64,000 nucleotides of DNA from a bacterium A37T11. GTDB lineage: Bacteria > Bacteroidota > Bacteroidia > Sphingobacteriales > Sphingobacteriaceae. Positions 1 through 64,000 of the stretch are shown piece by piece. Below the pieces are notes generated by a model. That model made no database searches. It saw only the letters and a program-made list of their open reading frames with translations, and was not told the origin of the DNA. Position numbers and translations under genes: made by a program. The first letter of the stretch is position 1. Every line of letters begins with the position of its first letter. Location: assembly GCA_900109895.1 (NCBI GenBank), contig FOBR01000011.1:62001-126000 (forward strand), given 5' to 3'.

Positions 1-555
1 CGTTATAAAAAAATTTATCCCAACCTGGCTCCGTATATCCAGGCACAGGAAGGTGGTATGCTGGGCTGTATGGTTTCTGAATGTATAAAACTGGATGCAC
101 GGATACTGGTGCAGTTACAATACTTGGCCGATACCCCTAAACAGGTAGGCATGGCAATGGATGCCGCAATTTACCTGCCCGCCTGCAACATCGTAGAGAT
201 TAGTGAACGGGACCTTTCAGGCACGTTCCCGCTGGGCGAGCCGGAAGTTGTGTTGGCAAAGGTCGTGTACGGTTACATTATCAAACAAGTGAAATTGATT
301 GTGCTGCCATCCATCAGCCAGCTGGCAGAACAGCTGCATGTGGATCCTGTGTACATGAGCAGAGCCTTTAAACAGTTTTTCCACAAAAAACTGATCGACT
401 TTATGATTGAGCAAAAGGTGCTGGAAGGGGATAGGTTGATGAAAGAAGAAGGCTTCAATGTCTCAGAAACGGCAGATAAGTTAGGGTATAGCAGTGTAGC
501 CCGATTTAGTAAGCAGTATAAAAAGGTAATGGGGCATTCGCTGAGTAGGAGGTAA
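1..555 (+). CDS. AraC-family transcriptional regulator (5' truncated by window edge)
   Basis: The frame is open from base 1 to the stop at 555, so the gene starts before the window; the internal ATG at 58 is not a convincing start. The last ~90 residues form an AraC-type double helix-turn-helix: the first HTH around ISQLAEQLHVDPVYMSRAFK, the second around VSETADKLGYSSVARFSKQY, ending in the usual F-K-x-x-G motif (YKKVMGHSLSRR). The preceding part lacks a recognisable sugar-binding fold and cannot be assigned. It is followed after only ~17 nt by the AbiE operator palindrome, so the two units are probably separate transcripts. Target genes are unknown. The AraC HTH call is secure; the ligand is not predictable. 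Confidence 0.85.
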   Translation, partial: RYKKIYPNLAPYIQAQEGGMLGCMVSECIKLDARILVQLQYLADTPKQVGMAMDAAIYLPACNIVEISERDLSGTFPLGEPEVVLAKVVYGYIIKQVKLIVLPSISQLAEQLHVDPVYMSRAFKQFFHKKLIDFMIEQKVLEGDRLMKEEGFNVSETADKLGYSSVARFSKQYKKVMGHSLSRR

Positions 556-572
556 ATGTAAAAATTTGTATA

Positions 573-597
573 GATAATCGGAAAATTTCCGATTATC
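573..597. promoter_or_regulatory. Perfect palindrome, likely AbiEi operator
   Basis: Two 12-nt arms, GATAATCGGAAA and TTTCCGATTATC, are exact reverse complements around a single central A. The palindrome ends 12 nt before the -7 box of the AbiE promoter, so it covers the -33 region. AbiEi antitoxins of other genomes bind inverted repeats in their own promoter and repress it; that role here is inferred. A near-identical copy lies downstream of the cassette at 2119-2164. Confidence 0.7.
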
Positions 598-609
598 GTA
601 TTAAATTAT

Positions 610-617
610 TACATTTG
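610..617 (+). promoter_or_regulatory. -7 promoter element of the AbiE operon
   Basis: TACATTTG matches the Bacteroidota -7 consensus TAnnTTTG exactly. It ends 4 nt before the AbiEi ATG at 622, so the transcript would begin at or within a base or two of the start codon and be leaderless. No clear -33 TTG was found; the operator palindrome occupies that place. Confidence 0.6.
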
Positions 618-621
618 TGCC

Positions 622-1260
622 ATGGATTTCAGACAAGCGATACAGCCATTCTCCGGACAGCCCATCTATCATTGGCTGTTGATGTCTTTATTAAAGGGCT
701 ATAAGCGTCCTAATGATAAGATCCACGAATTGTTGCAGAGCGGAACGTTGGAAGCGGTGAAGAAGGGCTTATATGTGGTGGGAAATAAGCTTGGACTACA
801 ACAGCCAGAACCTTTTTTATTGTCCAATCATCTTTATGGACCCAGTTATGTTTCAATGGATGCGGCATTGTCTCATTACGGCCTAATACCTGAACGGGTA
901 TATGAAATTTCAGGTGTAACAGCCAAGATATCCAGACAATTTATCACTAAGCAAGGGGTGTTTAACTATATTCATCTCCCGATGCCCTACTATTCTTTTG
1001 GTATACAACAGGTAAAGATAGCTGACCGCCAGTTTGCAATGATGGCTTGCGCCGAAAAGGCGCTCATGGATAAGGTGGTCACAACATCCGGGCTGGTATT
1101 GCGGAGCAGGAAGGGAGCCTTTGAATACCTAATTGAAAACCTCCGTATGGAAGAAGGGCAACTAAAAGAGATGAATCTATCTATTATGAAGGAGTGGAGC
1201 CGTAATGCCCCCAAGAAGGAGAGCCTATTGTTTGTTATTGACATGATCGGAAATTTATGA
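622..1260 (+). CDS. Type IV toxin-antitoxin AbiEi-family antitoxin
   Basis: A 212-residue protein with the AbiEi layout: an N-terminal winged-helix-like segment (about residues 15-60, with the phrase GTLEAVKKGLYVV) followed by the domain containing YVSMDAALSHYGLIPE (about 75-90), which is characteristic of AbiEi-type and related transcriptional-regulator proteins. It overlaps the downstream nucleotidyltransferase gene by 4 nt (ATGA), the standard antitoxin-first arrangement. Known AbiEi proteins neutralise AbiEii without stable complex formation and autorepress their operon. The promoter palindrome at 573-597 fits autoregulation. The start is fixed by the -7 box just upstream; there is no Shine-Dalgarno sequence. 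Confidence 0.82.
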   Translation: MDFRQAIQPFSGQPIYHWLLMSLLKGYKRPNDKIHELLQSGTLEAVKKGLYVVGNKLGLQQPEPFLLSNHLYGPSYVSMDAALSHYGLIPERVYEISGVTAKISRQFITKQGVFNYIHLPMPYYSFGIQQVKIADRQFAMMACAEKALMDKVVTTSGLVLRSRKGAFEYLIENLRMEEGQLKEMNLSIMKEWSRNAPKKESLLFVIDMIGNL

Positions 1261-2111
1261 TTAGGGAATGGCTTAATACTTACCAGCCCAAAAATAAGGA
1301 AGAAGCCCTGCAGGCCCTCAGAGAAATTATGCAGGAAGTAACATTGGCTGGGTTATCACGGACGGATTTTTTTGAACATGCGGCTTTTTATGGCGGAACG
1401 GCGCTACGCATATTTTATGGCCTGAATCGATATTCTGAGGACTTGGACTTTTCATTATTGCAGATTAATGAAGATTTTGAATTGGAAAAATACCTACAAG
1501 CCATACAAACGGAGTTTGAGGTATTGGGTATGACTGTGTCCATCCGTGAGAAAGATAAAACCCATAAAACAGCCATTGAGTCAGCCTTCCTAAAGTCTGA
1601 AACAATCTGGAAAGAGTTGGTTCTTGAACATATGCTGCCTGAAATTGGTTTGACAGAACGGGCAAACATAAAAATAAAGGTGGAAGTTGACACCAAACCT
1701 CCCCTTGGTTTTGAGACGGAAGTGAAGCTGTTGCTGCGGCCATTTTCCTTTTATGTCCGGTGCTTTACGCTATCTGATCTGTTTGCCGGAAAAATGCATG
1801 CCTTGTTATTCCGTAAATGGAAAAATAATGTAAAAGGACGGGACTGGTATGATATGGAATGGTACATTAAAAAAGGTACTCCCCTCAATCTAACCCATTT
1901 TTTGATCCGCGCACAAGAGAGTGGCGACTGGACCAACGAGTCTATAACAGAAAATGATATCATGAACCTTCTAAAGGATCGTATTGATACCGTTGATTTT
2001 ACCCGTGTCAAAGCCGACATCAGCAGGTTTATTGCAGATCCCAGCATACTCGATATTTGGTCGCCAGCTTATTTTCATGACCTAACCAGCCATTTAAAGG
2101 TTATGTCATAA
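1257..2111 (+). CDS. AbiEii-family nucleotidyltransferase toxin
   Basis: A 284-residue protein with the AbiEii/AbiGii nucleotidyltransferase signature near the N-terminus: FYGGTALRIFYG followed by SEDLDFSL (Gly46-Gly47, then Asp62 and Asp64 as metal ligands). Later conserved parts include KIKVEVDT (about 142-149) and FAGKMHALLFRKWKNNVKGRDWYD (seen as FAGKMHALL and GRDWYD, about 175-200), typical of the family. Characterised relatives transfer nucleotides to tRNA acceptor ends and block translation, giving bacteriostasis and phage abortive infection. It overlaps the antitoxin gene by 4 nt and is likely translationally coupled. Catalytic residues look intact, so the toxin is probably functional. 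Substrate tRNA cannot be predicted. Confidence 0.87.
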   Translation: MIREWLNTYQPKNKEEALQALREIMQEVTLAGLSRTDFFEHAAFYGGTALRIFYGLNRYSEDLDFSLLQINEDFELEKYLQAIQTEFEVLGMTVSIREKDKTHKTAIESAFLKSETIWKELVLEHMLPEIGLTERANIKIKVEVDTKPPLGFETEVKLLLRPFSFYVRCFTLSDLFAGKMHALLFRKWKNNVKGRDWYDMEWYIKKGTPLNLTHFLIRAQESGDWTNESITENDIMNLLKDRIDTVDFTRVKADISRFIADPSILDIWSPAYFHDLTSHLKVMS

Positions 2112-2118
2112 AATGACT

Positions 2119-2164
2119 AGGTAATCGGAAATTTTCCGATTATCTATGTAAAATATTACATTTT
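2119..2164. repeat. Second copy of the AbiE operator/-7 module
   Basis: TAATCGGAAA and TTTCCGATTA (2122-2142) form a 21-nt palindrome around a central T, followed 12 nt after the ATC end by TACATTTT (2157-2164). This reproduces the 573-617 module with the same internal spacing and one mismatch in the -7 box. It starts 8 nt after the toxin stop codon. It could be a second repressed promoter reading outwards or the scar of a duplication that framed the cassette. Confidence 0.7.
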
Positions 2165-2177
2165 CCAACCTAAATAT

Positions 2178-2229
2178 TCATTTCATTTCTGTTTAGTTAC
2201 AAATATGCAACAAAACGGAAATGAAATGA
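2178..2229. repeat. 17-bp inverted repeat (long hairpin)
   Basis: The left arm 2178-2194 (TCATTTCATTTCTGTTT) pairs with 2213-2229 (AAACGGAAATGAAATGA) apart from one T-G pair, leaving an 18-nt loop. There is no T tract after it, so a classical terminator is unlikely, although it lies between the AbiE operon and the next gene. Confidence 0.6.
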
Positions 2230-2343
2230 CGTGTTCCATTCTCTTGCGCCCCGAGCATCATGGTATTCTATCTTAGAAGTACCCGATAAAAAAAGACAAA
2301 TTTCTCTTCAAAAGAGGACAAACTTCGAGGGGTATAACTGCTA

Positions 2344-2351
2344 TACCTTTG
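2344..2351 (+). promoter_or_regulatory. -7 promoter element of the MauE-like/DUF6520 operon
   Basis: TACCTTTG matches TAnnTTTG and ends 4 nt before the ATG at 2356. The implied transcript would be leaderless or nearly so, as for AbiEi. A -33 TTG at the usual spacing is not apparent. Confidence 0.5.
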
Positions 2352-2355
2352 GAGT

Positions 2356-2925
2356 ATGAAAACAAGCAGAAATAAGCAGAAAAAGCCGGTCGAAAAAATC
2401 ATTTGGGAAGAAGCCCTGCAAGGCCTTTTGGCTATCGGTATGATCGCCTTCTTTGGTTATATCGCCATTGATAAATTCTGGCTGATGAAAAAATTCAGGG
2501 AAGGCCTGGACAATGCGGTAATCATTCCCGACAACTGGGCTTTTTGGATAGCTTGGGGTACCCCTTCCATTTGTCTGATCATTACGGGAGTACTGTTAGC
2601 TGGTTTCTGGTACAGGCGTATGATGACGGCAGGCATTTATGTCGCGACCCTCTTTATGGTACTGTTTACGGCATTTGTTGCCTATGTCATACAACTGCCG
2701 CTGGATAAACAACCCTGTTATTGCATTGGTCTTGATACCGAAATGGCTTGGGAAACACATTTAAAATTAAACATTATATTATTGTTAGGGACGATAGTAG
2801 TCGTATGGCTGAACCATCGTATACATAAGAACTTGGTTGCAACCATAAAAAGAGCGGATGCCGGAGGCTCTTTAAATAAAGAAGGCGAAACTTTAACAAA
2901 TCAATTAACTATTTCAACAAAATGA
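2356..2925 (+). CDS. MauE/DoxX-like redox-associated membrane protein
   Basis: A 189-residue protein with four predicted membrane segments (about residues 18-42, 66-86, 94-114, 138-156). The third segment is followed by a Cys pair in QPCYCIGL and then the phrase MAWETHLKLNIILL. This matches MauE-like proteins, where a CxCGG-like loop precedes a T-H-L-x-x-N helix. MauE-family proteins are thought to move reducing equivalents across the membrane for disulfide chemistry in the periplasm. It overlaps the DUF6520 gene by 4 nt and ends close to a convergent TlpA gene, which fits a thiol-redox role. The family call is reasonable; the partner is inferred. Confidence 0.68.
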   Translation: MKTSRNKQKKPVEKIIWEEALQGLLAIGMIAFFGYIAIDKFWLMKKFREGLDNAVIIPDNWAFWIAWGTPSICLIITGVLLAGFWYRRMMTAGIYVATLFMVLFTAFVAYVIQLPLDKQPCYCIGLDTEMAWETHLKLNIILLLGTIVVVWLNHRIHKNLVATIKRADAGGSLNKEGETLTNQLTISTK

Positions 2926-3173
2926 GAAAATCATTTTTAAAAGTAATGGCTCTGGGAGTCTTTGCTTTAGCAGGAGGTGCCGCGGTGGCACATGGTAAAA
3001 TGGTAGATGGTACAATTTGGGTTTACTTGGATGACTCCAATGAAACTACGACCGCACTTGAACCAAATTGTTCGAACACAGGTACAAATCACTGTGCAGA
3101 ACAGCATGTTCTGAATGCGGACAATACGGTTGGTGCATCTACCGGGATTTTTCGCAATGGTGTAAGGTATTAA
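2922..3173 (+). CDS. Small secreted DUF6520-like protein
   Basis: An 83-residue protein: Lys/Arg start, hydrophobic segment about 8-22 ending AVAHG, then a short mature part with two cysteines (CSNTGTNHC, about residues 49-57). This layout matches the DUF6520 family of small Bacteroidota proteins, usually found in multi-copy clusters or next to MauE/DoxX and TlpA genes. Function is unknown. The ATGA overlap with the MauE-like gene indicates translational coupling. The Cys pair could be a disulfide substrate for the neighbouring redox proteins; that is a guess. Confidence 0.6.
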   Translation: MRKSFLKVMALGVFALAGGAAVAHGKMVDGTIWVYLDDSNETTTALEPNCSNTGTNHCAEQHVLNADNTVGASTGIFRNGVRY

Positions 3174-3206
3174 TTCCTTACACAGGGCAGATTTTTTTGC
3201 CATTCA

Positions 3207-3243
3207 AAAGCATTTTCCCGGTTGTTTATCGGGAAAATGCTTT
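3207..3243. terminator. Bidirectional intrinsic terminator
   Basis: A 14-bp perfect stem (AAAGCATTTTCCCG / CGGGAAAATGCTTT) with a 9-nt loop sits between the convergent DUF6520 and TlpA genes. T runs follow on the plus strand and A runs precede it, so it can stop transcription from both sides. Confidence 0.85.
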
Positions 3244-3251
3244 TTATTTTA

Positions 3252-4589
3252 TTAATTTCTATCACGTATAACCAACATTTTAATTTTTCGTTCCTTAACC
3301 AAAATATCCAGACCACTAGCATTTAGTTCTCTGCGAAGTTCTGAAAGTTTGGTAAGTTTATTGGAAATCCGCAAGTCTATCGCATAGTGAATGTTCGTTT
3401 CGTCAACGATGGGAGGTACATTTGTGGTAAAATTTTCAGTTATCCCATTTATAAAATCTTGTAATCGTTGTATAGGTACATTTTGAATTTGAGTGCTGTC
3501 TGAAGTATTTCGGTTCATGCTGAACTTTGTAGGGCCTCCTCGGCTTTTCAGTGAGGTTTTGTGACTTTTTTTGACCAATACCCAACAGGGGCGCAATTGT
3601 ACCTCGATAGAAGTGCTGACGTTGAAAAAGTTCTCCAAGTCTTGCTTCATGAAATTAAACAATCGGTTTGAATATGCGGGTTTGACAGTAATTTCATAAC
3701 AAAATAAGTTTGCCGCTTTCCAGGCATCCAAATGTTCATTCAATTCTGGCCACAAGTAACCCGTTTTATCGCGGATATCCAAAACAACCCGGTTTAACTG
3801 ATTATACTCGGAAATGGCAGAGTGACCGTGCGCCAGTTGAAATAAGCTCAAAATATTTACATTGATGGCTTTGACTGAAATGGGCTGGTTGCTGTCTTGA
3901 TCTTTGATAACCCCGCTTTGGGATACATCAGTCTGGATTTGGCTCGTCAGGTATGCATAATACAACATTTTGTTCAGATGGCGGCCATTCCCTTCAAGTA
4001 ATAAGGGTTTATCCAAGTCGATATCCATCAACTCGCGTTTCATGAACAAATGAGGCTTGTTGCCAAGTAAATAGGAACGAATGGTTTCTTCATTGGTGTT
4101 ATATCCATTCGTGATATAATCGATCTTTCCTTCTGGGCTGATCCAAACATGCGTAGGAACAGTTTTAATAGAAAACAGAGCCAATAATGAGCTGTCCTGA
4201 ACGATGGAAGGTAACTTAACTTGGCGGAACACATCGGAGCGTTGTGCTAACGACTGTACTTGAGATAGTGGGTCTGTCGTAACTAGAATAATCTGCACCT
4301 GACCATTAAAGTGGTCCTGCAACTGTTGCATCTCTGGCATGGCTGCAATGCAGTTGGCGCAATGAATGTTCCAAAAATCCAGAATAACCAGTTTTCCCCG
4401 CAGATCCCGAAGACGAAGGCTGGATGAACTGTATTTGGTTATGGGCAGGGTCATATCAGGCATCATTTGGCCGCTGTCTAACAACTGAAGGGGCATTTGG
4501 GCGTCTTGAGCATAGGTTTGCTGATTAATTACGCTAAAAGCTAACATAAACCAAAGTGTATAGATTTTTCTTTTTATCATAAACTTCAT
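3252..4589 (-). CDS. TlpA-type thioredoxin with C-terminal DUF3738-like domain (set 1)
   Basis: A 445-residue exported protein: signal peptide ending near TYAQ (residue 28), a TlpA/redoxin domain about 40-175 with WNIHCANC (Cys77, Cys80) and cis-Pro phrase TVPTHVWI, then a C-terminal region. The last ~90 residues (VDETNIHYAIDLRI ... LNASGLDILVKERKIKMLVI) resemble DUF3738/TIGR03435, in which an L-G-L-x-L-x-x-x-K-x-x-x-x-L-V-I ending is typical. The start overlaps the SusD stop as ATGA, so it is the third gene of a SusC-SusD-TlpA operon. A role in reducing disulfides of imported material or of the transporter is inferred. The thioredoxin call is firm, the DUF3738 call is likely. Confidence 0.8.
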   Translation of the reverse strand: MKFMIKRKIYTLWFMLAFSVINQQTYAQDAQMPLQLLDSGQMMPDMTLPITKYSSSSLRLRDLRGKLVILDFWNIHCANCIAAMPEMQQLQDHFNGQVQIILVTTDPLSQVQSLAQRSDVFRQVKLPSIVQDSSLLALFSIKTVPTHVWISPEGKIDYITNGYNTNEETIRSYLLGNKPHLFMKRELMDIDLDKPLLLEGNGRHLNKMLYYAYLTSQIQTDVSQSGVIKDQDSNQPISVKAINVNILSLFQLAHGHSAISEYNQLNRVVLDIRDKTGYLWPELNEHLDAWKAANLFCYEITVKPAYSNRLFNFMKQDLENFFNVSTSIEVQLRPCWVLVKKSHKTSLKSRGGPTKFSMNRNTSDSTQIQNVPIQRLQDFINGITENFTTNVPPIVDETNIHYAIDLRISNKLTKLSELRRELNASGLDILVKERKIKMLVIRDRN

Positions 4590-5965
4590 TCTTGGGTGCG
4601 TTGATTTTGTGGGATAGCGGTTTTTTGAACAATATATTCTGGAATGGGCATAGTGTAGCGACTGCTATTAGGAATTATGGTGTAATTCTCCCCACTGACG
4701 TTACGGTGAAGGGTGACCGCTCGTTGCTTTTCCTGATTTAACCTGCGCAGGTCACTCCAATACAAGCCACGGAACAATAGCTCCTTGCGGCGCTCCTTTA
4801 GCACCATATTTAATACATTATCTGTGTTTACCATGGTAAGAGGTGTAAACTGTTCTTTGACAAAACGATGGCTTAACAGGGTGTTTAGGTCGTTCAATGC
4901 TTTTTCATCGTTGCCGTTCCTTGCCAGGCATTCCGCCCGGATCAGATATAATTCATCACTGGCCAGTCCATTGAATAACCGAACACTGGCGGTGTAACTA
5001 CCTCGGAAAGAATGACCCCCATTAAAGAATAGGTTTAACCGGAGATCATGTACCTGATAGAGTGCCAGCAAATCGGTATCGATTGTATGTAAATTAGTAA
5101 TCAAATATGTAGGAAGGGTAAAGAAGGTACTGTATAATAATGTTTCTTCATTCAGGTCCGGAATTGGATTTCTGTCATTCACGTGCGGTAAAATATCTTC
5201 ATAATTCATTAATGCAGGATGTAATTGTAACGCAGAATCGGCATAAGCCCATGCATTTGAATAATCACACATGTTAAGGAAACAACGCGCCAGTAACGCA
5301 TAAGCGGCGGGTCTGGAGGCATCCGTAAGAAGTCTGGGTGTTAGCGTTAATAGGGGTAGTGCGGTTTTCAGATCCTGCACAATACGGTTATAGGTTTGCC
5401 CAACACTGGCCCTTTCGGTGAGTGGATGTGGATCTGAACTTAAACGAAGCGGAATGCCCAGCAGGTTTTGATGGGCGTTGGCCGGCTCGTAAGGTGCCGC
5501 AAAGACCTGTGCCAGATTGTATAGGGCTTTCGCCCGGAAAAAGAGTGCTCCCCCCTTTACATCGTCCCATTCAGCATCATTTGCTGCATTTCTCTCGACT
5601 TCTCGAAGGCCATCGAGAACCACGTTGGCATTAAATACTTGCTGGTAAGTGTCATCCCAATCGCTGATGTTAGTTACCGGATCAGGATACATAGTGGCTC
5701 TCCAGCAATAGAGATTGCGTTCCAAATCAATGCCGATGTTAAAAAGAGCATCCGTAACGGTAAATTCCTCTCCTGAAATTAAAGGCATGGAAGTATAACT
5801 CAAAGCCATTCCTGGCGAGCTGCTACTATTCAGGATACTCCGATAGTCTTGTAAGTTGGTGGGAATAACGGAATTTAAATCCCGTTTGGCCTCAAGCCAG
5901 TTCTTTTGGCACCCCATGAATACTGATATAATAATGATGCTGCTAATCTGTAGGATTCTTTTCAT
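4586..5965 (-). CDS. RagB/SusD-family outer-membrane lipoprotein (set 1)
   Basis: A 459-residue lipoprotein with lipobox VFMGC (Cys19), so it should be lipid-anchored at the cell surface. SusD features: N-terminal TPR-like helices (for example KGGALFFRAKALYNLAQ), the phrase SDELYLIRAECLARNGN, and the C-terminal ERRKELLFRGLYWSDLRRLN motif shared by the three SusD proteins of this window. SusD proteins form the lid on a SusC barrel and capture substrate. The gene follows its SusC by 19 nt and overlaps TlpA. Sugar specificity cannot be claimed: no glycoside hydrolase is nearby, so the substrate may be a peptide or other compound. Confidence 0.9.
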   Translation of the reverse strand: MKRILQISSIIIISVFMGCQKNWLEAKRDLNSVIPTNLQDYRSILNSSSSPGMALSYTSMPLISGEEFTVTDALFNIGIDLERNLYCWRATMYPDPVTNISDWDDTYQQVFNANVVLDGLREVERNAANDAEWDDVKGGALFFRAKALYNLAQVFAAPYEPANAHQNLLGIPLRLSSDPHPLTERASVGQTYNRIVQDLKTALPLLTLTPRLLTDASRPAAYALLARCFLNMCDYSNAWAYADSALQLHPALMNYEDILPHVNDRNPIPDLNEETLLYSTFFTLPTYLITNLHTIDTDLLALYQVHDLRLNLFFNGGHSFRGSYTASVRLFNGLASDELYLIRAECLARNGNDEKALNDLNTLLSHRFVKEQFTPLTMVNTDNVLNMVLKERRKELLFRGLYWSDLRRLNQEKQRAVTLHRNVSGENYTIIPNSSRYTMPIPEYIVQKTAIPQNQRTQE

Positions 5966-5984
5966 TATGATCTTGAATAAAGGA

Positions 5985-8900
5985 TTAAAAATTAGCCTGT
6001 AAACCCATTGCTATACTGCGTGATGTGGGCAGCGTCGTGTTACCTAGTGTGGCATTGCTATTATAGTCTGGGTCCAGGTGCTGTTTGTTAGCGCGCCACA
6101 GAATGCCCAGGTTATTGACATAAGCATAGACCCGCAAGGAACGGAGCAATAGTGCACGGACGATTGCCCCATTCAGGTCTAAACTGAGCTGGATATCCTG
6201 TAAGCGGATGTGATCGCCTTTTTCAACAAGGGCGGAAGAGTTTTGATAAAAATTGCCACGCGCCGCATTTTGAGGGTATATAACAGAAGGAACATTCGTG
6301 CGCGTTTCATCTCCGGAGCCTTGCCAGCGCTGACCGAATTCGGAGGTATAGGCCGACATATTGGGAATATAACTAATGGCACTTGCCTGACGCCTAAAAT
6401 AATAGCCGAACTTATAAAGAATGTTTGCCGAGAGGCCCCAGGGCCCAATGCGAAACGTATTCCGAAAACTTCCGGTATGGGCCGGTAGTGCACGGCCATG
6501 ATAAATAAGACTGTCCAGTGTTGCATGTTGTGAAATAGCGGCGTAATCAGTACTGACCTGCCCATTCAGATATCCTTGCGGATCTCCGGTGTCGGGATTA
6601 AGACCTGCCCAACGATAACTATACACCCCAAATAAAGGCCGGCCATTGGCAGGGTTGTTCTGTAAGGCAGTGCCAGATAGGCTGGCATCCTGGAAAAAAT
6701 AGGTGCTGCCTGGCTGTAACTGATAATCGATTACCTTATCGGCAGTATACCCCCAGATGACGTTGCTTTCCCAACTGAAGTTTCGGTAATTGATGTTTTT
6801 GGAGTTCAATTGTATGTCCCAGCCATGTCCTTTCATGCCCGAAACGTTACCCCGGAAGATATTGCGGCCTGTGGTGGCATCAAAAGGCTGGTTGCTGATT
6901 AGGTCTTTGCCTCGTTTATGGTAGTAATCGACGCTTCCGGATAGCCGATTTTGAAAGGCAGAAAAATCAAGACCAACGTTATGTATCCCTGTACGTTCGC
7001 CCTTCAATTCAGGGTTTGGTAAGTTGCCCAGCCGGGCTTCACGCAGGCCGTAGCTGTTAGTAACATAAGTAGCCGTGACATAAGCGCTGGCAGTTTCATC
7101 AAAATTGCCGTTATAACCGTACGACCAGCGCAGACTTAGTACCTGAAGCCATGACAGCCGATAAAAATTTTCCTTGTTTATGTCCCATTTCAATCCTGAG
7201 GACCACAACGGGATACTTCGCTGGTTGCTTTTTACCCCAAATAGGTTGGTTTGGTCAATGCGGGCACTTCCCGATACAGTATAGCGTGAACGGTAGGTAT
7301 AAGCACCGTTGGCAAAGTAGGAGCGAAAGCGATTTAAATTTCCTTGCATGCCTTGATTACGGGTGATAGTAGACCTGCCACTTACAGGATAACGCGCAAA
7401 CTGATCCGTAAAATTGACAGGAAGGGAAGTTCCAGTGGCAGGATCATATCCATAATAGCGGTTAGTATAAAACGTAGATCTTACCTCTCTAGCTTCAAAT
7501 CCCGCTAAAAGGCTAACCTGGTGTAGGTGGTCCAGCCAATCACCTGCATATTGTAGTTGAGCCCGGCCATTTTGCGATCTTAGGTTTCCATTGGTGAGAT
7601 CCAATATGCCGCCTTGGGGTACCGGATATTTGTTGCCAGTTCCACTCAGGTTTATGTATTGGTTGATCAGGTTACGGGTAAAATAAGCATCCTGACCCTG
7701 AAAATACTTTTGGGTTGTAGCCTGATGTTCATATTGGTAAGAAATGGAGGCCTGCAAGCCTTTAAACAAGGTGTAAACAGCGTTGACGCTAGCCCGGTAG
7801 TGTTGTAAAGCGGTACCGTTACTGCGATTTTCAGGTTCTTCCAGCGGAACAAACTGCCAGTTGAGCCGTCCATTCTGTTCAGCGGCGGCTGCAAAGGAAG
7901 CACGGTAATCGCGCACAATGGGAAGCGGATTGCCAGCATCGTCGGCAAGGCGTTCGTACGGATAGGCGTTTTGCAGAAAGTAAAGTGTATTGTCGCTGTT
8001 CTTTTGGCTGCTAGTTAGTTCCAAGGATGTGTTAACCTGTAATTTTTGAAAGAAACTAAACTGATTGCGGGCAGTCAGGTTGATGCGGTTATACGAATCG
8101 GACTTCACAGCTTGCTGGTTTCTGTCCATGTCGGCCGCGTAATAATAAGTATGTTGCTCACCGCCGCCCTGCATATTCAGCGCATATTGCTGGCTGATGG
8201 CCTTACGATAAAAGTAGCGGTCAATTTCTGAGCGGATGTCTTGTCCGCGTAATAAATCCAGCTTCTCTTTCTTTTGGGTTTCGGACAGTGCCGAATTGGC
8301 CATGATTTCCACGGCCGGACTAATGACTGGGAAGGTAGTGGTATTCGCCAGATCGCTTTTGTAATAGTCGTGGTCATAGAGGTATTGTTCTACCTCAATA
8401 AAATCAGCAGAAGAGATTTTTGGTTCATACCAGAGATCTGGTTTGTCTGCTACAGTAACATTGCTGTTAAACCCCACTTGTGTTCGCTGGTTTTGCTTTC
8501 CTTTTTTGGTCGTTATGACAATGACGCCGTTGCCGGCACGAATACCCCAGATGCTGGCCGCGGCCGCATCCCTCAAAACAGAAACCGAGGCCACATCATT
8601 CGGGTTTAGGTTGGATAGGTCGCCTTCATACGGGAAATTATCTACCACGATCAGCGGCTTGGCATTACCATAGATGGTGCTGATGCCACGGATACTAAGC
8701 TTTGGGGTACCTCCTGCGCGCTCATCAAATAGGAGGGAAGGGGTAATGCCTTTGAGGCGGCTAAGAACATCTGTGCTGGCGCTGCGGTTAAACAACGCGC
8801 TATCGATAAACACAAATGAACCCGTGGCCCGTTCCTTGGGGATTTGCTGATAGCCCGTAGAGACGGTGACTTCCTGTAATTGAATGGTGTCTTTTAAGGA

Positions 8901-9065
8901 ATTTTTGGTGGTGTCTTGAATGGGCATCCCGAAAATGGTAGGGACGCCAGCAAAAGAAAATGCTATATGCATGCCGATCGAAAAAACGATCGACATACCC
9001 GAAATTTTCAGTATTTTTAGCCAGAAATTGGGGCAATAGTGTCCTTTTAGGTATAAAATATTCAT
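5985..9065 (-). CDS. SusC/RagA-family TonB-dependent transporter (set 1, no STN domain)
   Basis: A 1026-residue outer-membrane receptor. After a signal region (about 1-45) and a short linker it goes directly to the SusC signature STGYQQIPKERATGSF (about 70-85), the plug (SIRGISTIYGNAKPLIVVD, SVSVLRDAAAASIWG) and a beta-barrel ending in QANF. Compared with the two other SusC proteins here (1162 and 1194 residues), it lacks the STN domain and the carboxypeptidase-regulatory-like repeat at the N-terminus, and no sigma/FecR pair adjoins it. So it should transport but not signal. The plug region is very close to that of set 3, pointing to duplication and divergence. Substrate unknown. Confidence 0.92.
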   Translation of the reverse strand: MNILYLKGHYCPNFWLKILKISGMSIVFSIGMHIAFSFAGVPTIFGMPIQDTTKNSLKDTIQLQEVTVSTGYQQIPKERATGSFVFIDSALFNRSASTDVLSRLKGITPSLLFDERAGGTPKLSIRGISTIYGNAKPLIVVDNFPYEGDLSNLNPNDVASVSVLRDAAAASIWGIRAGNGVIVITTKKGKQNQRTQVGFNSNVTVADKPDLWYEPKISSADFIEVEQYLYDHDYYKSDLANTTTFPVISPAVEIMANSALSETQKKEKLDLLRGQDIRSEIDRYFYRKAISQQYALNMQGGGEQHTYYYAADMDRNQQAVKSDSYNRINLTARNQFSFFQKLQVNTSLELTSSQKNSDNTLYFLQNAYPYERLADDAGNPLPIVRDYRASFAAAAEQNGRLNWQFVPLEEPENRSNGTALQHYRASVNAVYTLFKGLQASISYQYEHQATTQKYFQGQDAYFTRNLINQYINLSGTGNKYPVPQGGILDLTNGNLRSQNGRAQLQYAGDWLDHLHQVSLLAGFEAREVRSTFYTNRYYGYDPATGTSLPVNFTDQFARYPVSGRSTITRNQGMQGNLNRFRSYFANGAYTYRSRYTVSGSARIDQTNLFGVKSNQRSIPLWSSGLKWDINKENFYRLSWLQVLSLRWSYGYNGNFDETASAYVTATYVTNSYGLREARLGNLPNPELKGERTGIHNVGLDFSAFQNRLSGSVDYYHKRGKDLISNQPFDATTGRNIFRGNVSGMKGHGWDIQLNSKNINYRNFSWESNVIWGYTADKVIDYQLQPGSTYFFQDASLSGTALQNNPANGRPLFGVYSYRWAGLNPDTGDPQGYLNGQVSTDYAAISQHATLDSLIYHGRALPAHTGSFRNTFRIGPWGLSANILYKFGYYFRRQASAISYIPNMSAYTSEFGQRWQGSGDETRTNVPSVIYPQNAARGNFYQNSSALVEKGDHIRLQDIQLSLDLNGAIVRALLLRSLRVYAYVNNLGILWRANKQHLDPDYNSNATLGNTTLPTSRSIAMGLQANF

Positions 9066-9368
9066 CCTATTATTTGATTATGAAGCAATTAATTAAATTA
9101 CATTAGGCATTTAGCAATAGGCAATAAGCCTGCATAGCACCGTTTGGCGAAACAGCAAGCTTGAAAAGCGCTTAAACCCTATAGCCTATAGCTTACTGCT
9201 TATTCTGGTGCACAAATAATACGGATAATTGGGTCCTGCAGCATGCAGAACCTGCTGGCAGCGCGCGAGGGGCTGCAGGTTAATTTAGGGTAACGGAAGA
9301 AGGGGTAACACTGTTCCATACTCAATTAATAATGTGAATAATAAACAGGTCTCCCGTAAAAACCCAAA

Positions 9369-9464
9369 GGGGCGAGCTTCGCCGCTTTTGTCCGCTGGTA
9401 CCGTCGAGAACCAATCCCGAAATTAATCGGGACGAACACAAAAGCAAGACACGAAGCCCGCCCC
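9369..9464. repeat. Nested imperfect inverted repeat (cruciform-like, 96 nt)
   Basis: The outer arm GGGGCGAGCTTCG (9369-9381) pairs with CGAAGCCCGCCCC (9452-9464) apart from one base, the next arm CTTTTGT (9385-9391) nearly pairs with ACAAAAG (9438-9444), and an inner hairpin TCCCGA / TCGGGA (9415-9432) sits in the middle. Its length and layout recall the 74-nt element at 32369 and 33077, but the sequence differs. Confidence 0.55.
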
Positions 9465-9598
9465 ACTGGATGATGGTACAAAAGTACACATTTGCCAGCA
9501 AATGGGCGAACATTCGGCCTTCTCGTGTTCAGAAATTGACGGTTTCGCGAACGAGAGACCTGTTATTCAATCCCCAACTAGTTGGGGGCATATGTTAC

Positions 9599-9646
9599 CG
9601 GTTTACAACAAGCTTAATCTGTCGACGGTTGGTCTGTTGTAAACCG
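9599..9646. repeat. 12-bp inverted repeat upstream of XRE regulator
   Basis: CGGTTTACAACA (9599-9610) and TGTTGTAAACCG (9635-9646) are perfect reverse complements separated by 24 nt. It lies ~53 nt before the start of the XRE regulator and could be an operator for it or part of an old mobile element end. Confidence 0.55.
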
Positions 9647-9699
9647 ATGAAGCAAAGGTAATAATAAAATAAATATAAAAAAATAATTTATAAAAAATT

Positions 9700-10242
9700 A
9701 TGAAGTTTAACGTTGAGGATAATCTTAACATAAGTAGTCATTTTGGGAAGCAATTACGTAGATTTAGAGAATATACTGGTTTAACTCAACAACAGTATGC
9801 TGATTATTTAGATCTTACCTTTACACATATCAATAATGTCGAATTGGGAAAAAGCAGTGTTACAATTAAAAGTATGGCTATTATTTCAGATTCCTTCGGA
9901 GTAGCTTATTTTAATTTTGCCAACCCCAACTTCCCCATTCCCCCCTTAGAAAAAATGCCTGCCGCACTTCGTAAGTACATCAAGGAGGTAAAGAAAGAAA
10001 AAATAGAAAAGAAGAAACAGCCCCGCGTGATCCTGGCTCCATACCTGGATAAAGTGCTGGCTTCTGATCTTTTAAAGACCCCACGCTCCGCTGCTGAAAT
10101 AGCCGCCGCCATTGAAAAAGCCGAATGCACCCGGATAGACCCGGCCAAAATAACCGGCCTGCTCAGCATCCATCCCCGCAACAAACTGGTCCGCGTCATC
10201 CCGCCGGAGAAAGGGAGGGGAAATCTTTACGTTTTGATTTAA
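9700..10242 (+). CDS. XRE-family helix-turn-helix protein
   Basis: A 180-residue protein. Residues ~14-70 form an XRE/Cro HTH (LRRFREYTGLTQQQYADYL, then INNVELGKSSVT). A Lys-rich linker (~100-112) leads to a C-terminal domain (~115-180) ending GRGNLYVLI that resembles a second winged-helix-like unit and is not assigned. The final ~30 codons and the following stem-loop recur almost unchanged at 30827-30980 beside an Rpn gene, so this gene and Rpn genes have been copied together. It is convergent with an Rpn fragment. Possibly a regulator of a selfish or defence locus; target unknown. Confidence 0.75.
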   Translation: MKFNVEDNLNISSHFGKQLRRFREYTGLTQQQYADYLDLTFTHINNVELGKSSVTIKSMAIISDSFGVAYFNFANPNFPIPPLEKMPAALRKYIKEVKKEKIEKKKQPRVILAPYLDKVLASDLLKTPRSAAEIAAAIEKAECTRIDPAKITGLLSIHPRNKLVRVIPPEKGRGNLYVLI

Positions 10243-10283
10243 GGATGTATGATGAGTTTTGGAACATTAATGAGCAAAAAAAA

Positions 10284-10306
10284 CCACCCGCTAAATCAAC
10301 GGATGG
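10284..10306. terminator. Stem-loop repeat, copy 1 (shared 3' module)
   Basis: CCACCCG and CGGATGG form an almost complete 7-bp stem (one C-A mismatch) with a 9-nt loop, between the convergent XRE gene and Rpn fragment. A run of A precedes it, giving a U tract for transcripts coming from the minus strand. The same unit with its flanks recurs at 11819, 30958 and 32452, each time just beyond the 3' end of an Rpn reading frame. Confidence 0.6.
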
Positions 10307-10336
10307 CTTTGTGTTATATATAAAGGTATATCGGCC

Positions 10337-10651
10337 TTAAATTTTTTGTTTTTTGGCTAAGGAAGCCCGGACTTTTTGGACGAAATCAATGGAGACCGTG
10401 GCTACATCTGCAGCTTGATCGTCTGATAAGCCAAGTTTAATAATAAGCTTTGTAACAAACTCAGTGTTCCTTTCTTCTTCGGTTTCAAGTGCACCTTCCA
10501 GCTTGCCTTGCTCCTTAAATATTTCTTTTACTGTTTCAACGATTCCCATGTTAAGTTCTCCTTTTGATGTTTTTGACAACTCAATGTCAAAGATACGATT
10601 TTCTTCCACTTTCAGCATGTTGGAAGGAGGTCTAATTGTTATCATAAACAA
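10337..10651 (-). pseudogene. Rpn-family C-terminal fragment (copy A)
   Basis: A 104-codon frame with the C-terminal part only of an Rpn (recombination-promoting nuclease, PD-(D/E)XK) protein: NRIFDIELSKTSKGELNMGI, then the KEQGKLEGALE hinge and a helical tail ending VQKVRASLAKKQKI. The catalytic N-terminal two thirds are absent. The first ~15 codons (MFMITIRPPSNMLKV) do not match copy B and look like junction sequence. In E. coli the C-terminal part of RpnA is also made alone and acts as an intragenic antitoxin, so a short product need not be inert. As it stands it is best viewed as a remnant that may still be expressed. Confidence 0.65.
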
Positions 10652-10703
10652 AAACTTTTGGATGATATATTTAAAGTGGTTAAATTAGCCTAAACAAAGT
10701 TAA

Positions 10704-11801
10704 ATGGGATTTTTAAACAATATTTTCAATCGAAAAGAAAAACCACTCAAATCTTATGCTGATTTTTGGGAATGGTTTCGCAGACATAGTGATATCTTCT
10801 ATAAGGTAGTAAATACAAAGGACGATTTAAATAAAAACTTCTTTGACAAACTGTCTCCTAAACTCGGGGAGCTAAGGGATGGGATTTTTTTTATAACTGG
10901 GATGATAGATGATAATACGGCTGAACTTGTTTTCACTCCCGATGGGAAGGTGGAGAACATTGCTTGGGTGGAAGATCTCGTGGCGGCAGCCCCTGCGCTG
11001 CCTGGCTGGAAGTTTACGGCTTTAAAACCTGCGCTTAACTACCGCGATGTTATCATACGGATGGATCAGCTTGTATTTAGCAACGATACACTTTCTTTTA
11101 TTGAGAATGTTGATCCAGTTTACCCGGACTTGGTAGACCTGAGCGTTATTCACAGCGATTATACTGACGAGAATAAAATGCAGATCACCAATGGAGTTAT
11201 TATTTTCCTGGAAAATTTCCTGGGGGAGTTAAATTTTGCTACTTCTATCGATCATTTACAGGTAATTGGAAAGCAGGATGCAGAAAAGGAAAGGATTCCG
11301 ATGGAGAAACTGAAAGATTTCCTGGTATGGAGGGAAAAGGAGTTTGTGGGAAAATATATGGACACCCAGTACGATGCTAAAAACGAAACTTTTTCCTCTT
11401 TTGAGTCTTTGCATGAAAATGGAAATGTGTTAATTGCGATTATGAATACCGACTTGCTTTCCTGGGAAGGCAGTGCTTCGCACCCGTGGATTCTTTATGT
11501 CAACATAAAATTTGACAATAATGGTAGTGGTATGCCGGATGAGCCGACTTATACTCTACTGAATATTTTTGAAGATGATATGGTCCAGGAACTGCAGGGC
11601 AGTAATGCCTATCTTTATATAGGCCGCGAGACGGCTAACGGTGAGAGGGAGGTTTATTTTGCCTGTACCGAATTCAGGAAGCCTTCAAAAGTAATGGATG
11701 ATTTGTTGGTTCGGTATGCTGACAAGCTAACAGTTTCTTATGACATCTACAAAGATAAATACTGGCGGTCTTTTGATCGCTATAAGCCTGGGGTGGCTTA
11801 A
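10704..11801 (+). CDS. DUF695 domain-containing protein
   Basis: A 365-residue soluble protein without signal peptide or membrane segments. The C-terminal ~130 residues contain the DUF695-like stretch (HPWILYVNIKFDNNG, YLYIGRETANGEREVYFACTEF, then VSYDIYKDKYWRSFDRY). The N-terminal half (PLKSYADFWEWFRRH, VFTPDGKVENIAWVEDLV) is seen in related Bacteroidota proteins but has no known role. Function is unknown. The gene lies between two direct repeats made of Rpn C-terminal fragments, so it is plausible cargo of that repeat pair. The nearest other gene on its strand is the XRE regulator, 460 nt upstream. Confidence 0.72.
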   Translation: MGFLNNIFNRKEKPLKSYADFWEWFRRHSDIFYKVVNTKDDLNKNFFDKLSPKLGELRDGIFFITGMIDDNTAELVFTPDGKVENIAWVEDLVAAAPALPGWKFTALKPALNYRDVIIRMDQLVFSNDTLSFIENVDPVYPDLVDLSVIHSDYTDENKMQITNGVIIFLENFLGELNFATSIDHLQVIGKQDAEKERIPMEKLKDFLVWREKEFVGKYMDTQYDAKNETFSSFESLHENGNVLIAIMNTDLLSWEGSASHPWILYVNIKFDNNGSGMPDEPTYTLLNIFEDDMVQELQGSNAYLYIGRETANGEREVYFACTEFRKPSKVMDDLLVRYADKLTVSYDIYKDKYWRSFDRYKPGVA

Positions 11802-11818
11802 TTTAGTATGCCTGAGAA

Positions 11819-11841
11819 CCATCCGCTGAATCAACGGATGG
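11819..11841. terminator. Stem-loop repeat, copy 2
   Basis: CCATCCG and CGGATGG pair perfectly around a 9-nt loop, 18 nt after the DUF695 stop. It is the second copy of the 3' module seen at 10284 and may terminate both this gene and the convergent Rpn fragment. Confidence 0.6.
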
Positions 11842-11871
11842 CATTGTATTATATATAAAGGTACACCGGCC

Positions 11872-12354
11872 TTAAATTTTTTGTTTTTTGGCTAAATCTG
11901 CTTGTACTTTTATGACAAATTTTTCCGGAACACTTGCAAAATTGGTGATTTCAGCAATGGTGAATTTGTTAGCTTGTAGAAGCTTTGTAACAAACTCGGT
12001 TTTGTTTTTTTCTTCGGTTTCAAGTGCACCTTCCAGCTTGCCTTCAAGCCTACCTTCCAGCTTGCCTTCAAGCTTGCCTTGCTCCTTAAATATTTCTTTT
12101 ACTGTTTCAACGATTCCCATGTTAAGTTCTCCTTTTGATGTTTTTGACAACTCAATGTCAAAGATACGATTTTCTTCTTTATCCTGTACAAAAATAAATT
12201 GGGTTAAAAAGTAAGCAAAGCTCTCTATTTGCTCCAACGTGTATATTCCCGCCTTGCGTAACGCCTGTAAGATGAGTACCCGTGCCCGGTTAAGCTGTGA
12301 GTGTTTAGATGCATAATTGAGTCTGCCAATATCATCCTACTCTTGCTGCATCAT
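11872..12354 (-). pseudogene. Rpn-family C-terminal region with amber stop (copy B)
   Basis: The frame reads from two ATG codons at 12349-12354 (MMQQE), hits TAG at 12337-12339, then continues as DDIGRLNYASKHSQLNRARV to the end at 11872. The remaining open part (usable from a TTG at 12237) has 121 codons. It matches the Rpn C-terminal third, with an expanded hinge EGKLEGRLEGKLEGALE from tandem 12-nt units, then a tail FTIAEITNFASVPEKFVIKV that differs from copy A. The nuclease domain is missing. The amber codon replaces what is probably a Gln (CAG). Likely a decaying Rpn gene; a short C-terminal product is still possible. Confidence 0.65.
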
Positions 12355-12412
12355 TACAACATGATTCGTAAAGACACCAATTTTTCTTAAATTGCCCGGC
12401 AAAATCAAACAC

Positions 12413-12988
12413 ATGGCCAGTAACTACGGCACACATTCAGACAAAGAATTGATGCATTTGATTGCCAACAGCAATCAGGGCGCCTTTGCTGAGTTGTATG
12501 AAAGATATTGGGATAAACTCTTTTCGGTGGCTTTGCATACCCTTTCTTCACCGGAGGATGCCGAAGAGGTGGTACAAGACCTGTTTACGAAAATATGGAA
12601 CATCCGTGAAAAGCTGGTCATTGAAAAAGAACCAGGAGCCTACCTGGCGGCAGCTGTGAAATACCAGGTCATAAGCAGGCTCCGAATCCGGAAACGCCGG
12701 ATGGCATTGGAAAAGGAACAGCCCATTGATCTCACTGCCCTGTCAGAAGATAGCACTACGCTTTATCTTCGAGAAAAGGAGATCATGGAAGAACTGGAAC
12801 GTGGCATACAATTATTACCCCAAAAGTGCCAGTTGGTATTCCGTTTGAGTCGTGAACAGGGCCTTAGTACGCAAGAAATTGCCGATGAATTAAAAATTAG
12901 TACAAATACTGTCGAAAATCACCTGACAAAAGCTCTTCGAATCCTTCGTGAGTACTTCAAAAAGAGCTTTTTTTTATTTTTTTTATAG
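12413..12988 (+). CDS. ECF RNA polymerase sigma factor (set 2)
   Basis: A 191-residue sigma-70 family protein with region 2 (AFAELYERYWDKLFSVALH, then DAEEVVQDLFTKIWN) and region 4 (LPQKCQLVFRLSREQGLSTQ, then NTVENHLTKALRILREYF). This is the Bacteroidota FecI-like type. The ATG at 12413 was chosen over the upstream TTG at 12392. It heads a five-gene series: sigma, FecR, SusC with STN, SusD, TlpA. Released from its FecR partner it should activate the SusC promoter. The C-terminus is very Phe-rich (KKSFFLFFL), an oddity probably due to a recent shift of the stop codon into T-rich DNA. Confidence 0.92.
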   Translation: MASNYGTHSDKELMHLIANSNQGAFAELYERYWDKLFSVALHTLSSPEDAEEVVQDLFTKIWNIREKLVIEKEPGAYLAAAVKYQVISRLRIRKRRMALEKEQPIDLTALSEDSTTLYLREKEIMEELERGIQLLPQKCQLVFRLSREQGLSTQEIADELKISTNTVENHLTKALRILREYFKKSFFLFFL

Positions 12989-13064
12989 AAATATAAAAAA
13001 AACTGCAATCTGAGTAGTAGTATGGTTTCCTTCACAGCGTCTATACTTGAAAACAGGACAAACT

Positions 13065-14264
13065 ATGGCTGATGAAGCACCCCCATACATCCTTGAACTG
13101 GCAGAAAAATGGCTGAATGGCAGCATCACTCCTGAAGAAAAGCAGGATTTCGACGACTGGTATCATCATTTTGATTTCAGTTATGCCGACTATGAGGGCA
13201 AAGATACACTGAATCCGGAGGTCATTAAAAGGCGGGTATTCGAACAGCTATTGGCACACATGAAGGAGGGGCAGCACGCATTGACATCTTCATTAACTAC
13301 CCAAAAAAACAGGCATCTTTACCGCTGGACAAGCATGGCTGCAGCTATCCTTATAGCGGCCTTCGCCGCAATATATTATTTCCACTGGGCTAAACCAACC
13401 TTCACAGACATTGCTCCCGGCTATAACCAGGCTACGCTTACACTGGCAGACGGCACAACGTTTCCGCTTGATTCTGCTCAAACCGGCATTCAGATAGGTG
13501 CTGGAAACATTCGTTATAATGACGGAACCAAACTTACAGCCGTCATCCCGACCAAAACAGAGGGAGCACACCAGGCGATGGAACTGTCTCTTTCCACTCC
13601 GCGCGGGGGACAGTATCAAGTCATACTTTGCGATGGCACAAAGGTATGGTTAAATGCAGCATCTACCTTAAAGTATCCTTATAAGTTCAATGGTGACAAA
13701 AGAGAAGTCTTTTTAGAAGGCGAAGCGTATTTTTCGGTAAACAGCAAGGATGCAAAACCATTTATTGTAAAGACACGGGAACAGTCTACCACCGTGCTTG
13801 GTACGGAGTTTAACCTCGCCGCCTACGCGGATGAGGCGTCGGTCAAGACTACATTGATCAATGGCGCTGTGCGTGTATTGCACATAGATAGCAAACAACC
13901 CGCCTTCTTTGTATTGGCACCCGGAGAACAAAGCATACTAGTTGGCAACAAACTGACCAAGCAAAAAACAGATGTTGAAGTGGCTAGTGCCTGGAAAAAC
14001 GGGCAGTTTGATTTTACGGGCAAAAACCTGGAACAAGTGATGCGAGAGCTGGAACGCTGGTATGACTTTACGGTTATTTATGAAGGCTCGATACCTGAAA
14101 TGGAGTTCTATGGAAAAGTATATCGCAATAATAACCTTTCAGACGTGCTCGAAATATTGAAAGGGGCAAAAGTGCGGTTCAGGATAGCACCGGGTCGCAA
14201 GCTGATCATTGAAAATAACAAAAAAGGAGTTCAACCTAAAAAATACGACATGGAAAAAACATAA
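13065..14264 (+). CDS. FecR-family anti-sigma factor (set 2)
   Basis: A 399-residue inner-membrane protein. The N-terminal cytoplasmic part (about 1-85, with LAEKWLNGSITPEEKQDF) binds the sigma factor. One membrane segment follows (about 92-108, SMAAAILIAAFAAIYYF). The periplasmic FecR domain has TPRGGQYQVILCDGTKVWLN and GEAYFSV, then a C-terminal STN-like DUF4974 domain (NNLSDVLEILKGAKVRFRI). The ATG at 13065 was preferred to the TTG at 13047. It sits 76 nt after the sigma gene and 101 nt before SusC. It should transmit the substrate signal from the SusC STN domain. Confidence 0.92.
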   Translation: MADEAPPYILELAEKWLNGSITPEEKQDFDDWYHHFDFSYADYEGKDTLNPEVIKRRVFEQLLAHMKEGQHALTSSLTTQKNRHLYRWTSMAAAILIAAFAAIYYFHWAKPTFTDIAPGYNQATLTLADGTTFPLDSAQTGIQIGAGNIRYNDGTKLTAVIPTKTEGAHQAMELSLSTPRGGQYQVILCDGTKVWLNAASTLKYPYKFNGDKREVFLEGEAYFSVNSKDAKPFIVKTREQSTTVLGTEFNLAAYADEASVKTTLINGAVRVLHIDSKQPAFFVLAPGEQSILVGNKLTKQKTDVEVASAWKNGQFDFTGKNLEQVMRELERWYDFTVIYEGSIPEMEFYGKVYRNNNLSDVLEILKGAKVRFRIAPGRKLIIENNKKGVQPKKYDMEKT

Positions 14265-14273
14265 CATAAAAAA

Positions 14274-14301
14274 ACAGGAAAGGATTCGGCCCCTTTCCTG
14301 T
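14274..14301 (+). promoter_or_regulatory. Hairpin in the fecR-susC leader (set 2)
   Basis: ACAGGAAAGG and CCTTTCCTGT pair perfectly (10 bp) around an 8-nt loop, 10 nt after the fecR stop and 64 nt before SusC. An A run precedes it; no T run follows. It may reduce read-through from the regulator genes or shape the SusC leader; it marks the regulatory gap between regulator pair and transporter. Confidence 0.55.
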
Positions 14302-14365
14302 ATAACGTCCGGATACGTCATCCGTCCTTACTAACAGAGTTGTATATCCAAACTTTACAAAAGTA

Positions 14366-17300
14366 ATGAATCAATTTTTAATAAAAGCATGGTTAGTTAT
14401 GCGAATAACTACAATACTCTTGTTGATCGGTTGCCTGCAACTTAGTGCAACCAGTTTTTCACAGACCGTGAGCCTCCACGTCCAGAACCAGTCTCTGATT
14501 GTGGTACTAAAGGCTATTGAGCAGCAAACCGGTTATGCTTCATTAGGCAGCAATGAACTGTTTAAACAGGTCAAACCGATTTCCATCCAACTGAACCAGG
14601 TAACTATTGAAGAAGCCCTGGAATTGATCTTCCAAGACCAACCGCTTGCTTACCGCATCAAGGGCAAGACTATTTTACTTAGCGAGCGGCCAAATGCCCT
14701 CGACCCTGTGTTCCCTGGTAATGTCGCCATCCTACAACAACCCATTACAGGCAGGGTCACCGATTCTTTAGGTAGCCCTTTGCAGAATGCCACCGTGAGG
14801 ATCAAAGGAACAAATCGGGCAACATTTACGGATAAGGAGGGGAAGTTTACCTTTCGTGATGTTCCGGATGATGCCGTGCTGCAGATCTCCTATGTCGGAT
14901 ACCTGACTATTGAAATAGCTGCCAATGGACCTATAGATCACATTGTATTAATATCCCTTCAAAGCCAATTAGATGAAGCGGAGGTTGTGGTTAATACCGG
15001 GTATCAGAAATTGCCGAAAGAACGCTCCACAGGATCATTCGTACAGATTGATAGCATAACGTTTAATCGAGCAGTTTCTTCCGATATCCTAAGTCGTCTA
15101 CAAGGAGTTACCAATGGTATGCTGTTTGATCCAAAAGCAGGTAATGCCCTAGGCATTACGGTACGTGGTAAAAGCACGATTTATTCTGGCACTGCTCCCT
15201 TAATCGTTGTAGACAACTTTCCGTATACTGGAGAAATAAGCCAGCTAAACCCCTTGGATGTTTCCTCTGTCACTGTGTTAAAAGATGCCGCAGCAGCCTC
15301 GATATGGGGAAGCCGTGCGGGTAATGGCGTAGTGGTTATTACCACCAAAAGTGGCAAACTGAACCAGAAGGCTAATTTGAGCTTGACCTCCAACCTCACC
15401 ATCGGCGAGAAGCCAGACCTATACTACCAGCCGCAGCTGAGCTCGGCTGAGTACATTGAGGTAGAGCAATTCCTTTTTAATAAAGGATATTATGACGATG
15501 ATATAGCTACGCAATATACTTCTATATCTCCTGCCGTACAGATCATGCTGGATGCGCGGAATGGCCTTATTGGCGCAAGCGATTCAGCCAGCCGCATGCA
15601 GATGCTGTCTTCTCACGATGTACGCGATGACATGGCCAGATACTTTTACCGAAACAACAAGTTACAGCAATATAATCTGAATGTAAGTGGAGGTAGCCCT
15701 ACGCAATCTTATTATCTCTCGGCTGGCTATGACAAGAACATTTCAAGTACTGTTGGACAATCCAACGACCGCGTCACCATCAACGCAAACAACAGCTACG
15801 AACTGCTGGATAATAAACTGCGCATTGATGCTAACCTAACATTTAACAAATCGAATAGTAAGGATTATACAGGTTTAACAGACTACGTCTCTGATTTTCC
15901 TTACTCAGATGTGGCTGATGAAACGGGGATTCCACTAAATATTGCAGTAAGCAAAAACCATGGACTAAACAGACTGTATACAGACACAGCTGGCGGAGGG
16001 TTGCTTCTACCATGGAATTTTAACCCTCTTGATGAACTTCAAAATAAATACAATAATATTAGCCAGTCAACTACTGATTTTCGGGCGAATACCTCCATTT
16101 CATATAAGATCTTTCCATATTTAATGGTTACCACTAATTACCAATATTACCAAACAGTATACGATCAGTTGGATCAGTATGACCAGAATTCCTACTATGT
16201 ACGCAATCGTATCAATCAGCTTTCACAAATTGATGTTGCTTCGGCTACGGTTACCCGTCCCATACCTTTGGGTGATATTTTGGAACGGTCTTATTCAATT
16301 GGTAAATCGCATTACGGACGAGCTCAGCTTAATTTTGACAAGACCTTTTTTGCTAAGCATCAGATTTCGGCCATGGCGGGATTTGAAATCAGGCAAGATC
16401 GCAGCGATTACCATGCAAACAACGTATATGGTTATAATCCAAATGATGCTTCGGGTATTGATGCAGACTACTTAACCTACTTTCCTTATTATTACGGGTG
16501 GAACGTAAGTAGAATTTCGAGTGGTCTTTATGAAAGTAATTCCCTCAATCGCAACAGATCATACTACGGTAATATTGGATACATTTACGATGGTAAATAC
16601 CTGCTTACGGCAAGTCTACGTAGAGACGAGTCAAACCTATTTGGCGTGGCGACTAACCAAAAAGGGGTGCCACTTGGGCATATTGGATTTGGGTGGAATA
16701 TAGATAAAGAAAACTTTTATCGTTTTAAGCTGCTGCAACATTTAAAAGTCACCGCAACGTACGGTTTTAATGGATTGGTGAACAATAGCATATCAGCATT
16801 ATTAACAAGTAAATACTATACCCAAACTCCTTGGGGCGAAAAATCATATTGGGTTATTAACCCACCCAACCCCTCATTACGTTGGGAAAAGGTGAAGAAT
16901 GTCAATTTGGGAATAGAGTTTATTTCTGTGGGCAATATTTTAAGGGGCTCTATTGAATATTATATTAAGAATGGTGAAGATCTTATTGGGGATAGCCCAC
17001 TGGCTCCCCAAACCGGGGTTACTACCTTTACTGGAAATTCGGCTAATACTAACTCACATGGATGGGATATACAACTTACGTCCAATAATATTCAACGGAA
17101 TCATTTCTTATGGTCAACAACCTTAATACTAAATACCAATAAAAATAAAGTCACAGACTATAAAGTTAATATGGGATCCAATTATAATGTTGTTAATAGT
17201 TTGACTTCACCAATCAAGGATTATCCTATTAATTCAATTTGGGCTTTTGGCTGGGCGGGATTGGATGAACAAGGCAACCCGCAGGGATACCTGGATGGCG

Positions 17301-17854
17301 CTATTAGTAAAGATTACAGCTATATTATTAACAATTACAATGCATCATCTTTGAAGTATATGGGGTCGGCAACACCTACCCTGTTTGGTAGCTTTCGAAA
17401 TATGCTTTCATACAAACAAATTGAATTTTCATTCAATATTCTTTACCGGTTTGGTTACTATTTCAGAAGATCTTCACTAAACGGGGCTGATTTATTCGGG
17501 GGGTCTTATCAGCAGGGTGATTTTGAAAAGCGCTGGCAAGCCCCAGGAGATGAATTACACACAAATGTTCCGGCATTAATATACCCGGCAGTCAGTAATA
17601 GGGATCTTTTGTACACCTATTCAGAAGTACTCGTTGAAAAAGCAGACCATATCAGGCTGCAGGATGTTAAACTGGCCTATCATCCTATTAGCGCAAAAAA
17701 TAAGCAACGATTGTTTTTTAAGGACCTTAGCTTTTATGTTTATGCCCAGAATCTGGGAATTATTTGGAAAAAGAATAATTTAAACCTGGATCCGGAAGCC
17801 ACTGCGTACCCACTTCCGAAAACAATTTCTTTTGGAGCCAATATTGTGTTTTGA
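14366..17854 (+). CDS. SusC/RagA-family TonB-dependent transducer with STN domain (set 2)
   Basis: A 1162-residue receptor. Signal peptide about 1-34 (ends ATSFSQ), STN domain about 36-95 (LKAIEQQTGYASLGSNEL), carboxypeptidase-regulatory-like domain about 125-200 (ITGRVTDSLGSPLQNATVRI), SusC signature NTGYQKLPKERSTGSF, plug with TVRGKSTIYSGTAPLIVVD and TVLKDAAAASIWGSRAG, then the barrel ending NIVF. The STN domain should contact FecR encoded upstream, so this protein both transports and signals. SusD follows after 17 nt. Its substrate is not evident; no degradative enzyme is encoded with it. Confidence 0.94.
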   Translation: MNQFLIKAWLVMRITTILLLIGCLQLSATSFSQTVSLHVQNQSLIVVLKAIEQQTGYASLGSNELFKQVKPISIQLNQVTIEEALELIFQDQPLAYRIKGKTILLSERPNALDPVFPGNVAILQQPITGRVTDSLGSPLQNATVRIKGTNRATFTDKEGKFTFRDVPDDAVLQISYVGYLTIEIAANGPIDHIVLISLQSQLDEAEVVVNTGYQKLPKERSTGSFVQIDSITFNRAVSSDILSRLQGVTNGMLFDPKAGNALGITVRGKSTIYSGTAPLIVVDNFPYTGEISQLNPLDVSSVTVLKDAAAASIWGSRAGNGVVVITTKSGKLNQKANLSLTSNLTIGEKPDLYYQPQLSSAEYIEVEQFLFNKGYYDDDIATQYTSISPAVQIMLDARNGLIGASDSASRMQMLSSHDVRDDMARYFYRNNKLQQYNLNVSGGSPTQSYYLSAGYDKNISSTVGQSNDRVTINANNSYELLDNKLRIDANLTFNKSNSKDYTGLTDYVSDFPYSDVADETGIPLNIAVSKNHGLNRLYTDTAGGGLLLPWNFNPLDELQNKYNNISQSTTDFRANTSISYKIFPYLMVTTNYQYYQTVYDQLDQYDQNSYYVRNRINQLSQIDVASATVTRPIPLGDILERSYSIGKSHYGRAQLNFDKTFFAKHQISAMAGFEIRQDRSDYHANNVYGYNPNDASGIDADYLTYFPYYYGWNVSRISSGLYESNSLNRNRSYYGNIGYIYDGKYLLTASLRRDESNLFGVATNQKGVPLGHIGFGWNIDKENFYRFKLLQHLKVTATYGFNGLVNNSISALLTSKYYTQTPWGEKSYWVINPPNPSLRWEKVKNVNLGIEFISVGNILRGSIEYYIKNGEDLIGDSPLAPQTGVTTFTGNSANTNSHGWDIQLTSNNIQRNHFLWSTTLILNTNKNKVTDYKVNMGSNYNVVNSLTSPIKDYPINSIWAFGWAGLDEQGNPQGYLDGAISKDYSYIINNYNASSLKYMGSATPTLFGSFRNMLSYKQIEFSFNILYRFGYYFRRSSLNGADLFGGSYQQGDFEKRWQAPGDELHTNVPALIYPAVSNRDLLYTYSEVLVEKADHIRLQDVKLAYHPISAKNKQRLFFKDLSFYVYAQNLGIIWKKNNLNLDPEATAYPLPKTISFGANIVF

Positions 17855-17871
17855 TTTTTAAATTGATTAAA

Positions 17872-19263
17872 ATGAAAAGAAAATATAACACTTTGCCGCT
17901 TTTGATAACAGTAATTATCTGCTGGTCATGCGGGAAATCCTTTCTGGATCCCAAACCAAGTTCATCCATCATTATACCTACGACCATAGAAGAGTATAAG
18001 GCCCTATTGGAGAGTTCGGATGTATATGCTGCTTCAGTGGCCCTTTCCCAACTAGCATCTGACGAATATTATTTTTTAAATGAAGAAAGTTGGTCCTCGA
18101 CTTATACCGCTACAGAAAGAGAATCTTTCATCTGGGCAAAAGATATATATGGGGGGGATGTAAATATTCAGGATTGGAACGGGCCATACAAGGCAATTTT
18201 TTATGCCAACTCTGTCATAGACGGTTTAAAAGATAGAGAAAAACTATCGGGTAGCGACGAAGAATATAACCTGGTAAAAGGCTGGGCACATTTTGTGCGA
18301 TCCTATACTTATTTTGACCTTATACGTAATTTTTCGCCTGCATATGATCCTGCTACCGAAGGGTCAGATCTTGGGGTGCCGCTAAAGTTAACATCCGGGG
18401 TAGACGATATTCAGCAGCGCGCATCTGTTAAACAGTGTTATGACCAAATATTCGCTGATCTAAACGTCGCAAGATCTTTACTGCAGCCCACTTATCCTGA
18501 CGGCCATCAAAATCAAGCAAGCAGACTAGCCGTATACGCATTGGGAGCCAGGATTAATCTATATCAAAGAAAGTATGAACAGGCACTTAAATACGCAGAC
18601 AGTTGTTTGAACGAATATAACTATCTACTGGATTATAATGAGGTTGATGGAACACAACGTTTTCCATTTCCTGCAAATAATCCAGAATCTATTTTTACTA
18701 CGAGTACAGTTATTGCGTACAGTACGCAAACAGTGGCATCCAGAACTAATACCAAAATTGCTATTGATTCCAATCTTTTAAAAACATACGAAGAAAACGA
18801 TCTGAGAAGAACTATTTTGTATAGGACTGCGGGAGTCAACAATGTAGTGATGAATGGTGGGTATTTTGGTATTGGACTATACCCCTACACTGGATTGGCG
18901 GTGGATGAGCAATATTTGATACGTGCCGAATGTTTGGCTCGGGAAGGCAATGAACAAGCGGCTCTAGACAATTTAAATGTATTGCTTGTACGGCGCTTTA
19001 AGACGGGAACCTTTCTGCCTTTGACCACGGGAGAAGTTACCAATGTATTGGAGAGGGTATTATTGGAGAGAAGAAAAGAATTGGTTTGGAGGTGTCTTCG
19101 CTGGGGCGACCTAAAACGGCTGAACAAAGAAGGGGCTATTATCACCCTTACAAGAGTTTTAGGTGGAACAACGTATTCTTTACCCCCTAATGATCCCAGG
19201 TATGTATTCAATATCCCTGCCGACGAGATCACACTTAGTGGTATTCAGCAGAATTTGCGTTAG
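17872..19263 (+). CDS. RagB/SusD-family outer-membrane lipoprotein (set 2)
   Basis: A 463-residue lipoprotein with lipobox ending at Cys20 (CWSCGKSF). The ATG at 17872 gives a clean lipoprotein signal; an upstream TTG at 17851 would bury it. SusD features include GWAHFVRSYTYFDLI, VDEQYLIRAECLAREGN and the C-terminal ERRKELVWRCLRWGDLKRLN. It forms the substrate-binding lid of the preceding SusC. Its nearest relatives in the window are the SusD proteins of sets 1 and 3, with the same end motif PxDE/SE-I. Confidence 0.93.
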   Translation: MKRKYNTLPLLITVIICWSCGKSFLDPKPSSSIIIPTTIEEYKALLESSDVYAASVALSQLASDEYYFLNEESWSSTYTATERESFIWAKDIYGGDVNIQDWNGPYKAIFYANSVIDGLKDREKLSGSDEEYNLVKGWAHFVRSYTYFDLIRNFSPAYDPATEGSDLGVPLKLTSGVDDIQQRASVKQCYDQIFADLNVARSLLQPTYPDGHQNQASRLAVYALGARINLYQRKYEQALKYADSCLNEYNYLLDYNEVDGTQRFPFPANNPESIFTTSTVIAYSTQTVASRTNTKIAIDSNLLKTYEENDLRRTILYRTAGVNNVVMNGGYFGIGLYPYTGLAVDEQYLIRAECLAREGNEQAALDNLNVLLVRRFKTGTFLPLTTGEVTNVLERVLLERRKELVWRCLRWGDLKRLNKEGAIITLTRVLGGTTYSLPPNDPRYVFNIPADEITLSGIQQNLR

Positions 19264-19286
19264 GTTATTAATCCTCACTATAAAAA

Positions 19287-20918
19287 ATGAAAAATTTATT
19301 AAAATTTGTAATATTAGTTATCACGATATTGAATAGCTGTCTGGCGCAGCAGTATGTCACATTTTTATCAGGACAAGTAGATACCTCGATAATAAATAAG
19401 CTAGGTGCAATTTCTGTCGTGTTAGAGGTATACAAAGAAAGCTATAGTAAGATTCAAGGTAAATTGGCGCAAACATTTGAAACCGGATTGAATAAAAATG
19501 GATCCTTTTCGTTAAGGCTCACAGCACAAGACGTCGATGCCTTTTCTTATGGTTATATTTCATTGTCTTGTAAAGATTCCTATCGTCATATTTCAGGAGA
19601 ATACGTAAGATATTACATGAGTGAACTTTCTCCGATGGAAGCTGGTGATAGTGTTCACCTAAATGTAAATAAGACTGGACAATTGTTTTTTACGGGTAAA
19701 GGCGCAGAGAAGTATAACTGCATGGCAGAGATATATCGATACAAGATCCAGACAAATGAACAAATGGAAAGGAAACTTTTCGATAAAAATGATTATCACC
19801 AAATATATCAGCTAGAATCAATAAAAATGGATGAGGAGATAACAGGAAAAATAAGAATACTTGAAAGCTACAAGACATCTATTAAGCCAGAAATTTTTCA
19901 GGCAATGTACTATGATGCCATTGCAACCACCCTAATGCCCACATTTCATCCCATGTCGTTTCATTCTGATTTTGTTAACGCCAAATACACAATTAAAGAA
20001 GATAGCATTTTGCTTGAACAGTACCTGAAAAAAGACTACATTCTGGAGAAATCAGATCATGCAAAGGCCCAATCAGCCTATTTTGCCGACCTGTTATTTA
20101 AGCTTGAAAGGTTAAAGTTTGAAGTGAAAGCGCGGATTAAAGATCCGGTAAAAGAGTATTATGAGCCAGGAAAAATAAACTTCAAAACACTTTATCAACG
20201 GTTGTCATCAAATTACAGTGGAGAACTACGCGACAAGTTAATTACAATGGCCTTTCTTAGTCTACCTAAGATGGAGCTTGAGTCCCGAGCCTTTGTTGCG
20301 CGAGCTGAGCAAGATGTTAAATCTCCGTATTACAAGAAAATAATTCAGAATTATGCCCAACAGTTAAATAAAGCGTATCCATTTGCCTTACCGGATGATC
20401 AAGGTGTTGTGCACAAACTTGCCGATTATAAAGGTAAACTATTAATTATGGATTTCTGGTTTACCGGATGTGTTTGGTGTGGGGTGTTGCATTCAGCCAT
20501 GCACCCCATATTAGAACGCTATAAGCACAATCCTAATGTTGTGTTTTTTACAGTAAATGTTGATAAGGACGAGAATGAATGGAGAAAGAGTTTGCTAGAT
20601 CAAGCCTACTCATCACCCGATTATATCAATTTGTTTACTGCAGGTCAAGGGATAAAGCATCCATTTCCGACGGAATATGGTTATAACGGTTTTCCTCAGC
20701 TCCTGATCATCGGTAAGGACGGGGAAGTGGTCAGCTATAATCCACCGCGTCCCTTACATATGGAACATGGCGATATCCAACAAAACAAAAAGACCTATAA
20801 ATGGACATACAACGATGCATCTGTACTGAAAAACACCAGTACACAATCTTTCATAAAGCTAATTGATGATTACTTGCAGAATCATTTAATGAATACTTTC
20901 ATGAGCAATGTGGAATGA
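19287..20918 (+). CDS. TlpA-family thioredoxin protein with large N-terminal domain (set 2)
   Basis: A 543-residue exported protein, with a signal segment (about 1-20) containing a possible lipobox ILNSC (Cys18). The N-terminal ~365 residues form a beta-rich then helical region typical of Bacteroidota TlpA proteins but without assigned function. The C-terminal thioredoxin domain (about 366-530) carries FWFTGCVWCG (Cys395, Cys398) and the cis-Pro phrase GFPQLLIIGKDG. It follows SusD by 23 nt. By position it is the third component of a SusC-SusD-TlpA unit, probably acting in the periplasm on disulfides of the imported compound or of the machinery (inference). Confidence 0.88.
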   Translation: MKNLLKFVILVITILNSCLAQQYVTFLSGQVDTSIINKLGAISVVLEVYKESYSKIQGKLAQTFETGLNKNGSFSLRLTAQDVDAFSYGYISLSCKDSYRHISGEYVRYYMSELSPMEAGDSVHLNVNKTGQLFFTGKGAEKYNCMAEIYRYKIQTNEQMERKLFDKNDYHQIYQLESIKMDEEITGKIRILESYKTSIKPEIFQAMYYDAIATTLMPTFHPMSFHSDFVNAKYTIKEDSILLEQYLKKDYILEKSDHAKAQSAYFADLLFKLERLKFEVKARIKDPVKEYYEPGKINFKTLYQRLSSNYSGELRDKLITMAFLSLPKMELESRAFVARAEQDVKSPYYKKIIQNYAQQLNKAYPFALPDDQGVVHKLADYKGKLLIMDFWFTGCVWCGVLHSAMHPILERYKHNPNVVFFTVNVDKDENEWRKSLLDQAYSSPDYINLFTAGQGIKHPFPTEYGYNGFPQLLIIGKDGEVVSYNPPRPLHMEHGDIQQNKKTYKWTYNDASVLKNTSTQSFIKLIDDYLQNHLMNTFMSNVE

Positions 20919-20940
20919 CCTATTTATTTTTTTTTCAAAG

Positions 20941-20968
20941 CTATCTGGACCCGACATTGTCCAGATAG
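20941..20968. terminator. Hairpin after TlpA of set 2
   Basis: CTATCTGGAC and GTCCAGATAG form a perfect 10-bp stem with an 8-nt loop, 23 nt after the TlpA stop. A T run precedes rather than follows it, so it is not a textbook terminator, although it is the best candidate for the end of the set 2 transcript. Confidence 0.5.
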
Positions 20969-20991
20969 TATTTGGAAGAATACCCATACTT

Positions 20992-21037
20992 TAATTTTCT
21001 ATTTCTTTGCTAAGGAAGCCCGGACTTTTTGGACGAA
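20992..21037 (-). pseudogene. Vestige of an Rpn 3' end
   Basis: Bases 21009-21037 are identical to 10356-10384, the end of Rpn fragment copy A. On the minus strand they read FVQKVRASLAKK followed by a stop. Nothing else of an Rpn gene remains, so this is a deletion scar of a third Rpn unit between two SusCD sets. Confidence 0.7.
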
Positions 21038-21241
21038 GGTGACAGCAATGGTTCTGAGTGGTTTTCAGGAAATGATTTTGCGATAAAGGTAAGTTTATCT
21101 AAGTTTGTTGTTAATTTTTCCTTACCGTGGCTAATGCTAAGTTGTTTATCTAATGGAAAGGGGTTTGGGTGTTTAAATTATTTGCTCTTTTCATTTTCTA
21201 ATCGTATAATTGTTGGACTTAATGGATTTATAATAATAAGT

Positions 21242-21823
21242 ATGCCCCCTGAACCGCTGTTGAATGAAAAGGAACTGCTAATTAGACTGCGAGAAGGGGA
21301 TTATGTAGCATTTAACATCATTTATCAACAATATAATAGGCATTTATTACGAAATCTGCTAGCTATTCTCAAAGACGACGCGCTGGTGGAAGATACGTTA
21401 CAGGAAGTTTTTTTCCGGATTTGGGAGAAACGTAGCAGTATAGACCCCGAGCAGTCCATTAAAGGATACCTAATCCGCATAGCTACTAACCTGGCTCATG
21501 ACCATTTTCGTATGTTGGCCCGCGAACAGCGCAGGGAAGAGGTGTTGGTTCAATACTCAAGGGCCTTTCAGCAAGAATATGGGGCGCCTAACCCGTCTGA
21601 ACAAGATAAAATGCTTTATCGGATTATTGATAAACTGCCACCACAACGCAAAAAAGTGTTTGTCATGTGCAAATTCCAACTAAAGAGCTATCAGGAAGTA
21701 AGCAGCATTCTGAAAATTTCAGTTCCTGCTGTAAAGGACCACATTATCAAGGCAAATAAATTTTTGAAGAAGAATTTTCCAAAAGCCATTACCATCGTAG
21801 GTTTCCTGAAATTATTTTTTTAA
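21242..21823 (+). CDS. ECF RNA polymerase sigma factor (set 3)
   Basis: A 193-residue sigma-70 protein: region 2 (AFNIIYQQYNRHLLRNLLAI, EDTLQEVFFRIWEKRSS), then region 4 (LPPQRKKVFVMCKFQLKSYQ, VPAVKDHIIKANKFLKKNF). The ATG at 21242 (MPPEPLLNEKELL) is the natural start. It heads the second sigma-FecR-SusC-SusD-TlpA series. Like set 2's factor it should act on its own downstream SusC promoter and be held by its FecR. Confidence 0.92.
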   Translation: MPPEPLLNEKELLIRLREGDYVAFNIIYQQYNRHLLRNLLAILKDDALVEDTLQEVFFRIWEKRSSIDPEQSIKGYLIRIATNLAHDHFRMLAREQRREEVLVQYSRAFQQEYGAPNPSEQDKMLYRIIDKLPPQRKKVFVMCKFQLKSYQEVSSILKISVPAVKDHIIKANKFLKKNFPKAITIVGFLKLFF

Positions 21824-21875
21824 AATAGGAGCTATCCGATTGGCTACCTCGTGCGTATTATACTAAAAAAGCGCC

Positions 21876-23063
21876 GTGGCTGTAAATGAACATATCAAGC
21901 AACTCTTTGCCAAGTATCTCAATGATACCATTAACGACCAGGAAAGGCATGACCTGTTGGAGTTTTTTGGTATTATCGAAGAGGCAGAAAATGCAGCCCA
22001 GCTGTTATATGAGGCCATAGCATCTGACCAACTTAATCAAGGCGTTAGTGATGAACGGATCGCAAAAATTAGTGTCGGTGCTCATGAACGTCTCGAAAGA
22101 CGCATGACACACAGGCCCGACTGGATTTTATGGAAAATAGGGGCATATGCTGCTGCTGCACTTGTTATTATGGGTGTTGGACTTTTCTTTATTAACCGAC
22201 CAGACAGGCCATTATCTGGACTTCAATCTGAAAAGTCTGAAATACTACCGGGTTTTAACCAGGCTACCCTGACGTTCAATAATGGTACAACCGTCAAATT
22301 AGATTCATCGCAAAGCGGGATCATCGTACATGATGGGGCTGTTAACTATGCAAATGGATCATCAATACTGGGTTTAGCTACTAGTGATGGCTCAGATCCC
22401 ATTCTATCCTATGCCATACTCACTACGCCTAAAGGCGGGCAATACCAGATTATTTTACCCGATGGGACCAAAGTCTGGCTGAATGCGGCATCGATGCTGA
22501 AATATCCGACCCGGTTCAAAGATACGGGTAGAGAGGTGATTTTGGATGGAGAGGGATATTTTGAGATTAAAGAGGATAGGGCTAAACCTTTCAGAGTGTG
22601 GAGTAAAAACCAGGAAATTTTGGTTTTGGGGACCAGCTTTAATGTCAATTCATACGATACCACTATTAAAACTACGTTGGTCAGTGGTGCGGTTAAGGTT
22701 TTAATTAATCGTGATTCAAGACCAAATAGTGCAGGGGGATCACTTGTGCTTGCTCCAGGAGAGCAGGCGACTGTTCAAAATAACGGAAATTTAATTAAAG
22801 TGCGGGTAGATATATCTAGTGAACTTGCCTGGAGAAATGGCCAGTTTAATTTTCAGAATGAGACCTTGGTTTCTATAATGCAACAAATAGCCCGTTGGTA
22901 TAATGTGGATGTGGAGTTTAAGGATGAAGCTCTCAAAAACGAAACCTACGCGGCCATTAGTACACGTTTTGATCAAGTAGCTGTGCTATTAAATTTGCTC
23001 GAAAAAACGGGTGATGCGCACTTTACCATTCATAACAGAACAATAATCATATCCAAAAAATGA
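21876..23063 (+). CDS. FecR-family anti-sigma factor (set 3)
   Basis: A 395-residue protein starting at GTG (MAVNEHIKQLF). The cytoplasmic sigma-binding part is about 1-85, the membrane segment about 92-110 (IGAYAAAALVIMGVGLFFI), and the periplasmic FecR domain has TPKGGQYQIILPDGTKVWLN and GEGYFEI. A C-terminal DUF4974 domain follows (ISTRFDQVAVLLNLLEKTGD). It lies 52 nt after the sigma gene and 142 nt before SusC, as in set 2. It links the SusC STN domain to the sigma factor. Confidence 0.92.
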   Translation: MAVNEHIKQLFAKYLNDTINDQERHDLLEFFGIIEEAENAAQLLYEAIASDQLNQGVSDERIAKISVGAHERLERRMTHRPDWILWKIGAYAAAALVIMGVGLFFINRPDRPLSGLQSEKSEILPGFNQATLTFNNGTTVKLDSSQSGIIVHDGAVNYANGSSILGLATSDGSDPILSYAILTTPKGGQYQIILPDGTKVWLNAASMLKYPTRFKDTGREVILDGEGYFEIKEDRAKPFRVWSKNQEILVLGTSFNVNSYDTTIKTTLVSGAVKVLINRDSRPNSAGGSLVLAPGEQATVQNNGNLIKVRVDISSELAWRNGQFNFQNETLVSIMQQIARWYNVDVEFKDEALKNETYAAISTRFDQVAVLLNLLEKTGDAHFTIHNRTIIISKK

Positions 23064-23119
23064 CTAGACAATCTATAAATGGCCCTTGACCCATGGTAAC
23101 CCCTGGGGTAGATATAAAA

Positions 23120-23148
23120 AATCAGGAACAATTGCGATGTCCCTGATT
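23120..23148 (+). promoter_or_regulatory. Hairpin in the fecR-susC leader (set 3)
   Basis: AATCAGG and CCTGATT pair over 7 bp with a 15-nt loop, preceded by an A run. Its position between fecR and susC matches the hairpin at 14274-14301 in set 2, although the sequences differ. Confidence 0.5.
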
Positions 23149-23205
23149 GTAATGGTCTAACCCCAAACGCGTCTGTAACATGTTTTAAAGTTTAACCAGC
23201 TACAA

Positions 23206-26200
23206 ATGTATAAAAAATTTACATATGGATGTGCTGTGCCCATCGGCTTACAGCAATATATCTATCGGGTTATGAAGTTAACCACTTTTTTAATCGTTAT
23301 TACATTTATCCAGGTGAGTGCCGCAGGCTTCGCACAACAGGTCAGCTTCCGTAAAAGACAGGCAAGCCTTCCTGAAATATTTGCCGAGATCAACAAGCAA
23401 ACGGGTTATAATGTCTTCTGGTCTCCCAAGTTGGTCACACGTGCTAACCTTGTGGATGCGGATTTTGTAAATGCCGCCATACCTGACGTCTTGGATCAGG
23501 TATTGAAAAACCAGCAGTTGGCCTATGAGATTTTGGGCAAGTCTATCGTGATTAAAGTACGAGCCGACCTTCCTGTTGATAAGGAACTCATTCTTGCCTA
23601 TCCCGAAGTGCGGGGCCGCGTGGTGGATAGCTTGGGGAAGCCATTGCAGGGGGCTAGTATACGTGTGCTCAATGCCGAAGGCAAACGGACGACGCTGCAA
23701 ACCAGCACCGATAAGCAAGGAGAATTCCTACTACAAAACGTACCTCAGGATGCCATGCTAGAGATCAGTTTTGTGGGTTATGTGACCCAAAAGATGATTG
23801 CAAATGCCAATATGGGGAGTATTGTGCTGAGGGAACTCTCCAGCGAATTGGAGGAAGCATCTGTTATTGTTAATACAGGTTACCAAAACATTCCAAAGGA
23901 ACGGGCTACGGGGAGTTTTGTGTTTATTGATAGTGCGTTATTCAATAAAAGGGTTGGAGCTGATGTGATAAGTCGTCTGGAAGGCAATGTTTCGGGATTG
24001 CTTTTTAATAGAAATGTGTCATCTACATTAACTAATACTGGGGGTTATAATCTTAGCATTCGAGGTAGGAGCACATTGTTTGCCAACGACCAGCCTCTTG
24101 TGGTAGTGGATGGATTTCCTTATGACGGAGACATTTCTAATATTAACCCAAATGATTTTGCCAGTGTATCTGTTCTGAAAGATGCTGCTGCGTCTTCGAT
24201 TTGGGGGGTTAAATCAGGAAATGGGGTCATCGTGCTGACCACGAAAAGGGGTGGGCAGAATCAAATGTTAAGTATAGATGTAAATGCCAATACTACTATT
24301 GGTGACAAACCGAACTTATCTTATTCGCCCAATTGGATCAAATCAACCGATTTTATCGATATTGAAAAAACGTTATTTGAACAAGGATATTATGATAGTG
24401 ATCTCAATAGTTCCTATTACCCTGTCATATCACCAGTTGTATCTTTGCTTGACAGGGCAAAGAGGGGGCTGATAACAGATGTAGATGCCAGTAGTCAAAT
24501 AGATGCCTTAAGGGACAAGGATTTCAGGAAAGACGTGAAAAAGTATCTTTACCGACAATCAATTAATCAGCAATATAATACCAGTTTTAGAGGGGGTGGT
24601 GCTCATAACGACTATTTTATTTCCATGGGTTTTGACAATAGCTTGTCTAACCAGATAGGAGACAGAAATTATAGGATTACTCTGAATGCCAATAATAATT
24701 TATATTTGTTCAAAGGATTGACTCTTTCCTTGGGATACAATTACATTCAGGCTAAAGCAACTAATAATAGCCCATTGGGCAGTCTGTATCCTGAAGTCTC
24801 CAAGCCTAATTACTATCCCTATGCACAATTGGTTGACATGTATGGCAAAAGTTTAAATCTGCCCAAGAACTATGCTGACAGTTATATAGACACCGTGGGA
24901 AACGGGCAGTTTCAAAATTGGAAATATAACCCCATGGATGAGTTAAAATATGCCGATAATACCAGCAATTCCATGGATAATCGTTTTAATCTGGGCCTTA
25001 AATATTCTTTTCTTAATGGATTTGGCGCTGAAATAAAATACCAGTATGAACGGCTGAACAGTACAGGAAATAACTATTATAGTGAATCTACCTATTATAC
25101 CAGAAACCTGATAAACCAATTTACGGACTTGACAGCATCCAATGCTTTGGGACTTGTAAATCCGGTTCCTGTTGGAGGGATTGCAGATATAAATAACTCC
25201 ATTTTAAATGCGCATCATATGCGTGCACAGGTTAGCTATTCACATTTATGGAAGGAGAAGCATAATTTAACTGCCATAGCGGGGGCAGAAGTTAATCAAA
25301 ACATTACGGAAAGCAATAGCAGTCGAGTTTATGGGTACGACAAATCAACGGGTATCAATACAGCCGTTGACCTTATAGGTAATTATTTAATGATGCCATC
25401 CGGCACAACCTCGACAATCCCACATGATGGAGTTGGCTTTGGAAAGATTACAAACCGCTATGTTTCCTATTATTCAAATGCGGCCTATACATATGATGGC
25501 AGGTATGTGTTGAGTGCTAGTGGGAGAATTGACAAAAGCAATTTGTTTGGCGTAAAGACAAATCAAAAATCGGTACCGCTTTATTCCGTAGGTGCAGCGT
25601 GGCTACTTAGTAATGAACCATTTTTTAATTCAGATTTGCTGCCCTACGCTAAGGTGCGGTTTACTTACGGATACAATGCGAATGTGAATACTAACCTGAC
25701 AGCATTTACAGTCACCTCCTATGCAGGCAACAGTTCCTTTTATTCTAGTCTTCCTTATTCCATCATTGCCAATCCAGGAAATCCACAATTAAAATGGGAA
25801 AAAATAAGGATGACCGATTTCGGTGTAGATTTTTCATTGAAAAAGGAAATTTTGGCGGGAAGTATTGATTTCTACATCAAAAATGGAATCAACTTAATTG
25901 GACAAGCACCTATGGCACCATCAACTGGCGTTAATACTTTATATGGTAACTTCTCTGATACCAAAGGGCATGGGCTGGATTTAGTATTGAATTCAATCAA
26001 CCTGCAATCAAATGTTTTCGCGTGGCGTTCCAGCTTTATGCTAAGTTATGCAACTGACAAGGTGACAAAATATGATATATCAACTTCAGCCCCTGATTAT
26101 ATTATGTATGGTGATGGTGCGGGTGGATCGCTCTATCCTTTAGTTGGACGTCCTCTGTTTTCTGTCTATAGCTACAATTGGGAAGGCCTGAATACTTCTG

Positions 26201-26790
26201 GCGACCCACAGGGGATTATTGATGGGAAGACCAGTACAAATTATTCAAATATATTGTCCAATACCAGTGTGGATAGTATAATTTACAATGGGCCGGCAAG
26301 ACCAACGACATTTGGCTCATTCAGAAATACATTGTCTTATGGGCCTATATCCCTTTCTTTAAATATTATCTACAAGATGAACTATTATTTCAGGAGGTCT
26401 TCTATTTCCTATGTGAGCCTGTATCAAAATTGGACAGGTCATAAAGACTATTACAAACGTTGGATGAATCCGGGAGACGAAAAATTTACAAATGTCCCAT
26501 CGCTCCAGTATCCGCCTGTGGATGGAAGCCGGGAAAAATTCTATAGCTATTCGGAAGCATTGGTAGATAAGGGCGACCATATAAAGTTACAAGATATAAG
26601 TATCAACTATGAGTTTTTAAAAAACAAACTGAAAAAGTTCTACATCCAATCCCTGAATGTCTATTTTTATGCCAACAATATCGGGATTCTATGGCGGTCC
26701 AACAAAGATCATTTGGATCCTGATTTATATGGATCTAACAGCTTTCCACTTCCCCGCACATACTCCTTTGGATTAAAAGCAAATTTTTAA
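23206..26790 (+). CDS. SusC/RagA-family TonB-dependent transducer with STN domain (set 3)
   Basis: A 1194-residue receptor with an extended N-terminus (about 1-22) before the signal peptide (about 23-44, ends AAGFAQ). STN domain about 48-108 (EINKQTGYNVFWSPKL), carboxypeptidase-regulatory-like domain about 128-205 (GRVVDSLGKPLQGASIRV), SusC signature NTGYQNIPKERATGSF, plug with SIRGRSTLFANDQPLVVVD and SVLKDAAASSIWGVKSG, barrel ending KANF. It should signal through the upstream FecR. The plug is closest to set 1's SusC. SusD follows after 9 nt. Confidence 0.94.
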   Translation: MYKKFTYGCAVPIGLQQYIYRVMKLTTFLIVITFIQVSAAGFAQQVSFRKRQASLPEIFAEINKQTGYNVFWSPKLVTRANLVDADFVNAAIPDVLDQVLKNQQLAYEILGKSIVIKVRADLPVDKELILAYPEVRGRVVDSLGKPLQGASIRVLNAEGKRTTLQTSTDKQGEFLLQNVPQDAMLEISFVGYVTQKMIANANMGSIVLRELSSELEEASVIVNTGYQNIPKERATGSFVFIDSALFNKRVGADVISRLEGNVSGLLFNRNVSSTLTNTGGYNLSIRGRSTLFANDQPLVVVDGFPYDGDISNINPNDFASVSVLKDAAASSIWGVKSGNGVIVLTTKRGGQNQMLSIDVNANTTIGDKPNLSYSPNWIKSTDFIDIEKTLFEQGYYDSDLNSSYYPVISPVVSLLDRAKRGLITDVDASSQIDALRDKDFRKDVKKYLYRQSINQQYNTSFRGGGAHNDYFISMGFDNSLSNQIGDRNYRITLNANNNLYLFKGLTLSLGYNYIQAKATNNSPLGSLYPEVSKPNYYPYAQLVDMYGKSLNLPKNYADSYIDTVGNGQFQNWKYNPMDELKYADNTSNSMDNRFNLGLKYSFLNGFGAEIKYQYERLNSTGNNYYSESTYYTRNLINQFTDLTASNALGLVNPVPVGGIADINNSILNAHHMRAQVSYSHLWKEKHNLTAIAGAEVNQNITESNSSRVYGYDKSTGINTAVDLIGNYLMMPSGTTSTIPHDGVGFGKITNRYVSYYSNAAYTYDGRYVLSASGRIDKSNLFGVKTNQKSVPLYSVGAAWLLSNEPFFNSDLLPYAKVRFTYGYNANVNTNLTAFTVTSYAGNSSFYSSLPYSIIANPGNPQLKWEKIRMTDFGVDFSLKKEILAGSIDFYIKNGINLIGQAPMAPSTGVNTLYGNFSDTKGHGLDLVLNSINLQSNVFAWRSSFMLSYATDKVTKYDISTSAPDYIMYGDGAGGSLYPLVGRPLFSVYSYNWEGLNTSGDPQGIIDGKTSTNYSNILSNTSVDSIIYNGPARPTTFGSFRNTLSYGPISLSLNIIYKMNYYFRRSSISYVSLYQNWTGHKDYYKRWMNPGDEKFTNVPSLQYPPVDGSREKFYSYSEALVDKGDHIKLQDISINYEFLKNKLKKFYIQSLNVYFYANNIGILWRSNKDHLDPDLYGSNSFPLPRTYSFGLKANF

Positions 26791-26799
26791 ACAAAAAAT

Positions 26800-28170
26800 A
26801 TGAAACAAAATATAATTATTTTTATAGCCGTTGTATTTTTGTCTTTTGGTGGTTGCAAAAAACAGGATGAGTTCCTCAATGAAAAGGTCAATATTTCCCA
26901 AACGGTCCCTACAACGTTGGAAGATTTTCAAAACTTGCTAAATAATGAAGATGCTTTTAACTACCTGAAGGATCCTTCTTTGGGAGCATTGACAGGAGAA
27001 GATTATTATGTCAGCAACAAAAATTGGAATTCCGCGGTTGTCAATGCAAGGAATGCCTACATTTTTGCGTCTGATATATATGAAGGCTCCGGATCAGCGG
27101 CAGACTGGAGCAATCCATACAAGGCTGTATATATTACGAATGTCGTTTTAGATGGCATTAACAATCTAAAAAGTTCAAATTCCCCGGATGAAGTTGCCAA
27201 AGTGAAAGGGCAGGCGCTTTTCTATCGCTCCTGGAATTTTTACAATTTATTGCAAACCTATTCAATGACTTATGATTCCTTGACTGCAACCGCGGATTTA
27301 GGCATACCACTAAGGTTAACCTCGGATTTTAATATCCGCGTAATAAGGTCTTCCGTCAAGGACTGTTATACGCAAATCCTTTCGGACTTGCAAACATGCC
27401 TGGATTTATTGCCACAAACAAGTGAAGTCCTAACCAGGCCCAATAAAATCACGGTAAATGCTTTCCTTGCAAGGATATATCTTGCGATTGGAAATTATCA
27501 AGAAGCATTTAAAAATGCAGATACTGTACTGGAAAATAAGCATGATTTACTGGATTTCAACAATGTATCAACAACGGCCTATCCAAATCTTTTTACCTCA
27601 TTTGTACCGGAAGATATTTATCACAGTACGCTGAATGCCTATAATTTCCTTGGCGCTGGTTATGCATTCATTGATTCGACCCTTTATGCTTCTTATGATA
27701 TCAATGATTTAAGAAAATCTGTCTTTTTTGTAATGCGTCCATCCGGCATATTGACTTATAGGGGGTCCTATGATTATAGAGGAGCTGCCTATTCTGGGCT
27801 TGCCACTGACGAAATTTACTTAATACGTGCTGAGTGTCTGGCCCGTTTAGGAAATGTAAACGCGGCCATGGACGATCTAAACAGGCTGCTATATTACCGC
27901 TGGAAGCAGGGGACTTTTGTCTCCTACAGTGCGTCTGGGTCAGAGGAGGCCTTGGGCATAATATTGGCCGAAAGAAGAAAAGAACTCATCAACAGAGGGC
28001 TTAGGTGGACGGACTTAAGGCGCCTGAACAAGGAAAGTAGATTTGAGTCGACACTGACAAGGTCAGTTAACGGCCTTAATTATACCCTGCCTCCGAATGA
28101 CAAACGTTACGCAATGCCTATCCCAGCGAGTGAAATTAAGCTAATGGGGCTTATCCAGAACGAAAGGTAA
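26800..28170 (+). CDS. RagB/SusD-family outer-membrane lipoprotein (set 3)
   Basis: A 456-residue lipoprotein with lipobox SFGGC (Cys19). SusD landmarks: KGQALFYRSWNFYNLLQ, ATDEIYLIRAECLARLGN and C-terminal ERRKELINRGLRWTDLRRLN. It pairs with the SusC just upstream and precedes the TlpA gene by 43 nt. Substrate unknown. Confidence 0.93.
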   Translation: MKQNIIIFIAVVFLSFGGCKKQDEFLNEKVNISQTVPTTLEDFQNLLNNEDAFNYLKDPSLGALTGEDYYVSNKNWNSAVVNARNAYIFASDIYEGSGSAADWSNPYKAVYITNVVLDGINNLKSSNSPDEVAKVKGQALFYRSWNFYNLLQTYSMTYDSLTATADLGIPLRLTSDFNIRVIRSSVKDCYTQILSDLQTCLDLLPQTSEVLTRPNKITVNAFLARIYLAIGNYQEAFKNADTVLENKHDLLDFNNVSTTAYPNLFTSFVPEDIYHSTLNAYNFLGAGYAFIDSTLYASYDINDLRKSVFFVMRPSGILTYRGSYDYRGAAYSGLATDEIYLIRAECLARLGNVNAAMDDLNRLLYYRWKQGTFVSYSASGSEEALGIILAERRKELINRGLRWTDLRRLNKESRFESTLTRSVNGLNYTLPPNDKRYAMPIPASEIKLMGLIQNER

Positions 28171-28213
28171 TTCTTCTTGTGAATTCCATAGTTGTAAAAT
28201 ATTACTGAACTTT

Positions 28214-29650
28214 ATGAAAACAAAAATTATCTCCGCGGGGTTGGCGATATTCAATTTATTTTTTTTCCTTGGATTATTTGGGATGTCTTTTCCTGTGTGT
28301 CGAAATGTCGTCTCAATTAAGGGATTTGTAAGTAATCGACTAAAATGTGACAGCCTACGCGTTTCCTGGACAATAGACGGTATAGAGAATGAAGCATTGA
28401 GCACTGTCAAAGTGGTTATGGTTCCGATAATGGAAGGTGAGTTCGAGGTGGAGCTACCATCAGTAACAACGCCGATAGCCGTTAAGTTTAATTATCGGCT
28501 TGATGGCCATGAAGCAGGCTTTTTCCCAGGAGGGTATTACCTTGAACCAGGTGATAACGTATTTATTGACGATCGTAGAAGGGACGACGAACATCCTTTT
28601 AGGATACTATTTCGAGGAAAAAATTCAGCGAAGTTGGAATGCCAAAGATGGATTATGGAACATTCGGCGTCCTTGGGACTACGTTTTCCTGATGCTCGTT
28701 TACTTACACCGGAAAAGGTAAGAAGCCTTGATTCTCTATGTTTGACTCAGCTTAAATATATTGAGCAAATCCGTGGATGCTTAAGCCGCTCAGCATACCA
28801 ATATTTAAAGGTGATGGCCTTGACAAATTGCGAGGTCTTAAAATACCTGGGGCTTGTCACGTATCGCATAAAATGCAATTTTCCTTTTACCAACAAGTCG
28901 TTTCAAAACGAAATAAAACGATTATCGATTTTAAAGGATCTCGATCATGAAACATGCGCTGAGTTCTATACCTTCGCTTTTTATAAGTATAAATACGAAG
29001 CCTCCATTTCGCAGGATAGGTTTGTAACAAGTGTAGGATACTACGATTGTTTCATGCAAAATTATACTGGGCCTGTAAGGGAAGTGCTGCTGACCAAATT
29101 TTTGTTGACTTACAAGTTCCCAGAAGCTGGCAATTATATTAATAAGGCCTTGGAAATTATTACTACTCCGATTTATCGGCACTGCTTGCATTCTCTTAAA
29201 AAAATAACGAATGGCAAAAAGGCTATGGAAATATCCCTCTTGGACACGTTCAGTATGTACCATGCAGTGAATGGTTTTAGGGATTCTGTGGTCGTCTTGG
29301 ATTTTTGGTTTACTGGTTGTGGAGGCTGTCTGCAAATTAAGCCTTATCTTGACACGCTCAAGGAAATGTTCAAGTCTAAGCCGGTAAAGTTCGTGTCAGT
29401 ATCTTCAGACAATAAATTTTCAGTTTGGAAAAAAAGTATTATTGATGGTCACTATACTAGCAAGGGTTGTCTTAATCTATATACTAATGGTTTAGGCCAT
29501 GACTCGCCGATAATTAAATATTATAATGTTAATAGTTATCCAACTTTGGTCGTCATAGATAAAAATGGATGTATAGCGCCATCACCTGTCGACCCAAGAT
29601 TTGACAATTATAAAAGTATAAGAACAATTCTAAATGAGTTAACAAGGTAA
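28214..29650 (+). CDS. TlpA-family thioredoxin protein (set 3)
   Basis: A 478-residue exported protein: signal segment about 1-27 (ISAGLAIFNLFFFLGLFG), an N-terminal domain about 30-140, a helical middle part and a C-terminal thioredoxin domain (about 340-475) with FWFTGCGGCLQ (Cys369, Cys372) and the cis-Pro phrase SYPTLVVIDKNG. Several extra cysteines (for example Cys29, 45, 143, 176, 189, 206, 221) set it apart from the two other TlpA proteins of the window. It completes the third SusC-SusD-TlpA unit. Confidence 0.86.
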   Translation: MKTKIISAGLAIFNLFFFLGLFGMSFPVCRNVVSIKGFVSNRLKCDSLRVSWTIDGIENEALSTVKVVMVPIMEGEFEVELPSVTTPIAVKFNYRLDGHEAGFFPGGYYLEPGDNVFIDDRRRDDEHPFRILFRGKNSAKLECQRWIMEHSASLGLRFPDARLLTPEKVRSLDSLCLTQLKYIEQIRGCLSRSAYQYLKVMALTNCEVLKYLGLVTYRIKCNFPFTNKSFQNEIKRLSILKDLDHETCAEFYTFAFYKYKYEASISQDRFVTSVGYYDCFMQNYTGPVREVLLTKFLLTYKFPEAGNYINKALEIITTPIYRHCLHSLKKITNGKKAMEISLLDTFSMYHAVNGFRDSVVVLDFWFTGCGGCLQIKPYLDTLKEMFKSKPVKFVSVSSDNKFSVWKKSIIDGHYTSKGCLNLYTNGLGHDSPIIKYYNVNSYPTLVVIDKNGCIAPSPVDPRFDNYKSIRTILNELTR

Positions 29651-30148
29651 GTTAATATTGGAAATTAATAAATTATCGAATAAATTTTGATCATCGAGGT
29701 AAATTAATAGTTTCTGACAGTTTGGGCCTGAAAATTATTTTCAGTCTAAGGAGGGGTATGTCAAATTGTGAAGAAAGAAACTTATAAATTGCATATTTTT
29801 AAACAAGGTCTTTTTTTAATATTTACTCAAAATTAACTTAGCTGGTCAAGCGAACGGCATCGGGATAATAGCGGAAGGAGACCCCGGTGAACCGCAGTAG
29901 AACCAAGGCTCCTGAAGTGGTTTTCCCGTCCGTGAGATGACTGGCTGAGTTGGATCAAATATTGCAGGTTCAAAGATAAGCTGATGGAAGCCTACGAATC
30001 CAATGAAGAGGCGCCGGTTAAAAAGTGGAAAGCAATAACAGCGACCGTAACCCACACTCCAGAATAGTTTGACAAGTTTTATTTGGTGTCACATTTGGAA
30101 TTTACCGAGTAGAGGCCTTTACCAGCTACTTATCGAAAAGCTAGATCT
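29651..30148. other. 498-nt gap with relic-like sequence
   Basis: The first part is AT-rich and contains a small palindrome (CTGAAAAT / ATTTTCAG, 29728-29744) that may end the set 3 transcript. From about 29840 to 30066 the base composition becomes GC-richer and a short plus-strand frame (about 29936-30066) reads DDWLSWIKYCRFKDKLMEAY and ends TVTHTPE. It has no start codon and was not recognised. It looks like the end of a lost gene. Confidence 0.45.
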
Positions 30149-30718
30149 CTATGAAAAAACTCGGGTGGAAAAGTCTACAAAACCGCTTTCATAAAATTGA
30201 TTGGCAATTTTCAACGCTTCTTGGAAATGATTTGGTTGCAGGGTGTATTTACCCAGATTTTTAGTTTTGCTAATGACCGCCGGGTTGTCGAATTTCGCCA
30301 ACAGACCCTCTATGGAATATCCACTCCTTATTTTTAGTACGATTTCGCCAGTGGGCACCAAAGGGGATGTCTTGCCAATTAAATAGGAGTCGGCTGTTTC
30401 AGTAGCTTCCGTGACTTCTTTTATTTTTTGTACGCTGCTGGCTAAGGATGAGGATTGCTGGATGATATACCAATCTGCGACACTGGTGGTACGAACGGTG
30501 ACCGATTTGCCTAAGGAGGCATTGACTCGTTGGTGAATCTGAGCGGTATCTAAGCTGCTGCGGATGATGATCGTATTAGGATCGACGGATAAGAAGTGTT
30601 TGGTAGAATCTGACCAATAATACAAATCAGGATCTTGGACAGGCTCTACAGCCTCATCATTTTTACAGGCTGCCAAGGCAAAAAGTAGGGCAGAAACCCA
30701 GATAGTAGCATATTTCAT
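30149..30718 (-). CDS. Lipoprotein resembling a detached subtilase (S8) propeptide
   Basis: A 189-residue protein with lipobox FALAAC (Cys18). The rest resembles the N-terminal propeptide region of Bacteroidota subtilisin-like proteases, especially the closing phrase LGKYTLQPNHFQEALKIANQ followed by FYESGFVDFST, which in such proteins leads into the catalytic domain. Here the frame stops after FSTRVFS and no Asp-His-Ser catalytic domain follows. It is therefore either a truncated protease gene or a stand-alone inhibitor-like lipoprotein. It sits at the edge of a decayed, repeat-containing island, which favours truncation. The family link is moderately sure. Confidence 0.6.
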   Translation of the reverse strand: MKYATIWVSALLFALAACKNDEAVEPVQDPDLYYWSDSTKHFLSVDPNTIIIRSSLDTAQIHQRVNASLGKSVTVRTTSVADWYIIQQSSSLASSVQKIKEVTEATETADSYLIGKTSPLVPTGEIVLKIRSGYSIEGLLAKFDNPAVISKTKNLGKYTLQPNHFQEALKIANQFYESGFVDFSTRVFS

Positions 30719-30826
30719 AATCTTCTATTTAGCGTTTAATTATGTATTTGACTATAAGACTGATTTTTTACAGCGTACTCTACAGATCTCCAGGAATTCT
30801 TCTTTAAGCCATTGTTATATTTTTTT

Positions 30827-30916
30827 ACCGGCCTGCTCAGCATCCATCCCCGCAACAAACTCATCCGCGTCATCCCGCCGGAGAAAGGAAGGGGAAATCT
30901 TTACGTTTTGATTTAA
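30827..30916 (+). pseudogene. 3' fragment of the XRE-regulator gene
   Basis: This 90-nt stretch is nearly identical to the end of the XRE gene at 10153-10242: it reads TGLLSIHPRNKLIRVIPPEK and then GRGNLYVLI plus stop. Everything upstream is missing. It is followed by the same intergenic sequence and stem-loop as the parent gene and then by a convergent Rpn gene. Confidence 0.8.
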
Positions 30917-30957
30917 TGATGGATGATGAATTTTGGAAGATTAATGAGCAAAAAAAA

Positions 30958-30980
30958 CCACCCGCTAAATCAACGGATGG
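30958..30980. terminator. Stem-loop repeat, copy 3
   Basis: It is identical to the 10284-10306 unit (CCACCCG ... CGGATGG) and precedes the 3' end of the intact Rpn gene on the minus strand, so it can serve as that gene's terminator: an A run upstream on the plus strand gives a U tract for the minus-strand transcript. Confidence 0.6.
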
Positions 30981-31031
30981 CTTTGTGTTATATACGGTAT
31001 ACTTATAATAATTGCTGTGCTGCTTTGTTAA

Positions 31032-31988
31032 TTATAGTTTTTCAACAATATCAAGTGGTAAGCTTGTAAAATCAGAAATCTGAGCCAAGGATAAGCCAGC
31101 CTTTTTCATCTTACGTGCAGATTCCAACTTATCTGCATAAGCATTCTGTTCAGCTTTTGCCTGAAACGTGGCTATTTCCTTTTCAGCGATTTCTCGTTCT
31201 AACCGGCGGCCTTTTTCAAGGCCTTTTTCCAGCCCTCTTTTCTCTGCATAGCTTAAAGTAGCATTATAGTCACGTAATGAGTTGATGCTTGATTGGTATG
31301 CCATCTGTTCCTCCTTTGTTAATTTACTATATTCGGCCAGTCCAAATGCTTCCTGAAAAATGGGCTTTTCGTAGCCGGCTGGTGGTTCTGTCATATTTTC
31401 TAAGTTAACCAGCAAATTTAGCCATTTTTCTAAATCAGAATCAAGAGGCCCTTTGTTTACAAACTTAGGCAATTCTATGTATTTAAACCAAATTTTATCA
31501 AAAAAAGGTTCTTTAAGCAAGTTGTGATGAAGGGTTACATCATGCAGATAAAGATTGGGGTGCTTCGGGTAGAGGATGAAATTCATAAAAGAGATGATAT
31601 AAAACTCCTTCATTTCATAGGTATCACCAGCTTCACCTTTGGGCACAGAGCCTGAGATGACTTCGGAAGCATACAGAATAGTCCGGTCTTTATAAAACTC
31701 CTGTGCTGCCAGTTGCATTTCAACGATAAACGTTTCATCATTATCACCAACGCAGTTGATGTCAACTACAGATTTCCGGGATTCTTCGTTTTTGGGGATA
31801 ATTTCCGTAGGTCTAAGACTGACACTTTTGATAACCTTAACGCCTTTAAATATGGAATTCAATAAGTCTAGTAAGATACCTAGATGCTGTGGATTTGAAA
31901 AAAGACGTTTAAAACCGTAATCAGATTTGAGGTTTATAAATACCTTAGCGCCTTGATCAATCGATGGAATTGATGTACTGTATGACAT
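31032..31988 (-). CDS. Rpn-family PD-(D/E)XK nuclease / putative transposase
   Basis: A 318-residue protein of the Rpn/PDDEXK_2 family. The N-terminal nuclease domain has KSDYGFKRLFSNP, the acidic residue in SVVDINCV (Asp76) and the FIVEMQ motif (Glu90, Gln92). A middle helical domain follows (SKLTKEEQMAYQSSINSLRD), then a charged coiled coil (GLEKGLEKGRRLEREIAEKE) and a C-terminal tail (GLSLAQISDFTSLPLDIVEKL). Rpn proteins cleave DNA and have been linked to recombination and to phage defence. This is the only apparently complete Rpn gene in the window. The same 3' end is duplicated at 32526-33047. Confidence 0.88.
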   Translation of the reverse strand: MSYSTSIPSIDQGAKVFINLKSDYGFKRLFSNPQHLGILLDLLNSIFKGVKVIKSVSLRPTEIIPKNEESRKSVVDINCVGDNDETFIVEMQLAAQEFYKDRTILYASEVISGSVPKGEAGDTYEMKEFYIISFMNFILYPKHPNLYLHDVTLHHNLLKEPFFDKIWFKYIELPKFVNKGPLDSDLEKWLNLLVNLENMTEPPAGYEKPIFQEAFGLAEYSKLTKEEQMAYQSSINSLRDYNATLSYAEKRGLEKGLEKGRRLEREIAEKEIATFQAKAEQNAYADKLESARKMKKAGLSLAQISDFTSLPLDIVEKL

Positions 31989-32368
31989 ATAAAAAATTGT
32001 TCAATGTTTGATTAATGTGATTCCAAGGCAAATATATTTATTGCCAGCTGGGAATTTTCTGTTCATTTTAATCATTTTAATGCTGTCAATCCCTGGGATT
32101 TCAGATAGGGGAAGCCGTTGTTTATTCCGCATCGCTGCGAAATGTGCGTTTAAAAATGTGTTGGGGAGTTCCTACGTTCCACTGGCACCGCGATATGTAT
32201 TATTACGCTGTTATTTTTGTTTCGTTGTTTTGGTTTTTGTTATTCGTTTATGATGGTGCGAAGATACACATTGTCATTAGGCTGTATTGCCTGACAAGCA
32301 AGTATGACTAGTGCTGCCGGGCTTCCCGTTTCCAGTAACTCTTCTTCTGTGTGATCACTATCAAATAT

Positions 32369-32442
32369 TCTGTCCGGGCTGGGGAGTGGCGATTAGGGTC
32401 TGGAGCGAAGTGAAGACCCGGGCCACGACCAGCCCGGACAGA
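32369..32442. repeat. 74-nt palindromic element, copy 1
   Basis: The element begins TCTGTCCGGGCTGG and ends with its exact reverse complement CCAGCCCGGACAGA. The 46-nt centre contains GGGTCT and AGACCC as a second, inner stem. The ~30 nt to its left (CTTCTTCTGTGTGATCACTA) are also shared with copy 2. Confidence 0.8.
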
Positions 32443-32451
32443 AACAAAAAA

Positions 32452-32474
32452 CCACCCGCTAAATCAACGGATGG
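32452..32474. terminator. Stem-loop repeat, copy 4
   Basis: It is the same unit as at 10284 and 30958, 52 nt from the stop codon of the truncated Rpn copy. Confidence 0.55.
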
Positions 32475-32525
32475 CTTTGTGTTATATACGGTATACTTAT
32501 AATAATTGCTGTGCTGCTTTGTTAA

Positions 32526-33047
32526 TTATAGTTTTTCAACAATATCAAGTGGTAAGCTTGTAAAATCAGAAATCTGAGCCAAGGATAAGCCGGCCTTTTT
32601 CATCTTACGGGCAGATTCCAATTTATCTGAATAAATTTTTTGTATCTCAGCTTCAGCTTTCTGTATCTCTGCTTCAGCTTTCTGTTTTTCGGCTATAGCT
32701 TGTTCAGCTTTTGCCTGAAACGTGGCTATTTCCTTTTCAGCGATTTCTCGTTCTAACCGGCGGCCTTTTTCAAGGCCTTTTTCCAGCCCTCTTTTCTCTG
32801 CATAGCTTAAAGTAGCATTATAGTCACGTAATGAGTTGATGCTTGATTGGTATGCCATCTGTTCCTCCTTTGTTAATTTACTATATTCGGCCAGTCCAAA
32901 TGCTTCCTGAAAAATGGGCTTTTCGTAGCCGGCTGGTGGTTCTGTCATATTTTCTAAGTTAACCAGCTAATTTAGCCATTTTTCTAAATCAAAATCAAGA
33001 GGCCCTTTGTTTACAAACTTAGGCAATTCAATGTATTTAAACCAAAT
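32526..33047 (-). pseudogene. Truncated duplicate of the Rpn gene
   Basis: This is a second copy of the last ~170 codons of the Rpn gene at 31032-31988, nearly identical but with an insertion in the coiled coil that adds repeats of the type QKAEAEI. A stop codon lies just upstream of the in-frame ATG at 32948, and homology ends at about 33047, where a palindromic element begins. The nuclease domain is absent. An open frame of 140 codons (32526-32948) could still give a C-terminal protein comparable to intragenic Rpn antitoxins known in E. coli. Confidence 0.75.
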
Positions 33048-33076
33048 TCTTCTTCTGTATGATTACCATCAAATAT

Positions 33077-33150
33077 TCTGTCCGGGCTGGGGAGTGGCGA
33101 TTAGGGTCTGGAGCGAAGTGAAGACCTGGGCCAAGACCAGCCCGGACAGA
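33077..33150. repeat. 74-nt palindromic element, copy 2
   Basis: It is nearly identical to 32369-32442, with the same 14-nt inverted ends and the same orientation. The two copies bracket the truncated Rpn duplicate. This copy ends 9 nt from the stop codon of the histidine kinase. Confidence 0.8.
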
Positions 33151-33159
33151 ACCCTATGA

Positions 33160-35475
33160 TCACACCATCTTCTCTTCCTTGATCTTTAATAAGATCCGAA
33201 GCATTTCTTCAGGAACAAACGGTTTGTTCAGGATGGTGTGAACGCCCGTTTTGGCTAGTTTGATGCGTACATCACTCATAATGTCGGCTGTAAAGATGAT
33301 GATTTCAGTACCAGGGTATCGTTCGTTCAGAATGGCTGATAGCTGGTAGCCATCCATATCTGGCATGTGTAGGTCCACAAAGGCGGCGTGGTAAGTGTTC
33401 AATTTCAAGAGTTTTAAGGCGTCTGCTCCTCCCACGGCACAATGAGGGATAATGCCAAAATATTCCATTTGTTCGCGGGTAACCATCAGATTAACGTGGT
33501 TATCTTCAACCAATAAAATATTCAGGCCTCCCAATTTTTGCTCATAAGCTGATATTTCTGCGGATATGGCGGGTAGGGCAGAAGGTGCGTCCGTATCAAG
33601 TACCTCAAAGGATAGCTCAAAATAAAATTCAGAACCTTTACCTGGTTTGCTATCCAGGTAAATCTGGCTGTGATGCAACTCTATAAGCCTCCTGGTAATA
33701 GCTAGTCCCAGTCCAGTGCCCGAATGGGCTCGTTGAATGTCTTGTTGTGCCTGGCGGAAGTCTTCAAAGATGGCTTGCTGCAGTTCCTGCGGGATACCAA
33801 CGCCGGTATCCTTGACAGAAAAATGCAGGCTTACGTTTTGTTCCTTTCGGGCTACCACCTGAATTGACAGCGTGACCGTACCCCGATCGGTATATTTGAC
33901 CGCGTTGCTGACCAGATTGTTTAATATCTGACTTAATCGGGTTGGATCACCAATGAGTCTGGTAGGTATTTCCTGGTCCAACAGACTCACTAACCGGATA
34001 CCTTTGACCTCGGCCAGGGAGGAAAATTGGTTGCGTATATTTCGTATAAGTCCGGGTAGATCAATTTCGGCCTGGATAAGTTCCAGCTTGCTGTTTTCCA
34101 TCTTGCTAAGGTCGAGGATGTCATTAATGAGCCTAAGTAAATGGTCAGCAGAGAATAGGAGGTTATTGACAATCTCTTTTTGCGCTGGGGTATGCTTTAA
34201 TTTAAGCAGGTTGGTAATGCCAATAATGCCATTGAGGGGTGTACGGATTTCATGGCTCATGACCGACAGGAAATCTGCCTTGGCTTTGGTAGCCTGTTCA
34301 GCCTCGTTCTTGGCGTTAAGTAGTCTCATGGCGTCTTCCTTTTCGCGGGTTATGTTCATGACCGCTCCGCGTAAAGCCACCACCTTTTCTGCCTTTATAA
34401 TAGGAACGCCAAATACCCGAATCCATTTGTTGCGCCCGCTAGGTACGTTGATGAGCGCTTCAAACACATAATTAACCTGCTCTTCGATGCCTTTACGGAT
34501 GCGTTCGCGGATGATAAGCTGATCCTGCGGCTGAAAAAAGGCGAGGTATTTATCCAGGTCTGATTTATCAAAATCTTCCGATACTTCATAAATGGCATAT
34601 ACCTGTTTAGTCCAAAAGGTTTCACCGGTTTCCAGGTTTAGTTCCCAGCCTCCGGTGTCACTGAGCTGTTGGCTGAAATCAAGCAGTTGATTATTCCGTT
34701 CCAACACTTCCTGGATGTTGGTTAGTTCCTGAAGGTACTTAACTCGGTCTGTAATTTCTTGGATGATCAGGGCTATTCGCTGGCCAGACAACTCCCCCTT
34801 CAGTTCTACAGGTACTGCCTTGGCCCGGTACCACTTATCAACGGCAGGATCTATGTGCGGGTATTCAATGGAAGTTTCCTTTCCGGTACGAAAAGCCTCC
34901 TGTATCGGGCGGGAATATAATGGGGCAAGGTCGCCAAATACTTCTTGTACTGTTTTTCCTATAAATTGTTCCCTGGGCATAAAGAGTGCCGATTCATCTT
35001 TTACCCATACCTGACGGAAAATCAAGTGGCCATCCAGCTCAAAGATGATGTCTTCAATCACCGAGATCATGGAATGGAGGTATGAACTCAGCTCTTTTTG
35101 CTCCGTGATGTCTTGTATAAACCCGATGAAATAATATTCGGAACCGTCTTGGGAGTATATAGCCCGCGCATCTGAGCGGAAATAACGAATGCCTTTCTCT
35201 GGGTGTGATATGTGATACTGGAACGTAAAGGTTTCCAATCGTCTCTGAATGGCTTCGTTGATGATGTCCAAAACGGCTTCACGGTCTTCAGGTACGATGA
35301 TACTTAGCCATTCCCGGCCGAGTGATTGCTGCTGGGGTAATCCGGTTATCCGCTCCCATTCATTGTTAAAAAAATAAAAGTTGCCATGCATGTCTGCCTG
35401 AAAAGCTCCAAATGGGGCTTGTTGCAGTACATTTTGTACATCTTTATCTTGTAGCCTGGTATTTTTTCCTTCCAT
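33160..35475 (-). CDS. PAS-domain hybrid sensor histidine kinase
   Basis: A 771-residue soluble hybrid kinase without membrane segments. Three PAS/PAC units occupy about 12-128, 132-250 and 262-385. HisKA has SVMSHEIRTPLNG with His408. HATPase_c about 505-625 has the N box LVSNAVKYTD and G boxes DTGVGIP and GTGLGLA. A C-terminal receiver (about 650-768) has LLVEDN and the phosphoacceptor Asp701 in FVDLHMPDMDG. It likely senses a cytoplasmic signal (redox, ligand or light) and passes phosphate to its own receiver and then to a phosphotransfer protein not encoded nearby. It forms a single-gene unit. Confidence 0.93.
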   Translation of the reverse strand: MEGKNTRLQDKDVQNVLQQAPFGAFQADMHGNFYFFNNEWERITGLPQQQSLGREWLSIIVPEDREAVLDIINEAIQRRLETFTFQYHISHPEKGIRYFRSDARAIYSQDGSEYYFIGFIQDITEQKELSSYLHSMISVIEDIIFELDGHLIFRQVWVKDESALFMPREQFIGKTVQEVFGDLAPLYSRPIQEAFRTGKETSIEYPHIDPAVDKWYRAKAVPVELKGELSGQRIALIIQEITDRVKYLQELTNIQEVLERNNQLLDFSQQLSDTGGWELNLETGETFWTKQVYAIYEVSEDFDKSDLDKYLAFFQPQDQLIIRERIRKGIEEQVNYVFEALINVPSGRNKWIRVFGVPIIKAEKVVALRGAVMNITREKEDAMRLLNAKNEAEQATKAKADFLSVMSHEIRTPLNGIIGITNLLKLKHTPAQKEIVNNLLFSADHLLRLINDILDLSKMENSKLELIQAEIDLPGLIRNIRNQFSSLAEVKGIRLVSLLDQEIPTRLIGDPTRLSQILNNLVSNAVKYTDRGTVTLSIQVVARKEQNVSLHFSVKDTGVGIPQELQQAIFEDFRQAQQDIQRAHSGTGLGLAITRRLIELHHSQIYLDSKPGKGSEFYFELSFEVLDTDAPSALPAISAEISAYEQKLGGLNILLVEDNHVNLMVTREQMEYFGIIPHCAVGGADALKLLKLNTYHAAFVDLHMPDMDGYQLSAILNERYPGTEIIIFTADIMSDVRIKLAKTGVHTILNKPFVPEEMLRILLKIKEEKMV

Positions 35476-35557
35476 AGTTTTTCATTCGATAGAATGGGTT
35501 AAAAATACCTAATTTTTTATTTGATTTGCAAATTTAATTTTGATGTTTTTTGCGTTT

Positions 35558-37336
35558 TTAATCGGCACTATAATTTTCTTCTTTCCTTTCGCCAATTTGC
35601 TGACGCCACATGGCATAATACAGCCCTTTTAGCTCCAACAGAGCAGCATGGTTACCAGTTTCTATAATTTTTCCCTTTTCCAGCACGTAAATCCGGTCAG
35701 CATACATAATGGTTGACAGGCGATGGGCAATCATGATGGTAATATGTTCCCGTTCAGCAGTAATATGGCGTATGGTAGTTGAAATTTCTTCCTCGGTAAT
35801 AGAATCCAGGGCAGAGGTAGCCTCGTCAAAGATCATGAGGTGAGGTTGGCGAAGCAGGGAACGTGCTATAGACAACCGTTGCCGTTCGCCACCGGATAAT
35901 TTTAAACCGCCTTCGCCGATGACAGTAAATAAGCCCTTTTCAGCGCGGGCCAGAATACTTTTACTGGCCGATTTTTGAAGCACATCCTGTATTAACTCAT
36001 CGGATGCTCCATTATTGACAAATAACAAATTCTCTTTAATAGTGCCGGAAAATAATTGGGTATCCTGCGTAACAAAACCAATTTGATGCCTTATTTCATC
36101 AAAATCGATTTGATCATCGCTATGGCCATTGTAAAAAACGTGCCCTTCACTGGGATGGTATAAGCCTACCAACAACTTAACCAAAGTGGTTTTGCCGGCA
36201 CCGGAGGGCCCTACAAATGCAATGGTTTCTCCCCGGTTTACGGTGAATGAAATTTCCTCCAGCGCAGGTCTGGTAGCAGACTGGTGCTGAAAACTTACCT
36301 TGTCAAATCGTAAATTTTCAACGGCAGCTATTTTTTGTGGGTTAGCCGGTTTAACTTCTACCTTTTGGCTCAATAGATGCTGTAGGTTATTCAGCGAGGC
36401 TTCTGCTTCCCTGTATGACAAAATTACATTGCCCATTTCTTGCAATGGACCAAAAATTAAAAATGAATACAACTGCATCATCATCATTTGCCCTACCGTG
36501 ATTTGATCTTTAAAGATAAGATACAATAAGGTAAACATGATCACTTGCTGAAGGAAGTTAACAAAAGTGCCTTGAACGAAACTAACAGCGCGTATACTCT
36601 TAACTTTCTTCAATTCCAGTTGTAATATTTTTAAGGTGGTACTATTTAACCGGTGTATTTCCTGTTGTGTAAGTCCTAAACTCTTTATCAATTCAATATT
36701 CCGTAATGACTCTGTGGTTGAACCTGCCAGGCTATTGGTTTCATTTAAAATATTGCGCTGTATAAACTTTATCTTTTTGCTTAAAAAACTGGTAAGCAGT
36801 GATAGGAGAATGGCTCCTGCAAAATAAATTAATGGCAGTAAAGGGCTAAGCCGAAAGGCGATGACGGCTACAAACACCATCCCTACTAGCGCTGCAAAGA
36901 GCACATTCACAAAACTGGTTATAAACTTTTCACAGTCTACCCGTACTTTAGTTAGTATGGACAGCGTTTCACCACTGCGCTGGTCTTCAAAATCCTGAAA
37001 CGGCAAACGGAGGGCATGCCGCAGGCCATCGGTATATAGTTTTGCTCCGAATTTTTGAATGACAACGTTTAACACATAATCCTGAAATGCTTTGGCAATA
37101 CGCGATATCATTGCCACGCCAATGATGGATAAAAAACCGATGGTGATGCCTTTTATAAACTTGATATCGCCGCCGGGAACTCGATATTGTGCCGCCTTAT
37201 TGGCATAGGGGTCTATGATCAGGTTACCTAAAATATATGGATTAAGCAATGAAAAAACCTGATTGACGGCCGCTAGTATAAGCGCCAAAAATATAAGGCT
37301 TTTGTAGTTGCTTAAGTATTTTAATAATAACTTCAT
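35558..37336 (-). CDS. ABC transporter, fused permease/ATPase (MsbA-like exporter)
   Basis: A 592-residue half-transporter. The membrane domain with six helices spans about 15-320, then an ATPase with Walker A GPSGAGKTT, Q-loop FVTQDTQLFS, signature LSGGERQR, Walker B LMIFDEATSALD and H-loop IAHR. This is the exporter type that works as a homodimer for lipids, drugs or peptides. No partner subunit or substrate gene adjoins it, so the cargo is unknown. The upstream gap (37337-37531) carries the promoter of the divergent gene. Confidence 0.92.
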   Translation of the reverse strand: MKLLLKYLSNYKSLIFLALILAAVNQVFSLLNPYILGNLIIDPYANKAAQYRVPGGDIKFIKGITIGFLSIIGVAMISRIAKAFQDYVLNVVIQKFGAKLYTDGLRHALRLPFQDFEDQRSGETLSILTKVRVDCEKFITSFVNVLFAALVGMVFVAVIAFRLSPLLPLIYFAGAILLSLLTSFLSKKIKFIQRNILNETNSLAGSTTESLRNIELIKSLGLTQQEIHRLNSTTLKILQLELKKVKSIRAVSFVQGTFVNFLQQVIMFTLLYLIFKDQITVGQMMMMQLYSFLIFGPLQEMGNVILSYREAEASLNNLQHLLSQKVEVKPANPQKIAAVENLRFDKVSFQHQSATRPALEEISFTVNRGETIAFVGPSGAGKTTLVKLLVGLYHPSEGHVFYNGHSDDQIDFDEIRHQIGFVTQDTQLFSGTIKENLLFVNNGASDELIQDVLQKSASKSILARAEKGLFTVIGEGGLKLSGGERQRLSIARSLLRQPHLMIFDEATSALDSITEEEISTTIRHITAEREHITIMIAHRLSTIMYADRIYVLEKGKIIETGNHAALLELKGLYYAMWRQQIGERKEENYSAD

Positions 37337-37495
37337 CGACTATCCAGTTAATTTTTTGCAAACTTGATGCTTTCCGGTTAGATGGCCGTCACCTTAAAGT
37401 AAAGTTAAAGTTCTAGTTAATAAGTAGATATTTAATATGGTGACTGGATGGAAAGAATTTCTAGGCATCCATGAATGACTTACCTAATCTATTTT

Positions 37496-37503
37496 TATAT
37501 TTG
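37496..37503 (+). promoter_or_regulatory. -7 promoter element
   Basis: TATATTTG matches TAnnTTTG, 28 nt before the ATG of the barrel-like protein. No -33 TTG at standard spacing. Confidence 0.5.
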
Positions 37504-37531
37504 CAGCCACATATAAATTAAATTAACAAAT

Positions 37532-38002
37532 ATGAAAAAATTAGTCCTATCCTTCATCGCATTTTTTATTATTATTATTTTTAACCGTGTCAATGCGCAA
37601 TATAGAACAGCCTTGGGATTGGGTATTGATGCCGGAGATGGCCAAACGCTGGTTGGACCCCAATTAAAACATTTTTTTAGTGCCAGGGATGCAGGAAATG
37701 TGCAAGTATTGTTTGCGAGCAATAATGTGGTGTTAGGAGCAGATTATTCATACAATGCACCTATACAGGGCGCCCGCGGCCTGAGTTGGTATATTGGGGT
37801 TGGGCCTCAATTGGATTTTGTAGATTATGGCTCTTTTAATAAAACCTACGTAGCCATTCGTCCGGCACTAGGCCTTGAACTAAAAATACCTGCAGCACCT
37901 TTGGCTATTCATTTTGATTGGAAACCATGGTGGAACCTTACAGACAATTCACACTTTGAAGCTAGCCGTTTTAGCATTGGCTTTAAGTATACGTTAAAGT
38001 AA
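37532..38002 (+). CDS. Small outer-membrane beta-barrel-like protein
   Basis: A 156-residue exported protein: signal peptide about 1-22 (ends RVNAQ), then alternating amphipathic strands such as YRTALGLGIDAG, VVLGADYSYN and RFSIGFKYTLK. The C-terminal strand and length suit a small (about 8-strand) barrel like those in Bacteroidota PorT/OmpA-like families. The function is not recognised. It ends just before a convergent tRNA gene. Confidence 0.65.
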   Translation: MKKLVLSFIAFFIIIIFNRVNAQYRTALGLGIDAGDGQTLVGPQLKHFFSARDAGNVQVLFASNNVVLGADYSYNAPIQGARGLSWYIGVGPQLDFVDYGSFNKTYVAIRPALGLELKIPAAPLAIHFDWKPWWNLTDNSHFEASRFSIGFKYTLK

Positions 38003-38013
38003 GTAGATATTTG

Positions 38014-38086
38014 AGCCGACGACGGGAATCGAACCTGCGACCTACGCGTTACGAGTGCGTTGCTCTACCAGCTGAGCTACATCGGC
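38014..38086 (-). tRNA. tRNA-Thr (anticodon CGT)
   Basis: On the minus strand it starts GCCGATGTAGCTCAG and closes with GGTTCGAATCC in the T arm and CGTCGGC in the acceptor. Acceptor arms pair in all seven positions (one G-T). The anticodon loop CTCGTAA gives CGT, reading ACG (Thr). It is 73 nt with discriminator T; CCA is not encoded. Confidence 0.95.
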
Positions 38087-38181
38087 TTGTTATTAAACGC
38101 CGCAAAACTAAGTTTTTTTTATGAAACCCCAAGAACGATCGTAATTTTTTTCCCTCATCTTTCACAATCCACTATCCATCA

Positions 38182-40263
38182 TTAATAAGACAAAGCCATC
38201 CCTCCATAAAAATTGCGCAACGGAGCCGCATTAAAATATCGGCCACCAAAAGCATTAATGTCGTTTCCAAGGCTGTAATGTTCATTCAGGACATTATCAG
38301 CACCCGCAAAAAATTGTAAACGGAGCTTGCTGTTCAGCGGTTTTTGCCAGCTGACTTTCATTTGCAGCAGGTGGTAGCGGCGGGCAAAATTGGTGTTGGC
38401 ATCGTTTAGTGGGATGGATGAAGTATAGTTATGAAGCACATACAAACTGAGGTGCTCGGGAAGCAGTATGGAAATACTGCTTACCACCACCTGGGCTGGC
38501 ACACCGGTCAGTTTATTGCCCGAGTAGTTTTCGTAATCCTTAAATCGGAAATGGTTAAGCGTAATATTGGTGCTCAGTTGCAACCCGCGGATAAATGAGG
38601 CTGGCCGTGGCTGTATGATCCAGGCGCTCAACGCCGCTTCGAGCCCTTTTTGGCTTACGCCGCCGCCATTTATAAAATATTCTTTGTCTTCTTCCAATTC
38701 CCGGCTAACGATGGCCTGTTTCATGCGATAATAAAAAACGGATGCATCGGCCTGGAAGCGCTGGTCCTTGCTAATCCAGCGAAAGCCGGTTTCATAGTTC
38801 CAGCCGGTTTCAGGCAGCAAATCTGCGTTAATCCGCTGGTCAGAGGCTCGCACTTCTTCCGTAGTAGGCGGTGAATAACCCTTGCCTGCTGACAAGCGCC
38901 AGCTAACCTGCGGCAATAATAGGTATGAAAGTGCAAAACGGGGCATCCAGGCCGGCTTGAAATGCACATGGGCCATGCGGTCTTCGGCCGTAGGAAACAA
39001 GGCCTGATAACCGTAACCGTAATAATTAAGGCTTAGCGCTGTCTCAAGGGTAAGCTTACGGAACAATTCGCCGCTCCAGCGCAAAAAATAAAAGTGGTAA
39101 CCATTCTGCAGCTTATCGCCCTTTTGTTCATTTCCCTGCTGGCCACGGTTATTGTCATAGTTCAGGATGCGGCTGCCGCCGTTTTGCCATTCCAGGCCGC
39201 CCTGCACTTGCCAGTTAAAAGCAGGCCCTGTTTCACCGGCATAGTCCAGGTAGGTGCGTACGCCGTAATTATTTTCAAAACGTTTTTCGTAATTTAAAAT
39301 AAACGGGTTGCGGAAATCGGTATAAGATCCGAATACGCTGATCACATGCCGCAGATGGTTTGATAGCGTACTTTCATGTATCAGGCCACCAAACAAGGTT
39401 TTGTCATAAATAGCCGCCTTTTGATCAACGGAACCCAAGCTGGTGCCGACAGTAGGTCTGGCGGATTTGGGATTGGTATGGTATTGGTCGGCATTTAAAC
39501 CGCCGGGTGTTTGGTAATCTAAATCTGAATAAAAGGCCAAAAGCCTTAATTCATTGTTGCGGTTATATTGAAAACGCTGCACAGTTTGTAAGTAGCGGCG
39601 GTTCATGCCAGAGTGTTGGCGGTACCCGTCTGACCGTTGGTAGGATTCGCTGATGTTTCCACGATAGCGCAGATCGTTGCTTTTGAGGTTCACCGAGCCT
39701 TGTTCCTGGAACAAGCCATACGATCCGCCGTTTAGGCGCACACTGGCCAGGGTGGAGATCGTGTCCATCCCATTGGGCTTGAGTAAAACTACACCGCCAG
39801 AATTGGCACCGTATAAACTGCCATCAGGGCCTTTTAACAGGTCAATGCGATTAAGGCTGCCAGGGTCAACCACGTTAAGGTAGGTATTGCCGCCGGCATC
39901 GGTTAGGGGCAGTTCGTCAAAATAGACCTTCACATTGCGCACGCCAAAAGGCGAGCGCAAAAGGCTGCCCCGGATGGATAAGCGGTAGCTGCCCGGTGAG
40001 CGTTCTTCCATACGCACACCGGGTAGGGTATTGAGGGCGGGCAACAGGGTAGTACCGGGTTGCTGCGATAACAATTGCTGCCCGGCAGTGCTTGCTGATG
40101 TAGTCACTTTTAAAAGGGGGCGCTCCACAAGGTAAGCCTTTACGGTAATTTCGGGTAAGGTATGGCTACTATCCGCAGGTTCCTGGCCGAAGGCCGGGTG
40201 GGCAAATAGACCGCAAAGAACTAAAAATAAATAGATATAGGAACCTAAGAATGGATTTTTCAT
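38182..40263 (-). CDS. TonB-dependent outer-membrane receptor
   Basis: A 693-residue receptor: signal peptide about 1-26 (ends AFGQ), TonB-box-like stretch LPEITVKAYLV, plug about 55-165 (LNTLPGVRMEERSPGSYRLS, LLKGPDGSLYGANSGG), then a barrel with aromatic ending GGMALSY. It lacks STN and carboxypeptidase-like domains, so it is a plain importer of the siderophore/vitamin-receptor class, not a SusC. No operon partner indicates the ligand. The following gene on the same strand is a small Zn-ribbon protein lying 27 nt upstream. Confidence 0.88.
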   Translation of the reverse strand: MKNPFLGSYIYLFLVLCGLFAHPAFGQEPADSSHTLPEITVKAYLVERPLLKVTTSASTAGQQLLSQQPGTTLLPALNTLPGVRMEERSPGSYRLSIRGSLLRSPFGVRNVKVYFDELPLTDAGGNTYLNVVDPGSLNRIDLLKGPDGSLYGANSGGVVLLKPNGMDTISTLASVRLNGGSYGLFQEQGSVNLKSNDLRYRGNISESYQRSDGYRQHSGMNRRYLQTVQRFQYNRNNELRLLAFYSDLDYQTPGGLNADQYHTNPKSARPTVGTSLGSVDQKAAIYDKTLFGGLIHESTLSNHLRHVISVFGSYTDFRNPFILNYEKRFENNYGVRTYLDYAGETGPAFNWQVQGGLEWQNGGSRILNYDNNRGQQGNEQKGDKLQNGYHFYFLRWSGELFRKLTLETALSLNYYGYGYQALFPTAEDRMAHVHFKPAWMPRFALSYLLLPQVSWRLSAGKGYSPPTTEEVRASDQRINADLLPETGWNYETGFRWISKDQRFQADASVFYYRMKQAIVSRELEEDKEYFINGGGVSQKGLEAALSAWIIQPRPASFIRGLQLSTNITLNHFRFKDYENYSGNKLTGVPAQVVVSSISILLPEHLSLYVLHNYTSSIPLNDANTNFARRYHLLQMKVSWQKPLNSKLRLQFFAGADNVLNEHYSLGNDINAFGGRYFNAAPLRNFYGGMALSY

Positions 40264-40290
40264 GTGTTTTATTATTGACTGGCGTCTATT

Positions 40291-40650
40291 TTATTGACTG
40301 GCGTCTTTTCTCATTACCAGTAATACTTCTTCCTCTCCCAAGGGCAGGTAACCATATTCATAACAAAAGCGGTACTGCGATCCTTTTCCTGTTTCGTAAA
40401 CATTGGTAAAGTATTCAAAACTAAAACCCTCATGCAGCATTTTTTTGCGCAATACCTTCGTTTTTCCGCTTGGGTTCAGTTTTTTAAGCACCTTATAATT
40501 ATTTTTGAGGATTTGGTTTACCTTTTTAATAGTGGTTTCGTCTACGGCATGGAGCCTATTGTTATAATTACTGCGGCAGGCATCGTCACAAAATTTCTTA
40601 TCGGCACGGCCAATGAGGGGTTTTTCACAATCTAAACATAAACGTTCCAT
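40291..40650 (-). CDS. Small Zn-ribbon protein
   Basis: A 119-residue protein with an N-terminal four-cysteine zinc site: CLDC (Cys5, Cys8) and FCDDAC (Cys21, Cys26 or so), a layout seen in DUF2116-type Zn-ribbon proteins. The remainder (VNQILKNNYKVLKKLNPSGK, GYLPLGEEEVLLVM) is conserved in Bacteroidota but has no known function. The 3' end lies in a 19-nt tandem duplication (40272-40306) that includes its stop codon. Confidence 0.65.
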   Translation of the reverse strand: MERLCLDCEKPLIGRADKKFCDDACRSNYNNRLHAVDETTIKKVNQILKNNYKVLKKLNPSGKTKVLRKKMLHEGFSFEYFTNVYETGKGSQYRFCYEYGYLPLGEEEVLLVMRKDASQ

Positions 40651-40709
40651 TACAAACTGGCTATATTAAGAAATTTCTGAATGTATGCGGTAAAGTTAAC
40701 AATTAATCA

Positions 40710-41327
40710 TCATAGTTTGTGTTCCCGCATAAGTCCTTTTAAAATGATAGCGGCAATCTGTTTCTGCAATTGGTGTATGTGATTAAATTCTTCTTTTGTT
40801 GGAAGAAAAAATTCCTTACTTGATTTTAGGATGCTGAACCGCATACCTGCCAATGCATATACCAGGAGTGCGGCGGTAGTTGCTGGGTCGGCAACGGCAA
40901 GATTAGCCTCCAGGTTGCCTTTTTCAAGTATTTTGCGCACCAGATCAATTTCAGTTTGCTGCGCCCGATGGATCACTTTGGCCACGGCCTCGGGTATTTC
41001 TTTAAGAGGAGATGAAGTGTGAAGAAAAAAATTATAGTAATTGCTGATAAACCGGATGCGCATATCGATCATATGGTTGATGGCTTCTAAAGGGGTGGCT
41101 TTTTGGGGAAGTTCCAGGCTAAGTTGGTCGTTCATTTCCTGGATAATGTGCTCCACAACGGCGGCATAAAGGCTTATTTTATCCGGGAAATAATAATAAA
41201 GGAGTGCCTTGGAAAGTGAGAGGTCATTCGCAATTTCGGCCATCGTGGTTTTGCTCATCCCAAAACGGGCAAAACGTAAGGTAGCCGCTTCAATGATTTT
41301 GGTTTTTTTCTTATCTGAACTATCCAT
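40710..41327 (-). CDS. TetR/AcrR-family transcriptional regulator
   Basis: A 205-residue regulator with an N-terminal TetR HTH (about 8-55: IIEAATLRFARFGMSKTTMA, LSKALLYYYFPDK) and a helical ligand-binding C-terminal part. It is divergent from murB with a 103-nt gap and upstream of the Zn-ribbon gene on the same strand. The ligand and regulon are unknown; autoregulation is usual in the family. Confidence 0.9.
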   Translation of the reverse strand: MDSSDKKKTKIIEAATLRFARFGMSKTTMAEIANDLSLSKALLYYYFPDKISLYAAVVEHIIQEMNDQLSLELPQKATPLEAINHMIDMRIRFISNYYNFFLHTSSPLKEIPEAVAKVIHRAQQTEIDLVRKILEKGNLEANLAVADPATTAALLVYALAGMRFSILKSSKEFFLPTKEEFNHIHQLQKQIAAIILKGLMREHKL

Positions 41328-41430
41328 TTAATCAAAAAATGTTATGTTTGGCGATCAACGGTTATGGGTGTGTTTTGGAAAGCCAGACATTGACCAAATA
41401 TACGGATTTTTTAATACCTAGATTTCACAA

Positions 41431-42465
41431 ATGATGCAAATGGACATTGCACAAAATGAGTTTTTAAAGCCTTATAATAGCTTCGGAGTAGCGGCAGAAG
41501 CGCGTTATTTTATGCGCGTTCGGCGTGAAGATGAGCTTATTCAGATTTTTGGGAACCCAGACTGGGAGCAGCAATCTAAATTGGTACTGGGAGGGGGCAC
41601 CAATATGCTTTTTGTGGACAATTTTAATGGTTTATTGCTTAAAATGGACATTCCGGGTATCAGGAGCACTAAAAATGGTTTAAAAGTGCTGGTATCAGCA
41701 GGGGCGGGGGTGCTATGGAATGACCTGGTTGGGTATTGTGTAAACCATGGTTTTGCAGGTATTGAAAATATGGCCCTTATACCCGGTACTGCCGGAGCGG
41801 CACCCGTACAAAATATAGGCGCTTATGGTGTTGAATTAATGGATGTGTTTGATAGTTGCAGGGCTTTTGATACCCACCGCAAAGAAATGGTCAGCTTAAA
41901 AAAAGCCGATTGTGGTTTTGCCTATCGGGATAGCATTTTTAAACACCAGGAGAAAAACAGGTATATAGTGACCGAAATTTCGTTGATGCTATCATTGCAT
42001 CCAATTATTCATAGCGATTATGGGGCCATACAGGCCGAATTGGAAGCCAGGGGCATTAGCCATCCTGGTATCAAAGATATGGCAGAAGTGGTGTCACACA
42101 TTCGTTTGGCTAAACTACCAGATCCATCCACCATTGGCAATGCCGGCAGTTTTTTCAAAAATCCCATTATTCCTCAGGTGCTTTTTGAGGAACTTAACCG
42201 TCGATTTCCGGAAATAGTTCATTACCCGGCGGGTGAAGGGTTGGTTAAACTGGCTGCCGGATGGTTGATTGAATATTGCGGATGGAAAGGAAAGCGGCTA
42301 GGGGCTGTGGGTACCTGGAAAAACCAAGCGCTGGTATTGGTAAACCACGGCGGTGCTAGCGGGCGGGAGATATATCAATTCTCAGCAGCAATTATGGAAG
42401 ACGTCAAAAATACGTTTGGCATTCAATTAGAGCGGGAGGTGAATGTGATTGGTGCTTTGGACTGA
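41431..42465 (+). CDS. murB: UDP-N-acetylenolpyruvoylglucosamine reductase
   Basis: A 344-residue protein. It uses NADPH and FAD to reduce UDP-GlcNAc-enolpyruvate to UDP-MurNAc in peptidoglycan synthesis. FAD-binding phrases VLGGGTNMLF (about 50-60) and GTAGAAPVQNIGAYG (about 115-130) and the C-terminal GNAGSFFKNP (catalytic Ser) are present. Length and order correspond to the type I (E. coli-like) enzyme. It starts MMQMDI; any of three closely spaced ATG codons may be used. It is monocistronic by appearance, followed by parE's own promoter. Confidence 0.95.
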   Translation: MMQMDIAQNEFLKPYNSFGVAAEARYFMRVRREDELIQIFGNPDWEQQSKLVLGGGTNMLFVDNFNGLLLKMDIPGIRSTKNGLKVLVSAGAGVLWNDLVGYCVNHGFAGIENMALIPGTAGAAPVQNIGAYGVELMDVFDSCRAFDTHRKEMVSLKKADCGFAYRDSIFKHQEKNRYIVTEISLMLSLHPIIHSDYGAIQAELEARGISHPGIKDMAEVVSHIRLAKLPDPSTIGNAGSFFKNPIIPQVLFEELNRRFPEIVHYPAGEGLVKLAAGWLIEYCGWKGKRLGAVGTWKNQALVLVNHGGASGREIYQFSAAIMEDVKNTFGIQLEREVNVIGALD

Positions 42466-42476
42466 TATAATAGGTA

Positions 42477-42509
42477 TTTGTATTTTAATAATATTTTTAG
42501 TTATATTTG
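42477..42509 (+). promoter_or_regulatory. Promoter of parE
   Basis: TTTG at 42477-42480 and TATATTTG at 42502-42509 with 21 nt between fit the Bacteroidota TTTG/TAnnTTTG promoter. Transcription would start near 42515, giving a ~23-nt leader to the ATG at 42538. Confidence 0.75.
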
Positions 42510-42537
42510 TGAGCCTGCAAGGTAAAGTGATAAAAAC

Positions 42538-44415
42538 ATGGCAAATTACGACGAGGATAGTATACGTTCATTAGACTGGAAAGAGCATATCAGGCTACGA
42601 CCAGGTATGTACATTGGCAAGTTGGGCGACGGATCTGCCTATGACGACGGTATTTATGTGCTGCTAAAGGAAGTGGTGGACAATTCCATTGATGAGTTTG
42701 TCATGGGTGCTGGCAAGATCATCGATATCAACATGAGTGAGCATAAAATTTCCGTGCGTGATTATGGGCGGGGTATTCCTATTGGCAGCGTGGTGGACGT
42801 GGTCTCTAAAATTAATACCGGAGGTAAGTATGACAGCAAGGCTTTTCAAAAGTCAGTAGGACTAAATGGGGTAGGTACTAAAGCCGTGAATGCCCTTTCA
42901 GCATCATTTACGGTACAATCATACCGGGCAGGTAAAACCCGTGTAGCAGAGTTTGCAAAAGGGGTGCTGGTGCGTGACGAGGAGAAAGAAACTTCCCAGC
43001 GCAACGGGACGGCAGTCAGTTTTCTGCCCGATGACAGCATTTTTCGCAATTATCACTATCGCACAGAATTTGTGGAAAACATGATCTGGAATTATGTTTT
43101 TCTCAATACCGGGCTTACCATCAATTTCAACAATAAAAAGTTTTTTTCTGAGCACGGCCTAAAAGATTTACTGGAACGCAATATTGACGCCGAGGCAATG
43201 CGCTACCCTATCATACACCTGAAAGGAGAAGATATTGAGGTAGCCATTACCCACGGACAGCAGTACGGGGAAGAATATTACTCGTTTGTTAACGGGCAGC
43301 ACACCACCCAGGGGGGTACCCACCAGGCCGCTTTTCGCGAAGCGGTGGTTAAAACCGTCCGCGAGTTTTATAAAAAAGAGTTTGATGCGGCTGATATCCG
43401 TGCCTCCATCATAGCTGCGGTAGCTATTAAAGTGCAAGAGCCCGTTTTTGAATCGCAAACCAAAACCAAGCTGGGGTCGCAAAGCATTGCCGAGGAAGGG
43501 CCAACCGTTCGTACCTTTATCAATGATTTTATTAAAAAGGCGTTGGATGACTACCTACATAAGCACACCGAGGTAGCCGATGCTCTGCTCAAACGCATCC
43601 TGCAATCAGAGCGTGAACGCAAAGACATTGCCGGTATCAAAAAACTGGCCAATGAACGGGCCAAAAAGGCTTCCCTGCACAACCGAAAACTTAGGGATTG
43701 TAAGGTTCATTACGATGATAACGATGCCCGTGCACAAGAAACGACCTTATTTATAACCGAAGGGGACTCTGCCAGCGGATCCATCACCAAATCACGCGAT
43801 GTGCAAACGCAGGCTGTATTTAGCCTTAAAGGAAAACCCCTAAACGCTTTTGGGCTGACCAAAAAGGTCGTTTATGAGAATGAAGAATTCAACCTTCTTC
43901 AACATGCTTTAAATATTGAGGACGGGCTGGAAGGTTTGCGTTATAACAACATTGTTGTGGCTACTGATGCCGATGTGGACGGCATGCACATCCGTCTTTT
44001 GCTTATGACCTTTTTCCTGCAGTTCTTTCCAGACCTGGTCAAGTCCGGGCATGTGTCCATCTTGCAAACCCCCTTGTTTAGGGTTCGCAATAAAAAGGAA
44101 ACGATTTACTGTTATAGTGACGAGGAGCGCCAGCTTGCCATTTTAAAGCTAGGCAGTAAACCAGAGATTACGCGTTTTAAAGGTCTGGGTGAAATTTCAC
44201 CCGAAGAATTTGGCTTATTCATTGGAAAGGATATCCGGCTGGATCCGGTTATTTTGTCAAAGGACCAGAAGATAAAGCAGCTTTTAGAGTATTACATGGG
44301 CAAAAATACGCCCGACAGGCAAAAACATATTGTGAACAATCTGCGCATTGAGGTGGATATAGCCGATGAACAAAAAGCTGCAGACGGCGCACTGAATGAA
44401 GACTTAGTGGCCTAA
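42538..44415 (+). CDS. parE: DNA topoisomerase IV subunit B
   Basis: A 625-residue type II topoisomerase ATPase subunit. GHKL ATPase residues in [10 protein letters not shown] and GRGIPIG, plus the lid [19 protein letters not shown] with [10 protein letters not shown] and [12 protein letters not shown]-terminal [13 protein letters not shown]. Length and the phrase [17 protein letters not shown] match Bacteroidota ParE, not GyrB. ParE with ParC decatenates daughter chromosomes. parC is not adjacent here, although it often follows parE in related genomes; purU starts 11 nt downstream and is probably cotranscribed. Confidence 0.92.
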
Positions 44416-44426
44416 TTCTGCGCTTT

Positions 44427-45266
44427 ATGGACCAAACCTTAGTTTTAATTCAATGCCGGGATGCAGTAGGCCTGGTGTCGCGTATTGCCCAAGTAGTCGC
44501 TCAGTATGCACTCAATATTGTGACCATGCGAGAGTATGTGGACGAGGCAACTGATCGTTTTTTTGCAAGAATTGTGTGTGCAGGGGGGGTAAGCAGTGCG
44601 GATGAATTTACGCATGAACTGCGCCAAAGTTTGCCAGAAGGGGCTATGGTGCAAGTAAACCCGCCGGCATTAAAAAAGATAGCGGTATTGGTCACGAAGG
44701 AGTCTCATTGCCTGGCTGACATTCTGGTGCGTTATTTTTTTCATACTCTGGGTGCAGACGTTTGTTGTGTGGTAGGCAACTATGAAGCGCTGAAAGATTT
44801 TACAGAGCGGTTTCAGGTACCCTTTCATTTAGTGAGTCATGAAGGGCGCAGCAAAGACGATTTTGAAAAAGAACTCCATCGGGTTATTCATGCCTACTCG
44901 CCTGATTATGTGGTCTTGGCTAAGTTTATGCGTATACTCTCGCCGGTATTTGTTTCGCATTACCGCGGTAGGCTGGTCAATATCCATCATTCATTTTTAC
45001 CTGCCTTTATAGGGGCAAATCCCTATCGCCAGGCCTATACCCGCGGTGTTAAACTTATTGGAGCCACTGCACACTTTGTAACCGATGACCTGGACGAAGG
45101 GCCGATCATCGCTCAGGATATTCGGCAAGTGGACCATACCTATACGGCCGAAGATATGCGCAAGGCGGGGAAAGAGGTGGAAAAAGCTGTTTTAACCAAG
45201 GCAATCTCCCTAATCATTGAAGACCGGGTGTTTATCACCGGCAATAAAACTATTGTTTTTGGTTAA
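44427..45266 (+). CDS. purU: Formyltetrahydrofolate deformylase
   Basis: A 279-residue enzyme that hydrolyses 10-formyl-THF to formate and THF, balancing one-carbon units for purine synthesis. An N-terminal ACT domain (about 5-80, LVSRIAQVVAQYALNIVTMR) is followed by a formyltransferase-fold domain with the signature NIHHSFLPAFIGANPY and GATAHFVTDDLDEGPI (His and Asp of the active site). Length is normal. It lies 11 nt after parE and overlaps the 3' end of the convergent gene by 17 nt. Confidence 0.94.
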   Translation: MDQTLVLIQCRDAVGLVSRIAQVVAQYALNIVTMREYVDEATDRFFARIVCAGGVSSADEFTHELRQSLPEGAMVQVNPPALKKIAVLVTKESHCLADILVRYFFHTLGADVCCVVGNYEALKDFTERFQVPFHLVSHEGRSKDDFEKELHRVIHAYSPDYVVLAKFMRILSPVFVSHYRGRLVNIHHSFLPAFIGANPYRQAYTRGVKLIGATAHFVTDDLDEGPIIAQDIRQVDHTYTAEDMRKAGKEVEKAVLTKAISLIIEDRVFITGNKTIVFG

Positions 45267-46836
45267 CCGTTTTAAAAGGAATATAGAAGTTACTGACTAA
45301 ATTATGCTGGTTTCCCAGAATCTGTAGGGCAACTGCTTCCATATGATGGTATCCGAAATTAACAGTGTCTGTGTACGCCTTTGAAAATGCAGGCTTAAGC
45401 GTGCGGGACATTCGTCTTTTGAAGCTTTCGTTTGCCACGTACAAGGATATATTGGCTTGGTTGCCCTGCAATTCATTTAAATGGGCATATGTGGGTGCTT
45501 CAGTCAGGAAATGCAAACCTTTAAACTCCTCTTTAAATGTTTTGATAGTACTGGGCTGGTTGGCACACACCAGCCAGTTATCCACCACCAGGTAATAAGG
45601 TCTTTTAAACTCCAGCATCGGGTCGCCGAAGGCATAGTAAAGAATATTTGAATGGTTAAACCGTTGAAGCTCGTTGCCTTCCGGACTGCTGATCTTGCTG
45701 GCCACCTCCATAAAACTCACCGAATCACGTATACTGACTATGCCGATTTTTTCGCCGTTATTCAGCGTAATGCTGGCAAATTCATGACCCCAATTGGCTG
45801 GCAATTCATCATCCAGCACCAAACCGGTAGAAGCTTTAATCAGGTTTAATTGTTCATTGATCTGTGATAGCTGCTTGCGTTTTTGGAGCACATGAATGAA
45901 TTGTTGATGGAAATCCGGATAATTTGACAGGCCAAATATGCTGTAACCAGCCGTATTTTCAGGAACGACCCTAATGAGCAATTGAGGCACCGGCTGTTGT
46001 GATTGAAAAAGGGGCAGGTAGCTGGTGCCTCCGGTATCTAACCGGCTTATGCCGCTAAACAAGAGAGCTTCTTTTTTAAAATTAAGATCAAGGATGGATG
46101 TTCCTGGTAAGTTTTCAAATAATGTTAGCATTCCTTCAGCCTTTCCGCTTTGAAAATTATGGGCAAAAGAAAAGATCCGATCGTTCATTACATACAGCCG
46201 CAAAGCCGCATTATTATTGGATAAATTAGCCTCCGTAATGTCAGTGATGGTATTTTTTGACAAATGATCTGCATTTTTACGCAATGCTTCTAAAAGCAGG
46301 GGCTTACTAAAACTGGCCAGGAAGGTATTATTTTTCAGGGCAGCATATAGCGTTTTGTGAAGCTCTGCCAGCTTAAGAACAAAATAGTTTCCGTCAGCAT
46401 GGGTCTCCATCGTAACCTGTTTTTGCGAAAAACTGTCATTTAATAAATCATACGCTTTCATTTCGGTGAGTGAATGATTGACCGGGATATACATTAAAAA
46501 CTGAATGCAGGTGTCTGCGGGGTGAAACGACAGATAAATATCCTGGCTGGTAACATAGGTTTTATAGGCGGCTTTTTTTAAAAAGCGATTTCGCAAAAGG
46601 TCTAATTCATTTAGGGTGCTATTACCAGCGATGGCCCTGAAAGGCACATAGTCTTTAAAGATCGGGTAAAAAGAAGAATCATCCTTAAAAGAGATCAAAA
46701 AAGCGGCATCTGCCGGCACCTGATTCAGTACACGGCCGTTTCCATGGTCATTTTTGCTCAAGCTGGAGAAATAACCTATGGCCGCAGCAATCACTGCAAC
46801 AAACAAAACAGCCGTAAAAATGATTATTTTTTTCAT
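45250..46836 (-). CDS. DUF3352-like membrane-anchored protein
   Basis: A 528-residue protein anchored by an N-terminal hydrophobic segment (about 4-24, IIIFTAVLFVAVIAAAIGYF) with the rest outside the cytoplasmic membrane. The opening VPADAAFLISFKDDSSF and the later VVDNWLVCANQPSTIKTFKE recall DUF3352-type proteins of Bacteroidota. Function is unknown. It is single, tail-to-tail with purU. Confidence 0.65.
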   Translation of the reverse strand: MKKIIIFTAVLFVAVIAAAIGYFSSLSKNDHGNGRVLNQVPADAAFLISFKDDSSFYPIFKDYVPFRAIAGNSTLNELDLLRNRFLKKAAYKTYVTSQDIYLSFHPADTCIQFLMYIPVNHSLTEMKAYDLLNDSFSQKQVTMETHADGNYFVLKLAELHKTLYAALKNNTFLASFSKPLLLEALRKNADHLSKNTITDITEANLSNNNAALRLYVMNDRIFSFAHNFQSGKAEGMLTLFENLPGTSILDLNFKKEALLFSGISRLDTGGTSYLPLFQSQQPVPQLLIRVVPENTAGYSIFGLSNYPDFHQQFIHVLQKRKQLSQINEQLNLIKASTGLVLDDELPANWGHEFASITLNNGEKIGIVSIRDSVSFMEVASKISSPEGNELQRFNHSNILYYAFGDPMLEFKRPYYLVVDNWLVCANQPSTIKTFKEEFKGLHFLTEAPTYAHLNELQGNQANISLYVANESFKRRMSRTLKPAFSKAYTDTVNFGYHHMEAVALQILGNQHNLVSNFYIPFKTVNQKQ

Positions 46837-46939
46837 TTGTTTTGAACCTGCACACAGGCAAAGTTAAAAAAATAGGTGGGTTGGGCTGTATTATCTATTA
46901 GGTTTATTATCTTAGCCGTTGGTTAAACAACCTTATTAA

Positions 46940-47326
46940 ATGAACAAACGTATCGTATTAATTGCGTCTTTTCTAGGCCTTATAGGTGTTATATTGGGGG
47001 CTTTTGGCGCCCATGGTTTGAGCGGAAAGGTAGGTCCTGAGCAGCTGGAAACCTGGAAAACTGCTGTAAACTATCATTTTTACCATACATTGGCCTTGCT
47101 TTTTTTATCCAAATTTTCCAGGGCCAGAGAAACCCGAATTATTGTAGCTGCCATGGCCTTTACCGGCGGCATCCTGTTATTTTGTGGTTCATTATATCTA
47201 CTTGCTGTAAAAGATTTCCTGGGCATAGCCTGGGCCCATTATTTAGGCCCTGTAACACCGTTAGGCGGGTTGTTGTTCATCATAGGCTGGGCTTTTTTAT
47301 TTTTTGCAGCCTTTAAAAACAAATAG
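46940..47326 (+). CDS. DUF423-family membrane protein
   Basis: A 128-residue protein with four membrane segments and the DUF423 (YgdD-like) pattern: GVILGAFGAHGLSGK near the N-terminus, a central NYHFYHTLALLF and GPVTPLGGLLFIIGWAFLFF at the end. The function is not established. It starts 8 nt before priA, so both are likely cotranscribed. Confidence 0.9.
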   Translation: MNKRIVLIASFLGLIGVILGAFGAHGLSGKVGPEQLETWKTAVNYHFYHTLALLFLSKFSRARETRIIVAAMAFTGGILLFCGSLYLLAVKDFLGIAWAHYLGPVTPLGGLLFIIGWAFLFFAAFKNK

Positions 47327-47334
47327 AAAAACGC

Positions 47335-49818
47335 ATGCTTGAACTTCAGCACCCTGATGAACGGGAGGGCAGGATTACCTTGTTTGTGGATGTGGTGCTG
47401 CCGCTTGCTATTTCTAAAACCTATAGCTACCGGGTACCTTATGAGCTTAGTCAGCAGGTGGGCATTGGGCGCAGGGTGGTGGTGCAGTTTGGCAAAAGCC
47501 GTATTTATACCGCTATTATACTCCATATTTCCCAAAAGGCGCCCGAAAGGTATGAGGCAAAATACCTTTTGGATGTGCTGGATGACCAACCCATCGTACG
47601 TGAAAAACAATTGGAACTTTGGGAATGGATGTCGGCTTATTATCTCTGTACCATTGGTGAGGTCATGAATGCCGCGCTTCCGGCCGCACTGAAATTGGCC
47701 AGCGAAACCACCATTAGCGCCAATACTGACCCGGGACAAGGCCGTGATGAACTGAACGATAAAGAATACCTCATCATGGATGCACTTGACATTTCGCCGG
47801 TACTCAAAATAAGTGATATCGTTAAATTATTGGGGCAAAAAACGGTGTTCCCTATTATAAAACGGCTGTTTGAAAAGGGTTTTATCCAAATATCAGAAGA
47901 ACTTGCGGAAAAATATAAACCTCGCGTACGTGCCTTTATTGTGCTTAACTCCCAGTTTAAAGATCCTGAAACCCTGCCTGCATTATTTGAAGAACTCAAT
48001 AAAGCACCTAAACAACTGGATGCTTTACTGGCCTATATACAGCTGAGCCGGAAAAAACTGCTTATTTCCAAAGCCGAGCTACTGGAGGTTAGCGGTTGTG
48101 GCTCTTCGGCACTCAAAGCGCTTGTTGATAAAGAAATATTTCTGACCGAAGAAAGGGAGGTAAGCAGGCTGGCAGGGGAGGAGGTGTTTTTGGAAGCAGC
48201 TTTTGAACTGAGCCACGCGCAGCAAAAAGCACTGGATTTAATCGATGTAGCTTTTAAAGAAAAGCCAGTACTGTTGCATGGTGTAACGGCTTCCGGAAAA
48301 ACCCAACTCTACATCAGACTGATTGAAAAAGCCATGCAGCAAAATCAAACCGTGCTTTATTTACTGCCCGAAATTGGTCTCACTACCCAGATCATTGCCA
48401 GGCTACGCTTGCATTTTGGCAAGCAAGTGGGTGTTTACCATTCACGCTTTAACGATAATGAGCGGGCGGAGGTTTGGCAAAAAATGCTGAATGGTGAATA
48501 TAAGGTAGTCGTTGGTGCCCGGTCGGCCGTGTTTTTACCATTTTCAGAGCTAGGGTTGATTATCGTGGATGAAGAGCACGAAACTTCCTATAAACAATAT
48601 GATCCTGCACCGCGCTACCACGCGCGTGATACCGCCGTTTATTTGGGTCAGCTGCACGGTGCACAGGTGTTGTTGGGTTCGGCTACCCCCTCTTTAGAGA
48701 GTTACTACAACGCAAGGGCAGGCAAATATGGCTTGGTAACGATAACAGAACGATTTGGCAAGGCGCAGCTGCCTTCCATGCAGGTGGTAAGTTTGGCTGA
48801 AGAACGACAAAAAAATCAAGTGCAGTCATACTTTACAGGCAAGTTGCTTGAGGAGGTTGGTAAGGCCTTGGAAAAAAAGGAACAGGTTATTCTGTTTCAG
48901 AACCGCAGGGGCTTTACCCCGATGCTATTATGCCGTACCTGTGGCTATACCCCTAAATGCATTCGTTGCGACGTAAGCTTAACATACCATAAAAGCACCA
49001 ATAAATTGCACTGCCACTATTGCGGCTTTAAAGAAGATGTCATTACAGTGTGCCCGGCTTGTGGTTCGACGCAAATAGAGAATAAGGGCTTCGGTACAGA
49101 GCGCATCGAAGAAGAATTATCCATGCTGCTGCCAAACGCACGCATTGGCAGGCTTGATCTGGACTCCACCCGGGGAAAACATGGTTTTGAACGTATCCTG
49201 GCCGATTTTGATGAGCACCGGCTGGATATTTTGGTGGGTACACAGATGGTAGCAAAAGGATTGGATTTTGGAAATGTGAGTGTCATAGGCATTATAAATG
49301 CGGATACACTTATCAATTATCCGGATTTCAGGGCTTTTGAGCGGGCCTACGCTTTGCTAGCCCAGGTAGGTGGCAGGGCAGGCCGTCGGGATACTGCAGG
49401 CAAGGTCATTATCCAAGCCTATGCCACTGAACACCGCATATTGAAACAAGTACTGGCTCACGACTACGACGATATGTTCATGACTGAAGTTACCGAAAGA
49501 AAAACGTATAAGTACCCACCTTTTTATCGTATCATTAAAATTGAAGTGAAACACAAAGAGCAGTCGGCTGCTTTTGATGCGGCAAATCGATTGGCACTTC
49601 AATTACGACAACTATTGCTGACTGACATACTGGGTCCTGAAACCCCGCTCATCAGCAGGGTACGCAATTATTACCTTCACAGCATTATGCTAAAAATAGC
49701 GCGCACTGGTATTAGTATAGCCAAGGTAAAAGAAATCGTTCAACAAGCCATCACCGATTTTCATACCAATAAAGCCAATAAAGGAACAATTGTGCAGGTA
49801 GATGTTGACCCTTTGTAA
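47335..49818 (+). CDS. priA: Primosomal protein N' (replication restart helicase)
   Basis: An 827-residue PriA: N-terminal DNA-binding domain (about 15-110), winged helix, helicase with Walker A GVTASGKTQ, Walker B variant IVDEEHE, aromatic-rich loop (SYKQYDPAPRYHARD), a zinc module with eight cysteines (CRTC, CIRC, CHYC, CPAC) and helicase motif VGGRAGR. It reloads the replisome at stalled forks and D-loops. Length is at the usual size for Bacteroidota. The start codon lies 8 nt after the DUF423 gene. Confidence 0.96.
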   Translation: MLELQHPDEREGRITLFVDVVLPLAISKTYSYRVPYELSQQVGIGRRVVVQFGKSRIYTAIILHISQKAPERYEAKYLLDVLDDQPIVREKQLELWEWMSAYYLCTIGEVMNAALPAALKLASETTISANTDPGQGRDELNDKEYLIMDALDISPVLKISDIVKLLGQKTVFPIIKRLFEKGFIQISEELAEKYKPRVRAFIVLNSQFKDPETLPALFEELNKAPKQLDALLAYIQLSRKKLLISKAELLEVSGCGSSALKALVDKEIFLTEEREVSRLAGEEVFLEAAFELSHAQQKALDLIDVAFKEKPVLLHGVTASGKTQLYIRLIEKAMQQNQTVLYLLPEIGLTTQIIARLRLHFGKQVGVYHSRFNDNERAEVWQKMLNGEYKVVVGARSAVFLPFSELGLIIVDEEHETSYKQYDPAPRYHARDTAVYLGQLHGAQVLLGSATPSLESYYNARAGKYGLVTITERFGKAQLPSMQVVSLAEERQKNQVQSYFTGKLLEEVGKALEKKEQVILFQNRRGFTPMLLCRTCGYTPKCIRCDVSLTYHKSTNKLHCHYCGFKEDVITVCPACGSTQIENKGFGTERIEEELSMLLPNARIGRLDLDSTRGKHGFERILADFDEHRLDILVGTQMVAKGLDFGNVSVIGIINADTLINYPDFRAFERAYALLAQVGGRAGRRDTAGKVIIQAYATEHRILKQVLAHDYDDMFMTEVTERKTYKYPPFYRIIKIEVKHKEQSAAFDAANRLALQLRQLLLTDILGPETPLISRVRNYYLHSIMLKIARTGISIAKVKEIVQQAITDFHTNKANKGTIVQVDVDPL

Positions 49819-49856
49819 ACATAATTTATGAATAAAAGCTTTATTTTTAACTAGCA

Positions 49857-50513
49857 ATGGCCTATAAGTTTGTAGACAATTACCGTGAAAAAGGCGCCAG
49901 GAAACAGCTGGTGGAACTATTAAAAAGCAGAGGCATACAAGATAAAGAAGTATTACGGGCCATCGGAAAGGTTCCCAGGCATTATTTTTTTGATGAAACC
50001 TTTTGGGGCCAGGCCTATAAAGATATTGCCTTTCCCATAGGCCAGGGGCAAACCATCTCCCAACCGTATACCGTAGCCTATCAAACCGAACTTTTACAGA
50101 TAAAGCCCGGCAATAAAGTGCTTGAAATTGGTACCGGATCGGGATACCAGGCTTGTATCTTGCTTGAACTGGGTGCTGACTTATATACCGTTGAGCGGCA
50201 GGAAAGGTTATATGAGCGCACCCGAAAGGTATTGCCCCATATGGGTTACCGCCCTCATTTCTTTCTGGGAGATGGCTCATTGGGCATTCCGCAACATGCA
50301 CCCTTCGATAAGATTATTGTCACTGCCGGCGCACCTTTTGTGCCCGAACTGATGCTGAAACAACTGCGAATCGGGGGAGTATTGGTCATTCCGGTAGGCA
50401 ATGAGAAAGAACAAAAGATGGTCACGGTAATTCGTGCCGGGGAGAACGAATATGACAAAATAGAACTGGATACCTTTCGTTTTGTGCCGCTGCTTGGTGA
50501 TCAGGCCTGGTAG
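49857..50513 (+). CDS. pcm: Protein-L-isoaspartate O-methyltransferase
   Basis: A 218-residue SAM-dependent enzyme that methylates abnormal L-isoaspartyl residues to start their repair. The SAM motif VLEIGTGSGYQACIL (about 85-99), the family phrase GQGQTISQPYTVA and the GAPFVPELMLKQLRIGGVLV region are all present. It lies 38 nt after priA. Length fits the family. Confidence 0.95.
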   Translation: MAYKFVDNYREKGARKQLVELLKSRGIQDKEVLRAIGKVPRHYFFDETFWGQAYKDIAFPIGQGQTISQPYTVAYQTELLQIKPGNKVLEIGTGSGYQACILLELGADLYTVERQERLYERTRKVLPHMGYRPHFFLGDGSLGIPQHAPFDKIIVTAGAPFVPELMLKQLRIGGVLVIPVGNEKEQKMVTVIRAGENEYDKIELDTFRFVPLLGDQAW

Positions 50514-50534
50514 CCGATGTTTTAAACGGGTTTA

Positions 50535-50566
50535 TTGCCACATCCGCCAAAAATTAAGTAATTTTG
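50535..50566 (+). promoter_or_regulatory. Promoter of the HD-PycTM gene cluster
   Basis: TTG (50535-50537) and TAATTTTG (50559-50566) are separated by 21 nt, matching the Bacteroidota promoter. The ATG at 50586 lies 20 nt after the -7 box. Confidence 0.65.
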
Positions 50567-50585
50567 TAAAACTAACAATGCGCTA

Positions 50586-51797
50586 ATGGATTATAGTTTA
50601 TTGAGCAAAGAAGCTGCTGATTGGGTTAAGTTATACATGGAGGAGCATCACTCAGCCATCTTGTTATTTCATGATCAGACCCACACCCAGGAAGTAGTGG
50701 CAGCAGCCAAAAAAATGGCCATATATTATAAGTTGGATGAAAAAGAAACCTCCATTGTTACCATTGCAGCCTATTTTCACGATCTGGGATATTTTTCTGG
50801 AGAAAGGTTGGATCATGAATTACGGGGGGCTGAACTAGCAGCAAAATATCTGCACGAAAACGGTTGTGATGAGGTTTTTATTGAAAAGGTAAAAAGTTGT
50901 ATTTTGGCTACTAAAATACCCCAACACCCGGTTTCTTTACTTGAAAAGATTGTGTGCGATGCAGATCTTTTCCATTTTGGTAGCGATGATTTTGCCGAAC
51001 GTAATAAGTTAATGCGAAAAGAGGCATCCTTATGTAGTCACACGGAAATCAACAAAGGCCAATGGCGTCAAAATACCATTCAGCTGTTAGAAAACCATCA
51101 TTTTCAAACGGAATATGGGGTAAAATACCTTGAAGATCAAAAGCAAAAAAATATCAGGAAGTTAAAAGAAAAAATGGATGCACAAGCTACGGTGAAAGAA
51201 AATTTGAATGATAAACCCGAAGCTGAAAAAAAAGATAAGAAAAAAAAGGATAAGGACAATAAATTAAAACAGCCGGAGCGAGGTGTTGAGACTATGTTTC
51301 GTACCACTTCTGCCAATAATCAGCGGCTTAGTGACATGGCAGACAATAAAGCACATATATTAATTACCGTCAATTCCATTATATTATCGGCCGTTATTGC
51401 CTTACTATTAAGAAAGCTGGATAGTAACGAGCACTTAATAGTGCCAACTTTTATTTTACTTGCTGTTAGTTTGATAACCATGGTCATAGCCATATTGGCA
51501 ACCCGGCCAAGCATTCCTGATGGAAAGTTTGTTCCGGGGGAGGTAGCAAAAAATAAGGTTAACCTGTTGTTTTTTGGTAATTTTTATCGCATGGAACTTG
51601 AACAATATACTCAAGGAATGCTGGAGGTGATGGGTGAGAGAGACCTGTTGTATGGAACACTAATTAAAGACGTCTATTCACAAGGCGTAGTATTGGGTAG
51701 AAAATACCGGTTGTTGCGGCTGTCTTATAACATTTTTATGTTTGGCCTGATTATTTCGGTACTTGCTTATTTTATTGTTACCCTAATTTTTATGTAA
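50586..51797 (+). CDS. HD-domain protein fused to Pycsar-effector (PycTM/DUF5706) membrane domain
   Basis: A 403-residue protein. The N-terminal HD phosphohydrolase domain (about 15-160) has FHDQTH (His29, Asp30) and AAYFHDLGYF (His65, Asp66) as metal ligands and a later CDADLFHFG. A long Lys/Glu linker (about 190-235, KKDKKKKDKDNK) leads to the PycTM-type domain with LSDMADNKAHILITVNSII (helix 1), a second helix about 282-302 and a third at the C-terminus. PycTM effectors in Pycsar systems sense cCMP/cUMP and permeabilise the inner membrane during phage infection. No pyrimidine cyclase gene is nearby. The HD unit may hydrolyse or sense a nucleotide. Confidence 0.82.
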   Translation: MDYSLLSKEAADWVKLYMEEHHSAILLFHDQTHTQEVVAAAKKMAIYYKLDEKETSIVTIAAYFHDLGYFSGERLDHELRGAELAAKYLHENGCDEVFIEKVKSCILATKIPQHPVSLLEKIVCDADLFHFGSDDFAERNKLMRKEASLCSHTEINKGQWRQNTIQLLENHHFQTEYGVKYLEDQKQKNIRKLKEKMDAQATVKENLNDKPEAEKKDKKKKDKDNKLKQPERGVETMFRTTSANNQRLSDMADNKAHILITVNSIILSAVIALLLRKLDSNEHLIVPTFILLAVSLITMVIAILATRPSIPDGKFVPGEVAKNKVNLLFFGNFYRMELEQYTQGMLEVMGERDLLYGTLIKDVYSQGVVLGRKYRLLRLSYNIFMFGLIISVLAYFIVTLIFM

Positions 51798-51802
51798 AAA
51801 AC

Positions 51803-52663
51803 ATGAATTCCCAATTCTTTACATATTTGTTTATAATACCTTTATTTCTCGTGACAGCTTGTGCCCAGTCTTCTAAAACATCATTTCCCAGCCCTGCCGA
51901 TTATGACTTGAATAAGCCTGAAAAGTTTATCATGTCCGATGCATTGCATGAAATTTCAGGAATTAGCTTTTTTGAAGGTGATCCGTCCGTTATATATGCA
52001 GAGCAGGATGAATTGGGTGAATTATACTTCTTTAAATTAGGAGATGCTAAGATACAGAAATATAAGTTTGGTAAAAAAGGTGACTATGAAGATGTAGCAA
52101 TATGCAAGGGCTTTGTGGTTATGTTGCGCAGTGACGGTGTTTTCTTTACATTTCCCTTTAAAAAAAGCTATGAAAAGGAAGAGGAAGAAACCCATGAATG
52201 GCAAGGACTATTGCCTAAAGGGGAGTATGAAAGTATGGCTGTTGGACCGGATAATAAGCTTTACGTACTTTGTAAGGATTCAAAAGCCGACAGCAAAAAG
52301 AAGGCAATAAGCGGGTATATATTACAGGTTGGAATGGATGGTAGCGTGCATTTTGAAACTGACTTCACCATCCCTTATTCCCAGATTAAATCATTTGCGA
52401 AGTTAAAGAACAAAAACTTTTACCCTTCAGCCATGGGCTGGAACACAAAAAGGAAGGAGTGGTATGTGGTGGCTTCCATCAATAAATTGCTGGTGGTTAC
52501 TGACGGCCAGTGGAAGGTAAAAGCAGCATATCCGTTAAACCCCGACTTATTTAACCAACCAGAAGGACTCGCTTTTGATCAATTTCATAATCTTTATATC
52601 AGCAATGAAGGAGGTACAAAAAGTAATTCGGCAACATTGCTGAAATTTGAAATAAAGCCCTAG
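51803..52663 (+). CDS. Lipoprotein with SdiA-regulated-like beta-propeller
   Basis: A 286-residue lipoprotein with lipobox LVTAC (Cys20). The body matches the SdiA-regulated type: ALHEISGISFFEGDPSVIYA, ESMAVGPDNKLYVLCKD, QPEGLAFDQFHNLYISNEGG, typical of beta-propeller strands. Function is unknown; some relatives have esterase-like folds. It starts 5 nt after the HD-PycTM gene, so the two are translationally close and may work together. Confidence 0.75.
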   Translation: MNSQFFTYLFIIPLFLVTACAQSSKTSFPSPADYDLNKPEKFIMSDALHEISGISFFEGDPSVIYAEQDELGELYFFKLGDAKIQKYKFGKKGDYEDVAICKGFVVMLRSDGVFFTFPFKKSYEKEEEETHEWQGLLPKGEYESMAVGPDNKLYVLCKDSKADSKKKAISGYILQVGMDGSVHFETDFTIPYSQIKSFAKLKNKNFYPSAMGWNTKRKEWYVVASINKLLVVTDGQWKVKAAYPLNPDLFNQPEGLAFDQFHNLYISNEGGTKSNSATLLKFEIKP

Positions 52664-52698
52664 TTAAGTCGGGCAAAGATTATCAGGGAAATAGTTCT

Positions 52699-55086
52699 AT
52701 GAAAACCAAACGAACAAATATATTTATTCAACAAGAAAGAAACCTGATTGGTTTGGATACCTCGCTTTCGTTTCGCGGTTTTTTGTCACACCTTCAAAAA
52801 CGGATAGCAGAAACTCAAGGCGCCCAAAAAGAAATATTCCAGTCTGTTTACGATATGATTACCAAGGCTGAAATGAAAAATGGGCAAATATCAGCGGCTA
52901 ATGTTCATGCGTTTGAACACGAACTGTTTTATGTGTACAGCCTGTTGGTACCGCCCATGGCCGACGAGCATAAAACCCTTTGGGCCTTAGGTCTGCCTGT
53001 TAGAGGAACTCCTTTTTATGGTACGGATGCATTTTATCAGTTATTAGAACAAGAGCAAATTGATGAAAAAAAGCTTAATGCCAATCTTAGTATCAACGGG
53101 AATAAAGAATGTCTCAAAGAAAACCAGCTTTTGTATTCATTTATTCTTGAACGGCTTTACGGATTTCCGGCATTGGATCAGGAGAACTTACTCTACGGTT
53201 ATATTGATCAAATAACCGGTTTGCCCCGGTATTACGAAATAAAACTTGATTTTACGTTTGTGGACGTCATGCCAGTGGATAAATTGCCAGAATTAGACCA
53301 AAAGCTTCTGCGCCAGCAAACCACTCAAGAGGCAAGGCGGGAAATGTTTGCGAAACTACTACCGTTAGATTCCTTTAAATTTGAAGGATTTACAGTTATC
53401 TCTGTAGCGAATGTTTGTGTGGAACATGCCCTGGAAAATATTAAAAACCTGATTATTGATCGGTCTAGCCATGACCAGCAAAATTATTATGATGAACTAG
53501 AACTGTCTTTAAGGATATTGGTTGAAAATCCAAATGTTAATTTCAGATTGCTACCTTTGTTGACCATTAATGGAAAGGCCGTTTTCGATGAAAAATTTGC
53601 CCATGGCAGCGTTCTTTTTGGTGATTGGAAAAACCAGGGTTCTAATATAGCCTTGGCAAACCAGTTTTTGGCGGATTATACCAAAAAACCTACGCTGATC
53701 ACGTTTAACCTGGATCTGGAGATTGAAGACTCCAGGTCTATATTTACCGATACCTTGAAAAAGTTGGGCATTAACACCTATGTTTGCAGTCCGCTTTTTT
53801 ATAATGGTCAGATCACCGGTTTGGTTGAAGTTTATACAGAAGAAAACTATACGTTTAATAAAATAACGGTTGGGCGCTTGAAGCGCGTCAGTAACTTGTT
53901 GGCACAACTTCTTTTTGATCGTGCGGGTGAATATTATACCAAGATCGATGCGGTTATTAAGGAAAAGTTTACTTCTTTACAGCCCTCTGTACAATGGAAA
54001 TTTACCGAGGTTGCCTGGGAGTATCTGCAAAAGCTACAACCCGAAAAGTCAAAGCCTGCTATCGGACTCATTCAATTCAATCATGTGCATCCCATATATG
54101 GAGCCATAGACATCCGTAACTCTACCATTGAGCGTAATCATGCGTTGACGGCAGATCTTACCGTGCAGTTGGAATTGCTGATGACCGTTTTACAGGAACT
54201 TAATCACATCCTGCAAATCGCGTTGATTGAAGAAATTCAATTTAATTGCCAATTGTGGCTAAATCGCCTGGTCGACGAGCCCATGGATCAGCTGCAACAA
54301 AACGTCCGCAATTTTCTTGACAAGGAAATCCCGGAAACACTAGGTTATTTTAAAGAAAGTAACCCGCAAGCAGCCATCATCATAAATCGGTATGAAGAAG
54401 ATATTCATGCGCAGACGGGCATCGCTTTTGCCAAAAGACGCGCATTGGAAACTTCCATGGCTATGGTCAATCAATCAGTCAACAACTATCTGGAATTATT
54501 AAACGCCAAGATACAACAATCCTATCCCTGCTATTTTGAAAAATTCAGGACAGACGGCGTAGAGTATGATATTTATATAGGCCAATCCATTACACCTCAT
54601 ATCCCTTTTAATAAACTGTTCCTCAAAAATGTGCAGCTTTGGCAGCTCACATCTATGGCGTCCATTGCAAAAATTACGCACAGTTTACTGCCACATATGC
54701 CTCATCCTTTAGAAACTACCCAACTTATTTTTGTCAATACCGGCGATATTGACATCAGTTTTAGGGTAGATGAGCGACGATTTGACGTTGAAGGTGCTTA
54801 TAATATTCGCTATCAAGTCATAAAGAAGCGTATTGACAAAGTACATTTAAAAGGAAGTGACGAGCGCCTTACCCAACCTGGCAAAGTAGCCTTGGTTTAC
54901 TTTAGCGAATCAGATGTTAAAGAATATAAAAAGTATATCACCTACCTGCAAAACCAGGACATCCTGCTTCACGACCTTGAAGAACTGGAGCTGGAAGAAT
55001 TGCAGGGCGTTACCGGCCTAAAAGCGCTTCGTATTGGCGTTAATCTGGAAGTTGAAGGAAAAGGATTAGCACTTGGCGTGGCCTAA
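52699..55086 (+). CDS. Large GAF-domain protein
   Basis: A 795-residue soluble protein. A GAF-like segment lies about 270-420 (LSLRILVENPNVNFRLLPLL, TDTLKKLGINTYVCSPLFYN, ITGLVEVYTEENYTF). The rest is helical with no kinase, cyclase or DNA-binding domain visible. Such long GAF proteins are common in Sphingobacteriaceae with no known role. It follows the SdiA-like gene by 35 nt and precedes the START-like gene by 28 nt, so these four genes probably form one operon. Confidence 0.75.
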   Translation: MKTKRTNIFIQQERNLIGLDTSLSFRGFLSHLQKRIAETQGAQKEIFQSVYDMITKAEMKNGQISAANVHAFEHELFYVYSLLVPPMADEHKTLWALGLPVRGTPFYGTDAFYQLLEQEQIDEKKLNANLSINGNKECLKENQLLYSFILERLYGFPALDQENLLYGYIDQITGLPRYYEIKLDFTFVDVMPVDKLPELDQKLLRQQTTQEARREMFAKLLPLDSFKFEGFTVISVANVCVEHALENIKNLIIDRSSHDQQNYYDELELSLRILVENPNVNFRLLPLLTINGKAVFDEKFAHGSVLFGDWKNQGSNIALANQFLADYTKKPTLITFNLDLEIEDSRSIFTDTLKKLGINTYVCSPLFYNGQITGLVEVYTEENYTFNKITVGRLKRVSNLLAQLLFDRAGEYYTKIDAVIKEKFTSLQPSVQWKFTEVAWEYLQKLQPEKSKPAIGLIQFNHVHPIYGAIDIRNSTIERNHALTADLTVQLELLMTVLQELNHILQIALIEEIQFNCQLWLNRLVDEPMDQLQQNVRNFLDKEIPETLGYFKESNPQAAIIINRYEEDIHAQTGIAFAKRRALETSMAMVNQSVNNYLELLNAKIQQSYPCYFEKFRTDGVEYDIYIGQSITPHIPFNKLFLKNVQLWQLTSMASIAKITHSLLPHMPHPLETTQLIFVNTGDIDISFRVDERRFDVEGAYNIRYQVIKKRIDKVHLKGSDERLTQPGKVALVYFSESDVKEYKKYITYLQNQDILLHDLEELELEELQGVTGLKALRIGVNLEVEGKGLALGVA

Positions 55087-55114
55087 AAGCATCTGCATTC
55101 AGAAAATTTAATTT

Positions 55115-55495
55115 ATGCAAAACTACAAAGAATATTTTTTTATACCCGCAGCTCCAGAATTAGTTTACAAAGCGCTCACTACTGCTAGTACCATTGCCTT
55201 ATGGACAGGGGAAGAAGCGGTCATGGTTGCAGAACCCGATATGGAATTTTCGTTATGGAGTGGGGCTATTGTCGGCAAAAACCTGTTATTTGAAGCCAAT
55301 AAACGAATAGAACAGCACTGGTATTTTGGGGATGAACCTGAAAAGTCAATTGTGAGCATTAAACTGCATGAACAAAAAAGTGGCACTTCCATGGAAGTGA
55401 GACAAAGCAATATCCCTGATGAGGCTTTCGAAGATATTGTGGATGGCTGGCGTCACACCTATATAGCCTCCTTAATTGATTTCTATCAGGAGTAG
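55115..55495 (+). CDS. START-like (SRPBCC superfamily) protein
   Basis: A 126-residue protein with the SRPBCC/START-like pattern: opening EYFFIPAAPELVYKALTTAS, centre IALWTGEEAVM and SLWSGAIVGKNL, and final helix FEDIVDGWRHTYIASLIDFY. It probably binds a small hydrophobic ligand or assists a partner protein; the specific role is unknown. It is the last gene before the cold-shock promoter. Confidence 0.82.
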   Translation: MQNYKEYFFIPAAPELVYKALTTASTIALWTGEEAVMVAEPDMEFSLWSGAIVGKNLLFEANKRIEQHWYFGDEPEKSIVSIKLHEQKSGTSMEVRQSNIPDEAFEDIVDGWRHTYIASLIDFYQE

Positions 55496-55535
55496 TCAAC
55501 TTAAAAAAGTTTTAAACATTAAAACATTAAAATAA

Positions 55536-55566
55536 TTTGTCTTTTGACAAAATAATATTACCTTTG
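55536..55566 (+). promoter_or_regulatory. Promoter of the cold-shock gene
   Basis: TTTG (55536-55539) and TACCTTTG (55559-55566) separated by 19 nt form a complete Bacteroidota promoter. The leader to the ATG at 55595 is ~24 nt, short compared with E. coli cspA. Confidence 0.8.
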
Positions 55567-55594
55567 TGTATTATTTTATTTAAATTCTAGTACA

Positions 55595-55786
55595 ATGCAA
55601 GAAGGAACAGTGAAGTTCTTCAACGAAACCAGGGGTTTCGGGTTTATTTCTCCCGCAAATGGCGGTGAAGAGATTTTTGTCCATTTATCAGGCCTTATTG
55701 ATTCTATTCGCGAAAGCGATTCAGTTTCCTATGAAACGGCCCAGGGCAAAAAAGGTATGAATGCGGTAAATGTAAAGGTAATTTAA
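55595..55786 (+). CDS. Cold-shock domain protein
   Basis: A 63-residue single CSD protein. RNA-binding motifs RGFGFIS (RNP1) and IFVHLSGL (RNP2) are in place, with the usual opening EGTVKFFNETRGFG. It is a nucleic-acid chaperone that melts secondary structure in mRNA. It has its own promoter and a strong terminator, so it is monocistronic. Confidence 0.95.
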   Translation: MQEGTVKFFNETRGFGFISPANGGEEIFVHLSGLIDSIRESDSVSYETAQGKKGMNAVNVKVI

Positions 55787-55808
55787 TACCTCCTCAAATA
55801 TTGTGTGG

Positions 55809-55840
55809 CTGCCCTCCCAATCGGGGGGCAGTTTTTTTTT
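55809..55840 (+). terminator. Rho-independent terminator of the cold-shock gene
   Basis: CTGCCCTCC pairs with GGGGGGCAG (one G-T) around a short loop and is followed by nine T. It sits 23 nt after the stop and ends just before the convergent thiD stop. Confidence 0.92.
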
Positions 55841-55843
55841 GCC

Positions 55844-56677
55844 CTATTGGCGTACTTTAACCAATTTCTTGGGGTCAAAAAAGTGATTTAAGGATCCGTT
55901 GCCTCTGCCTATAAAAACATCTTTCCCATGGTCTATAGCTTGGTAAACATAATCTTGGGCTAACGCCACGGCTACTGTTAAGGGTTTCTCCAAGGCCATG
56001 AAACTGGCAATAGCCGATGATAGCGTGCAGCCGGTACCATGCAGGTTATCCGAATTAATTTTTTCAGAAATGTAGCGATGGCGCGTTCCATCCGCTTCAA
56101 CCAGCAACGAAGTAAGCTGTGCGGAAGACAAATGGCCGCCTTTTAATAGCAGCGCACTGCACCCCATAGATTTCAGTTTTTCTGCGGCACGATCCATATC
56201 TTCAACCGTATGGACTGGAATGCCTGATAAAAATGCGGCCTCCTCCATGTTGGGGGTGATCAGCGTGGCCAGTGGAAAAAGTTCTGTAATCATTTCGTTG
56301 ACGGTAGCATGGTCGGCCAGCAGATGACCGCTGGTAGCCACAAGCACCGGATCAAAAATTACTGGTATATCCGGATAATTGCGCAAAACCTTTCCAATTA
56401 CCCTGACGATCTCAGGCTGATGTATCATGCCAATTTTAATAACATCGGGCAAAATATCATCCATAATGGTTTCTAGCTGAAGGTTTACAATCTCCGCTGG
56501 AATACTATGAATCCTTTTTACACCCGTTGTGTTTTGTATTGGCAACGCGGTTAAGACATTAGTGGCATAACATCCCAATGAAGTGATTGTTTTTTGGTCA
56601 CCTTGTATGCCAGCCCCACCACTTCCGTCAAAACCGGCTATGCTGAGTACGCAGGGATATTTGTATAATTTATTCAT
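55844..56677 (-). CDS. thiD: Hydroxymethylpyrimidine/phosphomethylpyrimidine kinase
   Basis: A 277-residue ribokinase-fold enzyme phosphorylating HMP and HMP-P in thiamine synthesis. Motifs: AGFDGSGGAGIQGD at the N-terminus, DPVLVATSGHLL in the middle and the anion-hole NLHGTGCTLSSAIASF at the end. Length is standard. No thiamine riboswitch or other thi gene was seen next to it, so it may serve salvage or vitamin B6-like phosphorylation; the thiD call remains best. Confidence 0.92.
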   Translation of the reverse strand: MNKLYKYPCVLSIAGFDGSGGAGIQGDQKTITSLGCYATNVLTALPIQNTTGVKRIHSIPAEIVNLQLETIMDDILPDVIKIGMIHQPEIVRVIGKVLRNYPDIPVIFDPVLVATSGHLLADHATVNEMITELFPLATLITPNMEEAAFLSGIPVHTVEDMDRAAEKLKSMGCSALLLKGGHLSSAQLTSLLVEADGTRHRYISEKINSDNLHGTGCTLSSAIASFMALEKPLTVAVALAQDYVYQAIDHGKDVFIGRGNGSLNHFFDPKKLVKVRQ

Positions 56678-56732
56678 TCAGATAAACCCTATATATTTTG
56701 AACAAACATAGTGGATATTTATAAAATATCCC

Positions 56733-56740
56733 TATTTTTG
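56733..56740 (+). promoter_or_regulatory. -7 promoter element of tRNA-Gln
   Basis: TATTTTTG matches TAnnTTTG, 16 nt before the tRNA. The start would be near 56746. No -33 TTG at normal distance. Confidence 0.5.
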
Positions 56741-56756
56741 CACTCCATTAAATAAT

Positions 56757-56827
56757 TGCCTGATAGTATAACGGTAGTACGTCAGATTCTGGTTCTGATT
56801 GTCTTGGTTCGAATCCAGGTCAGGCAA
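56757..56827 (+). tRNA. tRNA-Gln (anticodon CTG)
   Basis: It starts TGCCTGATAGTATAACGGTA and ends with acceptor TCAGGCA plus A. All seven acceptor pairs match. The anticodon stem TCAGA/TCTGA holds loop TTCTGGT, giving CTG for CAG (Gln). It is 71 nt, CCA not encoded. Confidence 0.95.
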
Positions 56828-56840
56828 CAACATACCTTAT

Positions 56841-57134
56841 ATGATTGAAGAGCAAGCACTGCAGGAAGTTTGCACGTACGCAGAAATTGAAAAATTAGCT
56901 AACTATACAGAAGAAGATTTGCTCAATGCTTTGTCCCATTCGCTGGATGAGGGCATACGGAATAACCTTAATCGGGTCATGGCCCTGCTTTACCGGGTAG
57001 ATGTGGATGAGCGGAAAATCAAAGAAGCATTAACAAATGGAGATTTGAACATCAGCACTGGCCGTATTTTCGCCGAATTGCTCATCGAGCGTCAGAAACA
57101 GAAAATTGCCTACCGCAAACAATACCGCGGGTAG
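56841..57134 (+). CDS. Conserved small helical protein of unknown function
   Basis: A 97-residue, mostly helical, charged protein (opening MIEEQALQEVCTYAEIEKLA, then DERKIKEALTNGD). The ATG at 56841 was chosen because an upstream in-frame start would lie inside the tRNA. It begins 13 nt after tRNA-Gln, so it probably shares its transcript. No family was recognised. Codon use and length suggest a real gene. Confidence 0.6.
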   Translation: MIEEQALQEVCTYAEIEKLANYTEEDLLNALSHSLDEGIRNNLNRVMALLYRVDVDERKIKEALTNGDLNISTGRIFAELLIERQKQKIAYRKQYRG

Positions 57135-57322
57135 GCTGTTTTTCTAACTATTAAAATGCCTGTAAGACAAAGGTAGTTGTTCGGGCACATGGTAAAAGCG
57201 ACTATTGTACTTAATGGCAGAATAAATTTGCCCCTCTTCCGCGCAGGGATTGAAATTCCGCACTTGCACGACAATATATATTCGGAGGTGTTTAATTTAA
57301 ATCCTGTAATTTCGTAGCGTTA

Positions 57323-58092
57323 ATGAAAACATTTGTTTTAGGCGATATCCACGGCGCTGCAAAAGCCTTAGACCAATGTTTGTCGCGATCCGGCTTTGAT
57401 TTTTTAATCAGGATGTGCTGATCCAATTAGGTGATGTGACCGATTGTTACCCGGATGTATATGAATGTGTGGAAACTTTGTTAACCGTGATAAACCTGAT
57501 TGCCATCAAGGGCAATCATGATGATTGGTTTTGTGAATTTATTTCGACGGATTTTCATCCGCAATATTGGAATCATGGTGGATTGGGTACACTGACTTCC
57601 TATCTGGATCATGCTGGTAAGGCCAGGCAATACAAAGAAACGGGCAGGGGTTACAAAACCGCGCTGATCTCTTCGGATGTTCCGGTCACTCACCAAAATT
57701 TTTTTATGCGGCAACAACTGCACCATGTAGATGAGCATAGTCGCTGTTTTGTACACGGGGGCTTTAAACCAGAAGTCCCTTTTTATCTACAGCGACCGGA
57801 AGAGTTTTATTGGAATCGTACGTTGTGGGACAACACCTACCAACACCAATTATTTACTCAATCCTGTAATGATTCTGATCCGTTTGGCTACGTGTCCGAA
57901 TTTCGGGAAATCTACTTGGGTCACACCCCAACCACCAATTATGGCAGTAAACAGCCGTTGAATGCCTTTAATATATGGAACTTGGATACTGGGGCCGGTC
58001 ATTCTGGACTGTTGACCATTATGGATGTAAATACGAAAGAATACTGGCAGTCAGATCCGGTTATGGAATTGTATGAAAAAAATATGAGGTAA
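57323..58092 (+). pseudogene. Metallophosphoesterase interrupted by a -1 frame change at a slippery site
   Basis: From the ATG at 57323 the frame reads MKTFVLGDIHGAAKALDQ, a textbook start of a calcineurin-like phosphoesterase (GDxH motif), then ends at TGA 57418 region after FLIRMC. The remaining motifs, IQLGDVTDC and IKGNHDD, and the rest of the enzyme continue in the -1 frame to 58092, ending KEYWQSDPVMELYEKNMR. The frames meet at T TTT TTA (57400-57406), in exact phase for -1 slippage, giving GFDFLNQDVL. It may be a one-base loss in the T run, a sequencing error, or a programmed frameshift. Intact relatives act as protein or nucleotide phosphatases. Confidence 0.75.
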
Positions 58093-58115
58093 TTTATCGC
58101 TCCTAAGTTTTATGA

Positions 58116-58149
58116 ACCACCAGCCCTGAAGTTAGTTCGGGCTGGTGGT
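58116..58149. terminator. Hairpin between convergent genes
   Basis: ACCACCAGCCC and GGGCTGGTGGT pair perfectly (11 bp) with a 12-nt loop, between the phosphoesterase and the TonB receptor gene. The flanking T tract is weak, so termination is likely but not certain. Confidence 0.7.
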
Positions 58150-58157
58150 ATATATAG

Positions 58158-60773
58158 TTAAAATTTGAAAGCAACTGATGCTAAGAAATTAGCCGGTTTT
58201 TGCGGTCTGCCGTCTATTGCCCATGATTTTACATTGCCAATGTTATTGGCTTTTACATTTAGCCTGTATTTTGGCCGATCATAAAATAACGCTGCGTCAA
58301 CAAAGGTGTATGATGGCAAAATAAAGGTATAGTAGGCAGTATTGGCAAAAAAAGAATCGGATACATAATTACCACCCAACCCCATTCCAAGACCTGATAA
58401 CACCCCTTCAGTTAAGGTGTAATTTACCCAGATATTACCCACATGAGCCGGTGTAAGCAGGGCGCGCTTGCCCTCAACCTGCGGAGCTGCTTTCGTAAAT
58501 TTATTGTCGTTATACCCATAGCCAGCTACAATATTTAAACCGTTCAGTGGGTTAGCAATCAACTCAAAATCTACTCCCTTACTTACTTGGGTGCCATCCT
58601 GAACCTGGTAATTAAGTCCATCCTCCCTAATTTCAAACCTGGTGGAGTTCTTCACCTCGATGTTATAATAACTTAATGTGGTATTTAGCCGGTGGTCAAA
58701 CATATCCAGTTTTACACCACCTTCCCATTGGTTGGCCTGCTGTACTTTAAACACAGTTGTCGTTCCGTCTGGTTGTATGGCATTGGGCAAATTTTTAAAC
58801 CCGTTCAGGTAGTTGGCAAAGAGCGAAAGCTGATCTTTAATGGGCTGGAAGATCAAACCTAGCTTAGGAGAATAAGCTGTTTGCTTGTAATCTCCCTTGA
58901 CCGTGTTGGTGCCTAAATTTTTAGAGCCTTTATTTATAAACCTGTCTGCACGAAGGCTTAGCATCACCATGAAGCGTTCTGTCAGGTTCACTAAATCCGA
59001 CACATAGGCACTATAGGTGTCTTGACCTGAATTGGTTGCAGGAACGTTCAGTGCAGCAAAAGCGCTATTAACCTGCGGCAGGCTGATTCCCTGAATCGGT
59101 TTATTTAGGTCTACCACATCCATGCTTACCAGGCCATAATTCATCTGGCGGTATTGTGTCATATAATCTCCCCCAATCAGCAGCCTGTGCCTGATGCTGG
59201 CAGTTTTAAAATCTCCGGTAAAGTTTTGCTGGATTTGTTTACGTCCCCATTTATCAGGCATCCACACCCGTACTTTCCTGGCGATGGTACTTTCCGTAGT
59301 GTAGGCATAATCAAACTGATTGAACTGGTCGTAGGTGCCCAGAGAGTAAGCATAGTTGGTTTGAGACTTCCAGTTTTCTGAGATCTGATATTCTGCCTGT
59401 ACAAATAAGTTGTTCGAAACCTGATTACCGGCCAGTGAATTGTCAATCAGCGATTGCTTGTAATCTAATGGCAGGTCTTTAAAACTTTTGCCATTGAAAG
59501 TACTCGTAGGGATGGTCAGTAATACCGACGATGTGCCTTTTACTTTATGAACGTCAGCATCCAAGGTAAACTTCAACTTTTCATTAACCTGGTAGGTCAG
59601 ACTTGGTGAAATGACTGACAAATGCTGAAAGCCCTGATCCTGAAAAGAATTCTCTTTATGAACAGCCCCCGTTACCCTGAACAAAAGTGATTTATCAGCG
59701 TTCAGCGGAAGGTTCACATCTGCAGTAAGCCTACTTAGGTCAAAGCTACCTTGTGTATAGCTAATTTCACCACCAAATGTATCATAAGGCCTCTTAATCA
59801 CATAGTTTACCAACCCACCAAATGATACCATTGTCGAACCAAATAAGGTGGATGAAGGGCCTTTGATCGACTCTACCCTTTCTACTACGATGGGATCAAT
59901 GTTAGTCTTCAGAAAAGTGGCCATACCGTTACGGATGTTATCAGTAGCCGTAAAACCACGGGCAGTAATGGCCGGCATACCTGCACCACTGCGGCTTACC
60001 ACCGCGCCGGGAATATTGCGGTAGGCCTCATCAAGCGTCGTGACAAGTTGTGCAGTAATAAGTTCTTTGCGGACCACGCTGTACACCTGCGGGTTCTCCA
60101 GGTTTTTGATGGGCAGCCTTGCAATATATTCACTCTCTTTACGGCCGTATTTATTGACTCTGGCACCATTTACGACCACTTCTTTCAATTCCTGTGTACT
60201 TTGGCTGAGTACAAAATCAACGGTCTGCAATTCATTTGTGCTTACGCTGACTGGTTTACTTTGTGTTTCCATGCCCACGAAGGTTGCTGTCATGGTGTAG
60301 TTGCCTGCAGGAACATTTTTGAATACATAATAACCGCTCTGATCTACCTGGGTGCTACGCAAATCCTTGATCGTTACAGTCACCAAACGGGCTGGTTCTC
60401 CGTCGCTCGTTGTTACCGTACCGCTTACGGCCCCCTTTTCCCGCTTTTTTACCGCTATATCATTGCCTGTTGCAGAAAAACTCAGGCCTGATTTAGCAGC
60501 AAGTTGCTGAAGTATTTGTTTAACGGATGCATTGGATGGGTTTAGTGTAATAGTCTTACTCAGCTCCGTTTCAATGTTACTGTAGATAAAATTAAGCCCC
60601 GCATGCTGGCCGAGCTGTTCAAATGCTTCTCTGAGTTTTAGTGTAGCCGGGCTGATGCTAACTTGTTCGTTGGGATTTGTTTGTGCCCGCAATAAATAAC
60701 TGCTGAGTAAACATGTTCCCATTATCGCGGTCATAAAAAAGGCACGAACGCCATTAAGATAAAATAAATTCAT
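58158..60773 (-). CDS. TonB-dependent siderophore receptor with STN domain
   Basis: An 871-residue receptor: signal peptide about 1-30, STN domain about 45-105 (LREAFEQLGQHAGLNFIYSN), carboxypeptidase-regulatory-like repeat about 112-190 (GAVSGTVTTSDGEPARLVTV), plug about 225-345 (YRNIPGAVVSRSGAGMPAIT, SIKGPSSTLFGSTMVSFGG), then barrel ending ASVAFKF. The plug and the GFTATDNIRNG phrase suit ferric-siderophore receptors of the FhuA/FecA class. It is preceded by FecR and FecI genes on the same strand, so iron-siderophore surface signalling is the likely control. The siderophore is not identifiable. Confidence 0.92.
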   Translation of the reverse strand: MNLFYLNGVRAFFMTAIMGTCLLSSYLLRAQTNPNEQVSISPATLKLREAFEQLGQHAGLNFIYSNIETELSKTITLNPSNASVKQILQQLAAKSGLSFSATGNDIAVKKREKGAVSGTVTTSDGEPARLVTVTIKDLRSTQVDQSGYYVFKNVPAGNYTMTATFVGMETQSKPVSVSTNELQTVDFVLSQSTQELKEVVVNGARVNKYGRKESEYIARLPIKNLENPQVYSVVRKELITAQLVTTLDEAYRNIPGAVVSRSGAGMPAITARGFTATDNIRNGMATFLKTNIDPIVVERVESIKGPSSTLFGSTMVSFGGLVNYVIKRPYDTFGGEISYTQGSFDLSRLTADVNLPLNADKSLLFRVTGAVHKENSFQDQGFQHLSVISPSLTYQVNEKLKFTLDADVHKVKGTSSVLLTIPTSTFNGKSFKDLPLDYKQSLIDNSLAGNQVSNNLFVQAEYQISENWKSQTNYAYSLGTYDQFNQFDYAYTTESTIARKVRVWMPDKWGRKQIQQNFTGDFKTASIRHRLLIGGDYMTQYRQMNYGLVSMDVVDLNKPIQGISLPQVNSAFAALNVPATNSGQDTYSAYVSDLVNLTERFMVMLSLRADRFINKGSKNLGTNTVKGDYKQTAYSPKLGLIFQPIKDQLSLFANYLNGFKNLPNAIQPDGTTTVFKVQQANQWEGGVKLDMFDHRLNTTLSYYNIEVKNSTRFEIREDGLNYQVQDGTQVSKGVDFELIANPLNGLNIVAGYGYNDNKFTKAAPQVEGKRALLTPAHVGNIWVNYTLTEGVLSGLGMGLGGNYVSDSFFANTAYYTFILPSYTFVDAALFYDRPKYRLNVKANNIGNVKSWAIDGRPQKPANFLASVAFKF

Positions 60774-60807
60774 ATGTTTTTTTGATGTTTGATTTAAATG
60801 ATACTTT

Positions 60808-61749
60808 TTAGTTCACAATGATTTCTCTCGCATTGGTCTGCTTAAACCTGATTTTAGTGCTGTTTTCAATAAGATTCAGAATTTTGGATATTGGCTGTGC
60901 GCTGAATTTACCCGTTAACGGCACGTCCAAATCCGGTTTCCCGAGTATTTTAAAGCGTACTTTATACCTGTTTTCTAGTTGGCTAAGTGCCTCACGCATA
61001 TGTGTTTGTTTGAAATATAGCGTACCGGTAATCCAGCTGGTCACCTCATTGGTATCCACCTGTTCAATGCTGGTGACCGAAGCTTTGATGCGATGATAGC
61101 GGAGCCGTTGTCCGGGCTTCAGTAGCGTCTCTGTCTTTTGCTGCCTGGCAGCAAAACTGATACTGCCTTGGGTTAGGGTCACTTCAAGCGTTTTGGTATC
61201 TGTATAATTTACATTAAAACGAGTGCCCAACACCCTGATTTGTGCTCCGGCCGCATGCAAGACAAACGGCCGTCCAGCCTGCTGATTAATAGAAAAAAAA
61301 ACCTCGCCAGTGATCAGATGCACCTTTCGCTCATCTGCATTAAAAGTTCTTGGATATTCAAGAACGCTTCCGCCTGCCAGCTGAATACTAGTACCGTCAG
61401 GTAAGATTAGCTTGACCATTTTGCCTTTGGGGGCAACATAACGAACAGCAGTAATGCCTATATGCACGGTAGGATTTATTGGGAGAAACAATATTGAAAA
61501 GGCGATAACTAATGCGCAAGCCGCTGCTAGGCCATAAAACCAATTTCTTTTGCCAGTCATCCTATGTGGCCGGTTCGCTTTTTGTACTATTCCTGACCAG
61601 ATTTCTGCTTTCAGCAGTGGATCGGGCTTGGTATACTCTTCCTGAAACTCATCACCGGTTTCCAGCCAGGCCTCTACCTGCAGGCGCTCTTTTTCTGTGC
61701 ATTCGCCCAGGGCGTATCTTCTCAATAAATCCGGATGTATACGGTTCAT
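60808..61749 (-). CDS. FecR-family anti-sigma factor (iron set)
   Basis: A 313-residue protein starting MNRIHPDLLRRYALGECTEK (an ATG five codons upstream is also possible). The cytoplasmic part is about 1-70, the membrane segment about 77-95 (FYGLAAACALVIAFSILFLP), the FecR domain has LPDGTSIQLAGGSVLEYP and GEVFFSI, and a C-terminal DUF4974-type segment follows (FKQTHMREALSQLENRYKV). It lies between the FecI-like sigma gene and the receptor gene, 34 nt from the latter. Confidence 0.92.
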   Translation of the reverse strand: MNRIHPDLLRRYALGECTEKERLQVEAWLETGDEFQEEYTKPDPLLKAEIWSGIVQKANRPHRMTGKRNWFYGLAAACALVIAFSILFLPINPTVHIGITAVRYVAPKGKMVKLILPDGTSIQLAGGSVLEYPRTFNADERKVHLITGEVFFSINQQAGRPFVLHAAGAQIRVLGTRFNVNYTDTKTLEVTLTQGSISFAARQQKTETLLKPGQRLRYHRIKASVTSIEQVDTNEVTSWITGTLYFKQTHMREALSQLENRYKVRFKILGKPDLDVPLTGKFSAQPISKILNLIENSTKIRFKQTNAREIIVN

Positions 61750-61819
61750 ACTAATAACTACCATAAACTGGCAGTTACCCTACGCCTAATGAAGAAAAAA
61801 TGTAAACTAAAATTATTAA

Positions 61820-62344
61820 TTACTGAAACTGCCTTAAAATGCGCAGTACCTGGCTCATGTGTTTCTCTACGGTTTTCACTGCAATACCCAATTGTTCTGC
61901 AATTTGCCTGTAGCTAAGTTGCTGCTCACGGCTTAGCAGAAACATTGTCCTTCCTGGTTCAGCAAGTAAATTGATCCTTTGGGTCATTTCTTCAGCAAAT
62001 TCAACCGTCATATATATGTCTTCGGGATTATACCTGTTGGCTTCAATTAAATTGCCCGATCCTGTAGATTCCGTGATTACTTCTCTTGGTTTTTCGTTCC
62101 TCAGGTGATTGAGCACCTGGTAGCGCGCTGCCTTTGCCAGGTATTGCCATGCACTTTGTTCATCCTCAAAAGTGTTTCCGCGCTCCCATACCGAAAGAAA
62201 GATATTTTGTGTCAAATCTTTGGACAAATCTTCGTTACCGCAATATCGCAGGCAAAGTCGGTATACTTCATCCCAATGTGTATTAAAAAGGCGGATGAAA
62301 TCCACGTCTATCTCTATATCTTTGCCTGATCTGGGTTTGCCCAT
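61820..62344 (-). CDS. FecI-like ECF sigma factor (iron set)
   Basis: A 174-residue sigma-70 protein with region 2 (FNTHWDEVYRLCLRYCGNED, LTQNIFLSVWERGNTF) and region 4 (EPGRTMFLLSREQQLSYRQI, VKTVEKHMSQVLRILRQF). It heads the FecI-FecR-receptor series. Iron-responsive control through Fur is usual for such genes, but no Fur box was identified here. Confidence 0.92.
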   Translation of the reverse strand: MGKPRSGKDIEIDVDFIRLFNTHWDEVYRLCLRYCGNEDLSKDLTQNIFLSVWERGNTFEDEQSAWQYLAKAARYQVLNHLRNEKPREVITESTGSGNLIEANRYNPEDIYMTVEFAEEMTQRINLLAEPGRTMFLLSREQQLSYRQIAEQLGIAVKTVEKHMSQVLRILRQFQ

Positions 62345-62371
62345 TTACAACTATTATACGTTTAGAATGGG

Positions 62372-62379
62372 CAAATATA
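62372..62379 (-). promoter_or_regulatory. -7 promoter element of the FecI-like gene
   Basis: On the minus strand TATATTTG matches TAnnTTTG, 27 nt before the ATG at 62344. No -33 TTG at normal spacing, compatible with an activator- or iron-controlled promoter. Confidence 0.55.
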
Positions 62380-62628
62380 ACACTATTTAGAATAATTAAA
62401 AATAATACTAATTAAAATGATACTACGTTGGTTCCGGAATGATTTTTATTGGTATTCCTGCATGGAAAATGAGTCGTTTTTATAAACTAAAACTTATAAA
62501 TACCGCCTTATTTCAAGGTAATCTGTCTGAAGCGAACTGTATAGAAACGGATCTAAATATACTGAACTATTTTAACTGTTAAGACGGTTTGCGCGAAGTG
62601 CTCACGGAAATAATTTGGATTATAGGCA

Positions 62629-62663
62629 AAAAAAAAGGTCTTTTTTTAAAAAGACCTTTTTCG
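62629..62663 (-). terminator. Intrinsic terminator of tRNA-Asn
   Basis: On the minus strand an AAAAAGGTCTTTTT / AAAAAGACCTTTTT hairpin is followed by a run of T, starting ~10 nt after the tRNA 3' end. Confidence 0.85.
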
Positions 62664-62672
62664 TTTTATGAG

Positions 62673-62746
62673 CTCCTGAGGCTGGGCTCGAACCAGCGAC
62701 CCTCTGATTAACAGTCAGATGCTCTAACCGGCTGAGCTACTCAGGA
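62673..62746 (-). tRNA. tRNA-Asn (anticodon GTT)
   Basis: On the minus strand it starts TCCTGAGTAGCTCAGCCGG and ends with acceptor CTCAGGA plus discriminator G. The anticodon loop CTGTTAA gives GTT for AAC/AAT (Asn). It is 74 nt, CCA not encoded, with a terminator just after it. Confidence 0.96.
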
Positions 62747-62841
62747 ATTTTTATCCCGGTTAAACGACTATCGCCGTTAGATTGTTCCCTGTTTTTGGGA
62801 CTGCAATATTCGGAATAATGAATGATATAAACAAAAAATAT

Positions 62842-63485
62842 TTACAGAAAATTTAAATAAAATCCGACACTTATGGATGCACTGCTGAGCGTAAATGTTT
62901 TAGCTCTTTTTTCTTCGAGTCCGGCACCCAAATCGACTTGAAATTCATGGTTTCTAACCTTGAGCCTGGGGCTGAAAAAATTATATCCCATACGGATGTA
63001 CCATTTTTTGCCAAATTGGATCTTGGTGCCAACCTCCTGAGCGTAGCCCCAACCGGACAAATAAGTTTCTCCGGCTTGCTCCCCTTCATCGTCACCATAG
63101 GTGTCAAAATTTGCAGCATATACTATATTAACTTTGCAATAGGGCATAAATGTGGTTTTACCGATATAAAAAACGTCATATTGAATTTCAGGGCCAAAGC
63201 TGAATATTCCCAGGTATTCCGTGTAGTTATCTGGAAGCTCGTGTATGCTGATATCAGCCTCTATGCCCGCTTTTACCCAGAGCCGGTTTTCAGCATCAAG
63301 TGTCCATTTGGGGCCCGCACTTATTTTTAGGGCAGCCGGAAAATATCTTTGGTTGGAGCGGAGGTATAAATGGATATGCCAAGATCCATCTCAATACCTT
63401 TTAAGTGCTCAATTTGTGCTTTGCAGTTTAATTGAAACACGAAAACCCCAATAATTATAAATGGTATCAAAGAAACATGTTTCAT
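62842..63485 (-). pseudogene. Outer-membrane beta-barrel protein with frameshift
   Basis: The frame begins at ATG 63485 with a signal peptide (MKHVSLIPFIIIGVFVFQLN) and ends at TAA 63327-63329 after DIFRLP. One frame over the sequence continues without break from ALKISAGPKWTLDAENRL to the end at 62842 (SVGFYLNFL), with alternating strands such as KWYIRMGYNFFSPRLKV. Restoring one base in the T run near 63346 rejoins the two parts into ~213 residues. It looks like a small outer-membrane barrel protein of unknown role. It may be a pseudogene or a sequencing error in the homopolymer. Confidence 0.72.
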
Positions 63486-63560
63486 TTAATTGCGTTGATT
63501 TTTTGTAAACATGCGAATATAGAAAACTATTGCCTAATTTAGCACCCCCAAAATGATTGT

Positions 63561-64000
63561 ATGGAAACGATATTTGATTTTGAAAAGCCCATTGCGGATT
63601 TGCAATTGCAAATAGATAAGGTGAAACAGGTGGCTGAAAAAACAAAGGTGGATATGTCTGCCACACTTCTGGAATTAGATGAAAAGTTAGAGGCTAAACG
63701 TAAGGAGATTTATGAAAATATGACTGGCTGGCAAAATGTCCAAATGTCGAGGCATCCAAGCAGGCCGCAGACGCTTGATTATATTCAAATGATGTGTGAA
63801 AATTTTATTGAATTGCACGGTGACCGAACCGTGGGAGACGATAAAGCCATCGTTGGAGGTTTTGCCACCATTGGGGAACATTCAGTCATGATTATTGGCC
63901 ATCAAAAAGGGAAAAATACAAAAGAGCGCCAATACCGTAATTTTGGAATGGCCAATCCGGAAGGTTATCGAAAAGCACTGCGCTTAATGAAACTGGCCGA
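63561..64000 (+). CDS. accA: Acetyl-CoA carboxylase carboxyltransferase subunit alpha (3' cut by window)
   Basis: The first 146 codons of AccA: opening [16 protein letters not shown], coiled-coil helix, then ARHP-like [13 protein letters not shown] and [17 protein letters not shown] (carboxyltransferase core), [17 protein letters not shown] and [15 protein letters not shown]. With AccD it transfers the carboxyl group from biotin to acetyl-CoA in fatty-acid synthesis. The gene runs beyond the window. Its ATG lies 76 nt from the divergent barrel pseudogene. Confidence 0.96.

Follow-up and report, generated by a model that had tools for sequence, protein, structure and literature searches.

Why do two copies of the same 74-nt palindrome stand on either side of a truncated Rpn gene, and how did this arrangement come about? 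Rpn genes are widespread and frequently transferred, and they have been reported as anti-phage toxin-antitoxin systems. The locus considered here lies in a stretch of 64,000 nucleotides (the window) from a bacterium whose own genome comprises 5.09 Mb in 60 contigs and is 97.5% complete. The contigs of this genome are designated by C-numbers; C27 is the contig of the window, and window positions 29825-29951 correspond to C27:91825-91951. The palindrome, called element A, represents a small palindromic family without a known mobiliser, and in this locus it was duplicated together with Rpn. We propose, with a probability of roughly 0.55, that element A is a REP/MITE-like palindrome which acts as a favoured edge for rearrangement of the Rpn locus. 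The direct repeats that bracket Rpn-type genes, when measured against control genes, offer a testable entry to the question of how Rpn genes move and form arrays.

The palindrome pair and the truncated Rpn copy

The features of the locus are listed in Table 1. The first-pass annotation had described two direct 74-nt palindromes with exact inverted ends of 14 nt, an inner stem and about 30 nt of common left flank. Both palindromes are located exactly where it had placed them, and the inverted ends are even one base longer on each side, giving perfect arms of 15 nt (TTCTGTCCGGGCTGG and CCAGCCCGGACAGAA) separated by 46 nt. With these arms copies 1 and 2 span 32368-32443 and 33076-33151, respectively (76 nt). 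The inner stem was also found: on folding, the 46-nt interior forms two further short stems. The common left flank, about 31 nt long, belongs to a 107-nt direct repeat, which covers this flank and the palindrome and stops at the right edge of the latter; the two repeat copies are 94% identical and differ at 6 of 107 positions. The 14-mer end occurs exactly four times in the window, compared with an average of 0.23 in shuffled sequences, and allowing up to two mismatches gives no additional match in the window. Folding of element A as DNA gives z-values of -7.5 and -7.2, one for each strand. Terminator consensus matching did not score the element as terminator-like in the window, and a search of positions 31000-34000 against Rfam gave no match at the gathering threshold.

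Table 1. Positions of the palindromes, repeats and genes of the Rpn locus in the window
Feature	Position	Strand	Remark
Family B palindrome copy	29825..29951	-	1081 nt from the full Rpn gene; the same family adjoins other Rpn-type genes of the genome
Duplicated source segment (Rpn terminator and 3' part)	30952..31494		
Terminator-like hairpin behind the full Rpn gene	30954..30984	-	At the edge of the duplicated segment; consensus match only
Full-length Rpn gene, 318 aa	31032..31988	-	PF12784, E = 3.5e-52; TIGR01784, 81.8 bits (cut-off 52.1)
107-nt direct repeat, copy 1	32337..32443	+	31-nt left flank and element
Element A, copy 1	32369..32442	+	Identical over 76 nt to the unlinked C17:234422-234497
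Duplicated Rpn segment	32446..33048		Starts about 3 nt to the right of element A, copy 1
Terminator-like hairpin behind the truncated Rpn copy	32448..32478	-	Consensus match only
Truncated Rpn copy (C-terminal part only), ORF of 140 aa	32526..32948	-	84% identity with residues 199-318 of the full-length Rpn
107-nt direct repeat, copy 2	33045..33151	+	
Element A, copy 2	33077..33150	+	9 nt beyond the histidine-kinase stop codon
Hybrid histidine kinase (PAS, HisKA, HATPase_c, Response_reg)	33160..35475	-	Stop codon faces element copy 2

The pair was said to border a truncated Rpn copy, and a 5'-truncated Rpn duplicate is indeed located between the two palindromes. The full-length gene matches the PD-(D/E)XK nuclease family above the curated cut-off (TIGR01784 / PF12784), while the truncated copy reaches 20.8 bits with TIGR01784, below the cut-off, and its ORF has no match in Pfam. 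This copy carries a 20-residue expansion of AEAEIQK-like repeats. It resembles the RpnS proteins known from print, including their variable C-terminal helix, and by this analogy it may be a stand-alone antitoxin. The segments 30952-31494 and 32446-33048 are identical in 535 of 543 ungapped columns (98.5%), with 60 further gap columns. The duplicated block begins at the T tract of the Rpn terminator-like hairpin, and its other end is the right base of element copy 1. Copy 2 lies directly behind the stop codon of the histidine-kinase gene and is probably the ancestral site. In a PADLOC search no match was obtained for two Rpn proteins or for a protein of AAA/PDDEXK_9 type, and weak matches to PDC-M43B were obtained for the histidine kinase. 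Two further Rpn-like C-terminal remnants with similar 3' ends are found on the minus strand of the window at 10337-10651 and 11872-12237.

Copies of element A in the genome and elsewhere

The own genome contains seven full and five partial copies of element A. The full copies comprise the two in the window, another two on C20, one each on C17 and C7, and one on C36 that has diverged; the partial copies are compact hairpins of about 32-34 nt on C47, C24 and C11 and right halves on C31 and C12. The objection raised beforehand, that only the two window copies might exist and that they arose with the flanking duplication, thus applies in one half: more copies exist, yet the window pair is best regarded as a duplication product. 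The pair does not represent two insertions; the local duplication of Rpn accounts best for copy 1. Window copy 1 and the C17 copy are identical over 76 nt and have unrelated flanks, which indicates that the palindrome itself moved or was copied between loci.

Seven of the twelve copies follow a facing stop codon at a distance of 9-28 nt (the ORF on C36 being doubtful). In the diverged C36 copy the arms have changed yet still pair. Over seven sequences, 97.3% of arm cells are paired and four pairs are altered on both sides, compared with a shuffle mean of 2.0; 22 of 500 shuffles reach four such double-sided changes. For a set of seven sequences this is suggestive of stem conservation in the diverged copy. 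The kept pairing could be produced by template switching on DNA that corrects the arms, as well as by selection on RNA.

Outside the own genome, the covariance model R1 of element A gave no match in 149 other genomes under the stricter filters (150 were searched and the own genome was the only match), and the exact core pattern was found neither in the genome collection of 84,980 species nor in viral contigs; diverged relatives may escape both searches. The arm pattern was likewise absent from viral contigs, the phage collection held no match for element A, and plasmids held none for family B, described below. A 45-nt match to element A in a Paracoccus plasmid was judged to be due to chance, being situated within a coding sequence; in that plasmid R1 gave only a weak match at a different position.

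Comparison with REP, MITE and attC elements

It is important to compare element A with the known classes of small palindromic elements. As a description, the term REP/MITE-like proved appropriate: the copies are dispersed, mostly intergenic and palindromic. The REP survey PMC3733652 describes, in the part considered here, REPs with GTAG or CGTC tags together with RAYTs (REPtrons). Element A shares with REPs the occurrence in multiple dispersed extragenic palindromic copies, often near gene ends. It differs in its length of 74 nt (20-40 nt for REPs), in its few copies and in the absence of a GTAG or CGTC tag from both strands of the 76-nt element. The suggested link to RAYT genes failed, as a search for Y1_Tnp (PF01797) gave no match in the own genome, and a control search was positive in 5 of 14 genomes. 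With neither a Y1_Tnp gene nor a tag, a RAYT-driven REP was rejected.

The likeness to MITEs consists in the small size, the terminal inverted repeats (the perfect 15-nt arms), the lack of coding sequence and the dispersal. In contrast to MITEs, no longer element with the ends of A was found. Inspection of the flanks of solo copies by eye revealed no target-site duplication. With up to two mismatches the 14-nt end has 40 matches in the own genome (10 for the reversed pattern as control), 14 of which fall in element copies. Among the remaining 26, no two face one another within 10 kb, hence no autonomous element with the same ends was found, and none of the 16 that were folded gives an A-like hairpin.

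In integrons the core pair of an attC site is RYYYAAC / GTTRRRY. The genes studied here are also separated by directly repeated imperfect palindromes, as cassettes are by attC sites. However, element A lacks the attC core, and a direction fixed relative to the gene is kept by family B/D only.

Rpn-type genes and bracketing repeats

A list of 21 Rpn-type genes of the own genome was fixed by hand. The contig-end pieces C11:153408, C35:1, C45:1, C36:234 and C17:297267 and the remnant C28:59722 were left off. In the own assembly, contig ends of C11, C17, C35 and C45 fall within Rpn genes, which repeated genes would lead one to expect. The cut-off of PF12784 or TIGR01784 is passed by only 8 of the 21, and the remaining 13 are called Rpn-like. 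Among these, the C34 protein matches TIGR01784 over its length with 30.8 of the 52.1 bits, below the cut-off, while C12:159532, C15 and C8 have no NCBIfam Rpn match. It is C34 that connects the group of C12:159532, C15 and C34 with Rpn, and in profile comparison C8/C52 match the profile of that group with 97% probability. When the Rpn-like groups were compared directly with core Rpn, the C-terminus alone was aligned, with probabilities of 6.6% and 28.8%; these groups are therefore only putative homologues of Rpn. In the genome collection, Rpn relatives were confirmed in 1 of 29 stretches (a Planctomycetaceae MAG), and the set of relatives was taken instead from a genome search that yielded 33 with a PF12784 match.

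A gene was counted as bracketed if a direct repeat of at least 40 nt and at least 75% identity had one copy within 1.5 kb on each side. These thresholds were set after inspection of the repeats at Rpn loci, and the identical test was run on the controls, which for the own genome consisted of 165 genes, 200-450 aa long, from 20 further regions of 20 kb each. By this test 12 of the 21 Rpn-type genes are bracketed, compared with 1 of 165 control genes. After removal of repeats that consist of Rpn sequence or terminator (C27:93032, C27:72337, C12:157707, C12:158140 and C17:296846), a strict count of 7/21 against 1/165 is obtained (Fisher p 6e-7, a value that overstates independence, some of the 21 genes being tandem paralogues or small remnants). 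For C11, which is in the strict count, one among several pieces of the repeat is Rpn-coding too. The eight genes above the cut-off account for seven bracketed genes (three strict) and the 13 Rpn-like genes for five (four strict).

In the relatives, 9 of 26 Rpn-type genes are bracketed, some of them by Rpn-derived repeats (L233, probably L230), compared with 3 of 160 control genes; these three share a single region. The 20 regions come from 10 of the 33 PF12784-positive relatives, picked for several Rpn genes, and the controls from 9 of these 10. Palindromes detected ab initio (arm of at least 14) show the same tendency: for genes with at least 300 nt of intergenic flank, own genome and relatives taken together, the counts are 17/41 for Rpn-type and 12/106 for control genes. 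Without intergenic matching they are 8/21 against 10/163 in the own genome and 10/26 against 12/158 in the relatives. No match to the four repeat families occurs in the 400 kb of control DNA from the own genome. Rpn-type genes of the sampled genomes are bracketed by repeats more often than control genes, within the limits of gene choice and thresholds given above. This enrichment hints at how clusters of Rpn-type genes get rearranged.

Repeat families and Rpn-type gene arrays

A link of element A to Rpn had been suggested, and as a matter of position it is supported; that the element might also be the target or product of Rpn-driven mobility stands as a hypothesis. A second full pair, within a 108-nt repeat of 96% identity, brackets a different Rpn gene on C20 (160836-161792), which is above the TIGR01784 cut-off. 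On C17 the distance between the copy and the ORF of a 5'-truncated Rpn-like gene is about 110 nt; the stop-free frame there has 182 codons, which suffices for it to reach the element. An Rpn-type gene is found within 130 nt at only three of the ten A loci (window, C20 and C17); the distance is 2.3 kb at C31 and about 3.4 kb at C36, and at C7, C47, C24 and C11:18482 no Rpn link was seen, where the labels used for these distances included TonB/SusC proteins by way of one fused ORF (C36:489-3023). This ORF (= L080:489-3023) joins an Rpn-like start to TonB receptor sequence and may be a real fusion or a chance frame. The right half of A at C12:302792 lies 65 nt upstream of an AAA-ATPase/PDDEXK_9 gene, a different nuclease-type gene.

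Other Rpn loci carry repeats of different sequence, families B, C and D. Family B is 81 nt long, or about 140 nt with a nested insertion, and D is the inner part of B on the other strand. These families were discovered in the flanks of Rpn genes, so that the count of 14/21 genes with a palindrome within 500 nt is an ascertained one. In the stretches examined there are 24 B/D clusters, 11 of them farther than 500 nt from an Rpn-type gene and 13 within that distance (on C8, C11, C12, C13, C17-end, C28, C35 and C57). In all 13 near cases the direction of the repeat is that of the gene, although they represent at most about six independent loci, C12 and C17-end being alike, as are C11 and C35. For element A two cases run with the gene and three against it (with: C20; against: C27 and C17), and for family C none with and two against (C15). 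On C13 an AAA-ATPase/PDDEXK_9 gene is located between D and B copies and runs against them. The AAA-ATPase_like/PDDEXK_9 genes L193:4027-5586 and L100:2181-3728 also adjoin palindromic repeats.

The composition of the arrays is instructive. In those on C11, C12, C17-end and in relative L247, neighbouring proteins belong to different groups and give no blastp match at E 1e-3, and in L239 their likeness is limited to the last 60 residues. The small copies of the window and of L242 are true partial duplicates. Identity between the blocks that flank a gene amounts to 88-98% in C11, 89% in C12 and 94.5% in L239. Tandem duplication alone is insufficient to explain these Rpn-type arrays. The shared block of C11 is in part the start of the second Rpn gene (C11:153447-153520 is like 151499-151571), so that duplication followed by replacement is possible there. 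The C8 gene has a paralogue on C52 (79% identical); the similarity of the two loci is confined to the gene, and the palindromes are not common to both. In relative G030 (L242:4094-4665 and 5955-6430), the 3' end of a putative glmS-like gene (317 nt, 93%) recurs with its hairpins beyond Rpn and is followed by a truncated Rpn.

Proposed origin of the locus

The locus could have arisen as follows. Element A would be a small non-coding REP/MITE-like palindrome, dispersed in the lineage and often placed just behind stop codons. One copy would have stood behind the histidine-kinase gene, with the Rpn gene adjoining; the position is observed and the order of events is what we infer. A local tandem duplication would have copied the Rpn terminator, the Rpn gene and the element as one block, with the terminator T tract as breakpoint at one side and the palindrome base at the other. 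Loss of the 5' part of the outer Rpn copy would then have produced the RpnS-like C-terminal ORF that stands between the two A copies. More generally, Rpn-type genes may be inserted, duplicated and truncated preferentially at palindromes, probably because replication stalls at hairpins or cruciforms or because these are cleaved, either by Rpn or by a structure-sensitive nuclease of another kind. We infer that Rpn could be the agent of rearrangement. It should be noted that the 107-nt repeat differs at 6/107 positions and the Rpn segment at 8/543, an inequality that one common duplication does not predict.

Palindromes and Rpn-type genes might instead gather, without any connection between them, in permissive non-essential intergenic space, where Rpn duplications would carry nearby palindromes along. 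This is doubtful, though it has a number of observations in its favour: intergenic flanks are longer at Rpn-type genes (median 381 nt in the own genome and 535 nt in relatives, 125 and 235 nt for the controls), nearly half of the B/D loci (11/24) are far from any Rpn-type gene, and the C8 and C52 palindromes are not part of an Rpn unit. However, the palindrome excess survives matching for intergenic length, control genes are seldom bracketed (1/165 and 3/160), and the B/D copies within 500 nt follow the gene direction without exception. The agreement in direction slightly lowers this explanation and slightly raises one in which the palindromes are recombination sites, palindrome and Rpn-type gene forming a unit that is gained, lost or swapped. 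The latter would also suit the different groups to which neighbours split by near-identical blocks belong and the C13 gene lying between D and B copies. On the other hand, families A and C keep no direction, the C13 gene opposes its B/D copies, element A has no attC core, the C8/C52 homology ends at the gene, and the C11 block, with the start of the second Rpn in it, allows duplication plus replacement. We consider such exchangeable units quite unlikely. It appears similarly improbable, to a high degree, that the palindromes are working sites of Rpn-type nucleases, the cut falling at or beside the hairpin and repair inserting, duplicating, truncating or swapping Rpn-type genes, so as to give mixed-group arrays with the same palindrome and direction.

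In homology-facilitated illegitimate recombination, incoming DNA joins by homology at one side only. Import of repeat and Rpn by this route would leave diverged direct repeats around Rpn, and the longest bracketing repeats are in fact 83-96% identical in the seven strict own cases and 77-98% in the relatives, as for alleles of different strains; the duplication of the glmS 3' end in G030 fits as well. The window Rpn copies, 98.5% identical outside gaps, point rather to a local source, and no donor was found, making import unlikely. The element might also act at the RNA level, as a 3'-end hairpin that stabilises or blocks mRNA, as proposed for REPs, its position being selected. This would be compatible with the other readings and agrees with the location of copies behind facing stop codons and with the stem kept in the diverged copy. 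However, A is not called terminator-like in the window, the Rfam search gave no match, both strands fold almost equally well, and the link to Rpn is left unexplained; we regard such a role as improbable.

The preferred reading, a palindrome serving as favoured edge of rearrangement, may be set against what is published on Rpn. In the part of Zhong et al. 2023 (PMC10327210) considered here, no identifiable terminal inverted repeats or target-site duplications are reported at rpn genes, arrays are said to arise by tandem duplication, and small C-terminal homologues (RpnS) act as antitoxins, with a C-terminal helix that varies in repeat number. These authors doubt that Rpn proteins are transposases and suggest that Rpn itself may start recombination; according to the portion considered of a 2017 study (PMC5350276), Rpn proteins promote RecA-independent recombination. 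The loci described here share with those of PMC10327210, as far as that portion goes, arrays with small C-terminal homologues and the variation in helix repeat number. They differ from them in the long, often palindromic direct repeats that bracket many Rpn-type genes, and in the mixing of genes of different groups in several arrays. No link between palindromes and Rpn was found in the open-licence papers searched. The questions opened by the locus are where the breakpoints fall, whether Rpn cuts the palindromes and how stand-alone RpnS-like copies originate.

A similar 3' end with its terminator is common to different Rpn-type groups (C27:92950-93005, C17:233838-233892 and C12:159474-159529). 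This similarity in sequence suggests that the groups may have exchanged their 3' ends.
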